Source: Culturomica sp.
GTDB taxonomy: Bacteria > Bacteroidota > Bacteroidia > Bacteroidales > Marinifilaceae
Length of the DNA: 64,000 nucleotides
Assembly: GCA_031262745.1 (NCBI GenBank)
Contig: JAISHE010000005.1
Span: 27,519-91,518 of the forward strand
Direction: 5' to 3'
The position numbers were made by a program, and so were the translations under genes. Numbering within the stretch: the first letter of the stretch is position 1; every line of letters starts with the position of its first letter. Positions 1-64,000 of the stretch are shown piece by piece. The notes beneath the pieces were generated by a model that saw only the letters and a list, made by a program, of their open reading frames with translations, was not told where the DNA came from and ran no database searches.

Positions 1-1699
1 ACCTTATCCGCAGTCGTTAATCACTGCGAATCAGTTGACGTATACTCATCCCGATAGTGCAATCGTTTTTTTAAACAGTATAAAAGACAGTATACAAAAA
101 GCTCCCGAATCAACACAGATGTACTATCGTTTGTTATGTATTAAAGCGAATGACAAGGCATATATACTGCACAAATCCGATAGCTTGATACTGCCTGTGT
201 TAGATTATTATGTAAGGAAACAGGATAAAAATCATCTACCGGAAGCATATTACTATGCGGGGCGTATGTATATGGATTTGGAAAATGCTCCCGGAGCATT
301 GGACCACTTTTACAAAGCATTGGAAATAGCACCCGATAATGATCCGTATTCATTGAAAAGTTACATTTACAGTCAAATAGGTACGTTATTCCTGTATCAA
401 TACTTATATGATGAAGCCTTAGATGCATTCAAAAAAGAATATACAATATTAAATAGAGGTAATGAATCGAATTTAGAAGATAGTATAGGCATGGTTTATG
501 CGTTAAGAGACATCGGTTCAGTTTATAAAGATATAAAAAAATTAGACAGTTCTCTATATTATTATAAGTCTGCTTACGATTTAGGTAAAAAATTAAACAG
601 ACTTGACCTGACCAATATGATTCAAAGCCAAATAGGTAACATATATATAAAGTTAGGAGAATACGATTCGGCAAAAATAGCTATGAAAGATGCTTTAACC
701 GACATTGAATTGCCAAACAAAAGTGCTATATATACTATAGCTGCAAAACTGTATTATAAAACAGGAATGATAGATTCTGCCGTTTATTACAATAAATCGT
801 TATTAGATGTCGGTACCATATATGCCAAAGAAGATTCACATAGATTTTTGGCAGAAATTGCCGTGAAGGAAGGAAACAATGAACTTGCCGTACAACATTT
901 TCGAGCAGAAAATCAATGTACCGATTCTATTCAAAAAATCAATTACACAGAACGTTTACACAGAATGAACACTTTGTATAACTACACATTAGCTGAGAAA
1001 AGAAATGAACAATTGAAAAGTGAAAGTCAAAAAAAATCATACTATATTGTGTTCGGTTTGATAGGATTTGTAGCTACCATCGTTTTCTTCTTCATTTATG
1101 ATAGGTATAACAAACTCAAAAAACAGGAATTGAAATACCAGCTTCAAAAGGTTCAAGATATTAAAACCGAAATTTACAAAAAAAGTACTCAATTTATAGA
1201 AGACAACAATCTCCGAATTAAAAAATTAGAAGATGAGTTAGATAATGTGCATTATGAAAACGATATTTTAAAGAAAGAACTTCAAGTCCAAAAGGATTTG
1301 CTCAGACAGGAAGTATACAGAGCAGAAATAGAGAAAAGCAAACAATTGCAATCCCAAAAAAAGTTTTCCGATTCCGATATATTCCGATTGTTGAAAAGCA
1401 GACTGCTTAACCCTCGTGGATACGTATACGTAACTGATGAAGAATGGTTGAAAATAGAAAACATTTTTAAAGAACTTTATTCTGATTTTCTTGGCAAATT
1501 GAATAATATTCGTACTCTCAGTGATTTTCAATTGCATGTAAGCATACTTATCAAAGCCGGTTTTTGCCCTGCCGATATATCCAAATTAACAAACCGTTCT
1601 GCCGAGACTATTAGTTCTACCCGTAGAAGATTATACAACAAAGTTTTTCAGACACAAGGTGCGCCGGAAGATTGGGATAAGTTTATATTCTCATTATAA
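1..1699 (+). CDS. TPR-repeat membrane protein with coiled coil and C-terminal helix-turn-helix-like region (putative regulator); 5' end lies outside the window
   Basis: Frame is open to the window edge (the ORF track start at 35 is a TTG). TPR-like repeats, TM segment YYIVFGLIGFVATIVFFFIY, coiled coil, C-terminal FCPADISKLTNRSAETISSTRRRLYNKVF resembling a LuxR-like HTH. Confidence 0.75.
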   Translation, partial: PYPQSLITANQLTYTHPDSAIVFLNSIKDSIQKAPESTQMYYRLLCIKANDKAYILHKSDSLILPVLDYYVRKQDKNHLPEAYYYAGRMYMDLENAPGALDHFYKALEIAPDNDPYSLKSYIYSQIGTLFLYQYLYDEALDAFKKEYTILNRGNESNLEDSIGMVYALRDIGSVYKDIKKLDSSLYYYKSAYDLGKKLNRLDLTNMIQSQIGNIYIKLGEYDSAKIAMKDALTDIELPNKSAIYTIAAKLYYKTGMIDSAVYYNKSLLDVGTIYAKEDSHRFLAEIAVKEGNNELAVQHFRAENQCTDSIQKINYTERLHRMNTLYNYTLAEKRNEQLKSESQKKSYYIVFGLIGFVATIVFFFIYDRYNKLKKQELKYQLQKVQDIKTEIYKKSTQFIEDNNLRIKKLEDELDNVHYENDILKKELQVQKDLLRQEVYRAEIEKSKQLQSQKKFSDSDIFRLLKSRLLNPRGYVYVTDEEWLKIENIFKELYSDFLGKLNNIRTLSDFQLHVSILIKAGFCPADISKLTNRSAETISSTRRRLYNKVFQTQGAPEDWDKFIFSL

Positions 1700-1850
1700 G
1701 TCATTTAAACAAGTCGGGGTCGTTATGCACACAAAAGTGCACAGTAAAATGCACACTATTTTGCACATACATTTCTTGCCGATAAGTGTTCGTCGTATCA
1801 AAAAAATGTATTCCTTTGCAGAAAAATTAAACGAACTTAATTCTAATGCT

Positions 1851-2234
1851 ATGAAAAAGACAACAACTTTACTTATACTTTTTATCGGTTTCTTCCTTTT
1901 CCTTTGTAATAATGTTTGGGCTCAAGAAGTAGAAATAGAGATTAACGATGATAGTTCAACTAACGTAAAAGATAGACGTTCCTTTTCTTTACAGCCTGCT
2001 GCCACAATTGAGTTTAATACAATACGTATTTATACAGACATTGCTACGGAAAACATACATGTAGTAGTGAAAGATAGTTCTAATAATATAGTATATTCCG
2101 ATGTAGACATGAATTATTCAATATGTCATACCTTTGAAATAGTTGATTTACAAGAGGGTGTTGATTATATTTTAGAATTTGAAATAGGAAATAAGTCTTT
2201 TTATGGATATTTCACCGTTGAGAATGATATCTGA
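1851..2234 (+). CDS. small secreted protein, DUF3244-like
   Basis: ATG at 1851 gives signal peptide MKKTTTLLILFIGFFLFLCNNVWAQ followed by a short beta-rich domain; the longer ORF start at 1659 overlaps the upstream gene. Confidence 0.6.
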   Translation: MKKTTTLLILFIGFFLFLCNNVWAQEVEIEINDDSSTNVKDRRSFSLQPAATIEFNTIRIYTDIATENIHVVVKDSSNNIVYSDVDMNYSICHTFEIVDLQEGVDYILEFEIGNKSFYGYFTVENDI

Positions 2235-2336
2235 TGGTAATATGATATAGTTCAATCGGTGTAAATTAAGATTCCACTTCATTAGTCGTCAGCAGGTCGA
2301 AGCATTGCAGAAGCCTGCTGACTTTTTTTAATCAAT

Positions 2337-2732
2337 TTAAAAGTATTTTCTGTCGAGAATTTCTTTGTAGATGACGGCTTGTTTTAAATCAAAAGAATCA
2401 ATATCTTTCAGATACTCTCCGTCTTCAATGATTTCTTCACTAATTGTTGATGTGGGAAATTTTTGAAAAGTTGCAGTAGAAACGTCATTCTTTACTTTAA
2501 AAGGAGGTATATAACCTTCTTTATTTCTTGTATTTGAATATTCATGATTTATGTCGATTTTCGGATTTGTATTATGTGCAGGAAACAAATCTTGAAATGC
2601 AGGTTCGGGTAATTCGGTAGATTCGTCAGAATCGTTCATTTTATTTATTTTACTCTTAAAGATACCGAATATGGCGACAAATGCCGTTATTAGCAGATAT
2701 ATCCAAGTTGCATTTGATGAAGTTTCACTCAT
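2337..2732 (-). CDS. hypothetical protein with N-terminal TM segment
   Basis: 131-aa ORF, TM near the N-terminus, convergent/divergent placement between neighbours. Confidence 0.5.
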   Translation of the reverse strand: MSETSSNATWIYLLITAFVAIFGIFKSKINKMNDSDESTELPEPAFQDLFPAHNTNPKIDINHEYSNTRNKEGYIPPFKVKNDVSTATFQKFPTSTISEEIIEDGEYLKDIDSFDLKQAVIYKEILDRKYF

Positions 2733-2771
2733 TTTTTCTATATTTGTTGATCGTAAAAAATATTCATTATT

Positions 2772-3251
2772 ATGAAATCAAAGGTAAGTACTTTTTTTCT
2801 GATTTTCTTGTTTATAACCTGTTTTGTTTATTGCAGCGAAGAAAACAACGGTGATTATCACGTAATTCCCAACATTAGAGTGAGTGTGGATATTAATTTA
2901 AGTTATGCCGATTATCAGGATCTTAATTTCCCCGGTCAACCTGTTTACTATAATCAGGCGGGCAATAACGGAGATGTACCCGGTTATAATGGCAATGGTT
3001 TGGTTATTATAATGATGAACAGTGATGAATATGAATGTTTTGATGCCACTTGCACCCATTGTCTTGAAGGGATTGTTGAAGTGGAAAAAGGTAATGTAAC
3101 CGGTATTTGTGATCATTGTGCAACCGAATTTTTGTTGAATTTCTATGGTCAACCGTCAAATATTCCTGAAGAAGATAATGATGAAAAGATTTACCCGTTA
3201 AAAAGATATGCGGCTATAAAACAGGGTAATTATCTGAGAATAAGGAATTAA
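2772..3251 (+). CDS. putative lipoprotein with Rieske-like fold, CTHC...CDHC cysteine pattern
   Basis: Signal peptide with Cys; C-terminal YECFDATCTHCLEG...GICDHCATEFLL...YPLKRYAAIKQGNYLRI resembles Bacteroidetes Rieske-type lipoproteins. Confidence 0.55.
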   Translation: MKSKVSTFFLIFLFITCFVYCSEENNGDYHVIPNIRVSVDINLSYADYQDLNFPGQPVYYNQAGNNGDVPGYNGNGLVIIMMNSDEYECFDATCTHCLEGIVEVEKGNVTGICDHCATEFLLNFYGQPSNIPEEDNDEKIYPLKRYAAIKQGNYLRIRN

Positions 3252-3314
3252 ATATCTATTCTACAAATCTGTAAAAAAGTACTGACAAATGTTCAAATCC
3301 CCACACCTTTTTTA

Positions 3315-3322
3315 TACCTTTG
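3315..3322 (+). promoter_or_regulatory. Bacteroidetes -7 box TACCTTTG upstream of purH
   Basis: TAnnTTTG motif 33 bp upstream of the purH ATG. Confidence 0.5.
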
Positions 3323-3354
3323 CACAAGTTTGAAAATTTAATACAAAAAAATAT

Positions 3355-4887
3355 ATGAAGAAAGCATTAATCAGCGTTTTTGACAAAGACGGGATCCTTG
3401 ATTTTGCCACTTCTCTATCTTCTTTGGGTTGGGAAATTATTTCCACCGGAGGAACTTCAAAAAAACTGAAAGAAGCCGGAATACAAGTTAAAGATATTTC
3501 GGAACTTACGTCTTTTCCGGAATGTTTCGACGGTCGCGTTAAAACTCTTCATCCCAAAGTGGAAGGCGGAATATTGGCAATCAGAGATAATGAACAGCAT
3601 AAAAAACAAATGGCTGAATTGGAAATAGAACCGATTGATATAGTCGTTTGCAATCTCTACCCTTTTAAGCAAACGGTTTTAAAACCCGGAGTTTCTCACG
3701 AAGAAATTATTGAAAACATTGATATAGGCGGTCCCACTATGCTCAGGGCTGCTGCTAAGAATTATAAATTTGTTACGGTTATCACCGATCCGGAAGATTA
3801 TTCAAAAGTTGTTGACGAAATTAAAAGTTTTGGAGAAACAACACCGGAAACCAAGGAAATTCTTGCAGCTAAGGTATTTATCCACACCTCCCATTATGAT
3901 GCTTTAATTGCTGATTATTTTAAAGACAAGCTGCAAATAAAGCTACCTAAAACTCTCACTCTCACCTATGAAAAGAAGCAAGATCTAAGATACGGAGAAA
4001 ATCCTCATCAATCAGCTGCTTTTTATGCATCAATTAGAAATGATGAAGGTACCCTAACTCAGGCTTCGCAATTACATGGTAAAGAACTTTCTTACAACAA
4101 TATAGGTGATACCGACGGTGCACTTGAAGCATTAAAAGAATTTGAAGAGCCTACGATTGTTGCTGCAAAACATGCTAATCCTTGCGGCGTGGCAAGTGCT
4201 CCGACAATCTTGGAAGCTTATCGCAAGGCTTATGAAGCTGATCCCGTTTCAATTTTCGGTGGTATTGTAGTTTCTAATAGAGAAATTGATGAGGAAACGG
4301 CGGAAGAAATGAGTAAAATCTTTTTAGAGGTAATAGTTGCTCCCTCCTACACTCAAAAAGCTTTGGACGTTCTTACCAAGAAAAAGAATATACGCATTTT
4401 GCAGTTGGATACTATCGCAAAGAAAAATTACGGACAGAAAGCTAAAACGGTTTTAGGCGGTTTGCTCATACAGGATCAGGACACCGAACTTTTACCTTCG
4501 GAAGGCTATACTTGTGTAACGGAACGCCAACCTTCGCAAAAGGAATTGAATGATCTGATGTTTGCATGGAAAGTTGTAAAGCATACCAAGTCGAATGGTA
4601 TTGTACTTGCAAAAGATAACACAACCGTTGGCACTGGTCCCGGACAGGTTAGTCGCATCTGGGCTCTCGAAAATGCAATTCGTCAAGGTGGCGAGAAAGT
4701 CAAAGGCAGTGTTATGGCTTCCGATGCCTTCTTCCCTTTCTCTGATTGCGTGGAAGCCGCACACAAAGCCGGTGTTATTGCTATTGTGCAACCCGGTGGT
4801 TCCGTTAAGGATCAAGACTCCATTGATGCTGCAAATAAATACGGCATTGCTATGATTTTTACTAATATGAGACATTTCAAACATTAA
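3355..4887 (+). CDS. purH: bifunctional AICAR formyltransferase/IMP cyclohydrolase
   Basis: [18 protein letters not shown]...STGGT...[17 protein letters not shown]; full-length PurH. Confidence 0.97.
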
Positions 4888-4892
4888 TTGAC

Positions 4893-5915
4893 ATGGGATT
4901 ATTTTCTTTTTTATCGCTTGATATTGCAATGGATCTCGGTACGGCAAACACTATTATTATCTGTAATGATAAAATGGTAGTGAATGAACCTTCCATTGTT
5001 GCTATTGATCGCCGTACCGAAAAAGTAATTGCAATAGGCGAAAAAGCCCGCCAAATGCAAGGCAAAACACATGATAATATTCGCACAATAAGACCGTTGA
5101 GGGATGGTGTGATAGCCGACTTTAATGCAGCCGAACAAATGATACGCGGCATGATTAAAATGGCTAATATAAATAACAAGTTCTTCTCTCCTTCTTTGAG
5201 AATTGTTACTTGCATTCCTTCCGGTAGTACTGAAGTGGAAATACGCGCCGTTAGAGACTCTTCCGAACATGCAGGCGGTCGCGATGTTTACATGATCTAT
5301 GAACCAATGGCAGCTGCTTTGGGAATAGGTTTGGACGTAGAAGCTCCGGAAGGTAATATGATTGTTGATATTGGCGGTGGCACCACCGAAATTGCAGTTA
5401 TTTCTCTCGGAGGTATTGTTACCAATAAGTCCATACGTATAGCAGGAGATGATTTAACTGATGATATTCAAGAATATATGCGTCATCAACACAATATTAA
5501 AATAGGTGAAAGAACTGCAGAAGAGATTAAAATTCATGTCGGTGCGGCTTTATCCGATTTGGAAGAACCGCCTGTTGATTTTGTAGTGCAGGGACCAAAT
5601 CAAATGACATCACTGCCGGTTGAAGTTCCCGTATCTTATCAGGAAATTGCACATTGTCTTGAAAAGTCTATTTCCAAAATAGAAATAGCAATCTTAGCCG
5701 CTTTGGAACAGACTCCCCCTGAATTGTATGCCGACATTGTGAATAAAGGTATTTATCTTGCCGGCGGAGGTGCTCTTTTGCGTGGTTTGGATAAGCGTTT
5801 GTCCGATAAACTAAACATTCCTTTCCACATTGCGGAGGATCCTTTGAGAGCGGTTGCTCGCGGCACGGGTATTGCACTTAAAAATGTAGATAAGTTTTCT
5901 TTCTTAATAAGATAA
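4893..5915 (+). CDS. mreB: rod shape-determining actin homologue MreB
   Basis: DLGTANTIIICNDKMVVNEPSIVAID...IVDIGGGTTEIAVISLGGIV. Confidence 0.97.
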   Translation: MGLFSFLSLDIAMDLGTANTIIICNDKMVVNEPSIVAIDRRTEKVIAIGEKARQMQGKTHDNIRTIRPLRDGVIADFNAAEQMIRGMIKMANINNKFFSPSLRIVTCIPSGSTEVEIRAVRDSSEHAGGRDVYMIYEPMAAALGIGLDVEAPEGNMIVDIGGGTTEIAVISLGGIVTNKSIRIAGDDLTDDIQEYMRHQHNIKIGERTAEEIKIHVGAALSDLEEPPVDFVVQGPNQMTSLPVEVPVSYQEIAHCLEKSISKIEIAILAALEQTPPELYADIVNKGIYLAGGGALLRGLDKRLSDKLNIPFHIAEDPLRAVARGTGIALKNVDKFSFLIR

Positions 5916-5954
5916 TGATAATAGTTAAATAAAAAGGTACACAAATAAACTACT

Positions 5955-6788
5955 GTGAGGAATATTTTAAAACTTATATTAAAGTACCATTTTATTATTG
6001 TTTTTATTTTATTGGAGATTATTGCAATGTCACTGGTAGTTATGCACAATAGCTATCAAAATATGTTGTTTTTTCGACACACGTCTGCTATCAGCACTTC
6101 TATTTCCGATCATCTTCCTGCTTTTGAGCAATATTTCAACTTGAAAAAAGAAAATTCATATCTCGAAGATGAAAATTTGAAGTTGAAAAATGAATTAGAG
6201 AAAATAAGGACGGAAATTAGATTCTCTTTTAGTGATTCGCTTGCTGAGAATAGAAGTTTTGATGTAGATTACGTTTACTTACCGGCAAAAGCAGTGAATG
6301 TAACTATCAATAGAACAAAAAATTATTTGACAATAGACAAAGGAAGTAACGACGGTGTGAATGAGAATATGGCTGTTTGTTCATATCAGGGTGTTGTCGG
6401 AATGATTAAAAATGTTACAAACAATTATTCGGTGGTTTTACCTTTGATAAACACAAGCCTGAGATTGTCTGCCAAGATTAAAAAGAATAATTATTACGGT
6501 TCTTTACAATGGGACGGTGAGGATTATAGATATTCTTACTTGCGAGATATCCCGTTTCACGTTAATGTTGAACAAGGTGATACTATCGTAACCTCCGGTT
6601 TCTCGTCCATATTTCCGGAGGGTGAAATAATCGGTTACGTAGAATCCGTTGATAGAGTAACTGCTAATTTTCTTCTTATAAAAGTAGAACTTGCAACCGA
6701 TTTTAATAATCTTTATCAACTCTACATTATAAGTAATAAAAACAGAGAAGAACAAACGGAATTGGAAGAAAAAGCCTACAATGAGTAA
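5955..6788 (+). CDS. mreC: rod shape-determining protein MreC
   Basis: N-terminal TM, coiled coil, MreC beta domain; between mreB and mreD; GTG start. Confidence 0.9.
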   Translation: MRNILKLILKYHFIIVFILLEIIAMSLVVMHNSYQNMLFFRHTSAISTSISDHLPAFEQYFNLKKENSYLEDENLKLKNELEKIRTEIRFSFSDSLAENRSFDVDYVYLPAKAVNVTINRTKNYLTIDKGSNDGVNENMAVCSYQGVVGMIKNVTNNYSVVLPLINTSLRLSAKIKKNNYYGSLQWDGEDYRYSYLRDIPFHVNVEQGDTIVTSGFSSIFPEGEIIGYVESVDRVTANFLLIKVELATDFNNLYQLYIISNKNREEQTELEEKAYNE

Positions 6789-7278
6789 TACAAAATACAT
6801 ACTACACACTATCATACTGTTTGCTATACAGTTGTTTATACTGGATAATATTCAGTTCCATTCATACGTGTATATGAATATTTATATTCTTTCGATACTC
6901 ATTTTGCCTATTACCATGAAAAAAACGTCGGTACTGATTTTTGCTTTCCTTGCCGGTTTCCTTATTGATATTATGAGTAATACAATGGGAATACATGCAG
7001 CAGCTACTACATGTATCGGTTTTTTCAGACCTTTGTTTTTACCTAATAATTCGGGAACAGTAGAGGTGGCAACAAATCGTCGAAAAGAACGTTTCGGCTG
7101 GGTATTTAATTATATGTTTTCGCTCACTTTGATTTTCAATGTGGTACTTGTTATGACGGAAACATTTTCATTTGATAATTTCGGTATCACGATTTTGAGA
7201 ATTTTATTCAGTACTGTTGTTTCTTGCGTACTTATGCTTTTATACTATTTCATAGCAATAAAAGAAAAGCAGAAATAA
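6781..7278 (+). CDS. mreD: rod shape-determining protein MreD
   Basis: Small polytopic membrane protein overlapping mreC by 8 nt. Confidence 0.85.
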   Translation: MSNTKYILHTIILFAIQLFILDNIQFHSYVYMNIYILSILILPITMKKTSVLIFAFLAGFLIDIMSNTMGIHAAATTCIGFFRPLFLPNNSGTVEVATNRRKERFGWVFNYMFSLTLIFNVVLVMTETFSFDNFGITILRILFSTVVSCVLMLLYYFIAIKEKQK

Positions 7279-7290
7279 AAGAATTTCAAA

Positions 7291-9144
7291 ATGAATCAGA
7301 AATTCGTATATAGACAATCCGTAATAATCGGGATTATAGTTGTGATAGCCCTGATATATGTGATACAATTATTTAATTTACAAATAATTGACGATTCCTA
7401 TAAATTCTCTGCAATAAATAACTCTCAACGTGTGGAAACAGAATACCCCGCAAGAGGTTTGATTTTCGACAGAAATAATCGTTTACTCGTCTACAATCAG
7501 GCTGCATACGATCTGCAAATTATTCCGCGCCAAATGAGTGCCTTTGATACAACGGAATTGATTACTATTTTGGGAATAAGCAAGGAAAATCTCATTAGAG
7601 AAATCAGGAAAGCAAAACGTTACTCACGATATAAGTCCTCTACTATTGTATCCCAAATCACCGATGATAAATATGCCATGCTTCAAGAAAAGCTTTATAA
7701 ATATCCGGGATTTTTCATACAAACCAGAACTCTACGTAAATACAATACCAATCATTCCGGAGATGTTTACGGTTATATCGGTGAAGTCGGTCAAGGAGAT
7801 TTGAAGGACCCCTACTACTCTGCCGGCGATTATATAGGTATTAACGGTTTGGAAAAAACTTATGAAAATGTATTGCGCGGCACTAAAGGGAAACGTATTT
7901 TATTGGTTGACAATTATAATCGTATAAAAGGTTCCTATAAAGACGGAGAGGAAGACGAACCTGCGGAAGTCGGCGAAAATTTGTACACTACGTTAGATAT
8001 AGATTTGCAGGAATATGCCTACAAATTAATGCAAAATAAAAAAGGCGGTATCATTGCTATCGAACCTTCTACCGGTGAAATCCTGCTTAAAGTTTCCGCT
8101 CCGGGTTATGATCCTAATCTGATGGTGGGATTACAAAGAACAGCTAATTATCGTAAACTTCAACAGGACACTACACTACCGCTTTTTGATCGTACTGTTA
8201 TGGGAATTTATTCACCCGGTTCTATTTTTAAAACGGTTATGGCTCTCGTCGGTATGGAAGAAAAAGTGATCACTCAACATACTATGTTTGAATGTCATGG
8301 CGGTAGTTATTTTAATCGGCAGTTTATGAAATGCCACTATCATGAATCCCCACTGGCATTAAGAGCTGCTATTGAACATTCATGTAACCCTTATTTTGTG
8401 AATGTCTATCGACGACTATTAGAAAATCCGAAGTACAACGGTGTTAGGGATGCTTACGACATTTGGCGCAATTACGTGGCTTCATTCGGTTTCGGTAAAA
8501 AAGTTTCCTTTGAATTTCTTAACGAAGGCAATGGTTTTCTACCCTCACAAGATTACTTCGACAAAAAACTAAAAACAAAAAATTGGTTTTATACATACAT
8601 AATGTCGCTTGCAATCGGTCAAGGCGAATTTTCGGCTACTCTTTTGCAAATGGCTAACCTTGTAGCAATACTTGCTAATAACGGTCATTATATCACTCCA
8701 CATATCGTGAGACCGACGGATGCCGAACATGCTGAAAAGATTGATACTAATTATTTGAATATAAATAATCAATACTTCGGTATTATTGCCGACGCTATGG
8801 AAGATGCAGTGAAATCAGGTACTGCAAAAAGTGCCCACAGCGACTCTATCGTTATTTGCGGTAAAACCGGTACAATACAAAATAATTCAGGTCCCGACCA
8901 TTCGGCGTTTTTTGCTTTTGCTCCGAAAGAAAATCCGAAAATCGCAATCTTGGTTTATGTTGAGAATGGTGTTTGGGGATCACGTTATGCCGCACCTATT
9001 GCAGGTTTGATCATTGAAAAATATCTTTTGGGAGATATTCCTACTAAAAAACGGTATTTGGAAAAAAGTATGCTGCAAGCTAATTTGATAAATCCGACTA
9101 ATGAAAAAAATGCAACATCGGAAAACAATTTGACCGAAGAATAA
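7291..9144 (+). CDS. mrdA: penicillin-binding protein 2
   Basis: PARGLIFDRN, YSPGSIFKT (SxxK), SCN and KTGT motifs. Confidence 0.95.
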   Translation: MNQKFVYRQSVIIGIIVVIALIYVIQLFNLQIIDDSYKFSAINNSQRVETEYPARGLIFDRNNRLLVYNQAAYDLQIIPRQMSAFDTTELITILGISKENLIREIRKAKRYSRYKSSTIVSQITDDKYAMLQEKLYKYPGFFIQTRTLRKYNTNHSGDVYGYIGEVGQGDLKDPYYSAGDYIGINGLEKTYENVLRGTKGKRILLVDNYNRIKGSYKDGEEDEPAEVGENLYTTLDIDLQEYAYKLMQNKKGGIIAIEPSTGEILLKVSAPGYDPNLMVGLQRTANYRKLQQDTTLPLFDRTVMGIYSPGSIFKTVMALVGMEEKVITQHTMFECHGGSYFNRQFMKCHYHESPLALRAAIEHSCNPYFVNVYRRLLENPKYNGVRDAYDIWRNYVASFGFGKKVSFEFLNEGNGFLPSQDYFDKKLKTKNWFYTYIMSLAIGQGEFSATLLQMANLVAILANNGHYITPHIVRPTDAEHAEKIDTNYLNINNQYFGIIADAMEDAVKSGTAKSAHSDSIVICGKTGTIQNNSGPDHSAFFAFAPKENPKIAILVYVENGVWGSRYAAPIAGLIIEKYLLGDIPTKKRYLEKSMLQANLINPTNEKNATSENNLTEE

Positions 9145-9150
9145 GATAGC

Positions 9151-10572
9151 ATGGAAAGGCAAACAAAACTTATCAGAAATCTTGACTGGTTCACTATCAT
9201 TCTCTACATTGTGATGGTGTTCTTGGGCTGGTTGAATATCTATGCTGCTGTCTATGATGAAAATCATAATAGTATCTTTGACATTAGTCAAAGATATGGG
9301 AAACAAATGATTTGGATTTTATTTGCTTTCATTCTGGGGATTGTCATAATTCTTACCGATAGTAAATTCTTCACTACATTTTCTTTTGTTATCTATGGTA
9401 TTGTTATGGCATCTCTTATTGCAGTGATTTATGCCGGGTTGGAAGTCAACGGTTCTCGTTCATGGATTAGAATTGCCGGTTTCCAAATACAACCTACGGA
9501 ATTTTCAAAGTTTGCAACAGCTCTTGCCGTTGCAAATCTTATGAGCCGTCATAATTTTCGCATTATGCGATTTAAAAGCGTGTTGCAATTGGGATTGATA
9601 GTCGGTATACCTATTCTACTTATTCTTTTACAAAATGACACGGGTTCTGCTCTGGTATTTTGTTCATTTCTTTTGGTATTCTACCGTGAAGGTATGCATG
9701 GTTCTATTTTGTTACTGTTTTTTTGTACAGTGCTGCTGTTTATATTCACTCTGCTATATTCACCCATGACGGTACTTTTAATGATAATTCTGGGCACTCT
9801 CGGCAGTTTTCTTTACTACCGCCATAGTAGACAGGAATTATTCACTGTGATACTCGCTTTGAGCGCGACATTCTTATTCGGTATTTTTCTAAATTGGTTA
9901 TTTGATTTAAAGAAAGAATATTCGAATATATTGCTTTATTCTTACGCTGTTATTTGTGTTGTATCAATATATTTCATATATAAAAATAAGATGAAGCATA
10001 TTATTATGCTGTTATTGGCATCTTGGCTTTGTATATGTTCAACTATTACCGTAGATTACGTTTTCGACCGCCTGCAACCCCATCAACAAAAACGTATTAA
10101 CAATCTTCTGGGTATTGATTCGGATATAACCGGAGCGGGTTACAATGTTCATCAATCCAAAATTGCTATCGGTTCCGGAGGTTTCTCAGGTAAAGGATTT
10201 TTGGAAGGTACTCAAACAAAGTTTAACTTTGTTCCGGAACAAAGCACCGATTTTATATACTGCACAATAGGTGAAGAATGGGGTTTCTTAGGAAGTACAA
10301 CAGTGATTTTGCTTTTTGTTATTTTGATGATCCGAATTATTAAACTTGCCGAACGTCAGCGATCTGCGTTTTCACGAATTTACGGTTATTGTGTGGCGGC
10401 TATCTTCTTTTTCCACGTAGCAGTAAACATAGGTATGACTATAGGCATGGCACCCGTGATTGGTATACCTCTACCCTTTTTTAGTTATGGAGGATCATCG
10501 TTATGGGCATTTACAATATTGCTTTTTATTTTCCTAAGATTAGATGCAAACCGTTTACAAGTTTTCAGATAA
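9151..10572 (+). CDS. rodA: rod shape-determining SEDS glycosyltransferase RodA
   Basis: SEDS features: GSRSWIRIAGFQIQPTEFSK, QNDTGSAL, PEQSTDFIYCTIGEEWGF, PFFSYGGSS. Confidence 0.95.
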   Translation: MERQTKLIRNLDWFTIILYIVMVFLGWLNIYAAVYDENHNSIFDISQRYGKQMIWILFAFILGIVIILTDSKFFTTFSFVIYGIVMASLIAVIYAGLEVNGSRSWIRIAGFQIQPTEFSKFATALAVANLMSRHNFRIMRFKSVLQLGLIVGIPILLILLQNDTGSALVFCSFLLVFYREGMHGSILLLFFCTVLLFIFTLLYSPMTVLLMIILGTLGSFLYYRHSRQELFTVILALSATFLFGIFLNWLFDLKKEYSNILLYSYAVICVVSIYFIYKNKMKHIIMLLLASWLCICSTITVDYVFDRLQPHQQKRINNLLGIDSDITGAGYNVHQSKIAIGSGGFSGKGFLEGTQTKFNFVPEQSTDFIYCTIGEEWGFLGSTTVILLFVILMIRIIKLAERQRSAFSRIYGYCVAAIFFFHVAVNIGMTIGMAPVIGIPLPFFSYGGSSLWAFTILLFIFLRLDANRLQVFR

Positions 10573-10577
10573 TTACT

Positions 10578-11825
10578 ATGAGAACATTAGTCAAGAACAT
10601 AAAACAATTGGTTCAAACCGAAAATAAACCACAACGCTGGGTTGCCGGTAAAGAAATGTCGAAACTCGGCATGATTAACAATGCTTACCTTCTGATTGAA
10701 GATGATTTTATAAAAGATTTCGGTGGCATGGAACAGATGGTGGAGAAAAACGTGATTGCAGATAAAGAAATTGATGCGTTGAATGGATTGGTTCTACCCT
10801 CATTTTGTGATTCTCACACTCATATCGTTTATTCCGGTAGTCGTGAAATTGAATATATAGACAAGATAAAAGGACTTTCCTATGAGGAAATTGCAAAACG
10901 CGGTGGCGGAATAATTAATTCGGCAAAACGTATCCATCAGGCTTCCGAACAGGAACTTTATAATTCTGCATTCGAACGTATTAAGGAAATCATAGCACTT
11001 GGTACCGGTGCCGTTGAAATAAAAAGCGGCTATGGTTTAAATACCGAAGATGAGTTGAAAATGCTGCGCGTGATACGCCGACTTAAAGAGAGCACTCCCA
11101 TTCTCATAAAGGCAAACTTTCTCGGTGCTCATGCCGTACCAACCGAATATAAAGGTCGACAAACCGAATATGTGAATATGGTTATAAACGAGATGATTCC
11201 TTCCGTAGCAGCAGAAGATCTTGCCGATTTTATTGATGTATTTTGCGATAATGGATTTTTTACCGTTGAAGACACCGACCGTATTCTCAATGCGGGCATG
11301 AAGTATGGGATGCGTGCGAAGATACATGCCAACGAACTTGGGTTTAGTGGTGGTGTACAAGTGGGAGTGAAATATAATGCTATTTCTGTTGACCATTTGG
11401 AATATATGGGAGATGAAGAAATAGACTGTCTTTTAGGTAGTGAAACAATGCCTACGGTATTGCCGGGTGCTGCATTTTTTCTTAATCTACCGCTTTCGCC
11501 GGTAAGAAAAATGATAGATGCGGGATTACCTGTAGCATTGGCATCGGATTATAATCCGGGTTCATCACCTTCCGGCAATATGAAATTTGTGATGTCTTTG
11601 GGCTGTATAAACTACAAAATGTTGCCGGAGGAAGTGATAAACGCCACTACTATCAATACTGCTTATGCAATGGGGTTGGAAGAAGAAACGGGAAGTATTG
11701 CAGTAGGTAAAATAGCTAATTTTTATATAACAAAACCCGTTACGGGTTTTGAATTCCTACCCTATGCTTATGGTAGTAATTTAATTAATAAAGTATTTTT
11801 AAAAGGAAAAGAGATAAGCATTTAG
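10578..11825 (+). CDS. hutI: imidazolonepropionase
   Basis: ATG at 10578; LPSFCDSHTHIVYSGSRE...KSGYGL...ALASDYNPGSSPSGNM. Confidence 0.95.
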   Translation: MRTLVKNIKQLVQTENKPQRWVAGKEMSKLGMINNAYLLIEDDFIKDFGGMEQMVEKNVIADKEIDALNGLVLPSFCDSHTHIVYSGSREIEYIDKIKGLSYEEIAKRGGGIINSAKRIHQASEQELYNSAFERIKEIIALGTGAVEIKSGYGLNTEDELKMLRVIRRLKESTPILIKANFLGAHAVPTEYKGRQTEYVNMVINEMIPSVAAEDLADFIDVFCDNGFFTVEDTDRILNAGMKYGMRAKIHANELGFSGGVQVGVKYNAISVDHLEYMGDEEIDCLLGSETMPTVLPGAAFFLNLPLSPVRKMIDAGLPVALASDYNPGSSPSGNMKFVMSLGCINYKMLPEEVINATTINTAYAMGLEEETGSIAVGKIANFYITKPVTGFEFLPYAYGSNLINKVFLKGKEISI

Positions 11826-11828
11826 AAT

Positions 11829-13523
11829 ATGAAACAACTAATTGAGTGTGTACCTAATTTTAGTGAAGGCAATGATATGAAAATCATTGAACAGATCACG
11901 GATGCAATGAAAACTGTAGAAGGAGTTAATGTTATTAACGTTGACCCGGGAAAAGCTACAAATCGTACGGTTGTAACAATGGTCGGAGAACCGCAAGCCG
12001 TATGTGAAGCAGCATTTAGGGCGGTAAAAAAGGCAGGTGAAGTTATAGATATGTCAAAGCATAAAGGTGCACACCCGCGTTTTGGTGCCACCGACGTTTG
12101 TCCGCTTGTACCGGTGGCAAATATAAGCATGGAAGAAACCATACAGTACGCTAATAAATTGGCAAAACGCATAGGAGAAGAACTTGGTATACCTGTTTAT
12201 TGTTATGAATATTCGGCATCTGTACCGGAGAGAAAAAATCTTGCTCATTGCCGATCCGGAGAATATGAAGGATTAAAGGAAAAAATGAGTACCGAATGTT
12301 GGAAACCGGATTTCGGTCCGTCCGAATGGGATGAGCATGTTGCAAGAACCGGTGCAATTGCTGTCGGTGCACGCAATTTCCTTGTTGCCTACAATGTGAA
12401 TCTAAATACCACTTCCGTACGCCGTGCAAACTCCGTAGCTTTTGATGTGCGTGAGCGCGGACGTGTGAAACGTGAGGGCAACCCAATCACCGGTAAGCCT
12501 GTGAAAGATGAAAACGGTAACAATGTTATGATTCCCGGTACTTTGAAATCCGTTAAAGCAATCGGTTGGTATATTGAAGAGTATGGCATTGCCCAAATTT
12601 CAATGAATTTAACCGACACCACTATAACTCCGGTTCATATTGCTTTCGACGAGGTTTGTCATAAAGCGGAAGCAAGAGGTATGAGGGTAACAGGTTCCGA
12701 ACTTGTGGGACTTATTCCTCTGCAATCGCTTCTTGATGCAGGTCGTTATTTTCTACATAAACAACAACGTTCTTCGGGCGTTTCAGATAAGGAACTTATC
12801 AAAATTGCCGTTAAATCAATGGGCTTAGATGAACTTGCACCATTTGAACCAAACAAAAAAGTCATAGAATATATTCTTGAAGACGAGAATAATAAAGGTA
12901 AGAAAAGATTGGTGGATATGAGTCTTACCGATTTTACTGATGAAACCGCTTACGAATCACCGGCTCCGGGAGGTGGTTCGATTGCGGCTTGCATGGGCGC
13001 AATGAGTGCAGCACTTGGAACTATGGTTGCCAACCTTTCTTCTCATAAACGCGGTTGGGATGAACGTTGGGAAGAATTTAGTCAATGGGCTGAAAAGGGT
13101 AAAGCTTTACAAAATAAGTTGATTAAATTAATTGACGAAGATACCAACGCTTTCAACAAGATAATGACTGCCTACGACTTACCGAAAAAAACGGAAGTCG
13201 AAAAAAAAATACGATCTCAGGCAATACAAACAGCAACTCGTTTTGCTGCCGAAGTACCTTTTAAAACTATGCAACTTTGTTTTGAAAGTATGCTAATTGC
13301 CGCAAAAATGGTAGAAATCGGTAATCCTAATTCGGTTACGGATGCAGGAGTTGCTGCATTAGCTGCTCGAAGTGGAGTTATCGGTGCTTTCTTAAATGTG
13401 AAAGTTAATGCTTCCGGATTAGAGGATAAGGAATTTGCCGAAAAACTTATAAAAGAAGCAGAGACACTTGTTGAAAAAGCAAAGCAAAAAGAAACTGAAA
13501 TACTATCACGCATCAAATTGTAA
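11829..13523 (+). CDS. ftcD: bifunctional glutamate formimidoyltransferase/formimidotetrahydrofolate cyclodeaminase
   Basis: QLIECVPNFSEGNDMKIIEQI...; C-terminal cyclodeaminase domain with ESPAPGGGSIAACMGAMSAAL. Confidence 0.93.
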   Translation: MKQLIECVPNFSEGNDMKIIEQITDAMKTVEGVNVINVDPGKATNRTVVTMVGEPQAVCEAAFRAVKKAGEVIDMSKHKGAHPRFGATDVCPLVPVANISMEETIQYANKLAKRIGEELGIPVYCYEYSASVPERKNLAHCRSGEYEGLKEKMSTECWKPDFGPSEWDEHVARTGAIAVGARNFLVAYNVNLNTTSVRRANSVAFDVRERGRVKREGNPITGKPVKDENGNNVMIPGTLKSVKAIGWYIEEYGIAQISMNLTDTTITPVHIAFDEVCHKAEARGMRVTGSELVGLIPLQSLLDAGRYFLHKQQRSSGVSDKELIKIAVKSMGLDELAPFEPNKKVIEYILEDENNKGKKRLVDMSLTDFTDETAYESPAPGGGSIAACMGAMSAALGTMVANLSSHKRGWDERWEEFSQWAEKGKALQNKLIKLIDEDTNAFNKIMTAYDLPKKTEVEKKIRSQAIQTATRFAAEVPFKTMQLCFESMLIAAKMVEIGNPNSVTDAGVAALAARSGVIGAFLNVKVNASGLEDKEFAEKLIKEAETLVEKAKQKETEILSRIKL

Positions 13524-13531
13524 TTAACAAC

Positions 13532-16159
13532 ATGGAAATTAATAAACTAAAAGGTCTATCTGAACAAGAAGTTGAAGAGAGTAGAAGATTAAATGGTAGA
13601 AATATTCTCACTCCTCCTCCTCGCACTCCGATTTGGAAACTGTTTTTGGATAAATTCAAAGATCCCATAATCAAGATACTTCTTGTGGCTGCCGCACTTT
13701 CGTTGGGAATATCCATAATACACAACGAATACGCCGAAACTATCGGTATATTTATAGCAATATTCATGGCAACAGGTATTTCCTTTTGGTTTGAACTGGA
13801 TGCAAGTAAGAAATTCGACCTGCTTAATCAGGTGAACGATGATATAATGTATCGTGTAATTCGTGGCGGAAATGTAAAAGAGGTTATGAAGCATGATATT
13901 GTTGTGGGGGATGTAATTGTACTTGAAACAGGCGAAGAAATACCGGCAGATGGAGAATTGGTAGAAGCGTTGTCGCTGCAAGTGAATGAATCTACTCTTA
14001 CGGGTGAACCTTTGGCAGATAAAACAAGTAATGTTGAGCACCTAAATCCCAATGCCACCTACCCTTCCAATTATATTTTACGTGGCACAACGGTTATAAA
14101 CGGTCATTGCACATACATTGTTAAAGCCGTTGGTGACGAAACGGAATTTGGTAAGGTTGCACGTCAAGCTACGGAAAGTGTCGAAGAAAAAACGCCGTTA
14201 AGTAAGCAATTGGAACGTCTGGCTCACTTCATAAGTATTGTAGGTTTCATTGTTGCAGGTGCCACCTTTGTAATTCTACTCGTAAATGACATAATGAACG
14301 GTAGTTTTTCAACCGACAATTTGTTCACTCTTGACACAGCAGAACGTTTGTTGCAATATTTTATGGTAGCTGTAACTTTAATTGTTGTATCGGTACCGGA
14401 AGGTTTACCGATGAGTATAACTTTAAGTTTAGCTTTAAGTATGCGTAAAATGCTTAAAACCAATAATCTGGTTAGAAAGATTCATGCCTGTGAAACAATG
14501 GGAGCTGTAACTGTGATTTGTACGGATAAAACAGGAACTCTCACCCAAAATCAAATGACCGTTGCCGATTATGATTTTTATGATGATAAAGCTTATGAGA
14601 TTATTCATGAAGGTATAGCGTCAAATTCTACTGCCTATTTGGATTATTCCGACAAAGAAAAAATTAAAGTTCTCGGTAACCCTACAGAAGGAGCATTATT
14701 GCTGTGGTTGCATGAAAAGGGTGTGAATTATTTGACTATACGTGAGGATGTTGAAATAATTGATCAACTAACTTTTTCCACCGAACGTAAATATATGGCA
14801 ACTATAGTAAATTCCCCTACTATCGGTAAAAAGATTTTATATGTAAAAGGTGCTCCGGAAATTGTTTTCGCAAAGAGTATGAAAGTGCTCACTAATAAAG
14901 GTATGGAAGAATCTTCCGCTTTTGCAGTCGATGTTGAAACTCGTTTACGTGATTACCAAAATCAGGCAATGCGTACTCTCGGATTTGCATATAAATATTT
15001 GGATGATTCTCACCTTTCAATTGAAGAAGAAGTTGCGAGTGGTTTGGTATTTCTTGGCATAACTGCAATTTCCGATCCTGTGCGTAAGGATGTGCCCCAA
15101 GCTGTGGCACAATGTTTGAATGCAGGTATACAAGTAAAAATTGTAACCGGCGACACTCCCGCAACCGCAAGAGAAATCGGTCGCCAAATAGGTATCTGGA
15201 AACCGGATGATACCGAAGGACAAATTATCACCGGCGTGGATTTTGAGAAACTTTCCGACGAAGAAGCTGCGAAGAGAGTACAGAAATTGAAAATCATGTG
15301 TCGTGCTCGTCCCGCAGACAAACAACGTTTGGTGGAACTTTTGAAAAAGAACGGCGAGGTAGTAGCTGTAACCGGCGACGGAACAAACGATGCTCCGGCT
15401 CTCAACCATGCCGACGTTGGTCTCTCTATGGGTTCCGGTACATCCGTTGCAAAAGAAGCAAGCGCGATTACGCTTTTAGATGATTCTTTCAACAGTATTG
15501 CCACCGCTGTGATGTGGGGGCGTTCGCTTTATAAAAATATTCGCCGTTTTATTCTGTTTCAACTTACAATTAATCTTACGGCTTTGCTTGTGGTACTGCT
15601 CGGCTCATTAACGGGTAACCACCTTCCGTTAACTGTTACTCAAATGTTGTGGGTTAACATCATAATTGATACTTTTGCTGCTGCTGCCCTTGCGTCGCTG
15701 CCTCCTAATCCTAATGTGATGAATGATAAGCCTCGAAAGATTTCCGACTTTATAATATCTAAGCCTATGTTTAGGCGTATCATCGGTATCGGTTTGAGTT
15801 TCACGGTATTGCTACTTGCTATGATTTATTGGTTCTCATACACGGACGGTAATATGAGTTTGCAGGAACTTTCCATTTTCTTCACTGTATTTGTACTGTT
15901 GCAATTCTGGAATATGTTTAATGCCAAAGCATTTGAATCGGGAGGTTCTGCGTTTAAAGGACTTAATAAAAGTGCGGGCTTCCTGATAGTTATGCCCATT
16001 ATATTGATAGGTCAATGGTTGATTGTAACATTTGGCGGTGTGGCATTTCGTACCACTCCACTTAATACTGCAACATGGATATGGATGATCGCTGCAACTT
16101 CATTAGTGCTTTGGATTGGTGAAATTACTCGTTTCATAAACAAAACCGAAAAGCATTAA
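13532..16159 (+). CDS. Ca2+-translocating-type (P2) P-type ATPase
   Basis: TLTGEPLADK, VPEGLPMSITLSLA, CTDKTGTLTQNQMTV, MVTGDGTNDAPAL-type motif. Confidence 0.93.
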   Translation: MEINKLKGLSEQEVEESRRLNGRNILTPPPRTPIWKLFLDKFKDPIIKILLVAAALSLGISIIHNEYAETIGIFIAIFMATGISFWFELDASKKFDLLNQVNDDIMYRVIRGGNVKEVMKHDIVVGDVIVLETGEEIPADGELVEALSLQVNESTLTGEPLADKTSNVEHLNPNATYPSNYILRGTTVINGHCTYIVKAVGDETEFGKVARQATESVEEKTPLSKQLERLAHFISIVGFIVAGATFVILLVNDIMNGSFSTDNLFTLDTAERLLQYFMVAVTLIVVSVPEGLPMSITLSLALSMRKMLKTNNLVRKIHACETMGAVTVICTDKTGTLTQNQMTVADYDFYDDKAYEIIHEGIASNSTAYLDYSDKEKIKVLGNPTEGALLLWLHEKGVNYLTIREDVEIIDQLTFSTERKYMATIVNSPTIGKKILYVKGAPEIVFAKSMKVLTNKGMEESSAFAVDVETRLRDYQNQAMRTLGFAYKYLDDSHLSIEEEVASGLVFLGITAISDPVRKDVPQAVAQCLNAGIQVKIVTGDTPATAREIGRQIGIWKPDDTEGQIITGVDFEKLSDEEAAKRVQKLKIMCRARPADKQRLVELLKKNGEVVAVTGDGTNDAPALNHADVGLSMGSGTSVAKEASAITLLDDSFNSIATAVMWGRSLYKNIRRFILFQLTINLTALLVVLLGSLTGNHLPLTVTQMLWVNIIIDTFAAAALASLPPNPNVMNDKPRKISDFIISKPMFRRIIGIGLSFTVLLLAMIYWFSYTDGNMSLQELSIFFTVFVLLQFWNMFNAKAFESGGSAFKGLNKSAGFLIVMPIILIGQWLIVTFGGVAFRTTPLNTATWIWMIAATSLVLWIGEITRFINKTEKH

Positions 16160-16182
16160 CATTAATGCTGTAAAAAATATAA

Positions 16183-18243
16183 ATGCTTATGATTCCATTG
16201 ATTGTAAATTTTGTTTATCCTGAATTTTTATACGGACTTTTTCTACTCTTAATTCCGATTATAATCCATCTTTTCAGTTTTAAGAGATACAAAAAGGTAT
16301 ATTTCAGCAATTTCAATTTTTTACAATCATTACAACAGGAAAAAAAGAACAGTTCGCAACTAAAACGATGGTTGCTGTTACTACTAAGATTGATTATCGT
16401 TGCATCTATTGTAACGGCTTTTGCTCGTCCCTACATACCATCATCACCGAATGAAAAGGTTGTAACTTCCGAAAATGCTCCGGTTGTTGTTTACATTGAT
16501 AATTCTTTCTCAATGTCAAACACCGGTACTTATGGCAATCTGCTTGAAGAAGCAAAAAAGTATATGTTTGATATTTTGAATTCTTATCCGGCGGGTACCG
16601 GTTTTGTTCTTATCACAAACGAAACCGAGTATACTCCCGTTTTGACAAAAAATGAAATATCTAATTCAATTGCGGGTATTCAACTGTCTCCAAAATCCAA
16701 AATGCTTTCGGAGATTTTTAAAGAAACGAAAGAATTAGCTAATTTACAGAATGTTACTTTGTTTGTGATTTCGGATTTTCAACGCTATGCTTGTGATTTC
16801 ACAAAAATCACTTCCGATAGTTTGATAAATCCGGTTTTTCTACTCATACAACCGGAAAATAAAAACAATATTTTCATCAAAAACGTGAGTTTTGAACAAA
16901 GTTCATTGCACCGTATAAATCGTTCCGATCAGATTTCAATCACTCTCGGTAACAGTGCCGACCGTGATTTTACAAACGTTCCTATAACTCTTTCCATAAA
17001 TGATAAGAAGAAAAGTATTGAAAAAGCAAATCTATCTGCCAATCATGATAAAACCGTCAATATAAACTATTTAAATACGGATGCAGGATTCTATAAAGGC
17101 GAGGTGGAAATCACGGATTTGCCCGTCATTTTCGATAACAAGTTCTATTTTTCTTATTCTATAATCGAAAAGATAAATGTTTTATGCCTCGAACAAGAGA
17201 AACATAATTCGTTCTTTGGAAAGTTGTTTTCGGATACTGCTGATTTTAATATGACATATTCCAATATTTCCGCCATTTCCAACTTGCAGTTTGGTAACTA
17301 TAATCTTATAATTCTCGACAGACTCACAAGTTTAGCATCCGGCGTGGTGAGCGAATTGGAAAACTATGTTAATGCCGGCGGTAATATTCTTGTTGTCCCT
17401 GACGTTATTAAGTCGGTTGTTGATGTAAATAAATTGCTTGCAAAATTACAAATGCCGACTTATCTTAATGTTGACACCACAATGATTATTGCCGCTATTG
17501 AAACTCAATCATATTTATTTAAAAATGTCTTTGAAAAGGATGATAAAAACGTTGTTCTACCCTACGCTAAGCGTTATTATCGGCTTTCCGGTAGTTCTGT
17601 CAATACGGAAACTGTTTTAACAGACAAAAAAGGTAACACTGTATTTGCTGACGGTAAGTTCGGGAATGGCAAAATTTATATATCAACATTTGATTTTTCA
17701 TCTGAAAACAGCGATATTGTATACCATCCTATTTTCGTACCGTTAATGGTTAACATGGCTTTTAATGTTCAGTCGGAACTCAAAATAAATTACACTCTCG
17801 GCAGCGATGAGCCGGTTGTTGTTGATGGTAAAAAGATTATGGAAAACGAAAAACTCTACATAAAAAAGTACAACACCGATTTTGAATTTATTCCCGAATT
17901 GCGTAGAGATTTCAATGGTAATTATTTATTAATCAATTCTCAAGAGATTGGTAATGCAGGCATCTACGAAGTGTATCAACAAAATAAAATTGTTGCTGTT
18001 TTAGCATTTAACTACAATAGAAATGAATCGGAACTCACATATTTTACCGAAAAAGATATTATACAGCATTTTCCTAATGCAAGGGTTGAAAATATTAAAA
18101 CGACACAAATTTCACGTAATAGTAAACTCGTTAAAGAAATCGTCTTGAAAGACAAAAACCGTTACCTATCTTGGTGGTTACTGTTATTAGCTATCTTAAC
18201 CCTCTTTGCCGAGCAATTCGTATGGAAAAGAAAACTAAATTAA
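16183..18243 (+). CDS. BatA-like membrane protein with vWA-like domain
   Basis: N-terminal double TM LYGLFLLLIPIIIHLFSFKRYKKVYFSNFNFL typical of TIGR02226; VVVYIDNSFSMS MIDAS-like motif. Confidence 0.75.
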   Translation: MLMIPLIVNFVYPEFLYGLFLLLIPIIIHLFSFKRYKKVYFSNFNFLQSLQQEKKNSSQLKRWLLLLLRLIIVASIVTAFARPYIPSSPNEKVVTSENAPVVVYIDNSFSMSNTGTYGNLLEEAKKYMFDILNSYPAGTGFVLITNETEYTPVLTKNEISNSIAGIQLSPKSKMLSEIFKETKELANLQNVTLFVISDFQRYACDFTKITSDSLINPVFLLIQPENKNNIFIKNVSFEQSSLHRINRSDQISITLGNSADRDFTNVPITLSINDKKKSIEKANLSANHDKTVNINYLNTDAGFYKGEVEITDLPVIFDNKFYFSYSIIEKINVLCLEQEKHNSFFGKLFSDTADFNMTYSNISAISNLQFGNYNLIILDRLTSLASGVVSELENYVNAGGNILVVPDVIKSVVDVNKLLAKLQMPTYLNVDTTMIIAAIETQSYLFKNVFEKDDKNVVLPYAKRYYRLSGSSVNTETVLTDKKGNTVFADGKFGNGKIYISTFDFSSENSDIVYHPIFVPLMVNMAFNVQSELKINYTLGSDEPVVVDGKKIMENEKLYIKKYNTDFEFIPELRRDFNGNYLLINSQEIGNAGIYEVYQQNKIVAVLAFNYNRNESELTYFTEKDIIQHFPNARVENIKTTQISRNSKLVKEIVLKDKNRYLSWWLLLLAILTLFAEQFVWKRKLN

Positions 18244-19559
18244 CCGATTTCTTTCATAACTACGACATACCTCTTTCCTCCTACTTTCTACTTGGAGTAA
18301 GCGGAGGACCGGATTCAATGGCTATGCTTCATGCTTTTATTCAACTTGGGCTTCAAGTAAAAGTACTACATTGTAATTTCCGATTGCGTGGCAAAGAATC
18401 GGATGAGGATGAAAAATTTGTCGAAGAATACTGCCATGAACATAAAGTACCGTTCATCGCTAAAAAATTTAATACCGCAGAATATGCAAATATAAATAAG
18501 ATGAGTATAGAAATGGCAGCCCGAGAACTGCGCTATAAATGGTTTTCCGAAATGAAAAACAAGGAAAATGCAGACTACATAGCTGTGGCTCATCATGCCG
18601 ACGATTCCGCAGAAACCGTATTCATAAATTTAACTCGTGGCACCGGCATCAGAGGTCTCACCGGAATTTCTCCCATCACTTCAGACTTTGTAATTCGTCC
18701 CTTACTTGCTTTTTCCCATGAAGAAATTGAAACATATTTAAAAGAAAATAATATTCCTTTCCGAATAGATCGCACTAATACTTCCGATATATATGTGCGC
18801 AATTTTATACGACATCAAATTATTCCGGCTTTCAAAAAAATAAATCCTTCGTTTCTTAATACTATTAGGGAAAATTGCAAAATACTTCAAGAAACTGCTG
18901 CTATTTTTGATTACGCGATAGAAGAACTTAAAAAAAGTGTTTTAGAGATAAAGAATGAAGAAATACGTATTGATATTGATAAAACATTGCAAACTCCTGC
19001 TCCTTCGACATTTTTGCATGAAATCCTTGCACCCTACGGTTTCAATAAAGAGCAAATTCGGGAGATATTACTAACGGCAAAAGCTATATCGGGAAAGAAG
19101 TTTTATGGAGATAACTACACTGTCGTTAAGAATAGAACTTATTGGCTGCTATATCCCACTCCAAAAGAAAATCTGCTTGAAGTAGTAATTAATCAAGTCG
19201 GTACATACGAATATGGCAATTATAAAATACATTTTTCTACTTTTCCGGCTGTTATAGGTATTGAAATACCTAAAAAACACAATTCGATTTGGATTGATGC
19301 CGACAAAATTTCATTTCCGATAACCGTTCGTACTTGGCAAAAAGGCGATAGATTTATGCCTATCGGTATGAAAGGTAGAATGAAAAAACTCAGCAATTTC
19401 TTCATTGATTTGAAACTATCGGAAAGAGAAAAACAACAAGTCATGATTTTTGAGGTACAAAAGGAAATAATAATATGGGTTGCGCCTCACAGAATAAGCG
19501 AAAATGTGAAAATTACCGATACAACAAAAAACATAATGGAAATAACCATAATTTCCTAA
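18222..19559 (+). CDS. tilS: tRNA(Ile)-lysidine synthase
   Basis: SGGPDSMAMLH PP-loop, HHADDSAETVFINLTRGTGIRGLTGI; ATG at 18222 overlaps the upstream gene by 22 nt. Confidence 0.93.
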   Translation: MEKKTKLTDFFHNYDIPLSSYFLLGVSGGPDSMAMLHAFIQLGLQVKVLHCNFRLRGKESDEDEKFVEEYCHEHKVPFIAKKFNTAEYANINKMSIEMAARELRYKWFSEMKNKENADYIAVAHHADDSAETVFINLTRGTGIRGLTGISPITSDFVIRPLLAFSHEEIETYLKENNIPFRIDRTNTSDIYVRNFIRHQIIPAFKKINPSFLNTIRENCKILQETAAIFDYAIEELKKSVLEIKNEEIRIDIDKTLQTPAPSTFLHEILAPYGFNKEQIREILLTAKAISGKKFYGDNYTVVKNRTYWLLYPTPKENLLEVVINQVGTYEYGNYKIHFSTFPAVIGIEIPKKHNSIWIDADKISFPITVRTWQKGDRFMPIGMKGRMKKLSNFFIDLKLSEREKQQVMIFEVQKEIIIWVAPHRISENVKITDTTKNIMEITIIS

Positions 19560-19560
19560 G

Positions 19561-19588
19561 TAAAAAAAGAGCGACCCTCCGGTCGCTC
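19561..19588 (-). terminator. intrinsic terminator for the minus-strand yqaA gene
   Basis: GAGCGACC-CTCC-GGTCGCTC hairpin with a 7-T tract on the minus strand, 3' of the gene ending at 19735. Confidence 0.6.
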
Positions 19589-19734
19589 CAACACACTAAC
19601 AATAAAAATTACTACACCTAAAAAGTAACATCAATAATTTGATTAAGACAAAAGTAATATTTAAAACGTTTGCGTGCAAGTTTTTTGCAAAGAAAATGGT
19701 GAAAAAATAAAGAAATCTTAAAATTTAACAATTT

Positions 19735-20202
19735 TCATCTATTGAAATATTGCAGGAATTGCTTGCCGTATTGCAGATAAATAAGCGTCCATGCCAAGAA
19801 ACGTACAAAACGTCCCACGAGCATATATAACGCACATAATTTCGGACTAACTTTATAGAACCCTAAACCGATAGCGAACACATCTCCTATAACCGGCAAC
19901 CATGTGAAGAACGACAAAAGATTTCCGTATTTATCTATTCTTGATTTTTGCTTCTCCAATTGCTCTTTTTTCACTCTAAACCAACGTTCTATCCATTCCC
20001 ATTTCCCAAGGTAACCGATATAATAGGACGTCATACCTCCTAACCAATTACCTGCTGTTGCCACTATTAAACAAATCCAAGGGTTGGCACCGGTGAGCAA
20101 AAGCCCTGCTAAAAGAAGATCTGAACTTAGTGGGATCAGTGTTGACGCCAAATAAGAACCGATAAACAAACCACAATAACCAAATTGCTCAAAAAATTCC
20201 AT
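19735..20202 (-). CDS. yqaA: YqaA/DedA (VTT domain) family membrane protein
   Basis: GYCGLFIGSYLASTLIPLSSD...NWLGGMTSYYIGYLGK...LPVIGDVFAIGLGF. Confidence 0.85.
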   Translation of the reverse strand: MEFFEQFGYCGLFIGSYLASTLIPLSSDLLLAGLLLTGANPWICLIVATAGNWLGGMTSYYIGYLGKWEWIERWFRVKKEQLEKQKSRIDKYGNLLSFFTWLPVIGDVFAIGLGFYKVSPKLCALYMLVGRFVRFLAWTLIYLQYGKQFLQYFNR

Positions 20203-20251
20203 GAATTTTATTTTTACAGACTGTAAAATTAGTAAAAAAGAGAATTATTAC

Positions 20252-20259
20252 TACTTTTG
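20252..20259 (+). promoter_or_regulatory. Bacteroidetes -7 box TACTTTTG upstream of tRNA-Thr
   Basis: TAnnTTTG motif 11 bp before the tRNA. Confidence 0.5.
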
Positions 20260-20270
20260 TAGCCTCAAAT

Positions 20271-20343
<73 letters not shown>

Positions 20344-20379
20344 CAAAATCGTTACTTATTATTTTTCCGGTTGTATATA

Positions 20380-20418
20380 AAAAATAGGCTGCCTTGATGA
20401 TTTATCAAGAAACAGCCT
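20380..20418 (-). terminator. intrinsic terminator for the ferritin-like gene
   Basis: Two-tier hairpin AGGCTG-c-CTTGAT-gattt-ATCAAG-aaa-CAGCCT followed on the minus strand by a T run. Confidence 0.65.
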
Positions 20419-20449
20419 AAAAATGAATGAGGAGAAAACAAAAATTCCT

Positions 20450-20953
20450 TTACTCTGCCGTAACTCCTGCAACAATGCTCTTACTGCGTTCCACCGATTG
20501 CAATGCAAGATAATGCGGACCGAATTTTTCAAGGTTATCCAATTCGGTTTCATATTGATCCTGATGAACTTCTTCCTCTTCGGTCAAAGTTTCAAATAAA
20601 CGTTTTGTGATAGAATCTTCGTTGGCACCCGATTCCTTTGCCCAACGATTATAATTATCTACGGTGTTTACCTCCATTTGTACGGAAAGTTCCAACATCT
20701 TATCGGGATCATGGATTTTCTGAACGGTTCCGTTCACTTTCATATCCACTTCACCTTTCAGAAAAAGAATACGTTCCGAAAGTTTTTCAACATGAATCAT
20801 TTCTTGAATAGCTGTGCGACGGAAATAGCTTGACAATAAGTCATAACCGAGATCATCCAACACAAAATGGAAATACATGTATTGATGAACTGCTAAAAGT
20901 TCGTCATTCACAGCCATATTAAGCAATTCAATGCTTCTTTCTCTTTTTGCCAT
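20450..20953 (-). CDS. ferritin-like/bacterioferritin-type protein
   Basis: Four-helix pattern with ELLAVHQYMYFHF, EMIHVEKLSERILFL, EEEVHQDQYETEL metal-ligand-like motifs. Confidence 0.8.
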   Translation of the reverse strand: MAKRERSIELLNMAVNDELLAVHQYMYFHFVLDDLGYDLLSSYFRRTAIQEMIHVEKLSERILFLKGEVDMKVNGTVQKIHDPDKMLELSVQMEVNTVDNYNRWAKESGANEDSITKRLFETLTEEEEVHQDQYETELDNLEKFGPHYLALQSVERSKSIVAGVTAE

Positions 20954-21052
20954 AATTTATAATTTTAAAAGGTTTATAATTACTTCAACTATTCGCAAAT
21001 GTAAATGAATTTTTTTTAGAATACAAAATATAATTCATAATTAACATCCGAT

Positions 21053-22243
21053 TTAAGATATTACATTTAATTTTTTACCGATTTTTATAAATGCCGCTAT
21101 AGCACGGTCTAATTGCTCCTTAGTGTGGGCTGCGGAAAGTTGTATGCGAATACGAGCCTGCCCCTTAGGCACTACAGGATAATAGAAACCGGTTACAAAT
21201 ATGTTTTCCTTTTGCAATTCGGCTGAAAACTGTTGTGAAAGCACCGCATCATACAGCATCAAAGCACAAATTGCAGATTCCGACGGTTTCAAGTCAAAAC
21301 CGGCTTCCGTTAACTTATTACGGAAATATTCCGCATTACTCATAACATTATCTCTCAATTCGGTGCTTGAAGAAAGAAGATCAAAAACAGCTATCGAAGC
21401 TCCGCATATTGCCGGCGACAAGGAGTTGGAAAACAAGTAAGGACGTGAACGCTGTCGCAGCATCTCAATGATTTCACGTTTACCGGTGGTGTACCCCCCC
21501 ATCGCGCCGCCTAAGGCTTTACCGAGTGTTCCGGTGTAGATGTCTACTTTGCTTTGTACACCGTGATGTTCGGCAGCTCCACGACCTGTGCTACCGATGA
21601 AACCGGCTGCATGACTGTCGTCTACCATAACCAAAGCATTATATTTTTCCGCAAGTGCGCAAATTTCATCCATCTTGGCAATATCTCCGTCCATCGAGAA
21701 AACACCGTCCGTAACTACGATACGGAATCTCTGTGCTTGAGACAGTTTAAGTTGATTTTCCAAATCCTCCATATTTGCATGCTTATAGCGGTAGCGCACT
21801 GCTTTACATAGTCGTACACCGTCAATAATAGAAGCGTGATTGAGTTCATCCGAAATAATAGCGTCATCCTGATCAAATAACGGTTCGAAAACACCTCCGT
21901 TTGCATCGAAACATGCAGCATAAAGAATGGTGTCTTCGGTTCCGAAAAATTCCGAAATCTTAGCTTCCAATTCTTTGTGTATGTCTTGTGTGCCGCAAAT
22001 AAAACGTACCGATGACATGCCGTAACCGTGAGTGTCCAAAGCTTTCTTTGCTCCTGCAATCACTCTCGGATCTGCCGAAAGTCCCAGATAGTTATTGGAG
22101 CAAAAGTTGAGCACCGTTTCGCCTGTTGTAAGTTTAATCTCTGCTCCCTGAGGAGTTGTTATCAATCGTTCCGACTTATACAGTCCCGCATCTTTGATCG
22201 ATTGAATTTCATTCTGTAAGAATTGTTGAAATTTACCGTACAT
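21053..22243 (-). CDS. kbl: glycine C-acetyltransferase (2-amino-3-ketobutyrate CoA ligase)
   Basis: LNFCSNNYLGLSADPRV...VMVDDSHAAGFIGSTGRGAAEH...YTGTLGKALGG; start placed at the MYGKFQQ methionine. Confidence 0.93.
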   Translation of the reverse strand: MYGKFQQFLQNEIQSIKDAGLYKSERLITTPQGAEIKLTTGETVLNFCSNNYLGLSADPRVIAGAKKALDTHGYGMSSVRFICGTQDIHKELEAKISEFFGTEDTILYAACFDANGGVFEPLFDQDDAIISDELNHASIIDGVRLCKAVRYRYKHANMEDLENQLKLSQAQRFRIVVTDGVFSMDGDIAKMDEICALAEKYNALVMVDDSHAAGFIGSTGRGAAEHHGVQSKVDIYTGTLGKALGGAMGGYTTGKREIIEMLRQRSRPYLFSNSLSPAICGASIAVFDLLSSSTELRDNVMSNAEYFRNKLTEAGFDLKPSESAICALMLYDAVLSQQFSAELQKENIFVTGFYYPVVPKGQARIRIQLSAAHTKEQLDRAIAAFIKIGKKLNVIS

Positions 22244-22262
22244 ATTTATAATAGATTGATTT

Positions 22263-23279
22263 TTATTTAATTTCCCAAGTATCTCCGCTGTTGAGCAAAT
22301 CATCCATACACTTTATCGGTGATTTGGCACGTGCAGTTTCTATTTGTTCCTCCAATGCTTCGTCATAGGTGTGAGCTTCCACATCGCGGATAACTCCGAG
22401 TGCCACAGGATAATCGGGAGCTTTCATATTGACAAGCATCCAGTGCATAAAAGGATTAGGATTGTGGGCATCGTGAACAAGTATATCTTCTTCCGTGATG
22501 CCGTTTTTACCTATTTCCACAACGATCAAATGACCGGCATCAGCCAATTTCAAACCTTTATCTTTATTTTTACCGAAAATCATACGTTCACCGTGACGGA
22601 GAACTATTTGACGTTCATCTTTTAATTCCTTGTCGGTTATGGCAGAATGTACACCGTCGGCAAAAATAACACAGTTTTGCAACACTTCAATAACGGAAGT
22701 TCCCTTATGCTCCACTCCTGCTTTAACAACCTCTGCCGTTAATGCCACGTTTACGTCAATGGAACGAGCAAAAAACTTGCTCTGTGCACCGATTGAAAGT
22801 TCACCCGGATTAAAAGGGTGCTCTATCGTTCCGTAAGGAGAAGTTTTGGTTTTAGTACCAAGCTTTGTCGTTGGTGAATACTGACCTTTCGTTAAGCCGT
22901 ATATCTCGTTGTTACACAAGACCAATGTCATATCCACATTTCGACGGATCAAATGAATGAAATGATTTCCTCCTATTGCCAAAGCATCACCGTCGCCGGA
23001 AATCTGTAAAACGTTCAAATTCCGATTGGCATTTTTCACGCCGGAAGCAATAGCCGAAGCCCTACCGTGAATGGTGTGGAAACCGTAGGTGTTCATATAG
23101 TAAGGGAAACGCGACGAACAACCTATTCCGGAAATTATTGCCCATGATTCTTTGGGATAAGCCAATTCTGCCAGAGCCTTTTGAACGGAATTTATTATTG
23201 CATGGTCGCCACAACCCGGACACCAACGCACTTCCTGATCGCTTTTGAAATCTTTAGCCGTATATTCAATTTTAGCCAT
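22263..23279 (-). CDS. korB: 2-oxoacid:ferredoxin oxidoreductase, beta subunit
   Basis: RWCPGCGDHAIINSVQKAL...GIGCSSRFPYYMNTYGFHTIHGRA...SGDGDALAIGGNH. Confidence 0.93.
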   Translation of the reverse strand: MAKIEYTAKDFKSDQEVRWCPGCGDHAIINSVQKALAELAYPKESWAIISGIGCSSRFPYYMNTYGFHTIHGRASAIASGVKNANRNLNVLQISGDGDALAIGGNHFIHLIRRNVDMTLVLCNNEIYGLTKGQYSPTTKLGTKTKTSPYGTIEHPFNPGELSIGAQSKFFARSIDVNVALTAEVVKAGVEHKGTSVIEVLQNCVIFADGVHSAITDKELKDERQIVLRHGERMIFGKNKDKGLKLADAGHLIVVEIGKNGITEEDILVHDAHNPNPFMHWMLVNMKAPDYPVALGVIRDVEAHTYDEALEEQIETARAKSPIKCMDDLLNSGDTWEIK

Positions 23280-23283
23280 AACT

Positions 23284-25119
23284 TTACAAAGTGTTAATCT
23301 TATTTTTTATTTCTTCAATTGTAAACGGAAGCCCCGCAACTTTATTATACTGATAGTAATTAAATTCGGGCATTTGCGTTCTCAAATATGCTGCAAACTG
23401 TCCGAGATTTAATTCGCAAACTATTATTTTCTCAAACTTGGAAAAAATATCCTTTGTATTCAAGGGCAGAGGATTTATATAATTGAAATGAGCCAAGCTA
23501 ACATTCTTACCTTCGGCTCTCAATTCTTTGACAGCCGAATAAAGATGTCCGTAGGTTCCACCCCAACCCACAACGAGGATTTTCCCTCCGTTGTCATTTC
23601 CGAAAACTTCTTGTTTGGTAATATAATTTGCGATACGTTTAACTTTTTCATCCCTTAGGTCGGTCATCACCTGATGGTTTTCCGGAACATAACTTATTGC
23701 ACCTGTTATATCCATTTTTTCCAAACCACCGATGCGGTGCTCCATACCCTTAGTCCCCGGTAATGCCCAAAACCTTGCCAAAGTTTCCGGATCACGAGCA
23801 TAAGGTTGATAACCTTCACCTTCCGGAGCAATTTTCGGTTTAATCTCAGGTAAATCTTTCATTGCCGGAATTAACCACGGCTGTGCGCCGTTGGCAAGAA
23901 ATCCGTCCGTCAAAAGTATCACGGGAGTTACGTGTTCCAAAGCTATTTTAGCAGCCTTAAAAGCATAGTCGAAACAGTTTGCCGGTGTACTTGCCGCAAC
24001 AACCGGCATAGGACTTTCCCCGTTTCTTCCGTACAATGCTTGCAAAAGATCCGATTGCTCCGTTTTTGTCGGTAAACCTGTGGAAGGACCACCCCTTTGC
24101 ACATCGACTATAACAAGCGGCAGTTCAGCCATAATTGCCAAACCGCAAGCCTCCGTTTTGAGTGCCAAACCGGGGCCGGATGTTGTTGTAACCGCCAAAT
24201 TACCTACGTAGCTTGCTCCTATTGCCGTACATATTCCGGCTATCTCGTCTTCCGCTTGATAGCTCTTAACTTTCAAATCCTTACGCAATGCCAATTCATG
24301 CAAAATCTCTGTTGCCGGCGTGATAGGATAAGAACCGCAAAACAAGTTCAAACCCGCTTTTTCGGCGGCTGCCATCAAACCCCAAGCCGTAGCTTTATTA
24401 CCGGTTATATTGCGGTACTTACCTTTCTTGATATCTGCCGGCTTCACCTTAAAGTGAACCGCAAGTGCATGTACATTGGAGGCATAATTGTAACCGGCTT
24501 GCAGCACTAATTTATTCGCTTCCGCTACCGTAGGTTTATTGCAAAATTTCGTGTTGAAAAATTCTTCCGTATGCTCAATGGAACGTTCAAACATCCAATA
24601 TGTGATGCCGAGAGCAAACATATTTTTTGACCTCAATACGGACTTTTGGTCAAGATTGGAATCTTTGAGAGCTTCCTGTGTCAACTTAGTAATATTCACC
24701 GAAACAAGATTGTATTCCGTTATAGAATGATCTTCTAAGGGATTGGAAGTGTAACCTGCTTTCTCCAAATTCTTATCGGTAAATGAATCCGTATCGACAA
24801 TTAACGTTCCGGATTTCTTAACCCAACGCAAATTGGCTTTCAATGCTGCGGGATTCATTGCCACAAGCACATCCGCATAATCACCGGGAGTGGTTATATG
24901 GTTCTCGCCTATGTGCACCTGAAAACCGGAAACTCCGCCGACAGTGCCCTGAGGAGCACGAATTTCAGCCGGATAATCCGGAAACGTGGAAACATCATTG
25001 CCGAACAAAGCGGAAGTATCCGAAAATTGTTGACCTGTCAACTGCATACCGTCTCCGGAATCGCCCGAAAAACGTATGACTACATCTTGTTTTTCTATTA
25101 TCATTGATTCTTGACTCAT
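23284..25119 (-). CDS. korA: 2-oxoacid:ferredoxin oxidoreductase, alpha (fused gamma-alpha) subunit
   Basis: FSGDSGDGMQLTGQQF...YPITPATEILHELA...TTSGPGLALKTEACGLA. Confidence 0.93.
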   Translation of the reverse strand: MSQESMIIEKQDVVIRFSGDSGDGMQLTGQQFSDTSALFGNDVSTFPDYPAEIRAPQGTVGGVSGFQVHIGENHITTPGDYADVLVAMNPAALKANLRWVKKSGTLIVDTDSFTDKNLEKAGYTSNPLEDHSITEYNLVSVNITKLTQEALKDSNLDQKSVLRSKNMFALGITYWMFERSIEHTEEFFNTKFCNKPTVAEANKLVLQAGYNYASNVHALAVHFKVKPADIKKGKYRNITGNKATAWGLMAAAEKAGLNLFCGSYPITPATEILHELALRKDLKVKSYQAEDEIAGICTAIGASYVGNLAVTTTSGPGLALKTEACGLAIMAELPLVIVDVQRGGPSTGLPTKTEQSDLLQALYGRNGESPMPVVAASTPANCFDYAFKAAKIALEHVTPVILLTDGFLANGAQPWLIPAMKDLPEIKPKIAPEGEGYQPYARDPETLARFWALPGTKGMEHRIGGLEKMDITGAISYVPENHQVMTDLRDEKVKRIANYITKQEVFGNDNGGKILVVGWGGTYGHLYSAVKELRAEGKNVSLAHFNYINPLPLNTKDIFSKFEKIIVCELNLGQFAAYLRTQMPEFNYYQYNKVAGLPFTIEEIKNKINTL

Positions 25120-25233
25120 ATCAAAATTTTATGTTGTAAAACATACGCAAAGGTAATTAATACTACATATCAAGCAAAGAAAATACTATTTTTCTTACTA
25201 TGGCAAACGTATCCGCCATCTACGCCGATTGTT

Positions 25234-25790
25234 ATTGGTTTGACAATGGGTTGAAACCCATTGTTATTGTTTGGCGTATGCCATACGCCCCTATATATTC
25301 GCCCGAAGGGCGACATCTTCATAACCGCAGTATGTAGGGGCGTTGCATGCAACGCCCATGTGCTGTGCATATTTTCATTGTTTTTGGGCGTTGCATGCAA
25401 CGCCCCTACATATTACGGTTATGCAGATGTCGCCTTTCAGGCGGGGAATATGTAGGGGCGTATGGCATACGCCCGATGTATCGGGGCGGCTCGCAGAGCC
25501 TGATTTTCATAACCTCCGGTCATCGACCGGAGGGGAACATGATGAGGACACATGGCAGATATAAAAAAGCCCGCCTGCTTTTAAAAAAAGCAAACCGTGC
25601 AAATTTTAAAAGCCCGCCTGCTTTTGGAAATTGCAGGCGGGCTTTTCCTCAAAAGCCTTCGGGCTTTCGGATAAAAGCAGGCGTGCTTTTGGAAAATCAA
25701 TAACAATGGGTTGCAACCCATTGTCAGATAATCGGGTGTATGCCATACGCCCCTACATCATCGGAGCGGGTTGAAGCTCCTTGCCGAACC
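25234..25790. repeat. cluster A of modular GC-rich hairpin repeats, including a ~88-bp inverted repeat
   Basis: Palindromes CAATGGGTTGAAACCCATTG, GGCGTATGCCATACGCC, GGGCGTTGCATGCAACGCCC (x2), CCTCCGGTCATCGACCGGAGG and others between korA and the relA/spoT gene. Confidence 0.9.
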
Positions 25791-25791
25791 G

Positions 25792-27999
25792 TTAATTCAT
25801 CATTGGGGTGTAGCGGCTCACTTTTATTATTCCGGCAATATGTTTTATGCCTGCAATCAGTCGGTCGAGATGCTCGGTTGTGTCGATCAGAACCGTGATT
25901 TTTCCTTCAAACATTCCGGCAGATGAGTTGAAAGCAATTGAGCGCATGCTCACTTGCGGATCACGACCGATGAATTCGGTGATTTTGTTGACAATGCCCA
26001 CTTCGTCTTTACCCATTATGTTGATTATTGCCTGATATGTGGATTTGCCTTGATTTGTCCACTCCGTGTTGACAATGCGATACGGGTAGCGTTTTTGCAA
26101 GTCGATGGCATTTTTACATTGTTTGCGGTGAACTTTAATGCCTTGCCCGATGGTAACAAATCCCAAGATGTCATCTCCGTAGACGGGGTTGCAACATGTG
26201 GCAAAATTATAGATGACGTTGTTTACGTTTTTGTCGATCAGCAAAACATCGTCGGAAAGAGGCTTTAATTGTTCGATGTTAATATCCTTGTCGCGTGTGA
26301 TTTCCGGTTTGTTATCCTCTTTGTCGGCAGTGAGCAGGTCTTTGATTTCATTTGGATCAAATCTGCCTTCGGCTATGCCCTGATACAGGTCTAATGCAAA
26401 TTTACATTTATGGAAAAGCATTAGGCGACGAATGTTTTCGTCCGAAAAGTCGATTTTCCAATTTTTGAATTTGCGTTGTAGAATTTCTTTACCGATGTCA
26501 GCCTGCTGATTTATATTTTCTTTAAGGTATTGCCGAATTTTATTGCGTGCTTTGGAAGTTACGGTGAAACTCAGCCAGTCTGCCTTAGGATGTTGATTGG
26601 TGGAAGTTTGTACCGATATTTGATCTCCGTTTTTCAGAACATATCTTAGGGTTACGTTTTTATGGTTCACCATGCCGCCGGTGCACTTGTCTCCCAAGTT
26701 TGAGTGTATGGAGTAGGCGAAATCCAGCAGGGTTGCACCTACGGGAAGAGTTTTCAAATCGCCGGCAGGGGTGAAAACGTGCACTTCTTTGTCTTGAATG
26801 TTCAGATTCAAATCGTCCAACAGGTCAATGGCGTTGTTGTTGGGACTTTCGAGCACTTCCCGCAGGTCGTTAAGCCAATTTTCAATCAGTTCATCCGAAG
26901 AAGAGGCTCCTTTGTAGCGCCAATGAGCAGCAAATCCTTTTTCGGCAATTTCATCCATTCTTTCGGTGCGGATTTGCACTTCCACCCATTTGTTTTCCGG
27001 ACCGAGTACAGTGGTTTGCAATGATTCGTATCCGTTGGATTTGGGTACCGTTATCCAGTCTCTTAAACGTTTGGGATTGGGTATGTATTTGTCGGTAACA
27101 ATCGAGTAAACTTTCCAACAATCGGGTTTTTCGTCATCACCGATGCTGTCGATGATGAAGCGAACAGCAAATATGTCGTAGATTTCTTCAAATTCCACCT
27201 GACTTTTGCGCATTTTATTGAGAATGGAAGCAATTGTCTTGGTGCGGTATTTGACTTTGAATTTTACACCTTTCTTTTCCAATTCCTCTACGATGGGAGC
27301 AATGAAGGAGGCGATATATTTTTCACGCTCTGCTTTTGAGTCCGAAAGTTTTCTTGAAATCTCGGCATAAACGGAAGGGTTTGAATATCTTAAAGCACGG
27401 TCTTCCATTTCCGATTTCAAGTTGTATAAACCGAGTTTATGAGCAAAGGGTATGTAGATGTAATTGGTTTCTTTCACAAGTTTGATGCGCTCATCTGCCG
27501 AAAGTTCTTCGGCATTTCTGAGAGCATAAAGTTCTTCGGCTAAGAATATTAATTGAACTCTGACATCTTTGGCAAATATCATCAGCAATTTGCGGAAGTT
27601 CTCCGAGTCAATGATTTTGTGAGTAGAGCAAAGGTTGCTTATTTCTTTGAGTCCGACGAGAATTTGTGTGATTTTATCTCCGAAATATGTTGTTATTGTT
27701 TCTATGCTTATTTGTTCGTCCACTATTTTTTTGTGTAGCATAGAGCAGATTATAGAGGTTGCACCCAAACCTATTTCACTTGTCAGTATGTGTGCAATAT
27801 CCAGAATTTCTATGATTGTTTTATAAGAATTTTCGATAGTTTCCTTTTCTATGATATTCCCTTCATAGTCTACTTCCAAATCAGTGGACATCTCAAACGC
27901 TTTACGCACAAGCATCCTGTCATTGTAGGAAAGCAGATGCCGACATGAGTTTAGAAGTTCATTGTATTTTTGCTGTATAATTTCCGAATATTCTTTCAT
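25792..27999 (-). CDS. RelA/SpoT-family (p)ppGpp synthetase/hydrolase
   Basis: FAVRFIID...PKSNGYESLQTTVLGPENKWVEVQIRTERMDEIAEKGFAAHWRYK; TGS and ACT domains. Confidence 0.93.
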   Translation of the reverse strand: MKEYSEIIQQKYNELLNSCRHLLSYNDRMLVRKAFEMSTDLEVDYEGNIIEKETIENSYKTIIEILDIAHILTSEIGLGATSIICSMLHKKIVDEQISIETITTYFGDKITQILVGLKEISNLCSTHKIIDSENFRKLLMIFAKDVRVQLIFLAEELYALRNAEELSADERIKLVKETNYIYIPFAHKLGLYNLKSEMEDRALRYSNPSVYAEISRKLSDSKAEREKYIASFIAPIVEELEKKGVKFKVKYRTKTIASILNKMRKSQVEFEEIYDIFAVRFIIDSIGDDEKPDCWKVYSIVTDKYIPNPKRLRDWITVPKSNGYESLQTTVLGPENKWVEVQIRTERMDEIAEKGFAAHWRYKGASSSDELIENWLNDLREVLESPNNNAIDLLDDLNLNIQDKEVHVFTPAGDLKTLPVGATLLDFAYSIHSNLGDKCTGGMVNHKNVTLRYVLKNGDQISVQTSTNQHPKADWLSFTVTSKARNKIRQYLKENINQQADIGKEILQRKFKNWKIDFSDENIRRLMLFHKCKFALDLYQGIAEGRFDPNEIKDLLTADKEDNKPEITRDKDINIEQLKPLSDDVLLIDKNVNNVIYNFATCCNPVYGDDILGFVTIGQGIKVHRKQCKNAIDLQKRYPYRIVNTEWTNQGKSTYQAIINIMGKDEVGIVNKITEFIGRDPQVSMRSIAFNSSAGMFEGKITVLIDTTEHLDRLIAGIKHIAGIIKVSRYTPMMN

Positions 28000-28023
28000 G
28001 GGTAGTAGTATTATTCAATTAAT

Positions 28024-29295
28024 TTAAACCGTTTCTGCCACAATGTATGTGCTGCCTCCTATAAAAATCATATCATCTTCTTTCGCCGCACTACGGGCTG
28101 CCTCGTAGGCTTCATGCACAGTGGGGTAGGTGTTGCCTTGTAAATCATGGGCAGCAGCTTTTTTTGCCAAAATATTTTCATCCAAAGCTCTCGGTATGCT
28201 CGCTTTTGTGAAGTAGTACACGGCATTCTTCGGAAGAAGCGGCAAAATATGGTCGGTGTCTTTGTCATTCACAACTCCTATGACGAAGTGCAGACATTTA
28301 TGATTGTGGGTTTTGATTTGTTTCACCACCTCACGCAATCCGTCTTCGTTATGACCGGTGTCGCAAACGGTGTAGGGCTTTTCTGAGAGCACCTGCCACC
28401 TGCCGAATAGTCCCGTGTTGCTTATTACGTTTGCCAATCCCTTGCGTATGTTATTTTCCGAAACGGACAAACCGAGTTGTTGCAAATGTAGAACTGTTTC
28501 TATAATGCCGGGCAGGTTCTTAATTTGATAGTGCCCCTGCAAGTCCATTTGCAAATTATTCAAGGTTAAATCGCTGCTGTGAAGGTTGTAACTTCCGTCA
28601 TCGCTCCTTTCAATTTCCCATTTATCGGATGCAAAAACGAGAGGTGCATGGTTTTTGCGTGCGGCTTCTTCAAATACAAAATCATAGTCTTTATCGCGTG
28701 TACCCACAACAACAGGTGTATTCGGTTTTATAATGCCGGCTTTTTCCTGTGCTATTAACGGCAAGGTATCACCCAGCAATGCACAGTGGTCAAAAGAAAT
28801 GTTGGTAATCAAGGAAATGAGGGGTTTGATGATATTTGTGGAATCTAATCTTCCTCCCAATCCCGTTTCTATCACGGCAATCTCCGTTTTCATGTCTTTA
28901 AAGTAGCTGAAAGCCATTGCAACGGTCATTTCAAAGAATGAAGGTTTGATTGCAGTGAAAACGTTTTTGTTGGAGTTTATGAATTCCGTAACAAATTCTT
29001 CCGAAATCATCTCACCGTTGATTTTAATTCTTTCTCTGAAATCCCGCAGGTGGGGAGATGTGTACAATCCTGTTTTGTAGCCGGCTTCCTGCAAGATAGA
29101 TGCAATTGCATGCGATGAGGAACCTTTACCGTTGGTGCCTGCAATGTGCACGGTTTTGAAAGAGCGGTGAGGACTCCCGAAATGTGAATCTAATTTCAAA
29201 GTGTTATTGAGATTGGCTTTGTAGGCACTTTTACCTTCCCTTTGAAACATCGGCAATTGTGCGTACATCCATTCTATTGTTTCCTGATAGTTCAT
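28024..29295 (-). CDS. folC: folylpolyglutamate/dihydrofolate synthase
   Basis: VHIAGTNGKGSSSHAIASILQEAGYKTGLYTSPHL...ETGLGGRLDSTN. Confidence 0.93.
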   Translation of the reverse strand: MNYQETIEWMYAQLPMFQREGKSAYKANLNNTLKLDSHFGSPHRSFKTVHIAGTNGKGSSSHAIASILQEAGYKTGLYTSPHLRDFRERIKINGEMISEEFVTEFINSNKNVFTAIKPSFFEMTVAMAFSYFKDMKTEIAVIETGLGGRLDSTNIIKPLISLITNISFDHCALLGDTLPLIAQEKAGIIKPNTPVVVGTRDKDYDFVFEEAARKNHAPLVFASDKWEIERSDDGSYNLHSSDLTLNNLQMDLQGHYQIKNLPGIIETVLHLQQLGLSVSENNIRKGLANVISNTGLFGRWQVLSEKPYTVCDTGHNEDGLREVVKQIKTHNHKCLHFVIGVVNDKDTDHILPLLPKNAVYYFTKASIPRALDENILAKKAAAHDLQGNTYPTVHEAYEAARSAAKEDDMIFIGGSTYIVAETV

Positions 29296-29307
29296 TTTAA
29301 GTAAACT

Positions 29308-29673
29308 TTATAAATCGGAGAAATCAATTAACGTTTTTAAGCGATTGAGGGCAGTGAAACGCATATTTTTCAAATCGGCTGATTCTAATACGGCTATTCC
29401 GTCGGTAGCAGAGGAGAGGGAACGGTAGAAATCCGTGAGTACCTTTATTATATTCTCTCCGACAATGTTTTGCAGTATAATTGTTTTGCAACGTAAGTCT
29501 ACAATCATTCCGCCGTAAAATTCCAAACCGTGAAATTCTTTAATGATACCTCCCGTATCTACTATATTTGTAATATTATTGTTGTCAATAACTAAGTAAC
29601 CGTTTTTCGTGAGAGGATATTCGGGTATGAAAATGTAATTGGCTCCGATTTTTCTTATCCTTTGTTCGGTCAT
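29308..29673 (-). CDS. small protein resembling the joined N- and C-terminal ends of an amidohydrolase, lacking the catalytic barrel
   Basis: N-part RIRKIGANYIFIPEYPLTKNGYLVIDNNNITNIVDTGG...LEFYGGMIV resembles the amidohydrolase N-terminal sandwich; C-part DLKNMRFTALNRLKTLI resembles its C-terminal end; no HxH motif. Confidence 0.5.
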   Translation of the reverse strand: MTEQRIRKIGANYIFIPEYPLTKNGYLVIDNNNITNIVDTGGIIKEFHGLEFYGGMIVDLRCKTIILQNIVGENIIKVLTDFYRSLSSATDGIAVLESADLKNMRFTALNRLKTLIDFSDL

Positions 29674-29675
29674 AA

Positions 29676-30620
29676 CTAATCTATTTTTTTAGCCTTTTCT
29701 TTTTCTTTTTCTTTTGTGATCGGTAGCTTTTTCTTCAAAACAGGTTGCAACATTTCATGCTCCTCGTGCATGCTTACCGGCGGTTCCAACTCTAAAGCCG
29801 GGTTAGCAACGTCTAATTTTTCTGTTTGAACCGTCTTGCCTTGCCTCCTTTCTTCCGATTTCAAAAGTTGTTCTTGTTGTTCTCTTTTTTTGTTTGAGAT
29901 ATAAGGCTTAATAAGGTTTAAATCGGTGATAACCACATCTCTTGATTTGATAGCTTTCATATTATCCGCTTTCAATATTTCAACTTCAAGTCTGCTGTAG
30001 ACGGAATCGACGTATTGACTCCAAGTATATTTTTTGCTGCGAATGGTGTCTTGTGGCACGTTTAAAGTTCTAACATTCAAAGTGTCTTTATTATCAGCAG
30101 ATATAAAGCGCGAAGTGATACGATTATCTTTTCCGTCATCTTTTTGATTAAACTTTATGAACACCGAAAAAGTGTATAAACCCGATTGCAAACTGTCCAC
30201 CGTGAAAGTTCTGCTAAGAGTGTCTTTCGTTAGAAAAATGCTGTCTTGAACCGTAAAATAATTTACGGAATCATCCGCTCTTAATTTGCTGAGTTCCTGA
30301 TTTTGGTACGTGAGACGCATGTTTAACGTATCCAATACCGTTTCATAAATGCGAAGATAAAGTTCAGGGCGCGAAGTATAATAATAAATGCAGGTATCAA
30401 ACTGAGCACTTGTGATGCCGTATTTGTCGTAAATCCAATTATAGTAGGTATATGCGTTTTTATTCTTATCTATGGTACTTCCAAGCGTTGTCATTTCCGC
30501 ATCCACTGTGTGAATGTCAATGAGTAAAGACGTGAACCTTTTTTCATCTAATATCGGTTTCCCTGTGGAACATCCGATTAATATTATAAGCAATGATATT
30601 ATTAAGATATTGTGCTTCAT
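29676..30620 (-). CDS. lipoprotein, DUF4296-like
   Basis: MKHNILIISLLIILIGCSTGKPILDEKRFTSLLIDIHTVDAEM...YYNWIYDKYGITSAQFDTCIYYYTSRPELY. Confidence 0.8.
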   Translation of the reverse strand: MKHNILIISLLIILIGCSTGKPILDEKRFTSLLIDIHTVDAEMTTLGSTIDKNKNAYTYYNWIYDKYGITSAQFDTCIYYYTSRPELYLRIYETVLDTLNMRLTYQNQELSKLRADDSVNYFTVQDSIFLTKDTLSRTFTVDSLQSGLYTFSVFIKFNQKDDGKDNRITSRFISADNKDTLNVRTLNVPQDTIRSKKYTWSQYVDSVYSRLEVEILKADNMKAIKSRDVVITDLNLIKPYISNKKREQQEQLLKSEERRQGKTVQTEKLDVANPALELEPPVSMHEEHEMLQPVLKKKLPITKEKEKEKAKKID

Positions 30621-30621
30621 G

Positions 30622-31374
30622 TTATAACTTTTCTCTAATCTTTTTATAAAGCTGCGAAGAGAAAATAAAATCATTTAACTTTTTATTATCTGCTTGGGCT
30701 ATGTTATCTTTATTTCCTTCCCATTCCTTATTGCCGTCTGCAATGAAAACAATGTTTTCGCCTATTTCAAAAACAGAATTCATGTCGTGGGTGTTAACAA
30801 TGGTAGTCATGTTATACTCGTGAGTGATTTCATGTATCAAATTATCTATCACTATGGAATTCACAGGGTCGAGACCTGAATTCGGTTCATCGCAAAATAA
30901 ATATTTGGGATTTAATACAATCGCTCTTGCTATGGCTACTCGCTTTTTCATGCCACCGCTTATCTCCGCAGGATAGAGATTGTCAACATCATCCAAATTC
31001 ACACGGTTGAGACAGAATCTTGCACGTTCAATCTTTTCTTTTTCCGTCATATTCGAGAAAAGATTTAAAGGAAATTTCACGTTTTCAATCACAGAAAAAG
31101 AGTCAAACAGTGCACCACCTTGAAATACAACTCCAATTTCCGTGTGAAGGTCTTTTAGTTGCTTGTTGTCTAAATTCTTAATGTTCTTATCATCGAAAAA
31201 GACAGTGCCTTCATCAATGCCGACTAAACCTATCAACGATTTGAGTAAAACCGTTTTGCCCGATCCGCTTTGACCTATGATAAGATTGACTTTACTTGTT
31301 TCAAATGTAACATTTATGTCGGTGAGCACTGTGCGACCGTCAAACGATTTATATAAACCTTTCGCTTTAACCAT
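30622..31374 (-). CDS. ABC transporter ATP-binding protein (MlaF-type)
   Basis: Walker A GQSGSGKT, signature ISGGMKKRVAIARA, paired with an MlaE-type permease. Confidence 0.9.
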   Translation of the reverse strand: MVKAKGLYKSFDGRTVLTDINVTFETSKVNLIIGQSGSGKTVLLKSLIGLVGIDEGTVFFDDKNIKNLDNKQLKDLHTEIGVVFQGGALFDSFSVIENVKFPLNLFSNMTEKEKIERARFCLNRVNLDDVDNLYPAEISGGMKKRVAIARAIVLNPKYLFCDEPNSGLDPVNSIVIDNLIHEITHEYNMTTIVNTHDMNSVFEIGENIVFIADGNKEWEGNKDNIAQADNKKLNDFIFSSQLYKKIREKL

Positions 31375-32112
31375 TTACAACAGTATTTGGGTTAAGATTA
31401 AGTTTGCAATCAAAATGGCAATGCTGCTATCAACTACAGCCCGAGTGCTCGCCTTACCGACTTCTAAGGCTCCTCCCTGAACATTATAACCGTAAAATGC
31501 AGGTATAGACGTGAAAATAAATGCAAAGACAAAGCTTTTAATAATGGAATACACCACATAATAGGAATTAAATGAAAAATGCAAACCTTGAATAAAATCT
31601 TCAAAATTCACGACTCCACTCAATATTCCGGTGAGCAATCCGCCGATGATACCGATGAAAACACTGAAAATGTAGAGAATAGGATTGATAAGCATTGCGG
31701 AAATTATCTTTGGTGCCACTAAATATGAAATCGAATTAACACCCATAGCTTCAAGTGCCTCTATCTGTTCCGTTATTTTCATTGTTCCGATTTCGGATGC
31801 AACGTTACTGCCGATTTTGCCCGCAAGTATCACGCTCACAATGGTTGACGAAAATTCCAACAACAAAGTTTCTCGCGTAAGATAACCAATCAAATATCTT
31901 GGCAGTAGGGGACTTGCCATGTTGTAAGCCGTTTGCAAAGTGAGAACGGCTCCAATGAAAAAAGAAATTATAAGTACAAGAGGTATAGAATTAAAACCGA
32001 GCTTCTCTAATTCCGAACCGATATTCTTGAAGAAAATCCTGTTTTTCTCCTGTTTTGAGAAAACCTTTTTAATGAATATGACGTAATTGCCAACGAGAAT
32101 TAAAAATTTCAT
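31375..32112 (-). CDS. ABC transporter permease (MlaE-type)
   Basis: LTLQTAYN...GKIGSNVASEIGTMKITEQIEALEAMGVNSISYLVAPKIIS. Confidence 0.9.
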   Translation of the reverse strand: MKFLILVGNYVIFIKKVFSKQEKNRIFFKNIGSELEKLGFNSIPLVLIISFFIGAVLTLQTAYNMASPLLPRYLIGYLTRETLLLEFSSTIVSVILAGKIGSNVASEIGTMKITEQIEALEAMGVNSISYLVAPKIISAMLINPILYIFSVFIGIIGGLLTGILSGVVNFEDFIQGLHFSFNSYYVVYSIIKSFVFAFIFTSIPAFYGYNVQGGALEVGKASTRAVVDSSIAILIANLILTQILL

Positions 32113-32199
32113 TCTTTCTCTTTAAATTTCGGGTAAAATTATAAATAAATTATCGTATTATTCCTAAATTAGTGAAGTTTTACAAATAGAAAATCTTAT

Positions 32200-33249
32200 A
32201 TGGAAAATGTGTTTTGTGTAATCTTGGCAGGCGGTGTTGGTAACAGATTATGGCCCGTAAGTAACACTAAATGTCCTAAGCAATTTATGGATTTATTGCA
32301 TACAGGTAAGACTTTAATTCGTCAGACTTTTGAAAGGATAAATCTTCTAATTCCGAAAGAGCGCATTTATGTAGTTACAGGTAAGCGTTATATAGAAATT
32401 ACTCAAAAGGAACTTCCGGAAATTCCACAGGAAAATATACTCGCCGAACCTTTCCGTAAGAATACGGCAGTTTCAATTATGTATGCGGCAGTGAAAGTGA
32501 GGAAAAAATCAGAAAACTCTACTATGATTGTTGTAGCTTCCGACCATGTTATTACAAATGAAGTGGCATATTTAAGGAATTTGAAAGAAGGTGTGGAATT
32601 CGTGAAAAATCAAGGCGGACTTCTCACTTTTGGTATAAAACCAAAGAGGCAAGAAACTCAATATGGTTATATACAAGAGAAAAAACCGGAAATCGTTGAC
32701 AAGATTTCCGAAGTTAAAACCTTTACGGAAAAGCCTGACAAAGAGTTGGCAAAAGCATTTTTTGAATCCGGTGATTTCTTGTGGAATGTTGGGATCTTTG
32801 TTTGGAAAACCAATGACATAATCAGTGAAATCAAGAAATATACTTATGACGTGTATTCATTTTTTGAGGATGATAAATTCTTGGATACGGAATATGAAAA
32901 TGAAGCTATTGTAGGAATATATAGCGAAGTTCCAAATGTGTCTATAGATTTCGGAGTGCTTGAAAAATCAGCATCGGTCTACGTATTGAAAGGTGATTTC
33001 GGCTGGTCAAATACAAGCACGTGGCTTTCACTAAATTCTTTGGGAACAACCGATGACGATAATAACACATTAGTTTCCGGTAATGTCGTCTTTGACGAAT
33101 CCAAGAACTGTTTAGTGTACGTGAATCCCGATAAAAAGGTCATAGTCTCCGGTGTTGACAACATCATTATTGCCGAACAACATGACTATCTAATGATATG
33201 TAATAAGGATAACGAAGAAAGGATTAAACTTTTTGAAAAGAATTTTTAA
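32200..33249 (+). CDS. manC: mannose-1-phosphate guanylyltransferase
   Basis: CVILAGGVGNRLWPVSNTKCPKQF...FTEKPDKELAKAFFESGDFLWNVGIF. Confidence 0.9.
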   Translation: MENVFCVILAGGVGNRLWPVSNTKCPKQFMDLLHTGKTLIRQTFERINLLIPKERIYVVTGKRYIEITQKELPEIPQENILAEPFRKNTAVSIMYAAVKVRKKSENSTMIVVASDHVITNEVAYLRNLKEGVEFVKNQGGLLTFGIKPKRQETQYGYIQEKKPEIVDKISEVKTFTEKPDKELAKAFFESGDFLWNVGIFVWKTNDIISEIKKYTYDVYSFFEDDKFLDTEYENEAIVGIYSEVPNVSIDFGVLEKSASVYVLKGDFGWSNTSTWLSLNSLGTTDDDNNTLVSGNVVFDESKNCLVYVNPDKKVIVSGVDNIIIAEQHDYLMICNKDNEERIKLFEKNF

Positions 33250-34088
33250 TATTCCCACAATCCTTGTTCATTATTGAACATTTCATTTTTAATACGTTCC
33301 GATTCAAGTATAGCGTCAATACCAACAGCATAACTGCTTATAGGACGATTGTTATACATTGATTCTTCCTGATAAATCCTTGAACTGAAATAGCGTTTCA
33401 GGAAAATATCGTCAAATGTGAGAGGTGCGGAACTGTTTCTGCCCATGAATACTTTCTGTTTGGCGAGAATGTCTCTAAATTCGCCGTAATCAATCCAGAA
33501 CAATTGTCTTTTCATAATGCCGTCAAAATCGTCTTTTGTGAACTCTCTAACGGGACAAATGGAAATTATACGAGATTCCAAACGAGAAGTCCGTTTATTG
33601 AAATACCATATTTCTTTCAATAAAATACGCTTAACTTCATCGGTGTGAATCTCACCTGCAACACTTACTGATTCCATTTGACCTGTTTCATTGTTCATGA
33701 TTGTTATCGTATCACCTACGGCATCAAAGCGTTTCTTTATTTCTTCAAAGGTTATAGGCACAGAGAGTTCATCATCATCATAAGCTGTTTTGTATGAATT
33801 TTGTATGCCTTTCATGAGCAAATCAATCAAAGACATACGACCGTCAATAGGCTCGGTAGGGTAATAAAGCGGCAAATTCATTTTCTCTCTTAACACAATC
33901 TCACGCCACACAACCTTTGAATACAAAATATCCGAAGGTTCCACAGAAGGCAATGCAACGTAAGTTTTTTTAGCATTGTCGGGATTGTTTACCAAATTCT
34001 TATAAAAAGCCTTAGATGTTTCTTGAGCCTGAGTTACAAAACTTGTTGCTACAAATAAACTGCAACCTATAACTATTTTACGTATCAT
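33246..34088 (-). CDS. gldN: type IX secretion/gliding protein GldN (PorN)
   Basis: Position after gldM and GldN-like sequence (VVWREIVLREKMNLPLYYP). Confidence 0.9.
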   Translation of the reverse strand: MIRKIVIGCSLFVATSFVTQAQETSKAFYKNLVNNPDNAKKTYVALPSVEPSDILYSKVVWREIVLREKMNLPLYYPTEPIDGRMSLIDLLMKGIQNSYKTAYDDDELSVPITFEEIKKRFDAVGDTITIMNNETGQMESVSVAGEIHTDEVKRILLKEIWYFNKRTSRLESRIISICPVREFTKDDFDGIMKRQLFWIDYGEFRDILAKQKVFMGRNSSAPLTFDDIFLKRYFSSRIYQEESMYNNRPISSYAVGIDAILESERIKNEMFNNEQGLWEY

Positions 34089-34100
34089 AATTCTATAACT

Positions 34101-35633
34101 TTATTCAATTTTAAATGATATTGACGATAATTTTCTTCTTGTTCCGTCAGGTCCTTGAACCATGATTTGTTCTACAAAAAGCGGTTGATTACGTTTTAAA
34201 TCGCGAATGAGTCTTTTCTGATCTTCACTGAAACCATCACCTTTAGTGTCGGCATCTCTAACATAACCATCAACAAGAGTAGAAAGAGTGAAACTTAATA
34301 TTTGAAACTTCATATCGAAGTCAAAATTTTCCAATTCAACTGTCAATTTACCGGCAGCAAGTAGCTTGTTTCGAGCAATTTTACCTTCTTTTTGATTTGC
34401 AATTTTTGCAACAGGGTCGGGCACAGCCTTTACACGAAACTCCTGATTTTGCAACAGTTTTCTTGTGTTACCTATCTGGGCATATACAGAAACCGAAGCT
34501 TTCCCGACGTTTTTAGGACGTACAACATAGTCGTTACCTTGTTTAATGATTTCACCATTAGATATTTCCGGTTGCAACAAGTCTGCCGACATGCCGGGAA
34601 CTGCAATAGAAACCGGATTATCAACACCTAAATAGAATACATTCATTTTAGTAGGGGATATAACCACTGCCGGATCTGCCACTTCATATTCCGTTTCAAA
34701 GGTTCGCGGAAGTGTTTGTCCTGAAGAAGAAATATAGTTGATCACACCTCTGATTTTATGAATACCGACTTTTGTAGCCGGTTCTGTGTAAATACCGAAA
34801 AGTCCGTCGTATTTCACTTGTCTGCCATTAGCTATTATAGCCGGTTTTAAAGTCGTATCTACGGCAGCAAGCATAATGCGTGCTTTGAATTGATCTCCGG
34901 TTAGAACATATTTGGAATCAGGAATTATAAGAGCTTCCAACTTATTGAATTTGAATGATTCCGCATCAACAGAAGCAACTAAATAACGCAATACATCCGA
35001 TTCGGATGTTAAAATACTTACCTGATACATTGTAAGCATGGTAACAACTCCGGCTAACGGAGTACTTTCAAATTGAGCAGATTCCCAAGACTTAAATTCG
35101 CCGTCATGAGCAGGCGGATTATCGGTGTTTAAAGAATGTTCGATAGTTGCTCTTAAAATAGAATCCTTAGGATTAATATAGCTAACAACCAAATCTCTGT
35201 ATTCACTTAACCTTTTCTTCAATTCTTTTCCTTGACCTTCCACAAGCATTATTTGACCACCAACATCTAAGTTGTCGCGTGCTTTAATATTATCAACATC
35301 ACCATCCGGTCCGTCAACGATTTTTACCATTTTCACCTTCAAGCTGTCTATAAATTTAGACAATTCAAGAGTTTTATCTTTTATTTTCAGAGCTTTATCG
35401 CGAGTTGCTCCTACTTTATTTTCATTTAGGCTATAAGCCATTTCAATCTCGTTATAGGTTTCTGAATTTTTACGTTCAAAACCTATGATTGCAGATGATA
35501 AACTTTGCTGTACCTTCGTAAAAGCCTCTAAAACATCAGCAGACACATTCAATGCCAACATAGCTGTTAGCACCAAATACATCATGCCAATCATTTTTTG
35601 TCTTGGCGTTTCCGGACAATTTTTAGAACCCAT
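34101..35633 (-). CDS. gldM: type IX secretion motor protein GldM (PorM)
   Basis: NCPETPRQKMIGMMYLVLTAMLALNVSADVLEAF. Confidence 0.95.
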   Translation of the reverse strand: MGSKNCPETPRQKMIGMMYLVLTAMLALNVSADVLEAFTKVQQSLSSAIIGFERKNSETYNEIEMAYSLNENKVGATRDKALKIKDKTLELSKFIDSLKVKMVKIVDGPDGDVDNIKARDNLDVGGQIMLVEGQGKELKKRLSEYRDLVVSYINPKDSILRATIEHSLNTDNPPAHDGEFKSWESAQFESTPLAGVVTMLTMYQVSILTSESDVLRYLVASVDAESFKFNKLEALIIPDSKYVLTGDQFKARIMLAAVDTTLKPAIIANGRQVKYDGLFGIYTEPATKVGIHKIRGVINYISSSGQTLPRTFETEYEVADPAVVISPTKMNVFYLGVDNPVSIAVPGMSADLLQPEISNGEIIKQGNDYVVRPKNVGKASVSVYAQIGNTRKLLQNQEFRVKAVPDPVAKIANQKEGKIARNKLLAAGKLTVELENFDFDMKFQILSFTLSTLVDGYVRDADTKGDGFSEDQKRLIRDLKRNQPLFVEQIMVQGPDGTRRKLSSISFKIE

Positions 35634-35673
35634 TTATATTGAATCTTCTAATTCTTACTTAAATAATTTAAAA

Positions 35674-36558
35674 TCAACCATTCACAATGCTAAGCATGTT
35701 TCCGTAAACAGAGTTTAACGAAGCCACATTGTTTGCTAATTGTTGCGTTTCTTGTTTGAAAAGTTTAGTGTTGTCCAAACTTAAAGAAACATTTTCCATC
35801 AATTCGTTCATATCATTTTGCATACCTCTGAAAGATTCCAAAGTAGATTGAGTTTCATTGATTTGCAATTCATATATAGCATTTAAAGCACTGATGTTCT
35901 TACTCAAAGCGGAAACTTGTTGAGAGTTATTATCCGAATTCGACTTGAACTTATCCATTTGTTCGTTTATGGTTGTACTCAAATTTGCAAAACTGTTTGA
36001 CGAAGTTTCAATGTTAACTGTAAGTTTTTGATAATCCATCATTGAATCTTCGAGAACTTTACCGGCTTTCATCGTTTTTTCACCCAGTTGTTCAAAAGAT
36101 GCGGTGGCATCAATTAATTTCTTGGCAAATTCCGGTACGTTCAACGTGGCATCTTCAAAACGTTCTGCACTTTTAACAATTTTATGTATGCCTTCACGCA
36201 ATTGTTCAATGTCCTTCTCATCTATGGTACTGATGTTTGTAACGGTTTCAACAGTACCGGCAACACTGCCTCCCTGTTGAATTTTGGATACATGTTGTTG
36301 TGTTACCGGTGCAAGTTCACTATTTGAAAGTTCCGGAAAAACTTTACCCCAATTATAATGCTCCAAAGGCGGTTCAAAAGCCGATAGGAAAAATATACAG
36401 GCTTCAACAAGCATACCGATTGTTAAAACAACTCCGGCTCCGGGGAAGTGCATGATTTTAAAAAGGGCACCTATGATAACGGCTGAGGCACCCCAACCGT
36501 ATACAAAACCCATTATGTTTTGATAAGATTTACTTTGAAAAAACTTTAATGCTGACAT
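35674..36558 (-). CDS. gldL: type IX secretion motor protein GldL (PorL)
   Basis: GFVYGWGASAVIIGALFKIMHFPGAGVVLTIGMLVEACIFFLSAFEPP. Confidence 0.95.
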   Translation of the reverse strand: MSALKFFQSKSYQNIMGFVYGWGASAVIIGALFKIMHFPGAGVVLTIGMLVEACIFFLSAFEPPLEHYNWGKVFPELSNSELAPVTQQHVSKIQQGGSVAGTVETVTNISTIDEKDIEQLREGIHKIVKSAERFEDATLNVPEFAKKLIDATASFEQLGEKTMKAGKVLEDSMMDYQKLTVNIETSSNSFANLSTTINEQMDKFKSNSDNNSQQVSALSKNISALNAIYELQINETQSTLESFRGMQNDMNELMENVSLSLDNTKLFKQETQQLANNVASLNSVYGNMLSIVNG

Positions 36559-36577
36559 TTTATTGTAAAATTATATA

Positions 36578-37900
36578 TTAATGTTCTATTTTTGTTCTTA
36601 TAGTTCTAAATCCGATGTAACTTCTTGAAGAATCTTGATACTCATAAGTGCGTACACCATTTTGTAGGAAATAAGCGACATCTTTCCATGAACCTCCTCT
36701 TATGATTTTTCTTTTCAAGATTCTATTATCGGTTTCACTGGGAATAGTTTTGTAAGAAGGTGTAAGATCACCGGTGATGAAAGGTGCCGATTCGTCGTAA
36801 CTGTCTGCTGTCCATTCGGCAACGTTACCTGCCATATCATACAAGCCGTAACCATTTGGTTCGTAGGTACCAACCTCTACCGTAATCATTCCGCCGTCGG
36901 CAATGTAATTACCTCTTTTGGGTTTGAAGTTTGCAACATAACAACCTTTTTTAGTAGGTACATACGGACCTCCCCAAGGATACTTTTGACCGATCAAACC
37001 GCCTCTTGACGCATATTCCCATTCTGCTTCGGAAGGAAGACGCCAATCCTGTACCTGAATCTTTGCACTTGAACTGTACAACTGTGTACGCCAATTACAG
37101 AAAGCCTGAGCCTGATGCCAACTGATACCTACAACAGGATAATTATCGTAGCCCGGATGTGAAAAATAATTCTTTACAAAAGGTTCGTTATAAGTATATG
37201 TGAAATCTTTCAACCAACATAACGTATCTGGGTAAATTCTCACTGCTTTTTTCATGATAAATGATGAACGGCTTTTTATAGCTTCTTTTTCACCTTTTGC
37301 ATTTATAACAAATCCTCCTGTATATTCGTCTTTTTCAGGATCATAGTAGCGATCATTTTGTGCAGCCTGTTCAAAATCAAACCAAGAATAACTATAAATC
37401 AATTTTCTTGTGTTTATTTCGCCTGCTTTAATTTTATCGTCACCGGAATACTCCATTGTAGCTAAAGCATCTTTATACTCTTCGTTTCTTCTAAGGTCAA
37501 TTCTTCTATTCCAGTCCAAACGTTGAGGTTCTAAAATATTGCCTTGCCTGTCTTGCATAAGAAATTCATCGAAACCTTCGTCAACAAGTCGTTGACGCCT
37601 AATTGAGTCAATTACGTAGTTTACAAATTGGCGATATTCGTCGTTTGTAATCTCTGTTTCATCCATGTAGAATGCTTGAATTGACACTGTTTTCGGTGGA
37701 TTGGAAAGCGACCACGTGATGTCTTCCTGATTTTGACCGATTATTGTACTACCGGTAGGGATGAGCACCATACCGAAAGGTGTAGGTTCAAACCACTTCT
37801 TAGAATTTCTGGTTCCAACCAATTCTCCACCTCCTCTGTTGAGAGAACACGATACCGATGAAATCAGTGCAGCAATGAGAACAAATTTTTTAATTTGCAT
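36578..37900 (-). CDS. gldK: type IX secretion lipoprotein GldK (PorK), FGE-sulfatase fold
   Basis: Lipoprotein signal, AFYMDETEITNDEYRQFV...YDMAGNVAEWTADSY...IIRGGSWKD. Confidence 0.95.
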   Translation of the reverse strand: MQIKKFVLIAALISSVSCSLNRGGGELVGTRNSKKWFEPTPFGMVLIPTGSTIIGQNQEDITWSLSNPPKTVSIQAFYMDETEITNDEYRQFVNYVIDSIRRQRLVDEGFDEFLMQDRQGNILEPQRLDWNRRIDLRRNEEYKDALATMEYSGDDKIKAGEINTRKLIYSYSWFDFEQAAQNDRYYDPEKDEYTGGFVINAKGEKEAIKSRSSFIMKKAVRIYPDTLCWLKDFTYTYNEPFVKNYFSHPGYDNYPVVGISWHQAQAFCNWRTQLYSSSAKIQVQDWRLPSEAEWEYASRGGLIGQKYPWGGPYVPTKKGCYVANFKPKRGNYIADGGMITVEVGTYEPNGYGLYDMAGNVAEWTADSYDESAPFITGDLTPSYKTIPSETDNRILKRKIIRGGSWKDVAYFLQNGVRTYEYQDSSRSYIGFRTIRTKIEH

Positions 37901-37913
37901 AACAATATATTAA

Positions 37914-38858
37914 TTATAAGAATCTTATACTTTTATAAACTTTATCTTTTTTACCTAAACTCAGTCCGAAAGTGTAGGAAAGGGTTATTTCGTGTGAACC
38001 TCCGAGATCACTCGCGATTTTATCCCAATTCATATCGTAACTATAGCCTAATTGCAAACCGTTTTTCAACTCTAACCCACCGATAAACGTTACTGTTGAC
38101 TCATATCTATAGGATAAACCTGCCCAATAAGTTTCCTTATATGTAAAATTGGCGTTAAGTATATATTGGTTTGAAACGAAATCACTTTGCAAGAAAAATG
38201 ATGGTTGCATTTTGATCACCGGCGAAAGCGGTATATTGTAGCCACTTGTGAGGTTTAGACTTTGTTTCCAAAAGAATTCACCGCTTGTACCGACCGTCAT
38301 GCTTGGTTTGGTGAGATGTGTTAGAGAAGCTCCTGCATAAAAGTTGTTACCTGTTAGAAACACTCCAATACCTACATCGAATTTAATTTTGGAAAGCTCA
38401 CTTGTATTTAGTGCCGGATCGCTACCGGGGTCGGTGTTACCGTCCATTTCCGGTATATAGAAATCATTATCGAATTTTAATTGCAATATTCCTAATTTAG
38501 TTCCAACGTTCAACATCCCCCAACCTAAGTCGCCTTTAAATGCATAATTAAGCATTAATTGCGAATTGTTTTGTAATCCTATTTTTTCATTTAACAGATT
38601 AATACCTATACCATTGTTAGTGTTTTTGATACTAAAAGGAGCATCTACATTCACAGCATATATTTCCGGTGCATCTGTCATATTTTGCCATTGTGTGCGA
38701 TAGACTGCCGAAACGGAAAGAATGCCTTTCATACCGGCAAACGCCGGATTTACAGTAACATGATTAAACATATTCTGACTAAACATAGGATCTTGTTGTG
38801 CTTTTGTCATTATAAACATAGTCAAACATGCAGCCATGAACAGTAGTTTCTTCATCAA
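37914..38858 (-). CDS. PorP/SprF family outer-membrane protein
   Basis: QQDPMFSQNMFNHVTVNPAFAGMKGILSVSAVYRTQW. Confidence 0.93.
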   Translation of the reverse strand: MMKKLLFMAACLTMFIMTKAQQDPMFSQNMFNHVTVNPAFAGMKGILSVSAVYRTQWQNMTDAPEIYAVNVDAPFSIKNTNNGIGINLLNEKIGLQNNSQLMLNYAFKGDLGWGMLNVGTKLGILQLKFDNDFYIPEMDGNTDPGSDPALNTSELSKIKFDVGIGVFLTGNNFYAGASLTHLTKPSMTVGTSGEFFWKQSLNLTSGYNIPLSPVIKMQPSFFLQSDFVSNQYILNANFTYKETYWAGLSYRYESTVTFIGGLELKNGLQLGYSYDMNWDKIASDLGGSHEITLSYTFGLSLGKKDKVYKSIRFL

Positions 38859-38939
38859 ACCTATCCACTATAATAAACAGCCAAAGTTAATTAAAAATGT
38901 TCAATTCCTCATTAATATATCAGAAAAACAAATAAAAAT

Positions 38940-40190
38940 TCATATTAAAATCTTTATTTCTTCTATTCTTGTACTTTTTACGCTCAATATTTCAAAAGTA
39001 ATATCATGGATTTCAATTTGTTCCCCTTCCGATGGAATAGATTCGTTGAAATACAAGATATAGCCTGCAAGTGTTTCGTATTCTTCGTTTTCTTCAAGGT
39101 TGAGATGGTATTTTTCGTTTATATAATCCACAGCAAGTCTGCCGGAAAAAATATATTCATTATCTGAAATTTTATTTTCGGTTAGGTTTTCATGATCGTG
39201 TTCATCTTCAATTTCACCGAAAATTTCTTCCATGATGTCTTCTATTGTAACGATACCGGCAGTGATACCAAATTCATCAACAACTACGGCAAGACTTTTA
39301 TTTTCTTTAATGAATGTATTCAAAAGGTGTGATGCAGTCATTGTTTCCGGCACTATAAGTGCTTTGCTGATAGTGTCATTAATTGAAGTAGGATTTTGGA
39401 AAAGAGAAGATGAATGCACATAGCCGATAATATTATCTATATTGTCTTTATAAATTAATATACGTGATTTACCTGTTTTCACGAATAATTCGGTGAGTTC
39501 CTCTAATGAACAATCAACAGGCAGTGCAATTAAATCAGTGCGCGGCACTATGCTTTCTCTCACTTTTATTTCGGAGAAATCAAGTGCATTACGGAAAAGT
39601 TTTATCTCATGTTTTTCTTCTTCTTTTTCATCCTGCATATCAATATCTTCTACAAGATTGTTCAGATCAATCTTACCGAATGCTTTATCCGGTTCTTCCT
39701 GTTTTAATTTTTTGCCTGTAAAAAGTCGTAAAATAAAACCGCCTAACCACACTGAGAAATAAGAAATGGGGAATAATATCAGATAGAAAAAATAAACAGG
39801 TATGGAAAAGAATCTTAATAGCAAGTTGGGACGCAGACGAAATATAGTTTTTGGGAGGAACTCTGCAAAAATAAGTATAACGATAGTTGATATAAGTGTT
39901 TCAACGAACAGTTGCGAACCGGTAGATAGATTGTCGATAACAGGGACGTTACCCATATATTTGGTCATGTACATACTGTATATGACCATCACAACGTTAT
40001 TACCGACTAATATAGTAGTTATATATATACCGGAATTATCTACAAAAAGATCAATAATCTTCTGAACTATACCTTTATTATTGCGGTCGATTTCAATTCT
40101 GAGTTTGTTTGACGAAACAAATGCGATTTCCATTCCTGAAAAGAACGCTGACAGCAGCAAACAGATTAATATGGTTACAATGATTGACAT
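38940..40190 (-). CDS. CNNM/CorC (hemolysin C-like) CBS-domain transporter, GldE-like
   Basis: FFSGMEIAFVSSNKLRIE, tandem CBS region with VVDEFGITAGIVTIEDIMEEIFGEIEDEHD. Confidence 0.85.
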   Translation of the reverse strand: MSIIVTILICLLLSAFFSGMEIAFVSSNKLRIEIDRNNKGIVQKIIDLFVDNSGIYITTILVGNNVVMVIYSMYMTKYMGNVPVIDNLSTGSQLFVETLISTIVILIFAEFLPKTIFRLRPNLLLRFFSIPVYFFYLILFPISYFSVWLGGFILRLFTGKKLKQEEPDKAFGKIDLNNLVEDIDMQDEKEEEKHEIKLFRNALDFSEIKVRESIVPRTDLIALPVDCSLEELTELFVKTGKSRILIYKDNIDNIIGYVHSSSLFQNPTSINDTISKALIVPETMTASHLLNTFIKENKSLAVVVDEFGITAGIVTIEDIMEEIFGEIEDEHDHENLTENKISDNEYIFSGRLAVDYINEKYHLNLEENEEYETLAGYILYFNESIPSEGEQIEIHDITFEILSVKSTRIEEIKILI

Positions 40191-40765
40191 TAATTTGGGA
40201 CAGAATATTTTACGTCTCCCGTTATATTATTAAATATAGGATTTTTCAGATTCTGGTCCGATTCAAAACCGTTATTACCTTCAATGATATTATCTTTAAA
40301 TGTTAAACGGCTGTAGCGTGGTGAGTAGATTCTCTTTTTCATCATGTCCCAAAACAGTAATTCTGTTTCGAGTTTTGTGCCGTCGACATTTGTAACCACA
40401 ACATTGTTTCGCACTTCCCAAATGTTTTCATCTTCACGTCTTTGAGCATACTCAGCCTTTATATCTCCTTCCGGTAAACCCTCTTTATCAAATGAAATAG
40501 CATGAATACCTTTTGGGAATTCGTCATATTTAACGTCGTTTTTAGTTATTTTGTTGTATTGGGGAGTAATCACTTTATACTTTATTACGGCGGAATCGGA
40601 ATAAATCATAACCATGTTTTCACCCGACATTTCCGGTAATGAAGCAGTAGGATTATTTAAAGCATTGATTTTTTTGATGTCGTTTTTACATGCGAAAAGC
40701 ATTATTATCCAGAGAAGGATAATAATGCTTTTGATGATTTTATCTAACGAAACCCGTAGACTCAT
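40190..40765 (-). CDS. lptC: LPS export protein LptC
   Basis: Single N-terminal TM/lipobox and LptC beta domain (NNVVVTNVDGTKLETELLFWD). Confidence 0.8.
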   Translation of the reverse strand: MSLRVSLDKIIKSIIILLWIIMLFACKNDIKKINALNNPTASLPEMSGENMVMIYSDSAVIKYKVITPQYNKITKNDVKYDEFPKGIHAISFDKEGLPEGDIKAEYAQRREDENIWEVRNNVVVTNVDGTKLETELLFWDMMKKRIYSPRYSRLTFKDNIIEGNNGFESDQNLKNPIFNNITGDVKYSVPN

Positions 40766-40773
40766 TAGCGAGT

Positions 40774-42117
40774 TTATCTAAAACGTACTTTGGTAGTTTC
40801 TCCGATCCATGATCCGACAGTGTAGGAGTCTCCTTCTTTGATACCGCGGAAGAAAGCTTCTTCTTTACTTGGGAAGTGGGGAGAATAGGATGCTATTAAA
40901 GAGTTTACTTTTTCTGCTAAGGCAGGATTTACTTGTTTTGCTTTTTGAAATTTATCCACCACAACCCAATAAACCGTTTGGTGTTCAAAATCATCACTGC
41001 CGTATTCCTTTGCGTATGCTGCATAAGCTTGACCGATAATTAAATAAGCTTCACCAAGTTTAGGGTTGAACTTCAATGCTTCGTTTGCAAATTGCTTGGC
41101 ATCCCTCAAGTTATTTTCAGCTAATTTGAGTCGTGCGAAAAATATATAGTAGTCAGCCTTCTTTACATTATCCTGTTCCTTCTCAACGGCTTCTCTCAAA
41201 TATTTTTCAGCTTTTGCGTAATCCTTCTTTTGAATAAATGTTTCAGCAAGTTTGAAAGCCGCTTCTGCACTAGGTTCAAGTTTATACACAGCTTCAATTA
41301 CATCGGTTGTTAACTGTAAATGTCCGCAATCACCTCTATTCAATAATTTCAAGATTGATTTCAATTCATCAAGATTATTGATATTTTCTTTAAATTTTAC
41401 AGTAAGCAATTTATCCAATATTTCGCAATCGGCTGCACCCGAATTGAAGAATGTTACATTTATATTATCTGCAATATCCTGATATTCCTTTTTGTCGGCA
41501 GGTTTTGCATTCTTTTCACCTGTTTCGGCGAAAGCGGATAATTTTGAATATAGATTAATGTATTCCTCACGACTTAAATTACCTCCTTTGAAAAGTTCAT
41601 TAGCATCAAGGAATAAAGTGATTGCAGTTATAGGAGTGGTTTTTGCACCTTCCATTTCAAAAGATTTCGTGAGATAGGAATAAGCTTCTTTTTGTGCTTC
41701 GACATTTCCTTTTTTCAGGCGGTAAAGGTCATAACCTTTTTTACCCCAAGCATAACCTTCTCCGTAATTCTTATCTGTACTGAAATATTTAATCCATTTG
41801 TCATAGACCATCATGAGAGTGTCTATATATGCTTCGTTTTTGGTCTTTGCATAAAAATAATTCATCATTGTGGCACCTCTTGTGTAGGTGTTGCGACTGT
41901 ATTTAGGGGCGTTATTGAAAACGTATCTCCAACCGGCTAATGCTTCATCGAAGTTTTTATGTTTAAAATATTCGGAGTAAATAGATGCTTGTGTGATAGT
42001 TTGGATACTGTCTAATCCGAATTTTACATCAAGTGAACCTGATTGCGGAGTTTGTGCTTTTGAAACTCCAAAAATTAATAAAATCATTCCTAAGGTAAGA
42101 ATTAAGTTCTTTCTCAT
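40774..42117 (-). CDS. TPR-repeat secreted protein
   Basis: Signal peptide MRKNLILTLGMILLIFGVSKAQ and TPR units; co-oriented with coaX and lptC. Confidence 0.75.
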   Translation of the reverse strand: MRKNLILTLGMILLIFGVSKAQTPQSGSLDVKFGLDSIQTITQASIYSEYFKHKNFDEALAGWRYVFNNAPKYSRNTYTRGATMMNYFYAKTKNEAYIDTLMMVYDKWIKYFSTDKNYGEGYAWGKKGYDLYRLKKGNVEAQKEAYSYLTKSFEMEGAKTTPITAITLFLDANELFKGGNLSREEYINLYSKLSAFAETGEKNAKPADKKEYQDIADNINVTFFNSGAADCEILDKLLTVKFKENINNLDELKSILKLLNRGDCGHLQLTTDVIEAVYKLEPSAEAAFKLAETFIQKKDYAKAEKYLREAVEKEQDNVKKADYYIFFARLKLAENNLRDAKQFANEALKFNPKLGEAYLIIGQAYAAYAKEYGSDDFEHQTVYWVVVDKFQKAKQVNPALAEKVNSLIASYSPHFPSKEEAFFRGIKEGDSYTVGSWIGETTKVRFR

Positions 42118-42200
42118 GATATTGTAGTTTTTTAGGTTATTTTTCAACGATGTGCAAAAATATGATTATTTTTTGAAAATACATACGGATTTTGAGGGTT

Positions 42201-42938
42201 TCATGAAAATTTATTATGATTTAATATTGTATTCATCCCAATTAATCCGAGATTTCTTTCGATTTTAACATTCCGCTGTATTAGATCACCGACGAGATCG
42301 GAATCTCCTCCTGTAACAACTACTAATCCGTCGGGATTTTTATTTAGAAAATAAAATGTGTAACCGATCACCTCAAAGCGTACTCCGGAAAAAACTCCGT
42401 TGGCAATGGCAGTTCGTGTGTCTTTACCGCAAAAAGCATCTTCCTTTTTTGCTTCGTCTATGCTAACGAGAGGCAGGAGTTCGGTCATGTTATGCAGAGC
42501 ATTTAAGCGCATTGTATAGCCGGGAGCAATGTTGCCGCCGAGAAATGCACCGTCGCGGTCAACATAGTCGTATGTGATGGCTGTGCCTGCGTCTATGATA
42601 AGCATTTTTCTTTCCTTAAACGAAAAGGCTGCACCTACGGCATTTGCTATGCGGTCGAATCCGAGAGTATTCTTACTGTTATAATCTATCTTAATGGGAA
42701 ATCTCATTGAATTGTCTGCTTCCGTAATGAAAGTGCAGTAATTTTCGAGTTCGTCGTAAACATCATCTTCCACGTGATTACTTCCACCTATAAGAGCTTT
42801 AAAAACGTGTCCTTCATTTTTGTAAGCATAGATATTTTCAAACAAGTCATCGACGGTTGAGCCGCTACTTATAAGTTGTTTCCCGACAAAAAAACCGAAT
42901 TTCATATTCGTATTGCCACAATCGATCACTAAATTCAT
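42201..42938 (-). CDS. coaX: type III pantothenate kinase
   Basis: NLVIDCGNTNMKFGFF...GFDRIANAVGAAFSF...LIIDAGTAITYDYVDRDGAFLGGNIAPGYTMR. Confidence 0.95.
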   Translation of the reverse strand: MNLVIDCGNTNMKFGFFVGKQLISSGSTVDDLFENIYAYKNEGHVFKALIGGSNHVEDDVYDELENYCTFITEADNSMRFPIKIDYNSKNTLGFDRIANAVGAAFSFKERKMLIIDAGTAITYDYVDRDGAFLGGNIAPGYTMRLNALHNMTELLPLVSIDEAKKEDAFCGKDTRTAIANGVFSGVRFEVIGYTFYFLNKNPDGLVVVTGGDSDLVGDLIQRNVKIERNLGLIGMNTILNHNKFS

Positions 42939-42942
42939 TTGA

Positions 42943-45900
42943 TTAATTTATAGTGTATTCATACATTTTTTCTATGCAAAGATATAATTTATCTATGTTA
43001 TTTACGTTAGAAAAGGTTAAAGTTAGTTTATTGTTTCTTTCACTCATTTGTGAGGACACGATTTGCTGTTGAATAAATTTTAAAATTGCAGCAAATGTTT
43101 TTCCCGAATAGTAGGGGGAATTATCGTCGTTTACAAAATATAGTATTACTTTCGATTTCTTTGCCACTAAGCGTTCTATACCCATTTTCATACATTTCTT
43201 GCGTATTCTGACGATTTCCATAAGAGCTTTAACTTGGGCGGGTACTTGTCCGAAACGGTCGTTGAGGCGTTCCTCAAAGGAAATAAGTTCGCTATCGTTG
43301 GAGATATTATCAAGTTCGCGATATAGCTTAATCCTTTCGGTGATGCTTTCCACGTATGTTTCGGGTATCATAACTTCAAAGTCGGTTTCGATGACACATT
43401 CTTTCACAGGAAAATCGTCGTGCCGATCCGTTTGTGCCATAGGCATATCCGGATATTCTTCGGTGCGCAGTTCGTAGAGTGCTTCGTTGAGTATGCGTTG
43501 ATAAGTTTCGTAACCTATTTCGGAGATGAAACCGGATTGTTCGGCACCGAGAATATTGCCGGCACCTCTTATGTCCAAATCCTGCATTGCAATGTTGAAA
43601 CCGCTTCCAAGTCCGCTGAAATCTTCAATTGCTTTCAATCTGCGTCGTGCATCGGGGTTCACCAAGTCGAGAGATGGTGTCAGTAGATAACAGAATGCTT
43701 TTTTATTGGAGCGTCCCACACGTCCGCGCAATTGGTGGAGATCACTCAAACCGTAATTTTGAGCTTGATTTATAATTATTGTGTTGGCATTCGGTATATC
43801 CAAACCGGATTCTATAATAGTTGTAGCAATCAAAACATCGTAGTCGCCACGAATAAAGTCGTGCATGGTTTTTTCCATCTGTTCACCGTCCATCTGACCG
43901 TGTACGATGCAAGATTTGATTTTGGGAAGTATCCGGCTAAGCATTTCCTGAATTTGCCTGATGTTTTCCACCCTGTTATGTATGAAAAATACTTGTCCTC
44001 CGCGTGCCACCTCGTAGTTGATGGCTTCTTTGATTAGTTTTTCATCGAAGCGATGCAATTCGGTTATGATTGGGTAGCGATTTGGCGGTGGGGTGCGGAT
44101 TATTGACATATCTCTTGCACCCATGAGTGAAAATTGCAGAGTTCTCGGAATTGGAGTTGCAGTCATTGTGATTGTATCTACGTTCACCTTCAAGTGTTTC
44201 AACTTTTCTTTGACGCTCACTCCGAATTTCTGTTCCTCGTCTACAATCAACAATCCGAGATCTTTAAATACAACTTCTTTACCTGTGAGTTTGTGTGTAC
44301 CTATTATTATATCTATTTTTCCGTCTTTCAAATCGGACAGAATTCTTTTCACGTCCGACGCTTTACGCATGCGGCTGATATATTCCACAGTGCATGGCAT
44401 GCCTTTCAGTCTTTCGGAGAAAGTGTTGTAGTGTTGATATGCTAAAATAGTTGTGGGGACGAGTACAGCCACTTGTTTACTGTCGCCTACGGCTTTAAAT
44501 GCGGCACGTATGGCAACTTCCGTTTTACCGAATCCTACATCGCCGCAAACCAGACGATCCATAACGTTAGGTGTTTCCATGTCGTATTTCACGGCTTCGA
44601 TGGCTTTCATCTGGTCGGGCGTTTCTTCATACATAAAAGATGCCTCCATTTCTTCTTGCAAATAGCTGTCTTTACCGAAGGCGTAAGCCGGTTCGTTTTT
44701 ACGGCGTGCGTATAGTGAAATCAGTTCGCGAGCGATGTCTTTAACCTTTGATTTGGCTCTTTGTTTCAGTTTGTTCCATGCGTCGCCACCGAGTTTGTTG
44801 ACAACGGGTGCCGTTCCGTCTTTACCTCTGTATTTGGAAATTTTGTGCAGAGAGTAGAGGCTCACATAAAGTTCCGAGTTGTTTTTATACACAAGTCGTA
44901 TTACTTCCTGTTCGTTGCCGTTGTTGTTTATTTTTGTGAGACCTCCGAAGCGACCGATACCATGATCGATGTGCACTACATAATCACCCGGATGCAGGCT
45001 TTGAAGTTCATCAATACTTATAGACTCTCTGCCCTTACGTAGTTGGGAAGTTTTAAGGCTGTATTTGTGATAGCGGTCGAAAATCTGGTGTTCGGTATAA
45101 AGGCAAATGCGTATTGTTGCATCGGAAAATCCTTCGTGTATTGTACCTTTCAAATATTTGAAGTCAATATTTTGACCTTTGTCTTTAAAAATATCACGAA
45201 GTCGAAGGATTTGTTTTTCGTTTGTGGAGCATACATAAATTTGATAACCGTCATTGATACGTGTTTTTAATGTTTCGGCGAAGATATCATAATTCTTGTT
45301 GATGTTTGGTTGTGCTTCACATTGCAAGTCGATTGAGGTGCCACGAAAGAACAGGTCGGGACCCCATTCGATGACGGTGCCACGTTCAATGAAATCGAAT
45401 AGATCGGTTTCGCTACCGAGTATTTCATGACATTCTTCATTTTCGGTTCGCAGATTGCGGATTTTGTCATTTGCAAAAAGTCCGTTTTTCAACCACCACA
45501 CGGGTTGTTCGTCGAAATAGGATAGCAAATCGGTGTAGGTATAGTCTTCCGATGAACGGCTGAGATCGGGTACAATGGAGACTTTGTCTGTTGTTCTTTC
45601 CGACAGTTGTGTTTCTATGTCGAAGTATCGAATTGTTTCCACTTCATCACCGAAGAAGTCAATCCTTATTGGCATGTCTTCTGCGTAGGAATAGATGTCC
45701 ACTATACTTCCTCTGATGGAGAACTGTCCGGGTTCATAAACAAATTCGCTGCGATTGAATCCGTATTCGGACAGCAGATTTTCAAGGAATGTTATAGAGA
45801 TTTTTTCACCCTTAGTAAGTGTCATCGACATTTCGTGTAGGGTATGTTTCTCAATAACACGCTCGGCAAAAGCTTCCGGATAGGTAACAATCACTCTCGT

Positions 45901-46245
45901 GCGTCGGTTGGCAATTCTGTCTAACACTTCTGTGCGTGCGGAAACGGAATCGTTATCTTTTTCTTCCGTGCGTATCAGTCGTTTGTAGGATGAAGGCAGG
46001 AAAGAAACACTATTTTCGTCCAACAGTGCCGTCATATCGTTGTAGAAGTATGCTGCTTCCTCGCGGTCGTTGAGCATGGCAATATGGATGCGGTTGTTTT
46101 TAGGCATTAAATAGCTAAGCATGACCGCCACAGCGGAACCTGCATTGCCGTTTAATCTGTATTTGCCGCCTTGTTCGATTGCTTTCAGCAATTTGTTGCT
46201 ACCGGGTGCATTGTTATATAATATTAGGATTTCTTTAAGTTTCAC
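42943..46245 (-). CDS. mfd: transcription-repair coupling factor
   Basis: VCGDVGFGKTEVAIRAAFKAV...HIDHGIGRFGGL...LRGRVGRSNKKAFCYLL; 1100 aa. Confidence 0.96.
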   Translation of the reverse strand: MKLKEILILYNNAPGSNKLLKAIEQGGKYRLNGNAGSAVAVMLSYLMPKNNRIHIAMLNDREEAAYFYNDMTALLDENSVSFLPSSYKRLIRTEEKDNDSVSARTEVLDRIANRRTRVIVTYPEAFAERVIEKHTLHEMSMTLTKGEKISITFLENLLSEYGFNRSEFVYEPGQFSIRGSIVDIYSYAEDMPIRIDFFGDEVETIRYFDIETQLSERTTDKVSIVPDLSRSSEDYTYTDLLSYFDEQPVWWLKNGLFANDKIRNLRTENEECHEILGSETDLFDFIERGTVIEWGPDLFFRGTSIDLQCEAQPNINKNYDIFAETLKTRINDGYQIYVCSTNEKQILRLRDIFKDKGQNIDFKYLKGTIHEGFSDATIRICLYTEHQIFDRYHKYSLKTSQLRKGRESISIDELQSLHPGDYVVHIDHGIGRFGGLTKINNNGNEQEVIRLVYKNNSELYVSLYSLHKISKYRGKDGTAPVVNKLGGDAWNKLKQRAKSKVKDIARELISLYARRKNEPAYAFGKDSYLQEEMEASFMYEETPDQMKAIEAVKYDMETPNVMDRLVCGDVGFGKTEVAIRAAFKAVGDSKQVAVLVPTTILAYQHYNTFSERLKGMPCTVEYISRMRKASDVKRILSDLKDGKIDIIIGTHKLTGKEVVFKDLGLLIVDEEQKFGVSVKEKLKHLKVNVDTITMTATPIPRTLQFSLMGARDMSIIRTPPPNRYPIITELHRFDEKLIKEAINYEVARGGQVFFIHNRVENIRQIQEMLSRILPKIKSCIVHGQMDGEQMEKTMHDFIRGDYDVLIATTIIESGLDIPNANTIIINQAQNYGLSDLHQLRGRVGRSNKKAFCYLLTPSLDLVNPDARRRLKAIEDFSGLGSGFNIAMQDLDIRGAGNILGAEQSGFISEIGYETYQRILNEALYELRTEEYPDMPMAQTDRHDDFPVKECVIETDFEVMIPETYVESITERIKLYRELDNISNDSELISFEERLNDRFGQVPAQVKALMEIVRIRKKCMKMGIERLVAKKSKVILYFVNDDNSPYYSGKTFAAILKFIQQQIVSSQMSERNNKLTLTFSNVNNIDKLYLCIEKMYEYTIN

Positions 46246-46274
46246 CTTAATATATATATATGGTATAATCTAAT

Positions 46275-47738
46275 CTAATACGTCTTTTCCTGTTTTGTGA
46301 GTTCCTGTTCAAATTGTCGTTTACCGGCTTCGATTTCGTTATATGTGCATGGACCGCTGATACATCCGCCTTCGCATGACATTATTTCGAGAAATTGTGC
46401 CGGTGCTTTGCCCGTTTTGGCGTATGCACGGAGACTGTTAATAGTTTTCTTATCAATATTTGCAATTTGAGTTGCGTTTATTTTTGCTCCGTCTTCTTTT
46501 AGGTACGCTTTCACGGCGTTCATAACTCCTCCGGATTTTCCGAAGCCGTGTGCTTCCCTCACGGAGGAAAACTCCATTGCGTAGGGCTGTGTCTCTTCGA
46601 TATGAATGTTTAAACCGTCGAATACGGATGATACCTCCTCAAATGTCATCACGAAATCTACGGCTTCATCCCGTTGCGCTTCTTTGCGTTTTGCGGCACA
46701 TGGTCCGATGAACACTATTTTTGCATCGGGATAACGTTCTTTTGCGATACGAGCCGTGTAATACATCGGTGAACCGGTGGAAGAAACGTAGGGTTGCATC
46801 GTTGGAAGATGCTTTTTGACAAGTTCGATGTATGCGGGACAGCAGGAAGTGGTCATAAACTTTTGACCTTCCGCAAGTTTTTCTACAAGTTCGGCGGCTT
46901 CGTTGCTAACGGTGTTCATTGCACCTTGTGCAACTTCGACTACATCAGTGAAACCGATTTCTTTCAATGCTCCGTAGACTTGTTCGACAGTGGTGTTAAA
47001 TTGTCCTAAAATGGAAGGTGCCACGATTGCTACCAGCTTCTCGCCTTTCCTTATCTTTTGAAGAATGTCGAACACTTGTGATATTTCAAATATTGCACCG
47101 AAAGGGCAGGCGTTAAGGCATTTGCCGCAGTATATACATTTGTTTTCATCAATATGCTCAATACCCGTATCGTCTTTGCTGATTGCTTTAACGGGGCATG
47201 CTTCCTCACACGGAACGGGTATGTAGACAATAGCGTGGTAGGGACAATTTCTTTGGCAGATGCCGCAACTGATACAAGCATCGTGGTCAATCCATGCTTT
47301 GCCGGTGGTGGCATCAACGTGAACGGCTTTTTTAGGGCAGTTTGCCTGACAGCTTCTTGCGGTGCAACCGCGACAAAGGTTTGTGATTTCGTAATTGATT
47401 TGTACGCATGCCGAACATGCTTCGTCGATTACGCACATTATATTTTCTTTCGGTAGTCCGTTTTCAGCACGTTGCAAGGCGTGTGAGGCATACTGTGAAA
47501 GGGGAGTGAGTTCGTCCGTTTCATCCTTCATGTCGAGACCTAAAAGCGGCAGTGATTTATATTTCCAAACGGCACGTTCTTTGTGAACGCAGCAACGTCC
47601 CGCATGTTTTGATCGGCGCGGACTTAATTCGATAGGAAGGTGGTTGATACGTTCTTCCAATTCATTATTTTTCCAAAGTTTCACCAGCTCGGTAAGCAAG
47701 CGGTGGCGTACAATCATGATATTATTAGTGAAAGCCAT
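46275..47738 (-). CDS. monomeric [FeFe] hydrogenase, group-B-like
   Basis: Several CxxCxxC ferredoxin motifs plus H-cluster motifs TSCCPAY, GPCAAKRKEA, EIMSCEGGCISG with all ligand cysteines. Confidence 0.85.
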   Translation of the reverse strand: MAFTNNIMIVRHRLLTELVKLWKNNELEERINHLPIELSPRRSKHAGRCCVHKERAVWKYKSLPLLGLDMKDETDELTPLSQYASHALQRAENGLPKENIMCVIDEACSACVQINYEITNLCRGCTARSCQANCPKKAVHVDATTGKAWIDHDACISCGICQRNCPYHAIVYIPVPCEEACPVKAISKDDTGIEHIDENKCIYCGKCLNACPFGAIFEISQVFDILQKIRKGEKLVAIVAPSILGQFNTTVEQVYGALKEIGFTDVVEVAQGAMNTVSNEAAELVEKLAEGQKFMTTSCCPAYIELVKKHLPTMQPYVSSTGSPMYYTARIAKERYPDAKIVFIGPCAAKRKEAQRDEAVDFVMTFEEVSSVFDGLNIHIEETQPYAMEFSSVREAHGFGKSGGVMNAVKAYLKEDGAKINATQIANIDKKTINSLRAYAKTGKAPAQFLEIMSCEGGCISGPCTYNEIEAGKRQFEQELTKQEKTY

Positions 47739-47850
47739 TAATTACGGATTGAATTTTAGTTGTTAGTAATAGTTTTTATTGTTATGCAAAAATAACCGAA
47801 TTAATTGACTATTTTTGCCTTTGTCGCATAAATTATAAACACAAGTTGTA

Positions 47851-49026
47851 ATGTATTCAAAAAAACACAGTTACATGCTCACCTTAGGGCATTTGTGTAC
47901 GGATCTGAATCAAGGGGCGATTTCTGCCATGCTACCTTTTGTTATAGCTCACTACGGATTTAGTTATGCAAGGGCGTCGATGCTGGTGCTTGGTTGTAGC
48001 ATTGTTTCCTCTGTGGTGCAACCGCTTTTCGGTTGGATGGGCGACCGTTTTCAACGTCCGTGGCTCATGAGTTTAGGTATTTTCCTTGCCGGTTTCGGTA
48101 TTTTTATGATGGGACTTTTCAGCACATTTTTACCTTTATTTTGTTGTACAATGCTCACCGGTGTCGGAATTGCACTGTTTCATCCCGAAGGCGGACGATT
48201 GGCGAATGTGGTGGCAGGAGCTAATAAAGGTACGGGCATTGGTAACTTTGCTGTTGGAGGTAATCTTGGTTTTGCGGTGGGTCCGTTGCTGGTGGCACTA
48301 ACATTTCCTTATCTCGGTATGCGCGGAGCATTAATTTTTATTATTCCCGCTCTGATTGCATCGGTGTTGTTGCTAACTCAGAACCGTAAATTTACCGAAC
48401 TCAGTGTTCTTGAAGAGAAACGTAAGAAAAAAGCGGGTGAACTCGGTTTGAAGGATAATTGGCGAGAGTTTTGGAAGGTAACCACCGTCAACATTATGCG
48501 TTCCGTTATTTCCCGCAGTCATTTGGTTTTCATACCATTATTTTGGGTTGCAATCTTCAATCAAAGCGATGCCAACGGTGCTATGATGATTACGATTTTC
48601 ACATTTGTGGGGGCGTTTGCCACGTTCTTAGGCGGACGTATTGCCGACCGTATAGGCTTCAAAAATGAAATTATCATTTGTGGGGTATTGATGACGTTAA
48701 GTATCTTCGGTTTCCTTTTTGCACAAAATATTATTTTGGCAGGCATACTTGTTATACTGACATCTGTTTTCATAAATCTTGCTTACAGTCCCATTGTGGC
48801 ACTTTCACAAGGTTATTTGCCCAACCACATCGGTTTGGCAAGCGGCATATCTCTTGGGGTGGTGGTTAGCATGGGGGCGGTAGCAGCTCCGTTTCTCGGA
48901 ATGGTCGGAGATGCACACGGTTTGCTCACCGTGTTTGTAATAATCTGTATAGTAAGTTTTGTATCCCTTGTATTTTCGTTATTCTTGAAAAACGACAAAG
49001 CAGTATCGTCATCCTCCGGTCGCTGA
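47851..49026 (+). CDS. MFS transporter, fosmidomycin-resistance (Fsr)-like
   Basis: 12-TM MFS, LTLGHLCTDLNQGAISAMLPF, TGVGIALFHPEGGRLANVV; last residues and stop lie in a repeat hairpin. Confidence 0.85.
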   Translation: MYSKKHSYMLTLGHLCTDLNQGAISAMLPFVIAHYGFSYARASMLVLGCSIVSSVVQPLFGWMGDRFQRPWLMSLGIFLAGFGIFMMGLFSTFLPLFCCTMLTGVGIALFHPEGGRLANVVAGANKGTGIGNFAVGGNLGFAVGPLLVALTFPYLGMRGALIFIIPALIASVLLLTQNRKFTELSVLEEKRKKKAGELGLKDNWREFWKVTTVNIMRSVISRSHLVFIPLFWVAIFNQSDANGAMMITIFTFVGAFATFLGGRIADRIGFKNEIIICGVLMTLSIFGFLFAQNIILAGILVILTSVFINLAYSPIVALSQGYLPNHIGLASGISLGVVVSMGAVAAPFLGMVGDAHGLLTVFVIICIVSFVSLVFSLFLKNDKAVSSSSGR

Positions 49027-49424
49027 CCGGATATGTTGTAGGGGCGTATGGCATACGCCCGAAAAATTAACAATGGATTGAAATGCCCCAGTAATGTCGC
49101 CAACCCTCGTAGGGGCAACCCTTGTGGTTGCCCATTGTTTGTTATCCCATTGTTATTTTGGGCAACCACAAGGGTTGCCCCTACGATTGACAATGGGTTT
49201 AAACCCATTGTTATTGTATGGAATACGCCCAAACGATGTACGGGCGGGGTCTGCCCGCCCAATTGAAAACGGGGCGGGCGAACCCCGCCCCTACGAGGAC
49301 ACCGCCAACACGGATTATTCGGATGTACGGGCGTTGCATGCAACGCCCGATGATGATGTCGGTGTATATTGTAGGGGCGTATACCATACGCCCCTACAAT
49401 ATATCCGGTCGCTGACCGGAGGAT
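49011..49424. mobile_element. cluster B: 414-bp MITE-like unit with 50-bp terminal inverted repeats and nested palindromes
   Basis: 49011-49060 matches the reverse complement of 49375-49424 at 45 of 50 positions by hand alignment; internal perfect 27-bp inverted repeat 49108-49134 / 49159-49185. Confidence 0.7.
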
Positions 49425-49425
49425 G

Positions 49426-49740
49426 TCCACTAATTTTACAATTGAGTGCACTAATTTTGGAAATTAGTCTACTAATTTTGCGATTGAGTACACTAATTTT
49501 AGAAATTAGTCCACTAATTTTACGATTGAGTGCACTAACTTTGGAAATTAGTCTACTAATTTTGCGATTGAGTACACTAATTTTAGAAATTAGTCCACTA
49601 ATTTTACGATTGAGTGCACTAACTTTGGAAATTAGTCCACTAATTTTACGATTGAGTGCACTAACTTTGGAAATTAGTCCACTAATTTTGCGATTGAGTA
49701 TACTAATTTTGGAAATTAGTCCACTAATTTTAGAAATTTT
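49426..49740. repeat. 21-bp minisatellite, 15 units, 42/84-bp higher-order pattern
   Basis: Alternating TCCACTAATTTTACGATTGAG and TGCACTAACTTTGGAAATTAG units at exact 21-bp spacing. Confidence 0.97.
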
Positions 49741-49794
49741 AGACACACATTTTGAGCATATATATAAAGATTTTATGTAAGTTTGTAGTGTTTT

Positions 49795-50805
49795 ATGAAA
49801 TCTATGAGTAATAACAGGAATATATCTTTAACGGATTACAATTCTTTTCGCACATCAGCATTTGCAAAGTTCTTTTGCGAACCCCAAAGTATCACCGAAA
49901 TCAAATCATGCTTGCAATTACATGCCGCTGAGGACAAATTAATCATCGGAGGCGGTTGCAATTTGTTTTTCACTAAGGATTTTGAGGGACTTGTGGTGCA
50001 TCCTTTATTAAAGGGCGTAGCGAAGCTTTCGGAAACGGCTGATTGGGTAGATGTGGAGGCGATGGCAGGCGAGAATTGGGACGATTTCGTGAAACAATGT
50101 GTTGATGCGGGTTATGCGGGTTTGGAAAACTTGTCTTTGATACCGGGTACGGTGGGTGCAGCTCCGGTTCAAAACATCGGTGCCTACGGAGCGGAAGCGA
50201 AAGACTGTATTTTGGAGGTGAAGACTTTGAATATGTCGGATCTCGGTTTGCGTAGCTTTTCAAATGAGGAATGCAGGTTCGATTATCGTGAGAGTTTTTT
50301 CAAGTATAATCGTGAGTTTTTGATTACGTCCGTTGTTTTCCGTTTGTATAAGAATTTCAATTATCAACCGAGATACAAGGAACTTAACGAGGAATTAAGT
50401 ATGTTCCCCTCTCCCACTTTGCAACAGGTTAGAGATGCCGTCATCACCATTCGCCGGCGCAAGTTGCCCGATGAGCGGGAATTGCCTAATGCAGGTTCGT
50501 TCTTTAAAAACCCTTATATAAGCAAGGAAAAGGTTGAGGAGTTGTCCGGCAATTATCCTAATCTGCCCGTTTTTCCCACTGCCGACGGCAACAGTTACAA
50601 AACGTCGGCAGCTTTTTTGATTGATAAGGCGGGATTTAAGGGTGTGAGAGACGGAAATGTGGGCACATATTCCAAACAACCTTTGATAATAGTAAACTAC
50701 GGCACTCCCAACGGTAAAAACATTGTGGCATTTATGCACAAAATTCAAGAAAACGTAGAGAGGTTATTCGGAATAAAATTGGAACCGGAAGTAAGAATTT
50801 TATAA
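49795..50805 (+). CDS. murB: UDP-N-acetylenolpyruvoylglucosamine reductase
   Basis: LIIGGGCNLFF...ENLSLIPGTVGAAPVQNIGAYGAE...ELPNAGSFFKNP. Confidence 0.95.
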   Translation: MKSMSNNRNISLTDYNSFRTSAFAKFFCEPQSITEIKSCLQLHAAEDKLIIGGGCNLFFTKDFEGLVVHPLLKGVAKLSETADWVDVEAMAGENWDDFVKQCVDAGYAGLENLSLIPGTVGAAPVQNIGAYGAEAKDCILEVKTLNMSDLGLRSFSNEECRFDYRESFFKYNREFLITSVVFRLYKNFNYQPRYKELNEELSMFPSPTLQQVRDAVITIRRRKLPDERELPNAGSFFKNPYISKEKVEELSGNYPNLPVFPTADGNSYKTSAAFLIDKAGFKGVRDGNVGTYSKQPLIIVNYGTPNGKNIVAFMHKIQENVERLFGIKLEPEVRIL

Positions 50806-50816
50806 AAAATAAGAAT

Positions 50817-52121
50817 ATGGCATCATTTATAGTAGAAGGCAGATGCAGGATGAAAGGCGAAATAACGGCACAGGGAGCAAAAAACGAAGCCTTGCAGGTT
50901 ATTTGTGCCACATTGCTGACGGAAAAGGAAGTTGTGATTGAAAACATTCCCAATATTTTGGATGTTAATAATCTCATTGACCTTTTGAGCGACATGGGTG
51001 TGGAAACAGCAAGAATAAAAGAGGGTACGTGGTCGTTTAAGGCATCTAATATTGATACCGCCTATCTGCAAAGTCCGGAATTTTTGAAAAAAGTGGCTGC
51101 TTTGAGAGGTTCCATTATGATAATCGGACCTTTGATAGCACGTTTCGGCTACGCTCTTATGCCCAAACCCGGAGGCGACAAGATAGGAAGAAGACGTTTG
51201 GACACGCATTTGATAGGCATACAGAAATTGGGAGCCGAGTTTGCATACGATGAGGCAAGGCAATTGTACAGCATCACGGCAGATAAGTTGCGCGGCACGT
51301 ATATGCTGCTCGACGAGGCTTCCGTTACCGGCACTGCGAACATAATCATGACAGCCGTACTTGCAGACGGTGAAACCACTATCTACAACGCTGCCTGCGA
51401 ACCCTACATTCAGCAACTTTGCCGGATGTTAAACAATATGGGTGCAAAGATTAAAGGTGTTGGGTCAAACCTTTTGTGTATCGAAGGCGTGAGTTCTCTC
51501 GGTGGTACTCGCCACCGTATTCTGCCCGATATGATTGAGGTGGGCAGTTTTATAGGCATGTCGGCAATCACTAATTCCGACATCACCATTAAAGACGTTG
51601 CCTACGATGAGCTGGGAATTATTCCCGACACTTTCCGCCGACTCGGTATAACGGTGGAACGCATAGGCGACTCTATTCACGTTCCTCCTCAGGACGAATA
51701 TTACATTGAAACATTTTTGGACGGTTCGATACTGACAATTGCCGATGCGCCTTGGCCCGGACTGACACCCGACCTTTTGAGCGTTATTCTGGTGGTGGCA
51801 ACTCAGGCAAAAGGTTCTATTCTTATCCACCAGAAAATGTTTGAAAGCCGTCTGTTCTTCGTTGATAAGTTGATAGACATGGGTGCGCAGATAATACTTT
51901 GCGACCCCCACAGGGCAACGGTAATCGGTAGCGGCAGACGCACAATGCGTGCCGGCGTTATCACCTCTCCCGATATTCGTGCCGGTATTGCCCTTCTGCT
52001 GGCTTCAATGTGTGCCGAAGGTAAAAGCACTATCCACAACATCGAACAGATAGATCGCGGTTATGAAAATATTGATGTACGCTTAAACCGAGTGGGTGCA
52101 AGCATTTTAAGATTAGATTAA
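50817..52121 (+). CDS. murA: UDP-N-acetylglucosamine 1-carboxyvinyltransferase
   Basis: GEITAQGAKNEALQVICATLLT...DIRAGIALLLASMCAEGKSTIHNIEQIDRGYENID. Confidence 0.95.
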   Translation: MASFIVEGRCRMKGEITAQGAKNEALQVICATLLTEKEVVIENIPNILDVNNLIDLLSDMGVETARIKEGTWSFKASNIDTAYLQSPEFLKKVAALRGSIMIIGPLIARFGYALMPKPGGDKIGRRRLDTHLIGIQKLGAEFAYDEARQLYSITADKLRGTYMLLDEASVTGTANIIMTAVLADGETTIYNAACEPYIQQLCRMLNNMGAKIKGVGSNLLCIEGVSSLGGTRHRILPDMIEVGSFIGMSAITNSDITIKDVAYDELGIIPDTFRRLGITVERIGDSIHVPPQDEYYIETFLDGSILTIADAPWPGLTPDLLSVILVVATQAKGSILIHQKMFESRLFFVDKLIDMGAQIILCDPHRATVIGSGRRTMRAGVITSPDIRAGIALLLASMCAEGKSTIHNIEQIDRGYENIDVRLNRVGASILRLD

Positions 52122-52139
52122 TTCAAATAAAAAATATAT

Positions 52140-53984
52140 ATGTGCGGAATTGTAGGTTATATAGGTAAACAAGAGGCTTTCCCGATTTTAATTAAAGGTT
52201 TACACCGTTTGGAATACAGAGGTTATGACAGCGCAGGGGTTGCCCTTGTCAACGACAATAAGGAACTTAATGTGTATAAAACGAAAGGACGAGTTGCCGA
52301 TTTGGAGGAATTTGTTAAAAATAAAGATATTTCGGGAACTATCGGAATTGCCCACACTCGTTGGGCTACTCACGGGGAGCCGAATAATGTAAATGCACAT
52401 CCGCACTATTCACAGTCGGAGAATTTGGCTTTAATCCACAACGGGATTATAGAAAACTACTCCACAATAAAGGAGGAACTTATTAATAAAGGTTACTCTT
52501 TTCAAAGCGACACGGACACGGAAGTGCTCGTGCAACTTATCGAATATATAAAGGAAACCAACAAAACAGATCTTTTCACGGCGGTGCAGCTTGCATTGGG
52601 TGAAATCGTTGGGGCTTATGCCATTGCCGTCCTTGAAAAAGGCAATACGGACACTATAATTGCAGCCCGTAAGAGCAGTCCGCTCGTAATAGGAATAGGC
52701 GAAGACGAACTTTTTGTGGCATCGGACGCTTCTCCTATCGTTGACTACACAAATAAAGTGCTTTATCTTGACGATGAGGAAATAGCTATCGTCAAACGCG
52801 GCGAAGAACCGATTATACGAACAATAGGTAATGTGAAAAAGAGCCACAAGATTGTTGAATTGGAAGTAAATCTCAGCCAATTGGAAAAAGGCGGTTACCC
52901 GCATTTCATGTTGAAAGAAATTATAGAACAACCGCGCACTCTAAAAGATTGCATGAGCGGACGCATCAACATATCATGCGACAATGTTGTTCTATCGGGT
53001 ATTTTGGACAATAAAGAGAAATTCATGAATGCCAGAAGGATTATTATTCTCGGTTGCGGCACATCGTGGCATGCCGGATTAATCGGGGAATATCTTTTTG
53101 AGGATATATGCCGCATACCGGTGGAAGTGGAATACTCATCGGAGTTCCGCTATCGTCATCCCGTGATTTATAAAGACGACATTGTCATTGCCATATCCCA
53201 GTCCGGAGAAACCGCCGACACTCTTGCTGCCATCGAATTGGCAAAAGAAGCCGGTGCATTCGTCTTCGGTATTTGCAACGTGGTGGGTTCATCCATTCCG
53301 CGCAACACTCATTCCGGTGCCTACACCCACGTAGGTCCCGAAATCGGCGTTGCGTCCACAAAAGCGTTCACCGCCCAAGTGATGGTGCTCAATATGATGG
53401 CACTCGCCATAGGACGTGCCAAAGGAAGCATCACCGAAGACCGGTTTCAACATCTGATTAAAGAACTCGGACGCATACCGGAGAAGGTGGAACATATTTT
53501 AAAAGACACTTCCAAGATTGAAAATCTGTCGAAGATTTTTACTTACGCACATAATTTCATTTATCTCGGAAGAGGCTACAATTGTCCGGTCGCAATGGAA
53601 GGCGCATTGAAGTTAAAAGAAATTTCCTACATACATGCCGAAGGTTATCCGGCTGCCGAAATGAAACACGGTCCTATAGCATTAATCGACAATGAAATGC
53701 CCGTTGTCGTTATCGCCACCCACAACAGTATGTATGAAAAAATCATCAGCAACATTCAGGAAATTAAGGCTCGCAACGGCAAGGTGATTGCAGTGGTAAC
53801 GGAAAACGACTGCAAAATGTGTAACATTGCCGACCAAATAATCGAAGTACCCGCATCGGAAGAATGTCTGGAACCGCTGCTGACGATTATTCCTTTACAG
53901 TTGCTTTCCTACTACATTGCCGTCAACAAAGGTAGAGACGTGGATATGCCCCGCAACTTAGCCAAATCGGTAACGGTGGAATAA
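52140..53984 (+). CDS. glmS: glutamine--fructose-6-phosphate aminotransferase (isomerizing)
   Basis: MCGIVGYIGKQEAFPILIKGLHRLEYRGYDSAG; C-terminal PRNLAKSVTVE. Confidence 0.97.
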   Translation: MCGIVGYIGKQEAFPILIKGLHRLEYRGYDSAGVALVNDNKELNVYKTKGRVADLEEFVKNKDISGTIGIAHTRWATHGEPNNVNAHPHYSQSENLALIHNGIIENYSTIKEELINKGYSFQSDTDTEVLVQLIEYIKETNKTDLFTAVQLALGEIVGAYAIAVLEKGNTDTIIAARKSSPLVIGIGEDELFVASDASPIVDYTNKVLYLDDEEIAIVKRGEEPIIRTIGNVKKSHKIVELEVNLSQLEKGGYPHFMLKEIIEQPRTLKDCMSGRINISCDNVVLSGILDNKEKFMNARRIIILGCGTSWHAGLIGEYLFEDICRIPVEVEYSSEFRYRHPVIYKDDIVIAISQSGETADTLAAIELAKEAGAFVFGICNVVGSSIPRNTHSGAYTHVGPEIGVASTKAFTAQVMVLNMMALAIGRAKGSITEDRFQHLIKELGRIPEKVEHILKDTSKIENLSKIFTYAHNFIYLGRGYNCPVAMEGALKLKEISYIHAEGYPAAEMKHGPIALIDNEMPVVVIATHNSMYEKIISNIQEIKARNGKVIAVVTENDCKMCNIADQIIEVPASEECLEPLLTIIPLQLLSYYIAVNKGRDVDMPRNLAKSVTVE

Positions 53985-55159
53985 TGGTTCGCCTGCTTCA
54001 CACGCTTGCCTTGCTCGGCTGTCTCCTGTTCACCTGCTCGGCACAAACCGAATCGCCGGCAATCATAGTGGGAGCAGAACGCACGGAATTGTACTTACCT
54101 CTGCTTGCGGGTAAACGCATTGCCGTTGCGGCAAACCACACTTCCCTCGTCAAGGGCAAACATTTGGTGGATATGCTGCATGAAAGCGGTTTTAATGTCG
54201 CCCTTATCATTGCAGCCGAACACGGTTTCAGAGGCGATGCCGACGCAGGCGAAAAGGTCGGCAATTCTACCGATGCCAAAACCGGTATACCGATATTCTC
54301 TCTCTACAACGGCAAGACAACACGACCCGATAGGGCGACTGCCGACAAGTTTGATGTGCTGATTTTCGACATTCAAGACGTGGGCACGCGCTTTTATACC
54401 TACTATATAACCATGACACGGCTAATGGATGCCTGTGCCGAATACGGCAAAGAAATGATCGTTCTCGACCGTCCCAATCCCAACGGGCACTATGTAGACG
54501 GTCCTATTCTAAACATGAAATACAAATCGGGGGTCGGTTGGTTACCCATTCCCGTAGTTCACGGAATGACGCTTGGAGAATTGGCACAAATGATCAACGG
54601 CGAAAATTGGTTGCCCGAACATCGCAAATGCAAAATCACCGTTGTGCCCTGCCTCAACTATAATCATCACACTTTCTACCACCTTCCCGTGCCACCCTCG
54701 CCGAATTTGCCCGACATGCAAGCCGTTTATCTCTACTCTTCACTATGTTTTTTTGAGGGGACACCGGTCAGCATCGGCAGAGGTACCGACCTGCCATTTC
54801 AAGTGTACGGACATCCGAAGATGCACGGCTACGGCTACTCGTTCACACCCCGCAGCGTTGCCGGTGCAAAAAATCCGCCATGCCTCAACCAAAAGTGCTA
54901 CGGCACGGATCTCTCGCAACTTCCGCAGGACAGTTTGCTCACGCAAGGCATTAACCTTTCCTATCTTATTGATGCCTACAACAATTTGCAAATGGGCGAT
55001 GCGTTTTTCACGCCGTTTTTCGAGAAGCTGATCGGAGTGTCTTACGTGCGTGAGATGATACAATCCGGTGCATCCGCCCAAGAAATACACTCCCGCTGGC
55101 AACCCGACATCCGCCGCTTCCTCCACCAACGCCACCCCTATCTCCTCTATGCGGAGTAG
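53984..55159 (+). CDS. namZ: DUF1343 (NamZ/YbbC-type exo-beta-N-acetylmuramidase, GH171-like)
   Basis: KRIAVAANHTSLVKGKHLVDML...AAEHGFRGDADAGEKV...IFDIQDVGTRFYTYY...VLDRPNPNG; stop TAG is the start of a repeat module. Confidence 0.88.
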   Translation: MVRLLHTLALLGCLLFTCSAQTESPAIIVGAERTELYLPLLAGKRIAVAANHTSLVKGKHLVDMLHESGFNVALIIAAEHGFRGDADAGEKVGNSTDAKTGIPIFSLYNGKTTRPDRATADKFDVLIFDIQDVGTRFYTYYITMTRLMDACAEYGKEMIVLDRPNPNGHYVDGPILNMKYKSGVGWLPIPVVHGMTLGELAQMINGENWLPEHRKCKITVVPCLNYNHHTFYHLPVPPSPNLPDMQAVYLYSSLCFFEGTPVSIGRGTDLPFQVYGHPKMHGYGYSFTPRSVAGAKNPPCLNQKCYGTDLSQLPQDSLLTQGINLSYLIDAYNNLQMGDAFFTPFFEKLIGVSYVREMIQSGASAQEIHSRWQPDIRRFLHQRHPYLLYAE

Positions 55160-55650
55160 GGGCGGGCTTGAAATCCGCCCCGATAATGTACGGGCGTATG
55201 CCATACGCCCGAAAACACTCTCTCGGCAAGGGATTTTGACAATGGGTTTAAACCCATTGTTATTTGCTACTATAATGGCATATATGGCTTCCGTAGGAAG
55301 CGCAGTTTAGTAACCAGCCGGCTTGTCGGCTGGCAAGGCTGGCGTATGCCCTACGGAACCCCCGCCCACAAAAAAAGCAGATGAACATTGTTCTTGCTTC
55401 ATAAACCTCAAACACTTACTAAAAAAGTTTAATCCGCTCGGACAAAAGTCCATCTGCCTGTTGCTACCTCATCAGAGGCGTGATACCATACGCTCTCCGG
55501 CGTCTCCCTTAGGTCGCTGACCTAAGGTTATGAAAATCAGGCTCTGCGAGCCGACCCCGACATCATCGGGCGTATACCATACGCCCCTACATATTCGCCC
55601 GAAGGGCGACATCTTCATAACCGTAGTGTCAAGCGAAGCGCGACCTACGG
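55156..55650. repeat. cluster C of modular GC-rich hairpin repeats
   Basis: GTAGGGGCGGGCTTGAAATCCGCCCC, GGGCGTATGCCATACGCCC, CAATGGGTTTAAACCCATTG, CCTTAGGTCGCTGACCTAAGG, GGCTCTGCGAGCC, CGCCCGAAGGGCG. Confidence 0.9.
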
Positions 55651-56283
55651 CTCTCTTTCGCCTTTGGTGTTTTGCCAAGCGAGGGCAAAATAGACAACCT
55701 TCCCGCGCTGTTCTTCTTCAAAATCCAACGTTATAGGCGATTTTGTATCCAATAACGAATTTGTAAACACTTTTATACTTGTGGGTGGCGTGTCGCTCAC
55801 TATCCACTTCACCACTGCTCCCTGAACTCCGGCGGGTTTTGCGCGGTGGTCGCTGCCCGAATCGCGGAAAGAAACGCTGATGCAGCGAACTGTGTTGCGG
55901 TCAATACCCGTTACGTCGGGAACTGTGTCGGGTACGGGTACAGGCGTGCGAGTTGACTTGTGCAACGGTAAGCCCATAGCTGCCTTATCTTCGTCGCTAA
56001 CCTTAGGATTGTAGGTGATATAAGACTTTAGCAACAATCTGAGTTGCTTTTCATACGCTTTGCGGGCTGATTTCTTTGCCTGCACGGCTACGCTTGTCTT
56101 CGTTGCCGGGTTCTCAACTACAGAATATGCCGCTTCCCACTTAGCTCTAAGTGCTGCTATTTCAGCAACAACATCTGCGGGAATGACCCATAATTCTGCA
56201 TTTTCTTCAACTGCGTTTACAACAACACTCTGGAAAGTGTTGAATTGGGCATCTGCGCCCGGGATAAAATCCGTTGTACTCAT
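55645..56283 (-). CDS. hypothetical protein, apparently truncated at the C-terminus by a repeat module
   Basis: MSTTDFIPGADAQFNTFQSVVVNAVEENAELWVIPADVVAEIAALRAKWEAAYSV...FALAWQNTKGEREP; the tool's longer N-terminus is the 21-bp repeat array read as codons. Confidence 0.65.
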   Translation of the reverse strand: MSTTDFIPGADAQFNTFQSVVVNAVEENAELWVIPADVVAEIAALRAKWEAAYSVVENPATKTSVAVQAKKSARKAYEKQLRLLLKSYITYNPKVSDEDKAAMGLPLHKSTRTPVPVPDTVPDVTGIDRNTVRCISVSFRDSGSDHRAKPAGVQGAVVKWIVSDTPPTSIKVFTNSLLDTKSPITLDFEEEQRGKVVYFALAWQNTKGEREP

Positions 56284-56368
56284 AATGCTAACTATTAGTT
56301 GTTTATATAAAATTCTGCCCACAATTCGGGCGAGTTTGAAATACTCTTTGGATGTTTCGCCGAACTTT

Positions 56369-56494
56369 GAATTGTACAATTGAGCCGGTGAATTGTGCAA
56401 TTGAGTCAATGAATTGTACAATTGAGCCGGTGAATTGTACAATTGAGTCTTTGAATTGTACAAGCGAGTCAATGAATTGTACAATTGAGCTGCT
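56369..56494. repeat. 21-bp tandem repeat, 6 units with palindromic core AATTGTACAATT
   Basis: GAATTGTACAATTGAGYCRRT units starting at 56369, 56390, 56411, 56432, 56453, 56474. Confidence 0.97.
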
Positions 56495-56534
56495 CGCCGG
56501 CATAAATCTATAACTCAATGTTTCCATTATTGAT

Positions 56535-58814
56535 CTAATTCATCAAACAACGGACGCGGAAGCCATACGACTTAGTGTAGTTGGTACGGTAGACCATAGT
56601 ATCATCGTGGTGCAGATTCCGGAGCCACGCAGTGGAGGAACTATTCTCTGATGACGACCACCAGTGTCCGTTCGTGCCAACGTCGTAGAACGTACCACCG
56701 GAGTTACTCCGGTAGCCACCTGGGCGCCCGTCCCAACCCGAAGTGTTAGTGCCCGAAGTAGAAGCATTGACTGTCCACAAATTAGTACTCTTTAATTCGC
56801 GACCCTCATCTGTACCACGATAACCCGTAGTGTTTGCTTGTGCCTCTGTCATCCCAAGATACATTTCCAAAGTCTTAAACTCCGCATCGCTCGGAACATG
56901 CCAACCATCGGGACAAATGCCCTGTGTATGACCTGAACCATCTACAGCGTATTTCTTATTAAAGTCCGTTGCCGTATTGATTGCGCCCGAAGCTACATTT
57001 TCGCCGTTAACTGCCTCTGCCCAATTATAAAGTCCACCGTAAGTTGTGCAATTATTTTCATCATTACTATAACATATCTTTTGAATGCCGGCTCGTTGAT
57101 GAGTAGAGTAATCCGTGTTGGCTACACGTTCACCTATATTCATATTCTTCGTCATCCAACACTGGGTGCCGATTTGAAGAATCGGATAAACCTTACTATC
57201 GCGACTATCTGTAAAACTCTTACCGTCTAAACTAAACCACGGCTTCATAGGACTTACCGCCAGTGTTAAATTAGCATTATTATTGCAACCGGCAACGTTT
57301 ACTGTACATGTAACCACTTGATTTCCTTCAGTTGAGGTACTATTGGCAAAATCGCTGTAAGAAGGCGTATAGCTGGCTCCGGTTTTAGTTATAATCTCGT
57401 TTTCCCATGTGAACGTTGGAGTTGTTGCAGTATAAGGGACACTCGCTTTCACTGTCGTATGTACACAAGAATTAACTTTGCCGGTTACAGGACTAAACGA
57501 AATTGTAAGATTAGGTATGGTTGTTGTAACAATTACCGAAGCTTCGCCCAGAGCCGTGATAGCTTTGCGCTTAAACTTCAAAGCCAAACTCGCTCCGCTA
57601 AAACTTCCTTGAACGTAGGTTACCGACTCCGAAATTTCATTTGGTAGCAACTCCCAAACTGTTGAACTGCCCTTTTGAACATACCAAACATAACTCACTT
57701 TTGTATCCACCGCAGCACCATTCCACGTTGCGCTTCCCCTGACACTGTCGGAAACTATTATCTCTGCATCAAGACAGTTTATTGATGCAACTTTGATTAT
57801 GCCCGGATTTACTACCACGCTACTACTGCCAAACGTGTGAACTGCACGAAAACCCATTGTATTGTCTATTGTGTCGGTAACGGTGGCTCTCGTCCTGTCC
57901 GAAATCTTTAACTCATCGGTATTTGTGCTCGAAAAACTTCCGCCCTTAGCGATAAAAGAAGCGGCTGTATTTGCCCAAATACTTGCGGCAATGTCGCTTG
58001 TTCCGTTTGCGTTTATTGCGCCGTTGCCGTGAGAAGCGTAAATATCGGAAGTGTTGAAATTGCTGCCGGCATCAACGGAATAACAAAGTTCAGCTACGTT
58101 TCCGCTCATCTCCATCAAACCCCAAAACGTTGCTCCTGCCTGAGCCTGAGTTGAACTCGCAGTGCCAAATGAGGCACTGCGAACAGGTCCCAAATCAGCG
58201 TTGTTATAATTGACGTTAGTTGCAGCTGAAGAAGGCTGCTCATTGACTCTGCCGGCGTTGAGCAAAGAACCCGCTCCACTCAAACCGTTAATGCCGCTTG
58301 CAGAGTTCCAAACAAACTCGCCCGAAAGAGACTGCTGAGGATAAGGTATACGACAAGCCTTTTCATATTCCAACTCGCTCATTGGGCGAAGGCAGGCGTA
58401 ATCGCAATAAGCCAACACATCGGCAGAAGTCAAATAATTGCAAGCTATACATTTGCCATCATCCTCGCCGAAATAAGGCTCTGCGGGATTAAGATTGCAA
58501 CCGAAAACTGCAGGCTTACCCGAAAGATTGGAAAGAACGCAAATGCCGTTGCGATAGCTTGGACGCGATTTATCGCCGAAAACGTACTCTCCTACCTTTA
58601 ACTTATCAAGATCATTTCCTATGCGTGCTTTTTGCTGATCACGAGTAAGATTGTTGAGAAAACTTACATACTGTTCCTGACTAACTTCGTATTTCATGCA
58701 ATAGAAACCCTTATACCCTTTGGGATACGTGGCAGGCAAACTTTTCGCTGCACCTTCACTTCCGCCTGTAATGGGATAAACATTCATAGCATCTTCGCTG
58801 TTCACGGCAATCAT
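56535..58814 (-). CDS. FGE-sulfatase-like plus Fibrobacter succinogenes major paralogous (FISUMP) domain protein, 5'-truncated
   Basis: KGFYCMKYEVSQEQYVSFLNNL...GNVAELCYS...GGSFSS; C-terminal ICPDGWHVPSDAEFKTLEMYLGM...YGFRVRCLMN; no signal peptide although the frame stays open upstream to 58892. Confidence 0.75.
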   Translation of the reverse strand: MIAVNSEDAMNVYPITGGSEGAAKSLPATYPKGYKGFYCMKYEVSQEQYVSFLNNLTRDQQKARIGNDLDKLKVGEYVFGDKSRPSYRNGICVLSNLSGKPAVFGCNLNPAEPYFGEDDGKCIACNYLTSADVLAYCDYACLRPMSELEYEKACRIPYPQQSLSGEFVWNSASGINGLSGAGSLLNAGRVNEQPSSAATNVNYNNADLGPVRSASFGTASSTQAQAGATFWGLMEMSGNVAELCYSVDAGSNFNTSDIYASHGNGAINANGTSDIAASIWANTAASFIAKGGSFSSTNTDELKISDRTRATVTDTIDNTMGFRAVHTFGSSSVVVNPGIIKVASINCLDAEIIVSDSVRGSATWNGAAVDTKVSYVWYVQKGSSTVWELLPNEISESVTYVQGSFSGASLALKFKRKAITALGEASVIVTTTIPNLTISFSPVTGKVNSCVHTTVKASVPYTATTPTFTWENEIITKTGASYTPSYSDFANSTSTEGNQVVTCTVNVAGCNNNANLTLAVSPMKPWFSLDGKSFTDSRDSKVYPILQIGTQCWMTKNMNIGERVANTDYSTHQRAGIQKICYSNDENNCTTYGGLYNWAEAVNGENVASGAINTATDFNKKYAVDGSGHTQGICPDGWHVPSDAEFKTLEMYLGMTEAQANTTGYRGTDEGRELKSTNLWTVNASTSGTNTSGWDGRPGGYRSNSGGTFYDVGTNGHWWSSSENSSSTAWLRNLHHDDTMVYRTNYTKSYGFRVRCLMN

Positions 58815-58840
58815 TCCGCCGTTGTTGCTGCCCAGACGGT

Positions 58841-59252
58841 TAGGCGTGGCACCGGATTTCCGATTATCTATCGCAAGATGGAGCAGAACGGCTCACCCAC
58901 CCCGACGTTCGAGACCGATGACCGGCACACTCACTTCTTGGCGGTTTTGCCCGTGCACCCCGAGTTTCTAAAAGAGAATAACGAAGAGCCTCTCGTAATA
59001 GAGCCGTCGAAGTTAAAATCTCCGAAGGCTATGGAAATTTTGGAATTCTGCAAGGAGCCGAAAAGTCGTAAGGAGATTTTGGATATGTTAGAGGTATTTA
59101 ATCACCCCAAAAACATCAAACCATATATTAAACCTCTTGTTGATTTAGGTTATCTTGCAGAAACAGATCCGGATAAACCTAATAGCTCGAAACAAAAGTA
59201 TTACACAACATCCGAAGGGTTGAATTATCTGTCGATTGTGAATATCGAATAG
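58841..59252 (+). pseudogene. C-terminal remnant of an AAA_4/HATPase_c_4-type ATP-binding regulator
   Basis: RRGTGFPIIYRKMEQNGSPTPTFETDDRHTHFLAVLPVHPEF followed by a winged-helix-like tail; N-terminal domains absent. Confidence 0.6.
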
Positions 59253-59256
59253 AGTC

Positions 59257-59364
59257 AGGTGTAGGTATAAGTGTAGGTATAAGTGTAGGTATAAGTGTAG
59301 GTATAAGTGTAGGTATAAGTTGGAGACTAAGTTGTAGACTAAGTCTTAGACTAAGTGGAGTTAG
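59257..59364. repeat. 12-bp tandem repeat, 9 units (AAGTGTAGGTAT changing to AAGTTGTAGACT)
   Basis: Unit starts at exact 12-bp spacing from 59257 to 59353. Confidence 0.95.
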
Positions 59365-59403
59365 ATAATGAAACCAATGCCGACCTTCATATATGGCTCA
59401 CAT

Positions 59404-59585
59404 ATAAGGTTATGAAAATCAGGCTCTGCGAGCCGAAAGACAACATAAATCCTTGCCTGAAAGGCAAAATTTTCATAACCGCAGGTCAAGCGAAGCGCGA
59501 CCTGCGGTAGGACACGGGCGACCTACGGTAGTACCAGACATCATCATCGGGCGTATTCCATACGCCCGTACATTACAGGCGTTGC
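59404..59585. repeat. cluster D of modular hairpin repeats
   Basis: GGTTATGAAAATCAGGCTCTGCGAGCCGA, TTGCCTGAAAGGCAA...TTTTCATAACC, CCGCAGGTCAAGCGAAGCGCGACCTGCGG, GGGCGTATTCCATACGCCC. Confidence 0.85.
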
Positions 59586-59627
59586 GGATATTATATTGTG
59601 TGGCGTGAAAATTTTTCTAACATTATT

Positions 59628-59659
59628 TTGTGATTATTAAAATTTATTACCTACATTTG
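59628..59659 (+). promoter_or_regulatory. predicted Bacteroidetes promoter (TTG - 21 nt - TACATTTG)
   Basis: -33 TTG at 59628 and -7 TACATTTG at 59652-59659 with consensus-like spacing. Confidence 0.55.
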
Positions 59660-60148
59660 CCTTGCAATGGTTTCTTTGTAAAAACCATGGTTAATTTCGC
59701 CTCTTTTTTTCCCTTTTTCGGTCTCTTCCGTTTTCATTTTTGACATGATGTAATTATTTAAAAATATTGCAGTTAGCCTCTTTTTGCAAACAACCCTATT
59801 TCATTGATTTTCATCGGTTTTTGACCCTCAATATACCATGGTATTTCAAAATTCTTGTTTTGTAGTTGTATTTCTTTAATTTACAATACTTTAAGGAGAA
59901 ATTTTCGATTTGTTACGGAATTAAACTTAAAAAAATCCATTGTTTTTATAATAACCTCATTTTCATTGTCTTGCATTCATGTTTTAAGCGATGCTTTTAA
60001 CGGGGCATCATTCACGTTTCCCATAAATCGTATGTATAAATCCCTGAAAGTCGACTGTCGGTGGGGAAATAATGTAGAAATAAAGTTTTGTCAATGACGT
60101 AACTTCTTTAATAATAATAAAATATGTGTAACTTTTAAAATTATAACA

Positions 60149-60763
60149 ATGAGATCAAATTTAATTTTAACGATTGTAGCAAGCGTATGTATAATTAGTT
60201 TATCGGCTTGCGGAGGTAGTAAACGCTTTTCCGACAACTATTCCGGCAATATCAAAGGCAGTCCTTTCGGGGATGTTTATCAGTCTCCTTGCAGCGAATT
60301 GGATTCTGAAACCGACTTCACCGCCACCGGTATAGCCGTAGGTTCACGCTTGCGTATGGGCGAATTGCAGGGTATGGCTCTTGCCAATGCACAGGGTATA
60401 GCACGCCAAAAGATGCAGCATGCCTACAAGGGAGCTATCGATGACTACACCAACAGCGTTGGTACCAACACCGGAACGGACATTGAAACCAAGATTGAAC
60501 GCGGCGGCACTCAAATCATCGACCGCATCATTAACGACACTCGCGCCGTTTGTGGTCCTAAGTTTTCTTCCGTTGATGATAAAGGTAACGTTACCTGCTA
60601 CGTAGGTATCCGTATCAGCAAAAAGGAAATAGCCGCAAAAGTAGCCGAAGCTGTAGCTAATCAGGTTAGTGATGATGAGGAATTGAAAATCCGCTTTAAG
60701 GAACAGGAATTCCGCAAAAGGATGGAAGAAAGTTTCAGCAATTTTAAAGAAGATTCCAAATGA
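60149..60763 (+). CDS. LPP20-like lipoprotein
   Basis: Lipobox MRSNLILTIVASVCIISLSACGG; TDFTATGIAVGSRLRMGELQGMALANAQGIARQKM. Confidence 0.65.
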   Translation: MRSNLILTIVASVCIISLSACGGSKRFSDNYSGNIKGSPFGDVYQSPCSELDSETDFTATGIAVGSRLRMGELQGMALANAQGIARQKMQHAYKGAIDDYTNSVGTNTGTDIETKIERGGTQIIDRIINDTRAVCGPKFSSVDDKGNVTCYVGIRISKKEIAAKVAEAVANQVSDDEELKIRFKEQEFRKRMEESFSNFKEDSK

Positions 60764-61587
60764 TGATTCCCTTTATGTATAGAATATGTTTAATTAGTTT
60801 ATGCCTGTTTATGATGACAGGCATAAACTTGGTTCATGCTCAAAACGGTAAACGTCCGGATTGGACTTACGGTATGTTTAAGGATCTTACAAATTCTTAT
60901 ATAGAAGAATCTCATGCCACGGGACCGGATGAAAGTGAAGCTCGCGATAAGGTAGCCACAGAGATTATCAAACGCCGCATAGCGGGCACGGGCTTGCGCA
61001 CTCAAGTTCAGGTGGAAGGTAGTCGCATTTATGTTACGGGCGGCGATGCGGGTACCACCGTTAAATCCCGCGTACTCGACACCTACACCGAAAGGCTGGG
61101 AGCAGGAGAGTATCGTGTGTATCTATTGGTTCAAACGGCAAAAAATCCGTCGTTGGAGTTTGAAGATGTGGAAGTAACCAATCATTACAAATTTTCGCCT
61201 GCGGCTTTTGTTCCGGGTTTGTCGCAGTTTAAAAAAGGTAGCACAGCTAAGGGCTTGTTTATTATCGGTGGAGAAGTTGCCTTTATAGGAGGCATAATCT
61301 GGGCAGAAAATCAGCGTGCCACTTACAATTCCAAGATCAACACAACCCACAATACTGCCGCACGCAATGATTATATAGACAAGGCAAATAATTATGAAAC
61401 CATGCGCAACGTTATGATAGGCGGAGCCGTTGCCGTTTACCTTTATAATATTATAGATGCGGTTGCCTCAAAAGGAAAGAAACATATTGTTGTTTTGGGC
61501 GATGCACATCTTGACGTGAATCCTTTTGCTTCGCCTATGATGAACGGCAGCATGACAAGCGGAGTGTCTTTAACTTTTACATTTTAA
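60760..61587 (+). CDS. secreted hypothetical protein, translationally coupled to the upstream lipoprotein
   Basis: Signal peptide, 4-nt overlap with the upstream gene, DUF5683-like C-terminal membrane region. Confidence 0.65.
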   Translation: MMIPFMYRICLISLCLFMMTGINLVHAQNGKRPDWTYGMFKDLTNSYIEESHATGPDESEARDKVATEIIKRRIAGTGLRTQVQVEGSRIYVTGGDAGTTVKSRVLDTYTERLGAGEYRVYLLVQTAKNPSLEFEDVEVTNHYKFSPAAFVPGLSQFKKGSTAKGLFIIGGEVAFIGGIIWAENQRATYNSKINTTHNTAARNDYIDKANNYETMRNVMIGGAVAVYLYNIIDAVASKGKKHIVVLGDAHLDVNPFASPMMNGSMTSGVSLTFTF

Positions 61588-61599
61588 ATAGGAGAAAAG

Positions 61600-61935
61600 A
61601 TGAAAAAATTAATTACGGTCTTGGGAATATTGCTTTTGTGCGCAGTATTTACCTTTTGCAGCAAGACAGAGCATGAGCAATTTTCTACAATTTACGGAGT
61701 GGTTACCGATTATGACACAAGCGAACCTATATCGGGAGCAACGGTAGTTTTGTCTCCCGGCGGTAAAACGCAAACCACCGGCTTGGACGGCAGTTTTGAG
61801 TTTGTGAATTTGGATCCTAAGCAATACACGCTTACCGTTCAGAAATCGGGTTATCAAACGAATAATAAATCAGTCAAGGCAGTGGTTGATGAACTAAGGA
61901 CTGAGGCAAATATTACTTTGAAAAAAACAGATTAA
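61600..61935 (+). CDS. small lipoprotein with carboxypeptidase-regulatory-like domain
   Basis: Lipobox FCSK; YGVVTDYDTSEPISGATVVLSPGGKTQTTGLDGSFEFVNLDPKQYTLTVQKSGY. Confidence 0.75.
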   Translation: MKKLITVLGILLLCAVFTFCSKTEHEQFSTIYGVVTDYDTSEPISGATVVLSPGGKTQTTGLDGSFEFVNLDPKQYTLTVQKSGYQTNNKSVKAVVDELRTEANITLKKTD

Positions 61936-62016
61936 TATACAAGAGTTAGCTGATTATAATAGAGTGGTTGATGAGTTGAGGATGGAATCGATGTTACTTT
62001 GAAGAAACAGAATGAT

Positions 62017-64000
62017 ATGAGAAAAAGTATTTTAAATTACATTACGATTATTGTTGCACTTATACTTTTGGCAGATTGCTCGTCTAAGGATACGGAAATA
62101 GCGGAGCCGAGCAGCATCTACGGCGTAGTTAGTGATAAAGCAACGGGAGAGCCTGTAAGTTCGGCAGGAGTTTCTTTAAGTCCCACAGGAGCAAAGACCG
62201 TAACAGGGAGCGAGGGGCAGTATGAGTTTGCCGAATTGGAAGCGGGTGCTTATAAAATCAATGTAACCAAAGCGGGTTATAAAGACCTGATTAATTGGGC
62301 TATCAATGTTAGGGAAGGCAAAACCCATAAGGGTGATGTGCAGATAGAGAGAATACCTGCTGTGTTGCGAGTTGCTAACAGTAACGGTGTTGATATTGAC
62401 ACGCTTGATCTTGGTAGCAGTGCAGGCGTTACCACTGCCAACTTCAATATCTTTAACGACGGTGTGGTTGTTTTGGAGTGGAGCATAGTGGAAAACAGTG
62501 ATTGGATCACTGATGTGAGCGCAACGGAAGGCACCCTTGAATCAGGCAAAACGCAGGGAATAATCATCACCATAGACCGCAGCAAGCTTCTGTCAGGAGT
62601 CAACGTTACCAAACTCAATATTAATTCTAACGCCGGCAGTAAGGAAATAACCGTTAGGGTAATGGATACACGTCCTTTGGTGAGCGTGGAGAATGCGACA
62701 AATATATCTACCACAACGGCAACATTGAACGGAACGATCTTGTTCGCAGGTACACCTATGTATACCGAAAGGGGTTTTGTGTATGATACATTGCCTGAGC
62801 CTACTTTGGCAACTACCCAAAAGAAGGTTTCACTCACATCTACCGCAGGCGACAGCTATTCCGCCGGTATAACAGATCTACATCAGGGCACCAAATACTA
62901 TGTGCGGGCTTATGCCGTTAACGTATCCGGCACGTCATACAGCACGAATGAAGTGGATTTCACCACGCAAGTGTTGCTGCCTACTTTGACAACCCAAGCT
63001 GCAACCGACAAAAACGTAGCCGCCGGCACTGCCACTTTTAACGGTACAATCCTGACCGTAGGAGATCCTGCTTACACGGAGCGCGGTTTTGTGTATGGGC
63101 TTAATTTAAATCCCACCACTAACAATACGAAAAAGACAGTAGCCGGCACAGGTGTCGGCACTTTCAATGCAGGTATTGACTCACTCACCGAAGGCAATGT
63201 TTATCATATTCGTTCCTACGCTATAAATATGGCAGGCACTGCTTACGGCAACGACACCACTTTAAATTTTGTTATTACAATGCCCACCGTTAGCACACAG
63301 AATATAACCAACCAAAGTATAGCCACCGGCACTGCCACATTCAACGGTACACTTGTCTCCGTCGGTGACTTGCCTATAACCGAGCGTGGTTTTGTATATG
63401 CTACAACAGCAAATCCTACACTTGACAATAGCAAGGTTATAGCTACCGGCACGGGTACGGGAGCTTTCAATGCAAACGTAACAGGTCTAACGGAAGGCAG
63501 CACTTATCACGTTAGAGCTTATGCCACCAACAGCAAGGGCACTGTGTACGGAGAGGGAATCTCATTTGCTTTTATAGCCACACTACCTAAGGTTAGCACT
63601 CAGGCAGTAACCAACAGAGACATTGTTGCCGGCACCGCTACATTCAACGGTACGCTTATAACCGTCGGCGACCCTGCCTGCACGGAGCGCGGTTTTGTTT
63701 ATTCCACCACAGCAAATCCTACTCTTGACGATAGCAAGGTTATAGCCACCGGCACAGGTACGGGAGCGTTCAATGCAAACGTAACAGGTCTAACGGAGGG
63801 CAGCACTTATCACGTTAGAGCTTATGCCACCAACAGTAACAGCACTGTGTATGGCGAAGAAGTAAGCGTGGATTTCAATGCCGTCATGCCTACAGTGAGC
63901 ACTCAGGCGGTAACAAACAAAGATATTGTTGCCGGTACTGCCACTTTCAACGGCACCATTCTAACCGCAGGTAACCTTGAAATTACGGAGCGCGGCTTTG
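62017..64000 (+). CDS. large lipoprotein: carboxypeptidase-regulatory-like domain, BACON-like domain and tandem FN3-like repeats; 3' end outside the window
   Basis: ATG at 62017 (absent from the ORF track because it has no stop): MRKSILNYITIIVALILLADCSSKDTEIAEPSSIYGVVSDKATGEPVSSAGVSLSP..., then repeated ERGFVY...TYHVRAYATNS units. Confidence 0.85.
   Translation, partial: MRKSILNYITIIVALILLADCSSKDTEIAEPSSIYGVVSDKATGEPVSSAGVSLSPTGAKTVTGSEGQYEFAELEAGAYKINVTKAGYKDLINWAINVREGKTHKGDVQIERIPAVLRVANSNGVDIDTLDLGSSAGVTTANFNIFNDGVVVLEWSIVENSDWITDVSATEGTLESGKTQGIIITIDRSKLLSGVNVTKLNINSNAGSKEITVRVMDTRPLVSVENATNISTTTATLNGTILFAGTPMYTERGFVYDTLPEPTLATTQKKVSLTSTAGDSYSAGITDLHQGTKYYVRAYAVNVSGTSYSTNEVDFTTQVLLPTLTTQAATDKNVAAGTATFNGTILTVGDPAYTERGFVYGLNLNPTTNNTKKTVAGTGVGTFNAGIDSLTEGNVYHIRSYAINMAGTAYGNDTTLNFVITMPTVSTQNITNQSIATGTATFNGTLVSVGDLPITERGFVYATTANPTLDNSKVIATGTGTGAFNANVTGLTEGSTYHVRAYATNSKGTVYGEGISFAFIATLPKVSTQAVTNRDIVAGTATFNGTLITVGDPACTERGFVYSTTANPTLDDSKVIATGTGTGAFNANVTGLTEGSTYHVRAYATNSNSTVYGEEVSVDFNAVMPTVSTQAVTNKDIVAGTATFNGTILTAGNLEITERGF

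Follow-up and report, generated by a model that had tools for sequence, protein, structure and literature searches.

The array that we studied lies in a 64,000-nucleotide stretch of a Culturomica sp. genome (the window), between a gene for an MFS transporter and murB (Table 1). On its left it adjoins a hairpin-rich composite resembling a MITE, whose arms (49010-49072 and 49363-49425) are 84% complementary. The composite abuts the array directly, without the 2-bp gap that had been noted between them. Hairpin elements of this type are abundant and modular, with 128 partial matches genome-wide, often at contig ends. On its right, the array ends 55 to 60 bp before the first murB ATG (49795), close to the 55 bp given earlier. 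A possible murB promoter, of the Bacteroidota type as judged by its match to the consensus, is formed by TTTTG (49750-49754) and TAAGTTTG (49778-49785) on the + strand, with slightly long spacing. The MurB protein matches a genome from a different family of the order at 57% and the genomes compared from its own family at no more than 45%, a sequence pattern that may possibly reflect horizontal transfer or misplacement. The window also holds a second 21-bp array, a 12-bp repeat tract (59259-59360) and a two-copy repeat of 303 bp (63326-63967).

Table 1. Features around the two 21-bp arrays, in window coordinates
Feature	Position	Strand	Remarks
MFS transporter, upstream	47851..49026	+	Pfam MFS_1
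Hairpin-rich MITE-like composite	49010..49425	.	GTAGGGGCG/CGCCCCTAC modules; adjoins array
21-bp minisatellite, family F1, 15 units	49426..49740	.	alternating A (ACTAATTTTRCGATTGAGTNN) and B (ACTAAYTTTRGAAATTAGTNN)
Ladder of 14 junction dyads TKAGT-NN-ACTAA	49443..49726	.	exact 21-bp spacing; conserved core of F1
murB (UDP-N-acetylenolpyruvoylglucosamine reductase)	49795..50805	+	Pfam MurB_C and FAD_binding_4
DFIPG-family gene (MSTTDFIPGADAQFN...)	55645..56283	-	without Pfam family; downstream partner of FISUMP-array cassettes
Second 21-bp array, family F2	56368..56490	.	TGAATTGTACAATTGAGNNNN, 5.9 units
Single-copy 21-mer homologue ATTTATGCCGGCGAGCAGCTC	56487..56507 (approximate)	-	17/21 to L096 unit; partly overlaps array edge
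FISUMP gene	56535..58814	-	Fib_succ_major and FGE-sulfatase domains; 3' end matches DGR template repeat, contig C3

The murB array and its family

TRF called the murB array as a 42-bp unit repeated 7.3 times (49425-49732; 90% matches, 0% indels). Its self-identity was 0.70 at lag 21, 0.89 at lag 42 and 0.93 at lag 84. Among 500 dinucleotide shuffles, no lag between 10 and 99 gave an identity above 0.42; therefore, the periodicity is far beyond chance. The original prediction of a minisatellite of 15 units in exact 21-bp register, with 42- and 84-bp higher order, was confirmed by cutting the array from 49426, the last unit being degenerate. The A-B-A'-B' order of 84 bp holds for about the first ten units only, and from 49594 on the array is a plain A-B repeat of 42 bp. 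Similarly, the palindrome with 8-bp arms described for the B units, ACTAATTT-NNG-AAATTAGT, is perfect in four of them (49447, 49489, 49573 and 49699; loop TGG or TAG) but has one mismatch in three ACTAAC units (49531, 49615 and 49657). The units stand head-to-tail with no spacers, and a CRISPR identity was rejected. The array folds strongly as single-stranded DNA and RNA (z of -6.3 and -7.8), but we set this aside as evidence because any tandem palindrome folds well.

A search of the organism's own genome (2.12 Mb, 78 contigs) placed the murB array in a family of nine arrays, F1, with further members on several contigs. Over the nine arrays and their 85 units, the conserved columns are a dyad at the unit junction, TKAGT-NN-ACTAA, and the T-run that follows it, whereas neither the unit centre nor the NN is conserved. 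The junction dyad, and not the palindrome of the B units, is thus the more constant core across related arrays. The column majority was 0.91 at dyad positions and 0.67 elsewhere (permutation p 0.0015), with a slight bias in favor of the dyad because it was used to phase the columns. When spacing was left free at 4 to 30 nt, all 54 pairs of neighboring F1 dyads in the genome were in 21-bp register, 51 of them at a distance of one unit and the other 3 with a decayed unit between them. The helical phasing proposed from the period of the murB array is strongly borne out by this register and by the 32 arrays of many sequences that have the same period, described below.

Iteron-type and operator arrays space their dyads by whole helical turns. 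F1 has a constant dyad at such a spacing, and in this it is operator- or iteron-like, which applies to F1 and not to all the families. Given the conserved dyad columns, F1 may plausibly be a protein-binding array. Unlike iteron or operator arrays, the arrays here have no associated replication or regulator gene, and their sequence is not constant.

The exact double dyad of F1 was found in none of 59 other genomes of the taxonomic family and none of 392 other genomes of the order, and its triple dyad, at spacings of 4 to 30 nt, in none of 294 genomes. A scan of wider genome contigs for the triple dyad, which imposed the 21-bp spacing and is silent on other periods in those genomes, gave five stretches in four genomes. 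Two of the four are Bacteroidia MAGs, Dysgonamonadaceae Cd354_bin49 (12 and 24 units) and Bin_39; their stretches (L032/L035; L036) are seemingly intergenic and their unit centres differ. In coiled-coil genes of Sporosarcina and of a Clostridia MAG (L033, L034), the heptad codons also produce matches to the F1 DNA pattern. Such matches are convergence, and a trap for pattern searches. We found no arrays on plasmids, phages or viral contigs and no relation to Rfam families.

The MITE-like element touches three of the nine F1 arrays, on one side, and the junction is the same in all three. A Cas12a-like gene, probable by eye (the only Pfam match is Cas12f1-like_TNB), stands directly beside an F1 array (L071:636-4532). 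The genome also has a CRISPR with AATTTCTACTATTGTAGAT repeats (L185:7003-7352) and a second CRISPR, of 72- to 76-bp period, on contig C23 (L081:9581-13577).

It had been proposed that the array is a murB-specific operator array or a phase-variable spacer of the promoter. Its position just before murB, beside the possible promoter, and its long phased dyads would fit. However, F1 also lies beside unrelated genes in all orientations. Of the arrays whose neighboring genes are known, 16 lie in co-directional gaps, 5 in divergent gaps and 4 in convergent gaps, compared with 13.9, 7.5 and 3.6 expected from intergenic length. The arrays are placed according to the intergenic space available, with no tie to promoters or terminators. 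Nor is a link specific to murB borne out by arrays that occupy gaps of all orientations in proportion to their length, and we regard a murB operator or spacer as very improbable.

Arrays of 21-bp period across the genome

We examined 1.48 Mb, or 70% of the genome, with a lag scan that uses no sequence pattern. It gave 53 periodic regions, of which 31 had a period of 21 or 42 bp; 11 others were CRISPRs and most of the remainder were coding. In total, this DNA holds at least 32 mostly intergenic arrays of 21- or 42-bp period. Part of it was chosen for carrying F1 or F2 matches, and the unbiased part (the first 20 kb of other contigs, plus remainders) alone gives about 18 such arrays. Excluded from the 32 were L158 (TRF 21/22; hairpin clutter) and L141, whose 42-bp repeat falls within a reverse-transcriptase ORF, in its tail. 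Arrays off the 21-bp rule are rare (L080:258-375 and L084:3572-3648, with periods of 22 and 31 bp). In 400 kb of a genome of the same genus, none of 38 periodic regions had a 21- or 42-bp period, and that genome had no F1 match and no murB match.

The units of the 32 arrays fall into about ten clusters (nine by single linkage at 15/21, with F1 and F2 separable by eye); a tenth cluster in the linkage run was the Dysgonamonadaceae pair. With one representative each, units of different clusters matched at 10.3 of 21 positions, versus 9.9 for shuffled units. Dyad symmetry is clear in only some families. The best candidates for a universal motif or dyad, GANTC and AANNTT, occurred in 7 of 14 families, which is within the null maximum, and GTNNAC occurred in 6 of 14. 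We rejected a universal dyad or motif as not significant once many patterns are allowed for. One period runs through largely unrelated unit families; therefore, what is preserved is the spacing of two helical turns rather than unit sequence or gene neighborhood.

When each array was aligned cyclically to its own consensus, we counted 869 substitutions and 10 indel bases, and 28 of the 32 arrays had no indel. This uncalibrated ratio, from arrays whose TRF boundaries favor indel-free stretches, shows a near-absence of indels that is suggestive of a kept register.

A period of 21 bp is also seven codons, and the arrays could encode small heptad-repeat proteins of coiled-coil type. At least one frame is open across the array in every non-F1 cassette inspected, some of these frames have a nearby ATG (MEKLSYRFM..., MKTSKTFIKSHISS...), and the coiled-coil genes noted above match the F1 DNA pattern. 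In F1, however, the NNA codon at the junction varies at positions 1 and 2 and is fixed at position 3. In five F1 arrays every one of the six frames is interrupted by stops, and synonymous changes in F1 are overall at or below expectation; we ruled out coding heptads for F1 by these stops and the lack of synonymous excess. Among the cassettes, the units of L152 close the frame in which the conserved tail would be read, and most changes in the leaders are non-synonymous. The case against coding is less firm for the cassette arrays (F2, F4 and others); overall, we judge heptad coding improbable.

Turnover of units at fixed flanks

Some arrays share flanks but not units. The arrays at L084 and L176 are bordered by nearly the same DNA, with 96% identity over 169 bp on the left and 84% over 153 bp on the right, and yet their consensus units match at only 10 of 21 positions in the flank-fixed register. 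The unit of L096, amplified five-fold there, is present as a single copy in the leaders of four paralogs, where it is 15 to 18/21 identical. The arrays of those four paralogs are made from neighboring sequence and not from the L096-type 21-mer.

Some of the 21-bp arrays belong to cassettes of FISUMP and DFIPG genes. A 21-bp array stands between the two genes in all six FISUMP-DFIPG pairs found, with five unit families among them, compared with 4 of the 18 FISUMP genes that lack a DFIPG partner (Fisher p 0.0016; the cassettes are paralogous, so the counts are not independent events). About two dozen FISUMP-like ends were found, and ten are followed by 21-bp arrays. A diversity-generating retroelement (DGR) on contig C3 has a reverse-transcriptase ORF (LPIGNLTSQLF) beside its template repeat (L141:9362-9542 / L235:2419-2599), and the mismatches of this repeat to FISUMP 3' ends (window, L094, L152 and L170) are mainly at template adenines. 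A second DGR-like reverse transcriptase (LPIGNLTSQYFAN) is at C64:369-950 (L234), adjoined by an ORF that resembles a putative HRDC-domain accessory protein.

These loci bear on whether the arrays descend neutrally from one ancestral 21-bp satellite, which spread and whose units diverged under concerted evolution, the period surviving by the rarity of indels alone. Chains of partial similarity (15/21 for L084-L167, for L152-L170 and for F1-F2), flanks common to some arrays of different unit, and the hairpin element and junction common to three F1 arrays are in line with such descent. On the other hand, cluster representatives are about as similar as shuffled units, substitutions far exceed indels, and a 96%-identical flank beside units matching at 10/21 is too fast a change for simple drift. 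Neutral descent appears quite unlikely.

Origin and meaning of the 21-bp period

Non-coding minisatellites are spread over this genome, with the murB array as one of them, and what they preserve is the 21-bp register, whereas their unit sequences are replaced. We suggest, tentatively and at a probability of about 40%, that the arrays are helically phased DNA ladders, maintained because a protein binds them cooperatively and with tolerance of sequence, and renewed through local amplification. In this scenario, the arrays would present the same DNA face every two helical turns to this protein, which may be nucleoid-associated or insulator-like. They would grow and become homogeneous through unequal exchange or through slippage, in steps of 21 bp. 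Copies of F1 would have spread by duplication, in three cases along with the adjoining hairpin element, and any effect on murB would be incidental. We identified no candidate for the binding protein.

The main alternative is a mutational lock. Some enzyme system in the lineage would duplicate about two helical turns regardless of sequence, slippage would expand the product, and the arrays would have no function. A constant period in unrelated unit families, the lack of a motif common to all, a 21-mer that is single in one paralog and amplified in another, a spread that mirrors intergenic space, and the absence of the period class from the same-genus sample would all be expected from it. Such a duplication bias would yield much of the same pattern, and we counted this against the ladder. 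However, old arrays have gathered substitutions and hardly any indels, and the dyad columns of F1 are constant between arrays; both point to selection acting once the arrays have formed. Nor did we find an enzyme that would be responsible, the reverse transcriptases that we examined being of DGR and group-II-intron type. A mutational lock seems to us somewhat unlikely, but it comes close to the ladder because there is no universal motif and no known binder.

The nearest known system is BrickBuilt of Porphyromonas gingivalis, with 19 intergenic, non-coding, MITE-linked loci of a 23-bp unit (AGAYCATARTATCCTCTCRTRTG) that cause assembly gaps (PMC4596501). Both are dispersed, non-coding, intergenic minisatellites of Bacteroidota, with units of about 20 bp and linked inverted-repeat elements. 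However, BrickBuilt is one 23-bp family set in a recurrent leader and tail, whereas here the units are of 21 bp, fall into about ten clusters and are unrelated to the BrickBuilt unit by inspection. BrickBuilt is also enclosed by terminal inverted repeats; here the hairpin is one-sided, at three of nine F1 arrays, and no enclosing pair was seen.

A survey of prokaryotic satellites found more than 4 per Mb in only 18 bacteria and termed dispersed non-coding families rare (PMC6749651). The satellites that it describes in Leptospira interrogans and Methanocella conradii are, like these arrays, non-coding, spread through the genome and rare in prokaryotes. They differ in having repeats of more than 30 nt in unit-specific families, whereas here there are about 21 arrays per Mb with one short period. 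We found nothing direct in the literature on a class of minisatellites locked to 21 bp.

Bacterial minisatellites are normally described by their unit sequence. Here, the length is fixed and the sequence is free across most of a genome. It is conceivable, although we hold it doubtful, that one system makes, keeps and replaces arrays of exactly 21 bp regardless of sequence, either a machinery that copies two helical turns or a chromosome-organizing protein that reads spacing. Different units at paralogous loci separate selection or mutation acting on spacing from selection on sequence. The arrays also offer a natural setting in which to ask whether bacterial chromosomes can maintain helical phase as a feature in its own right.
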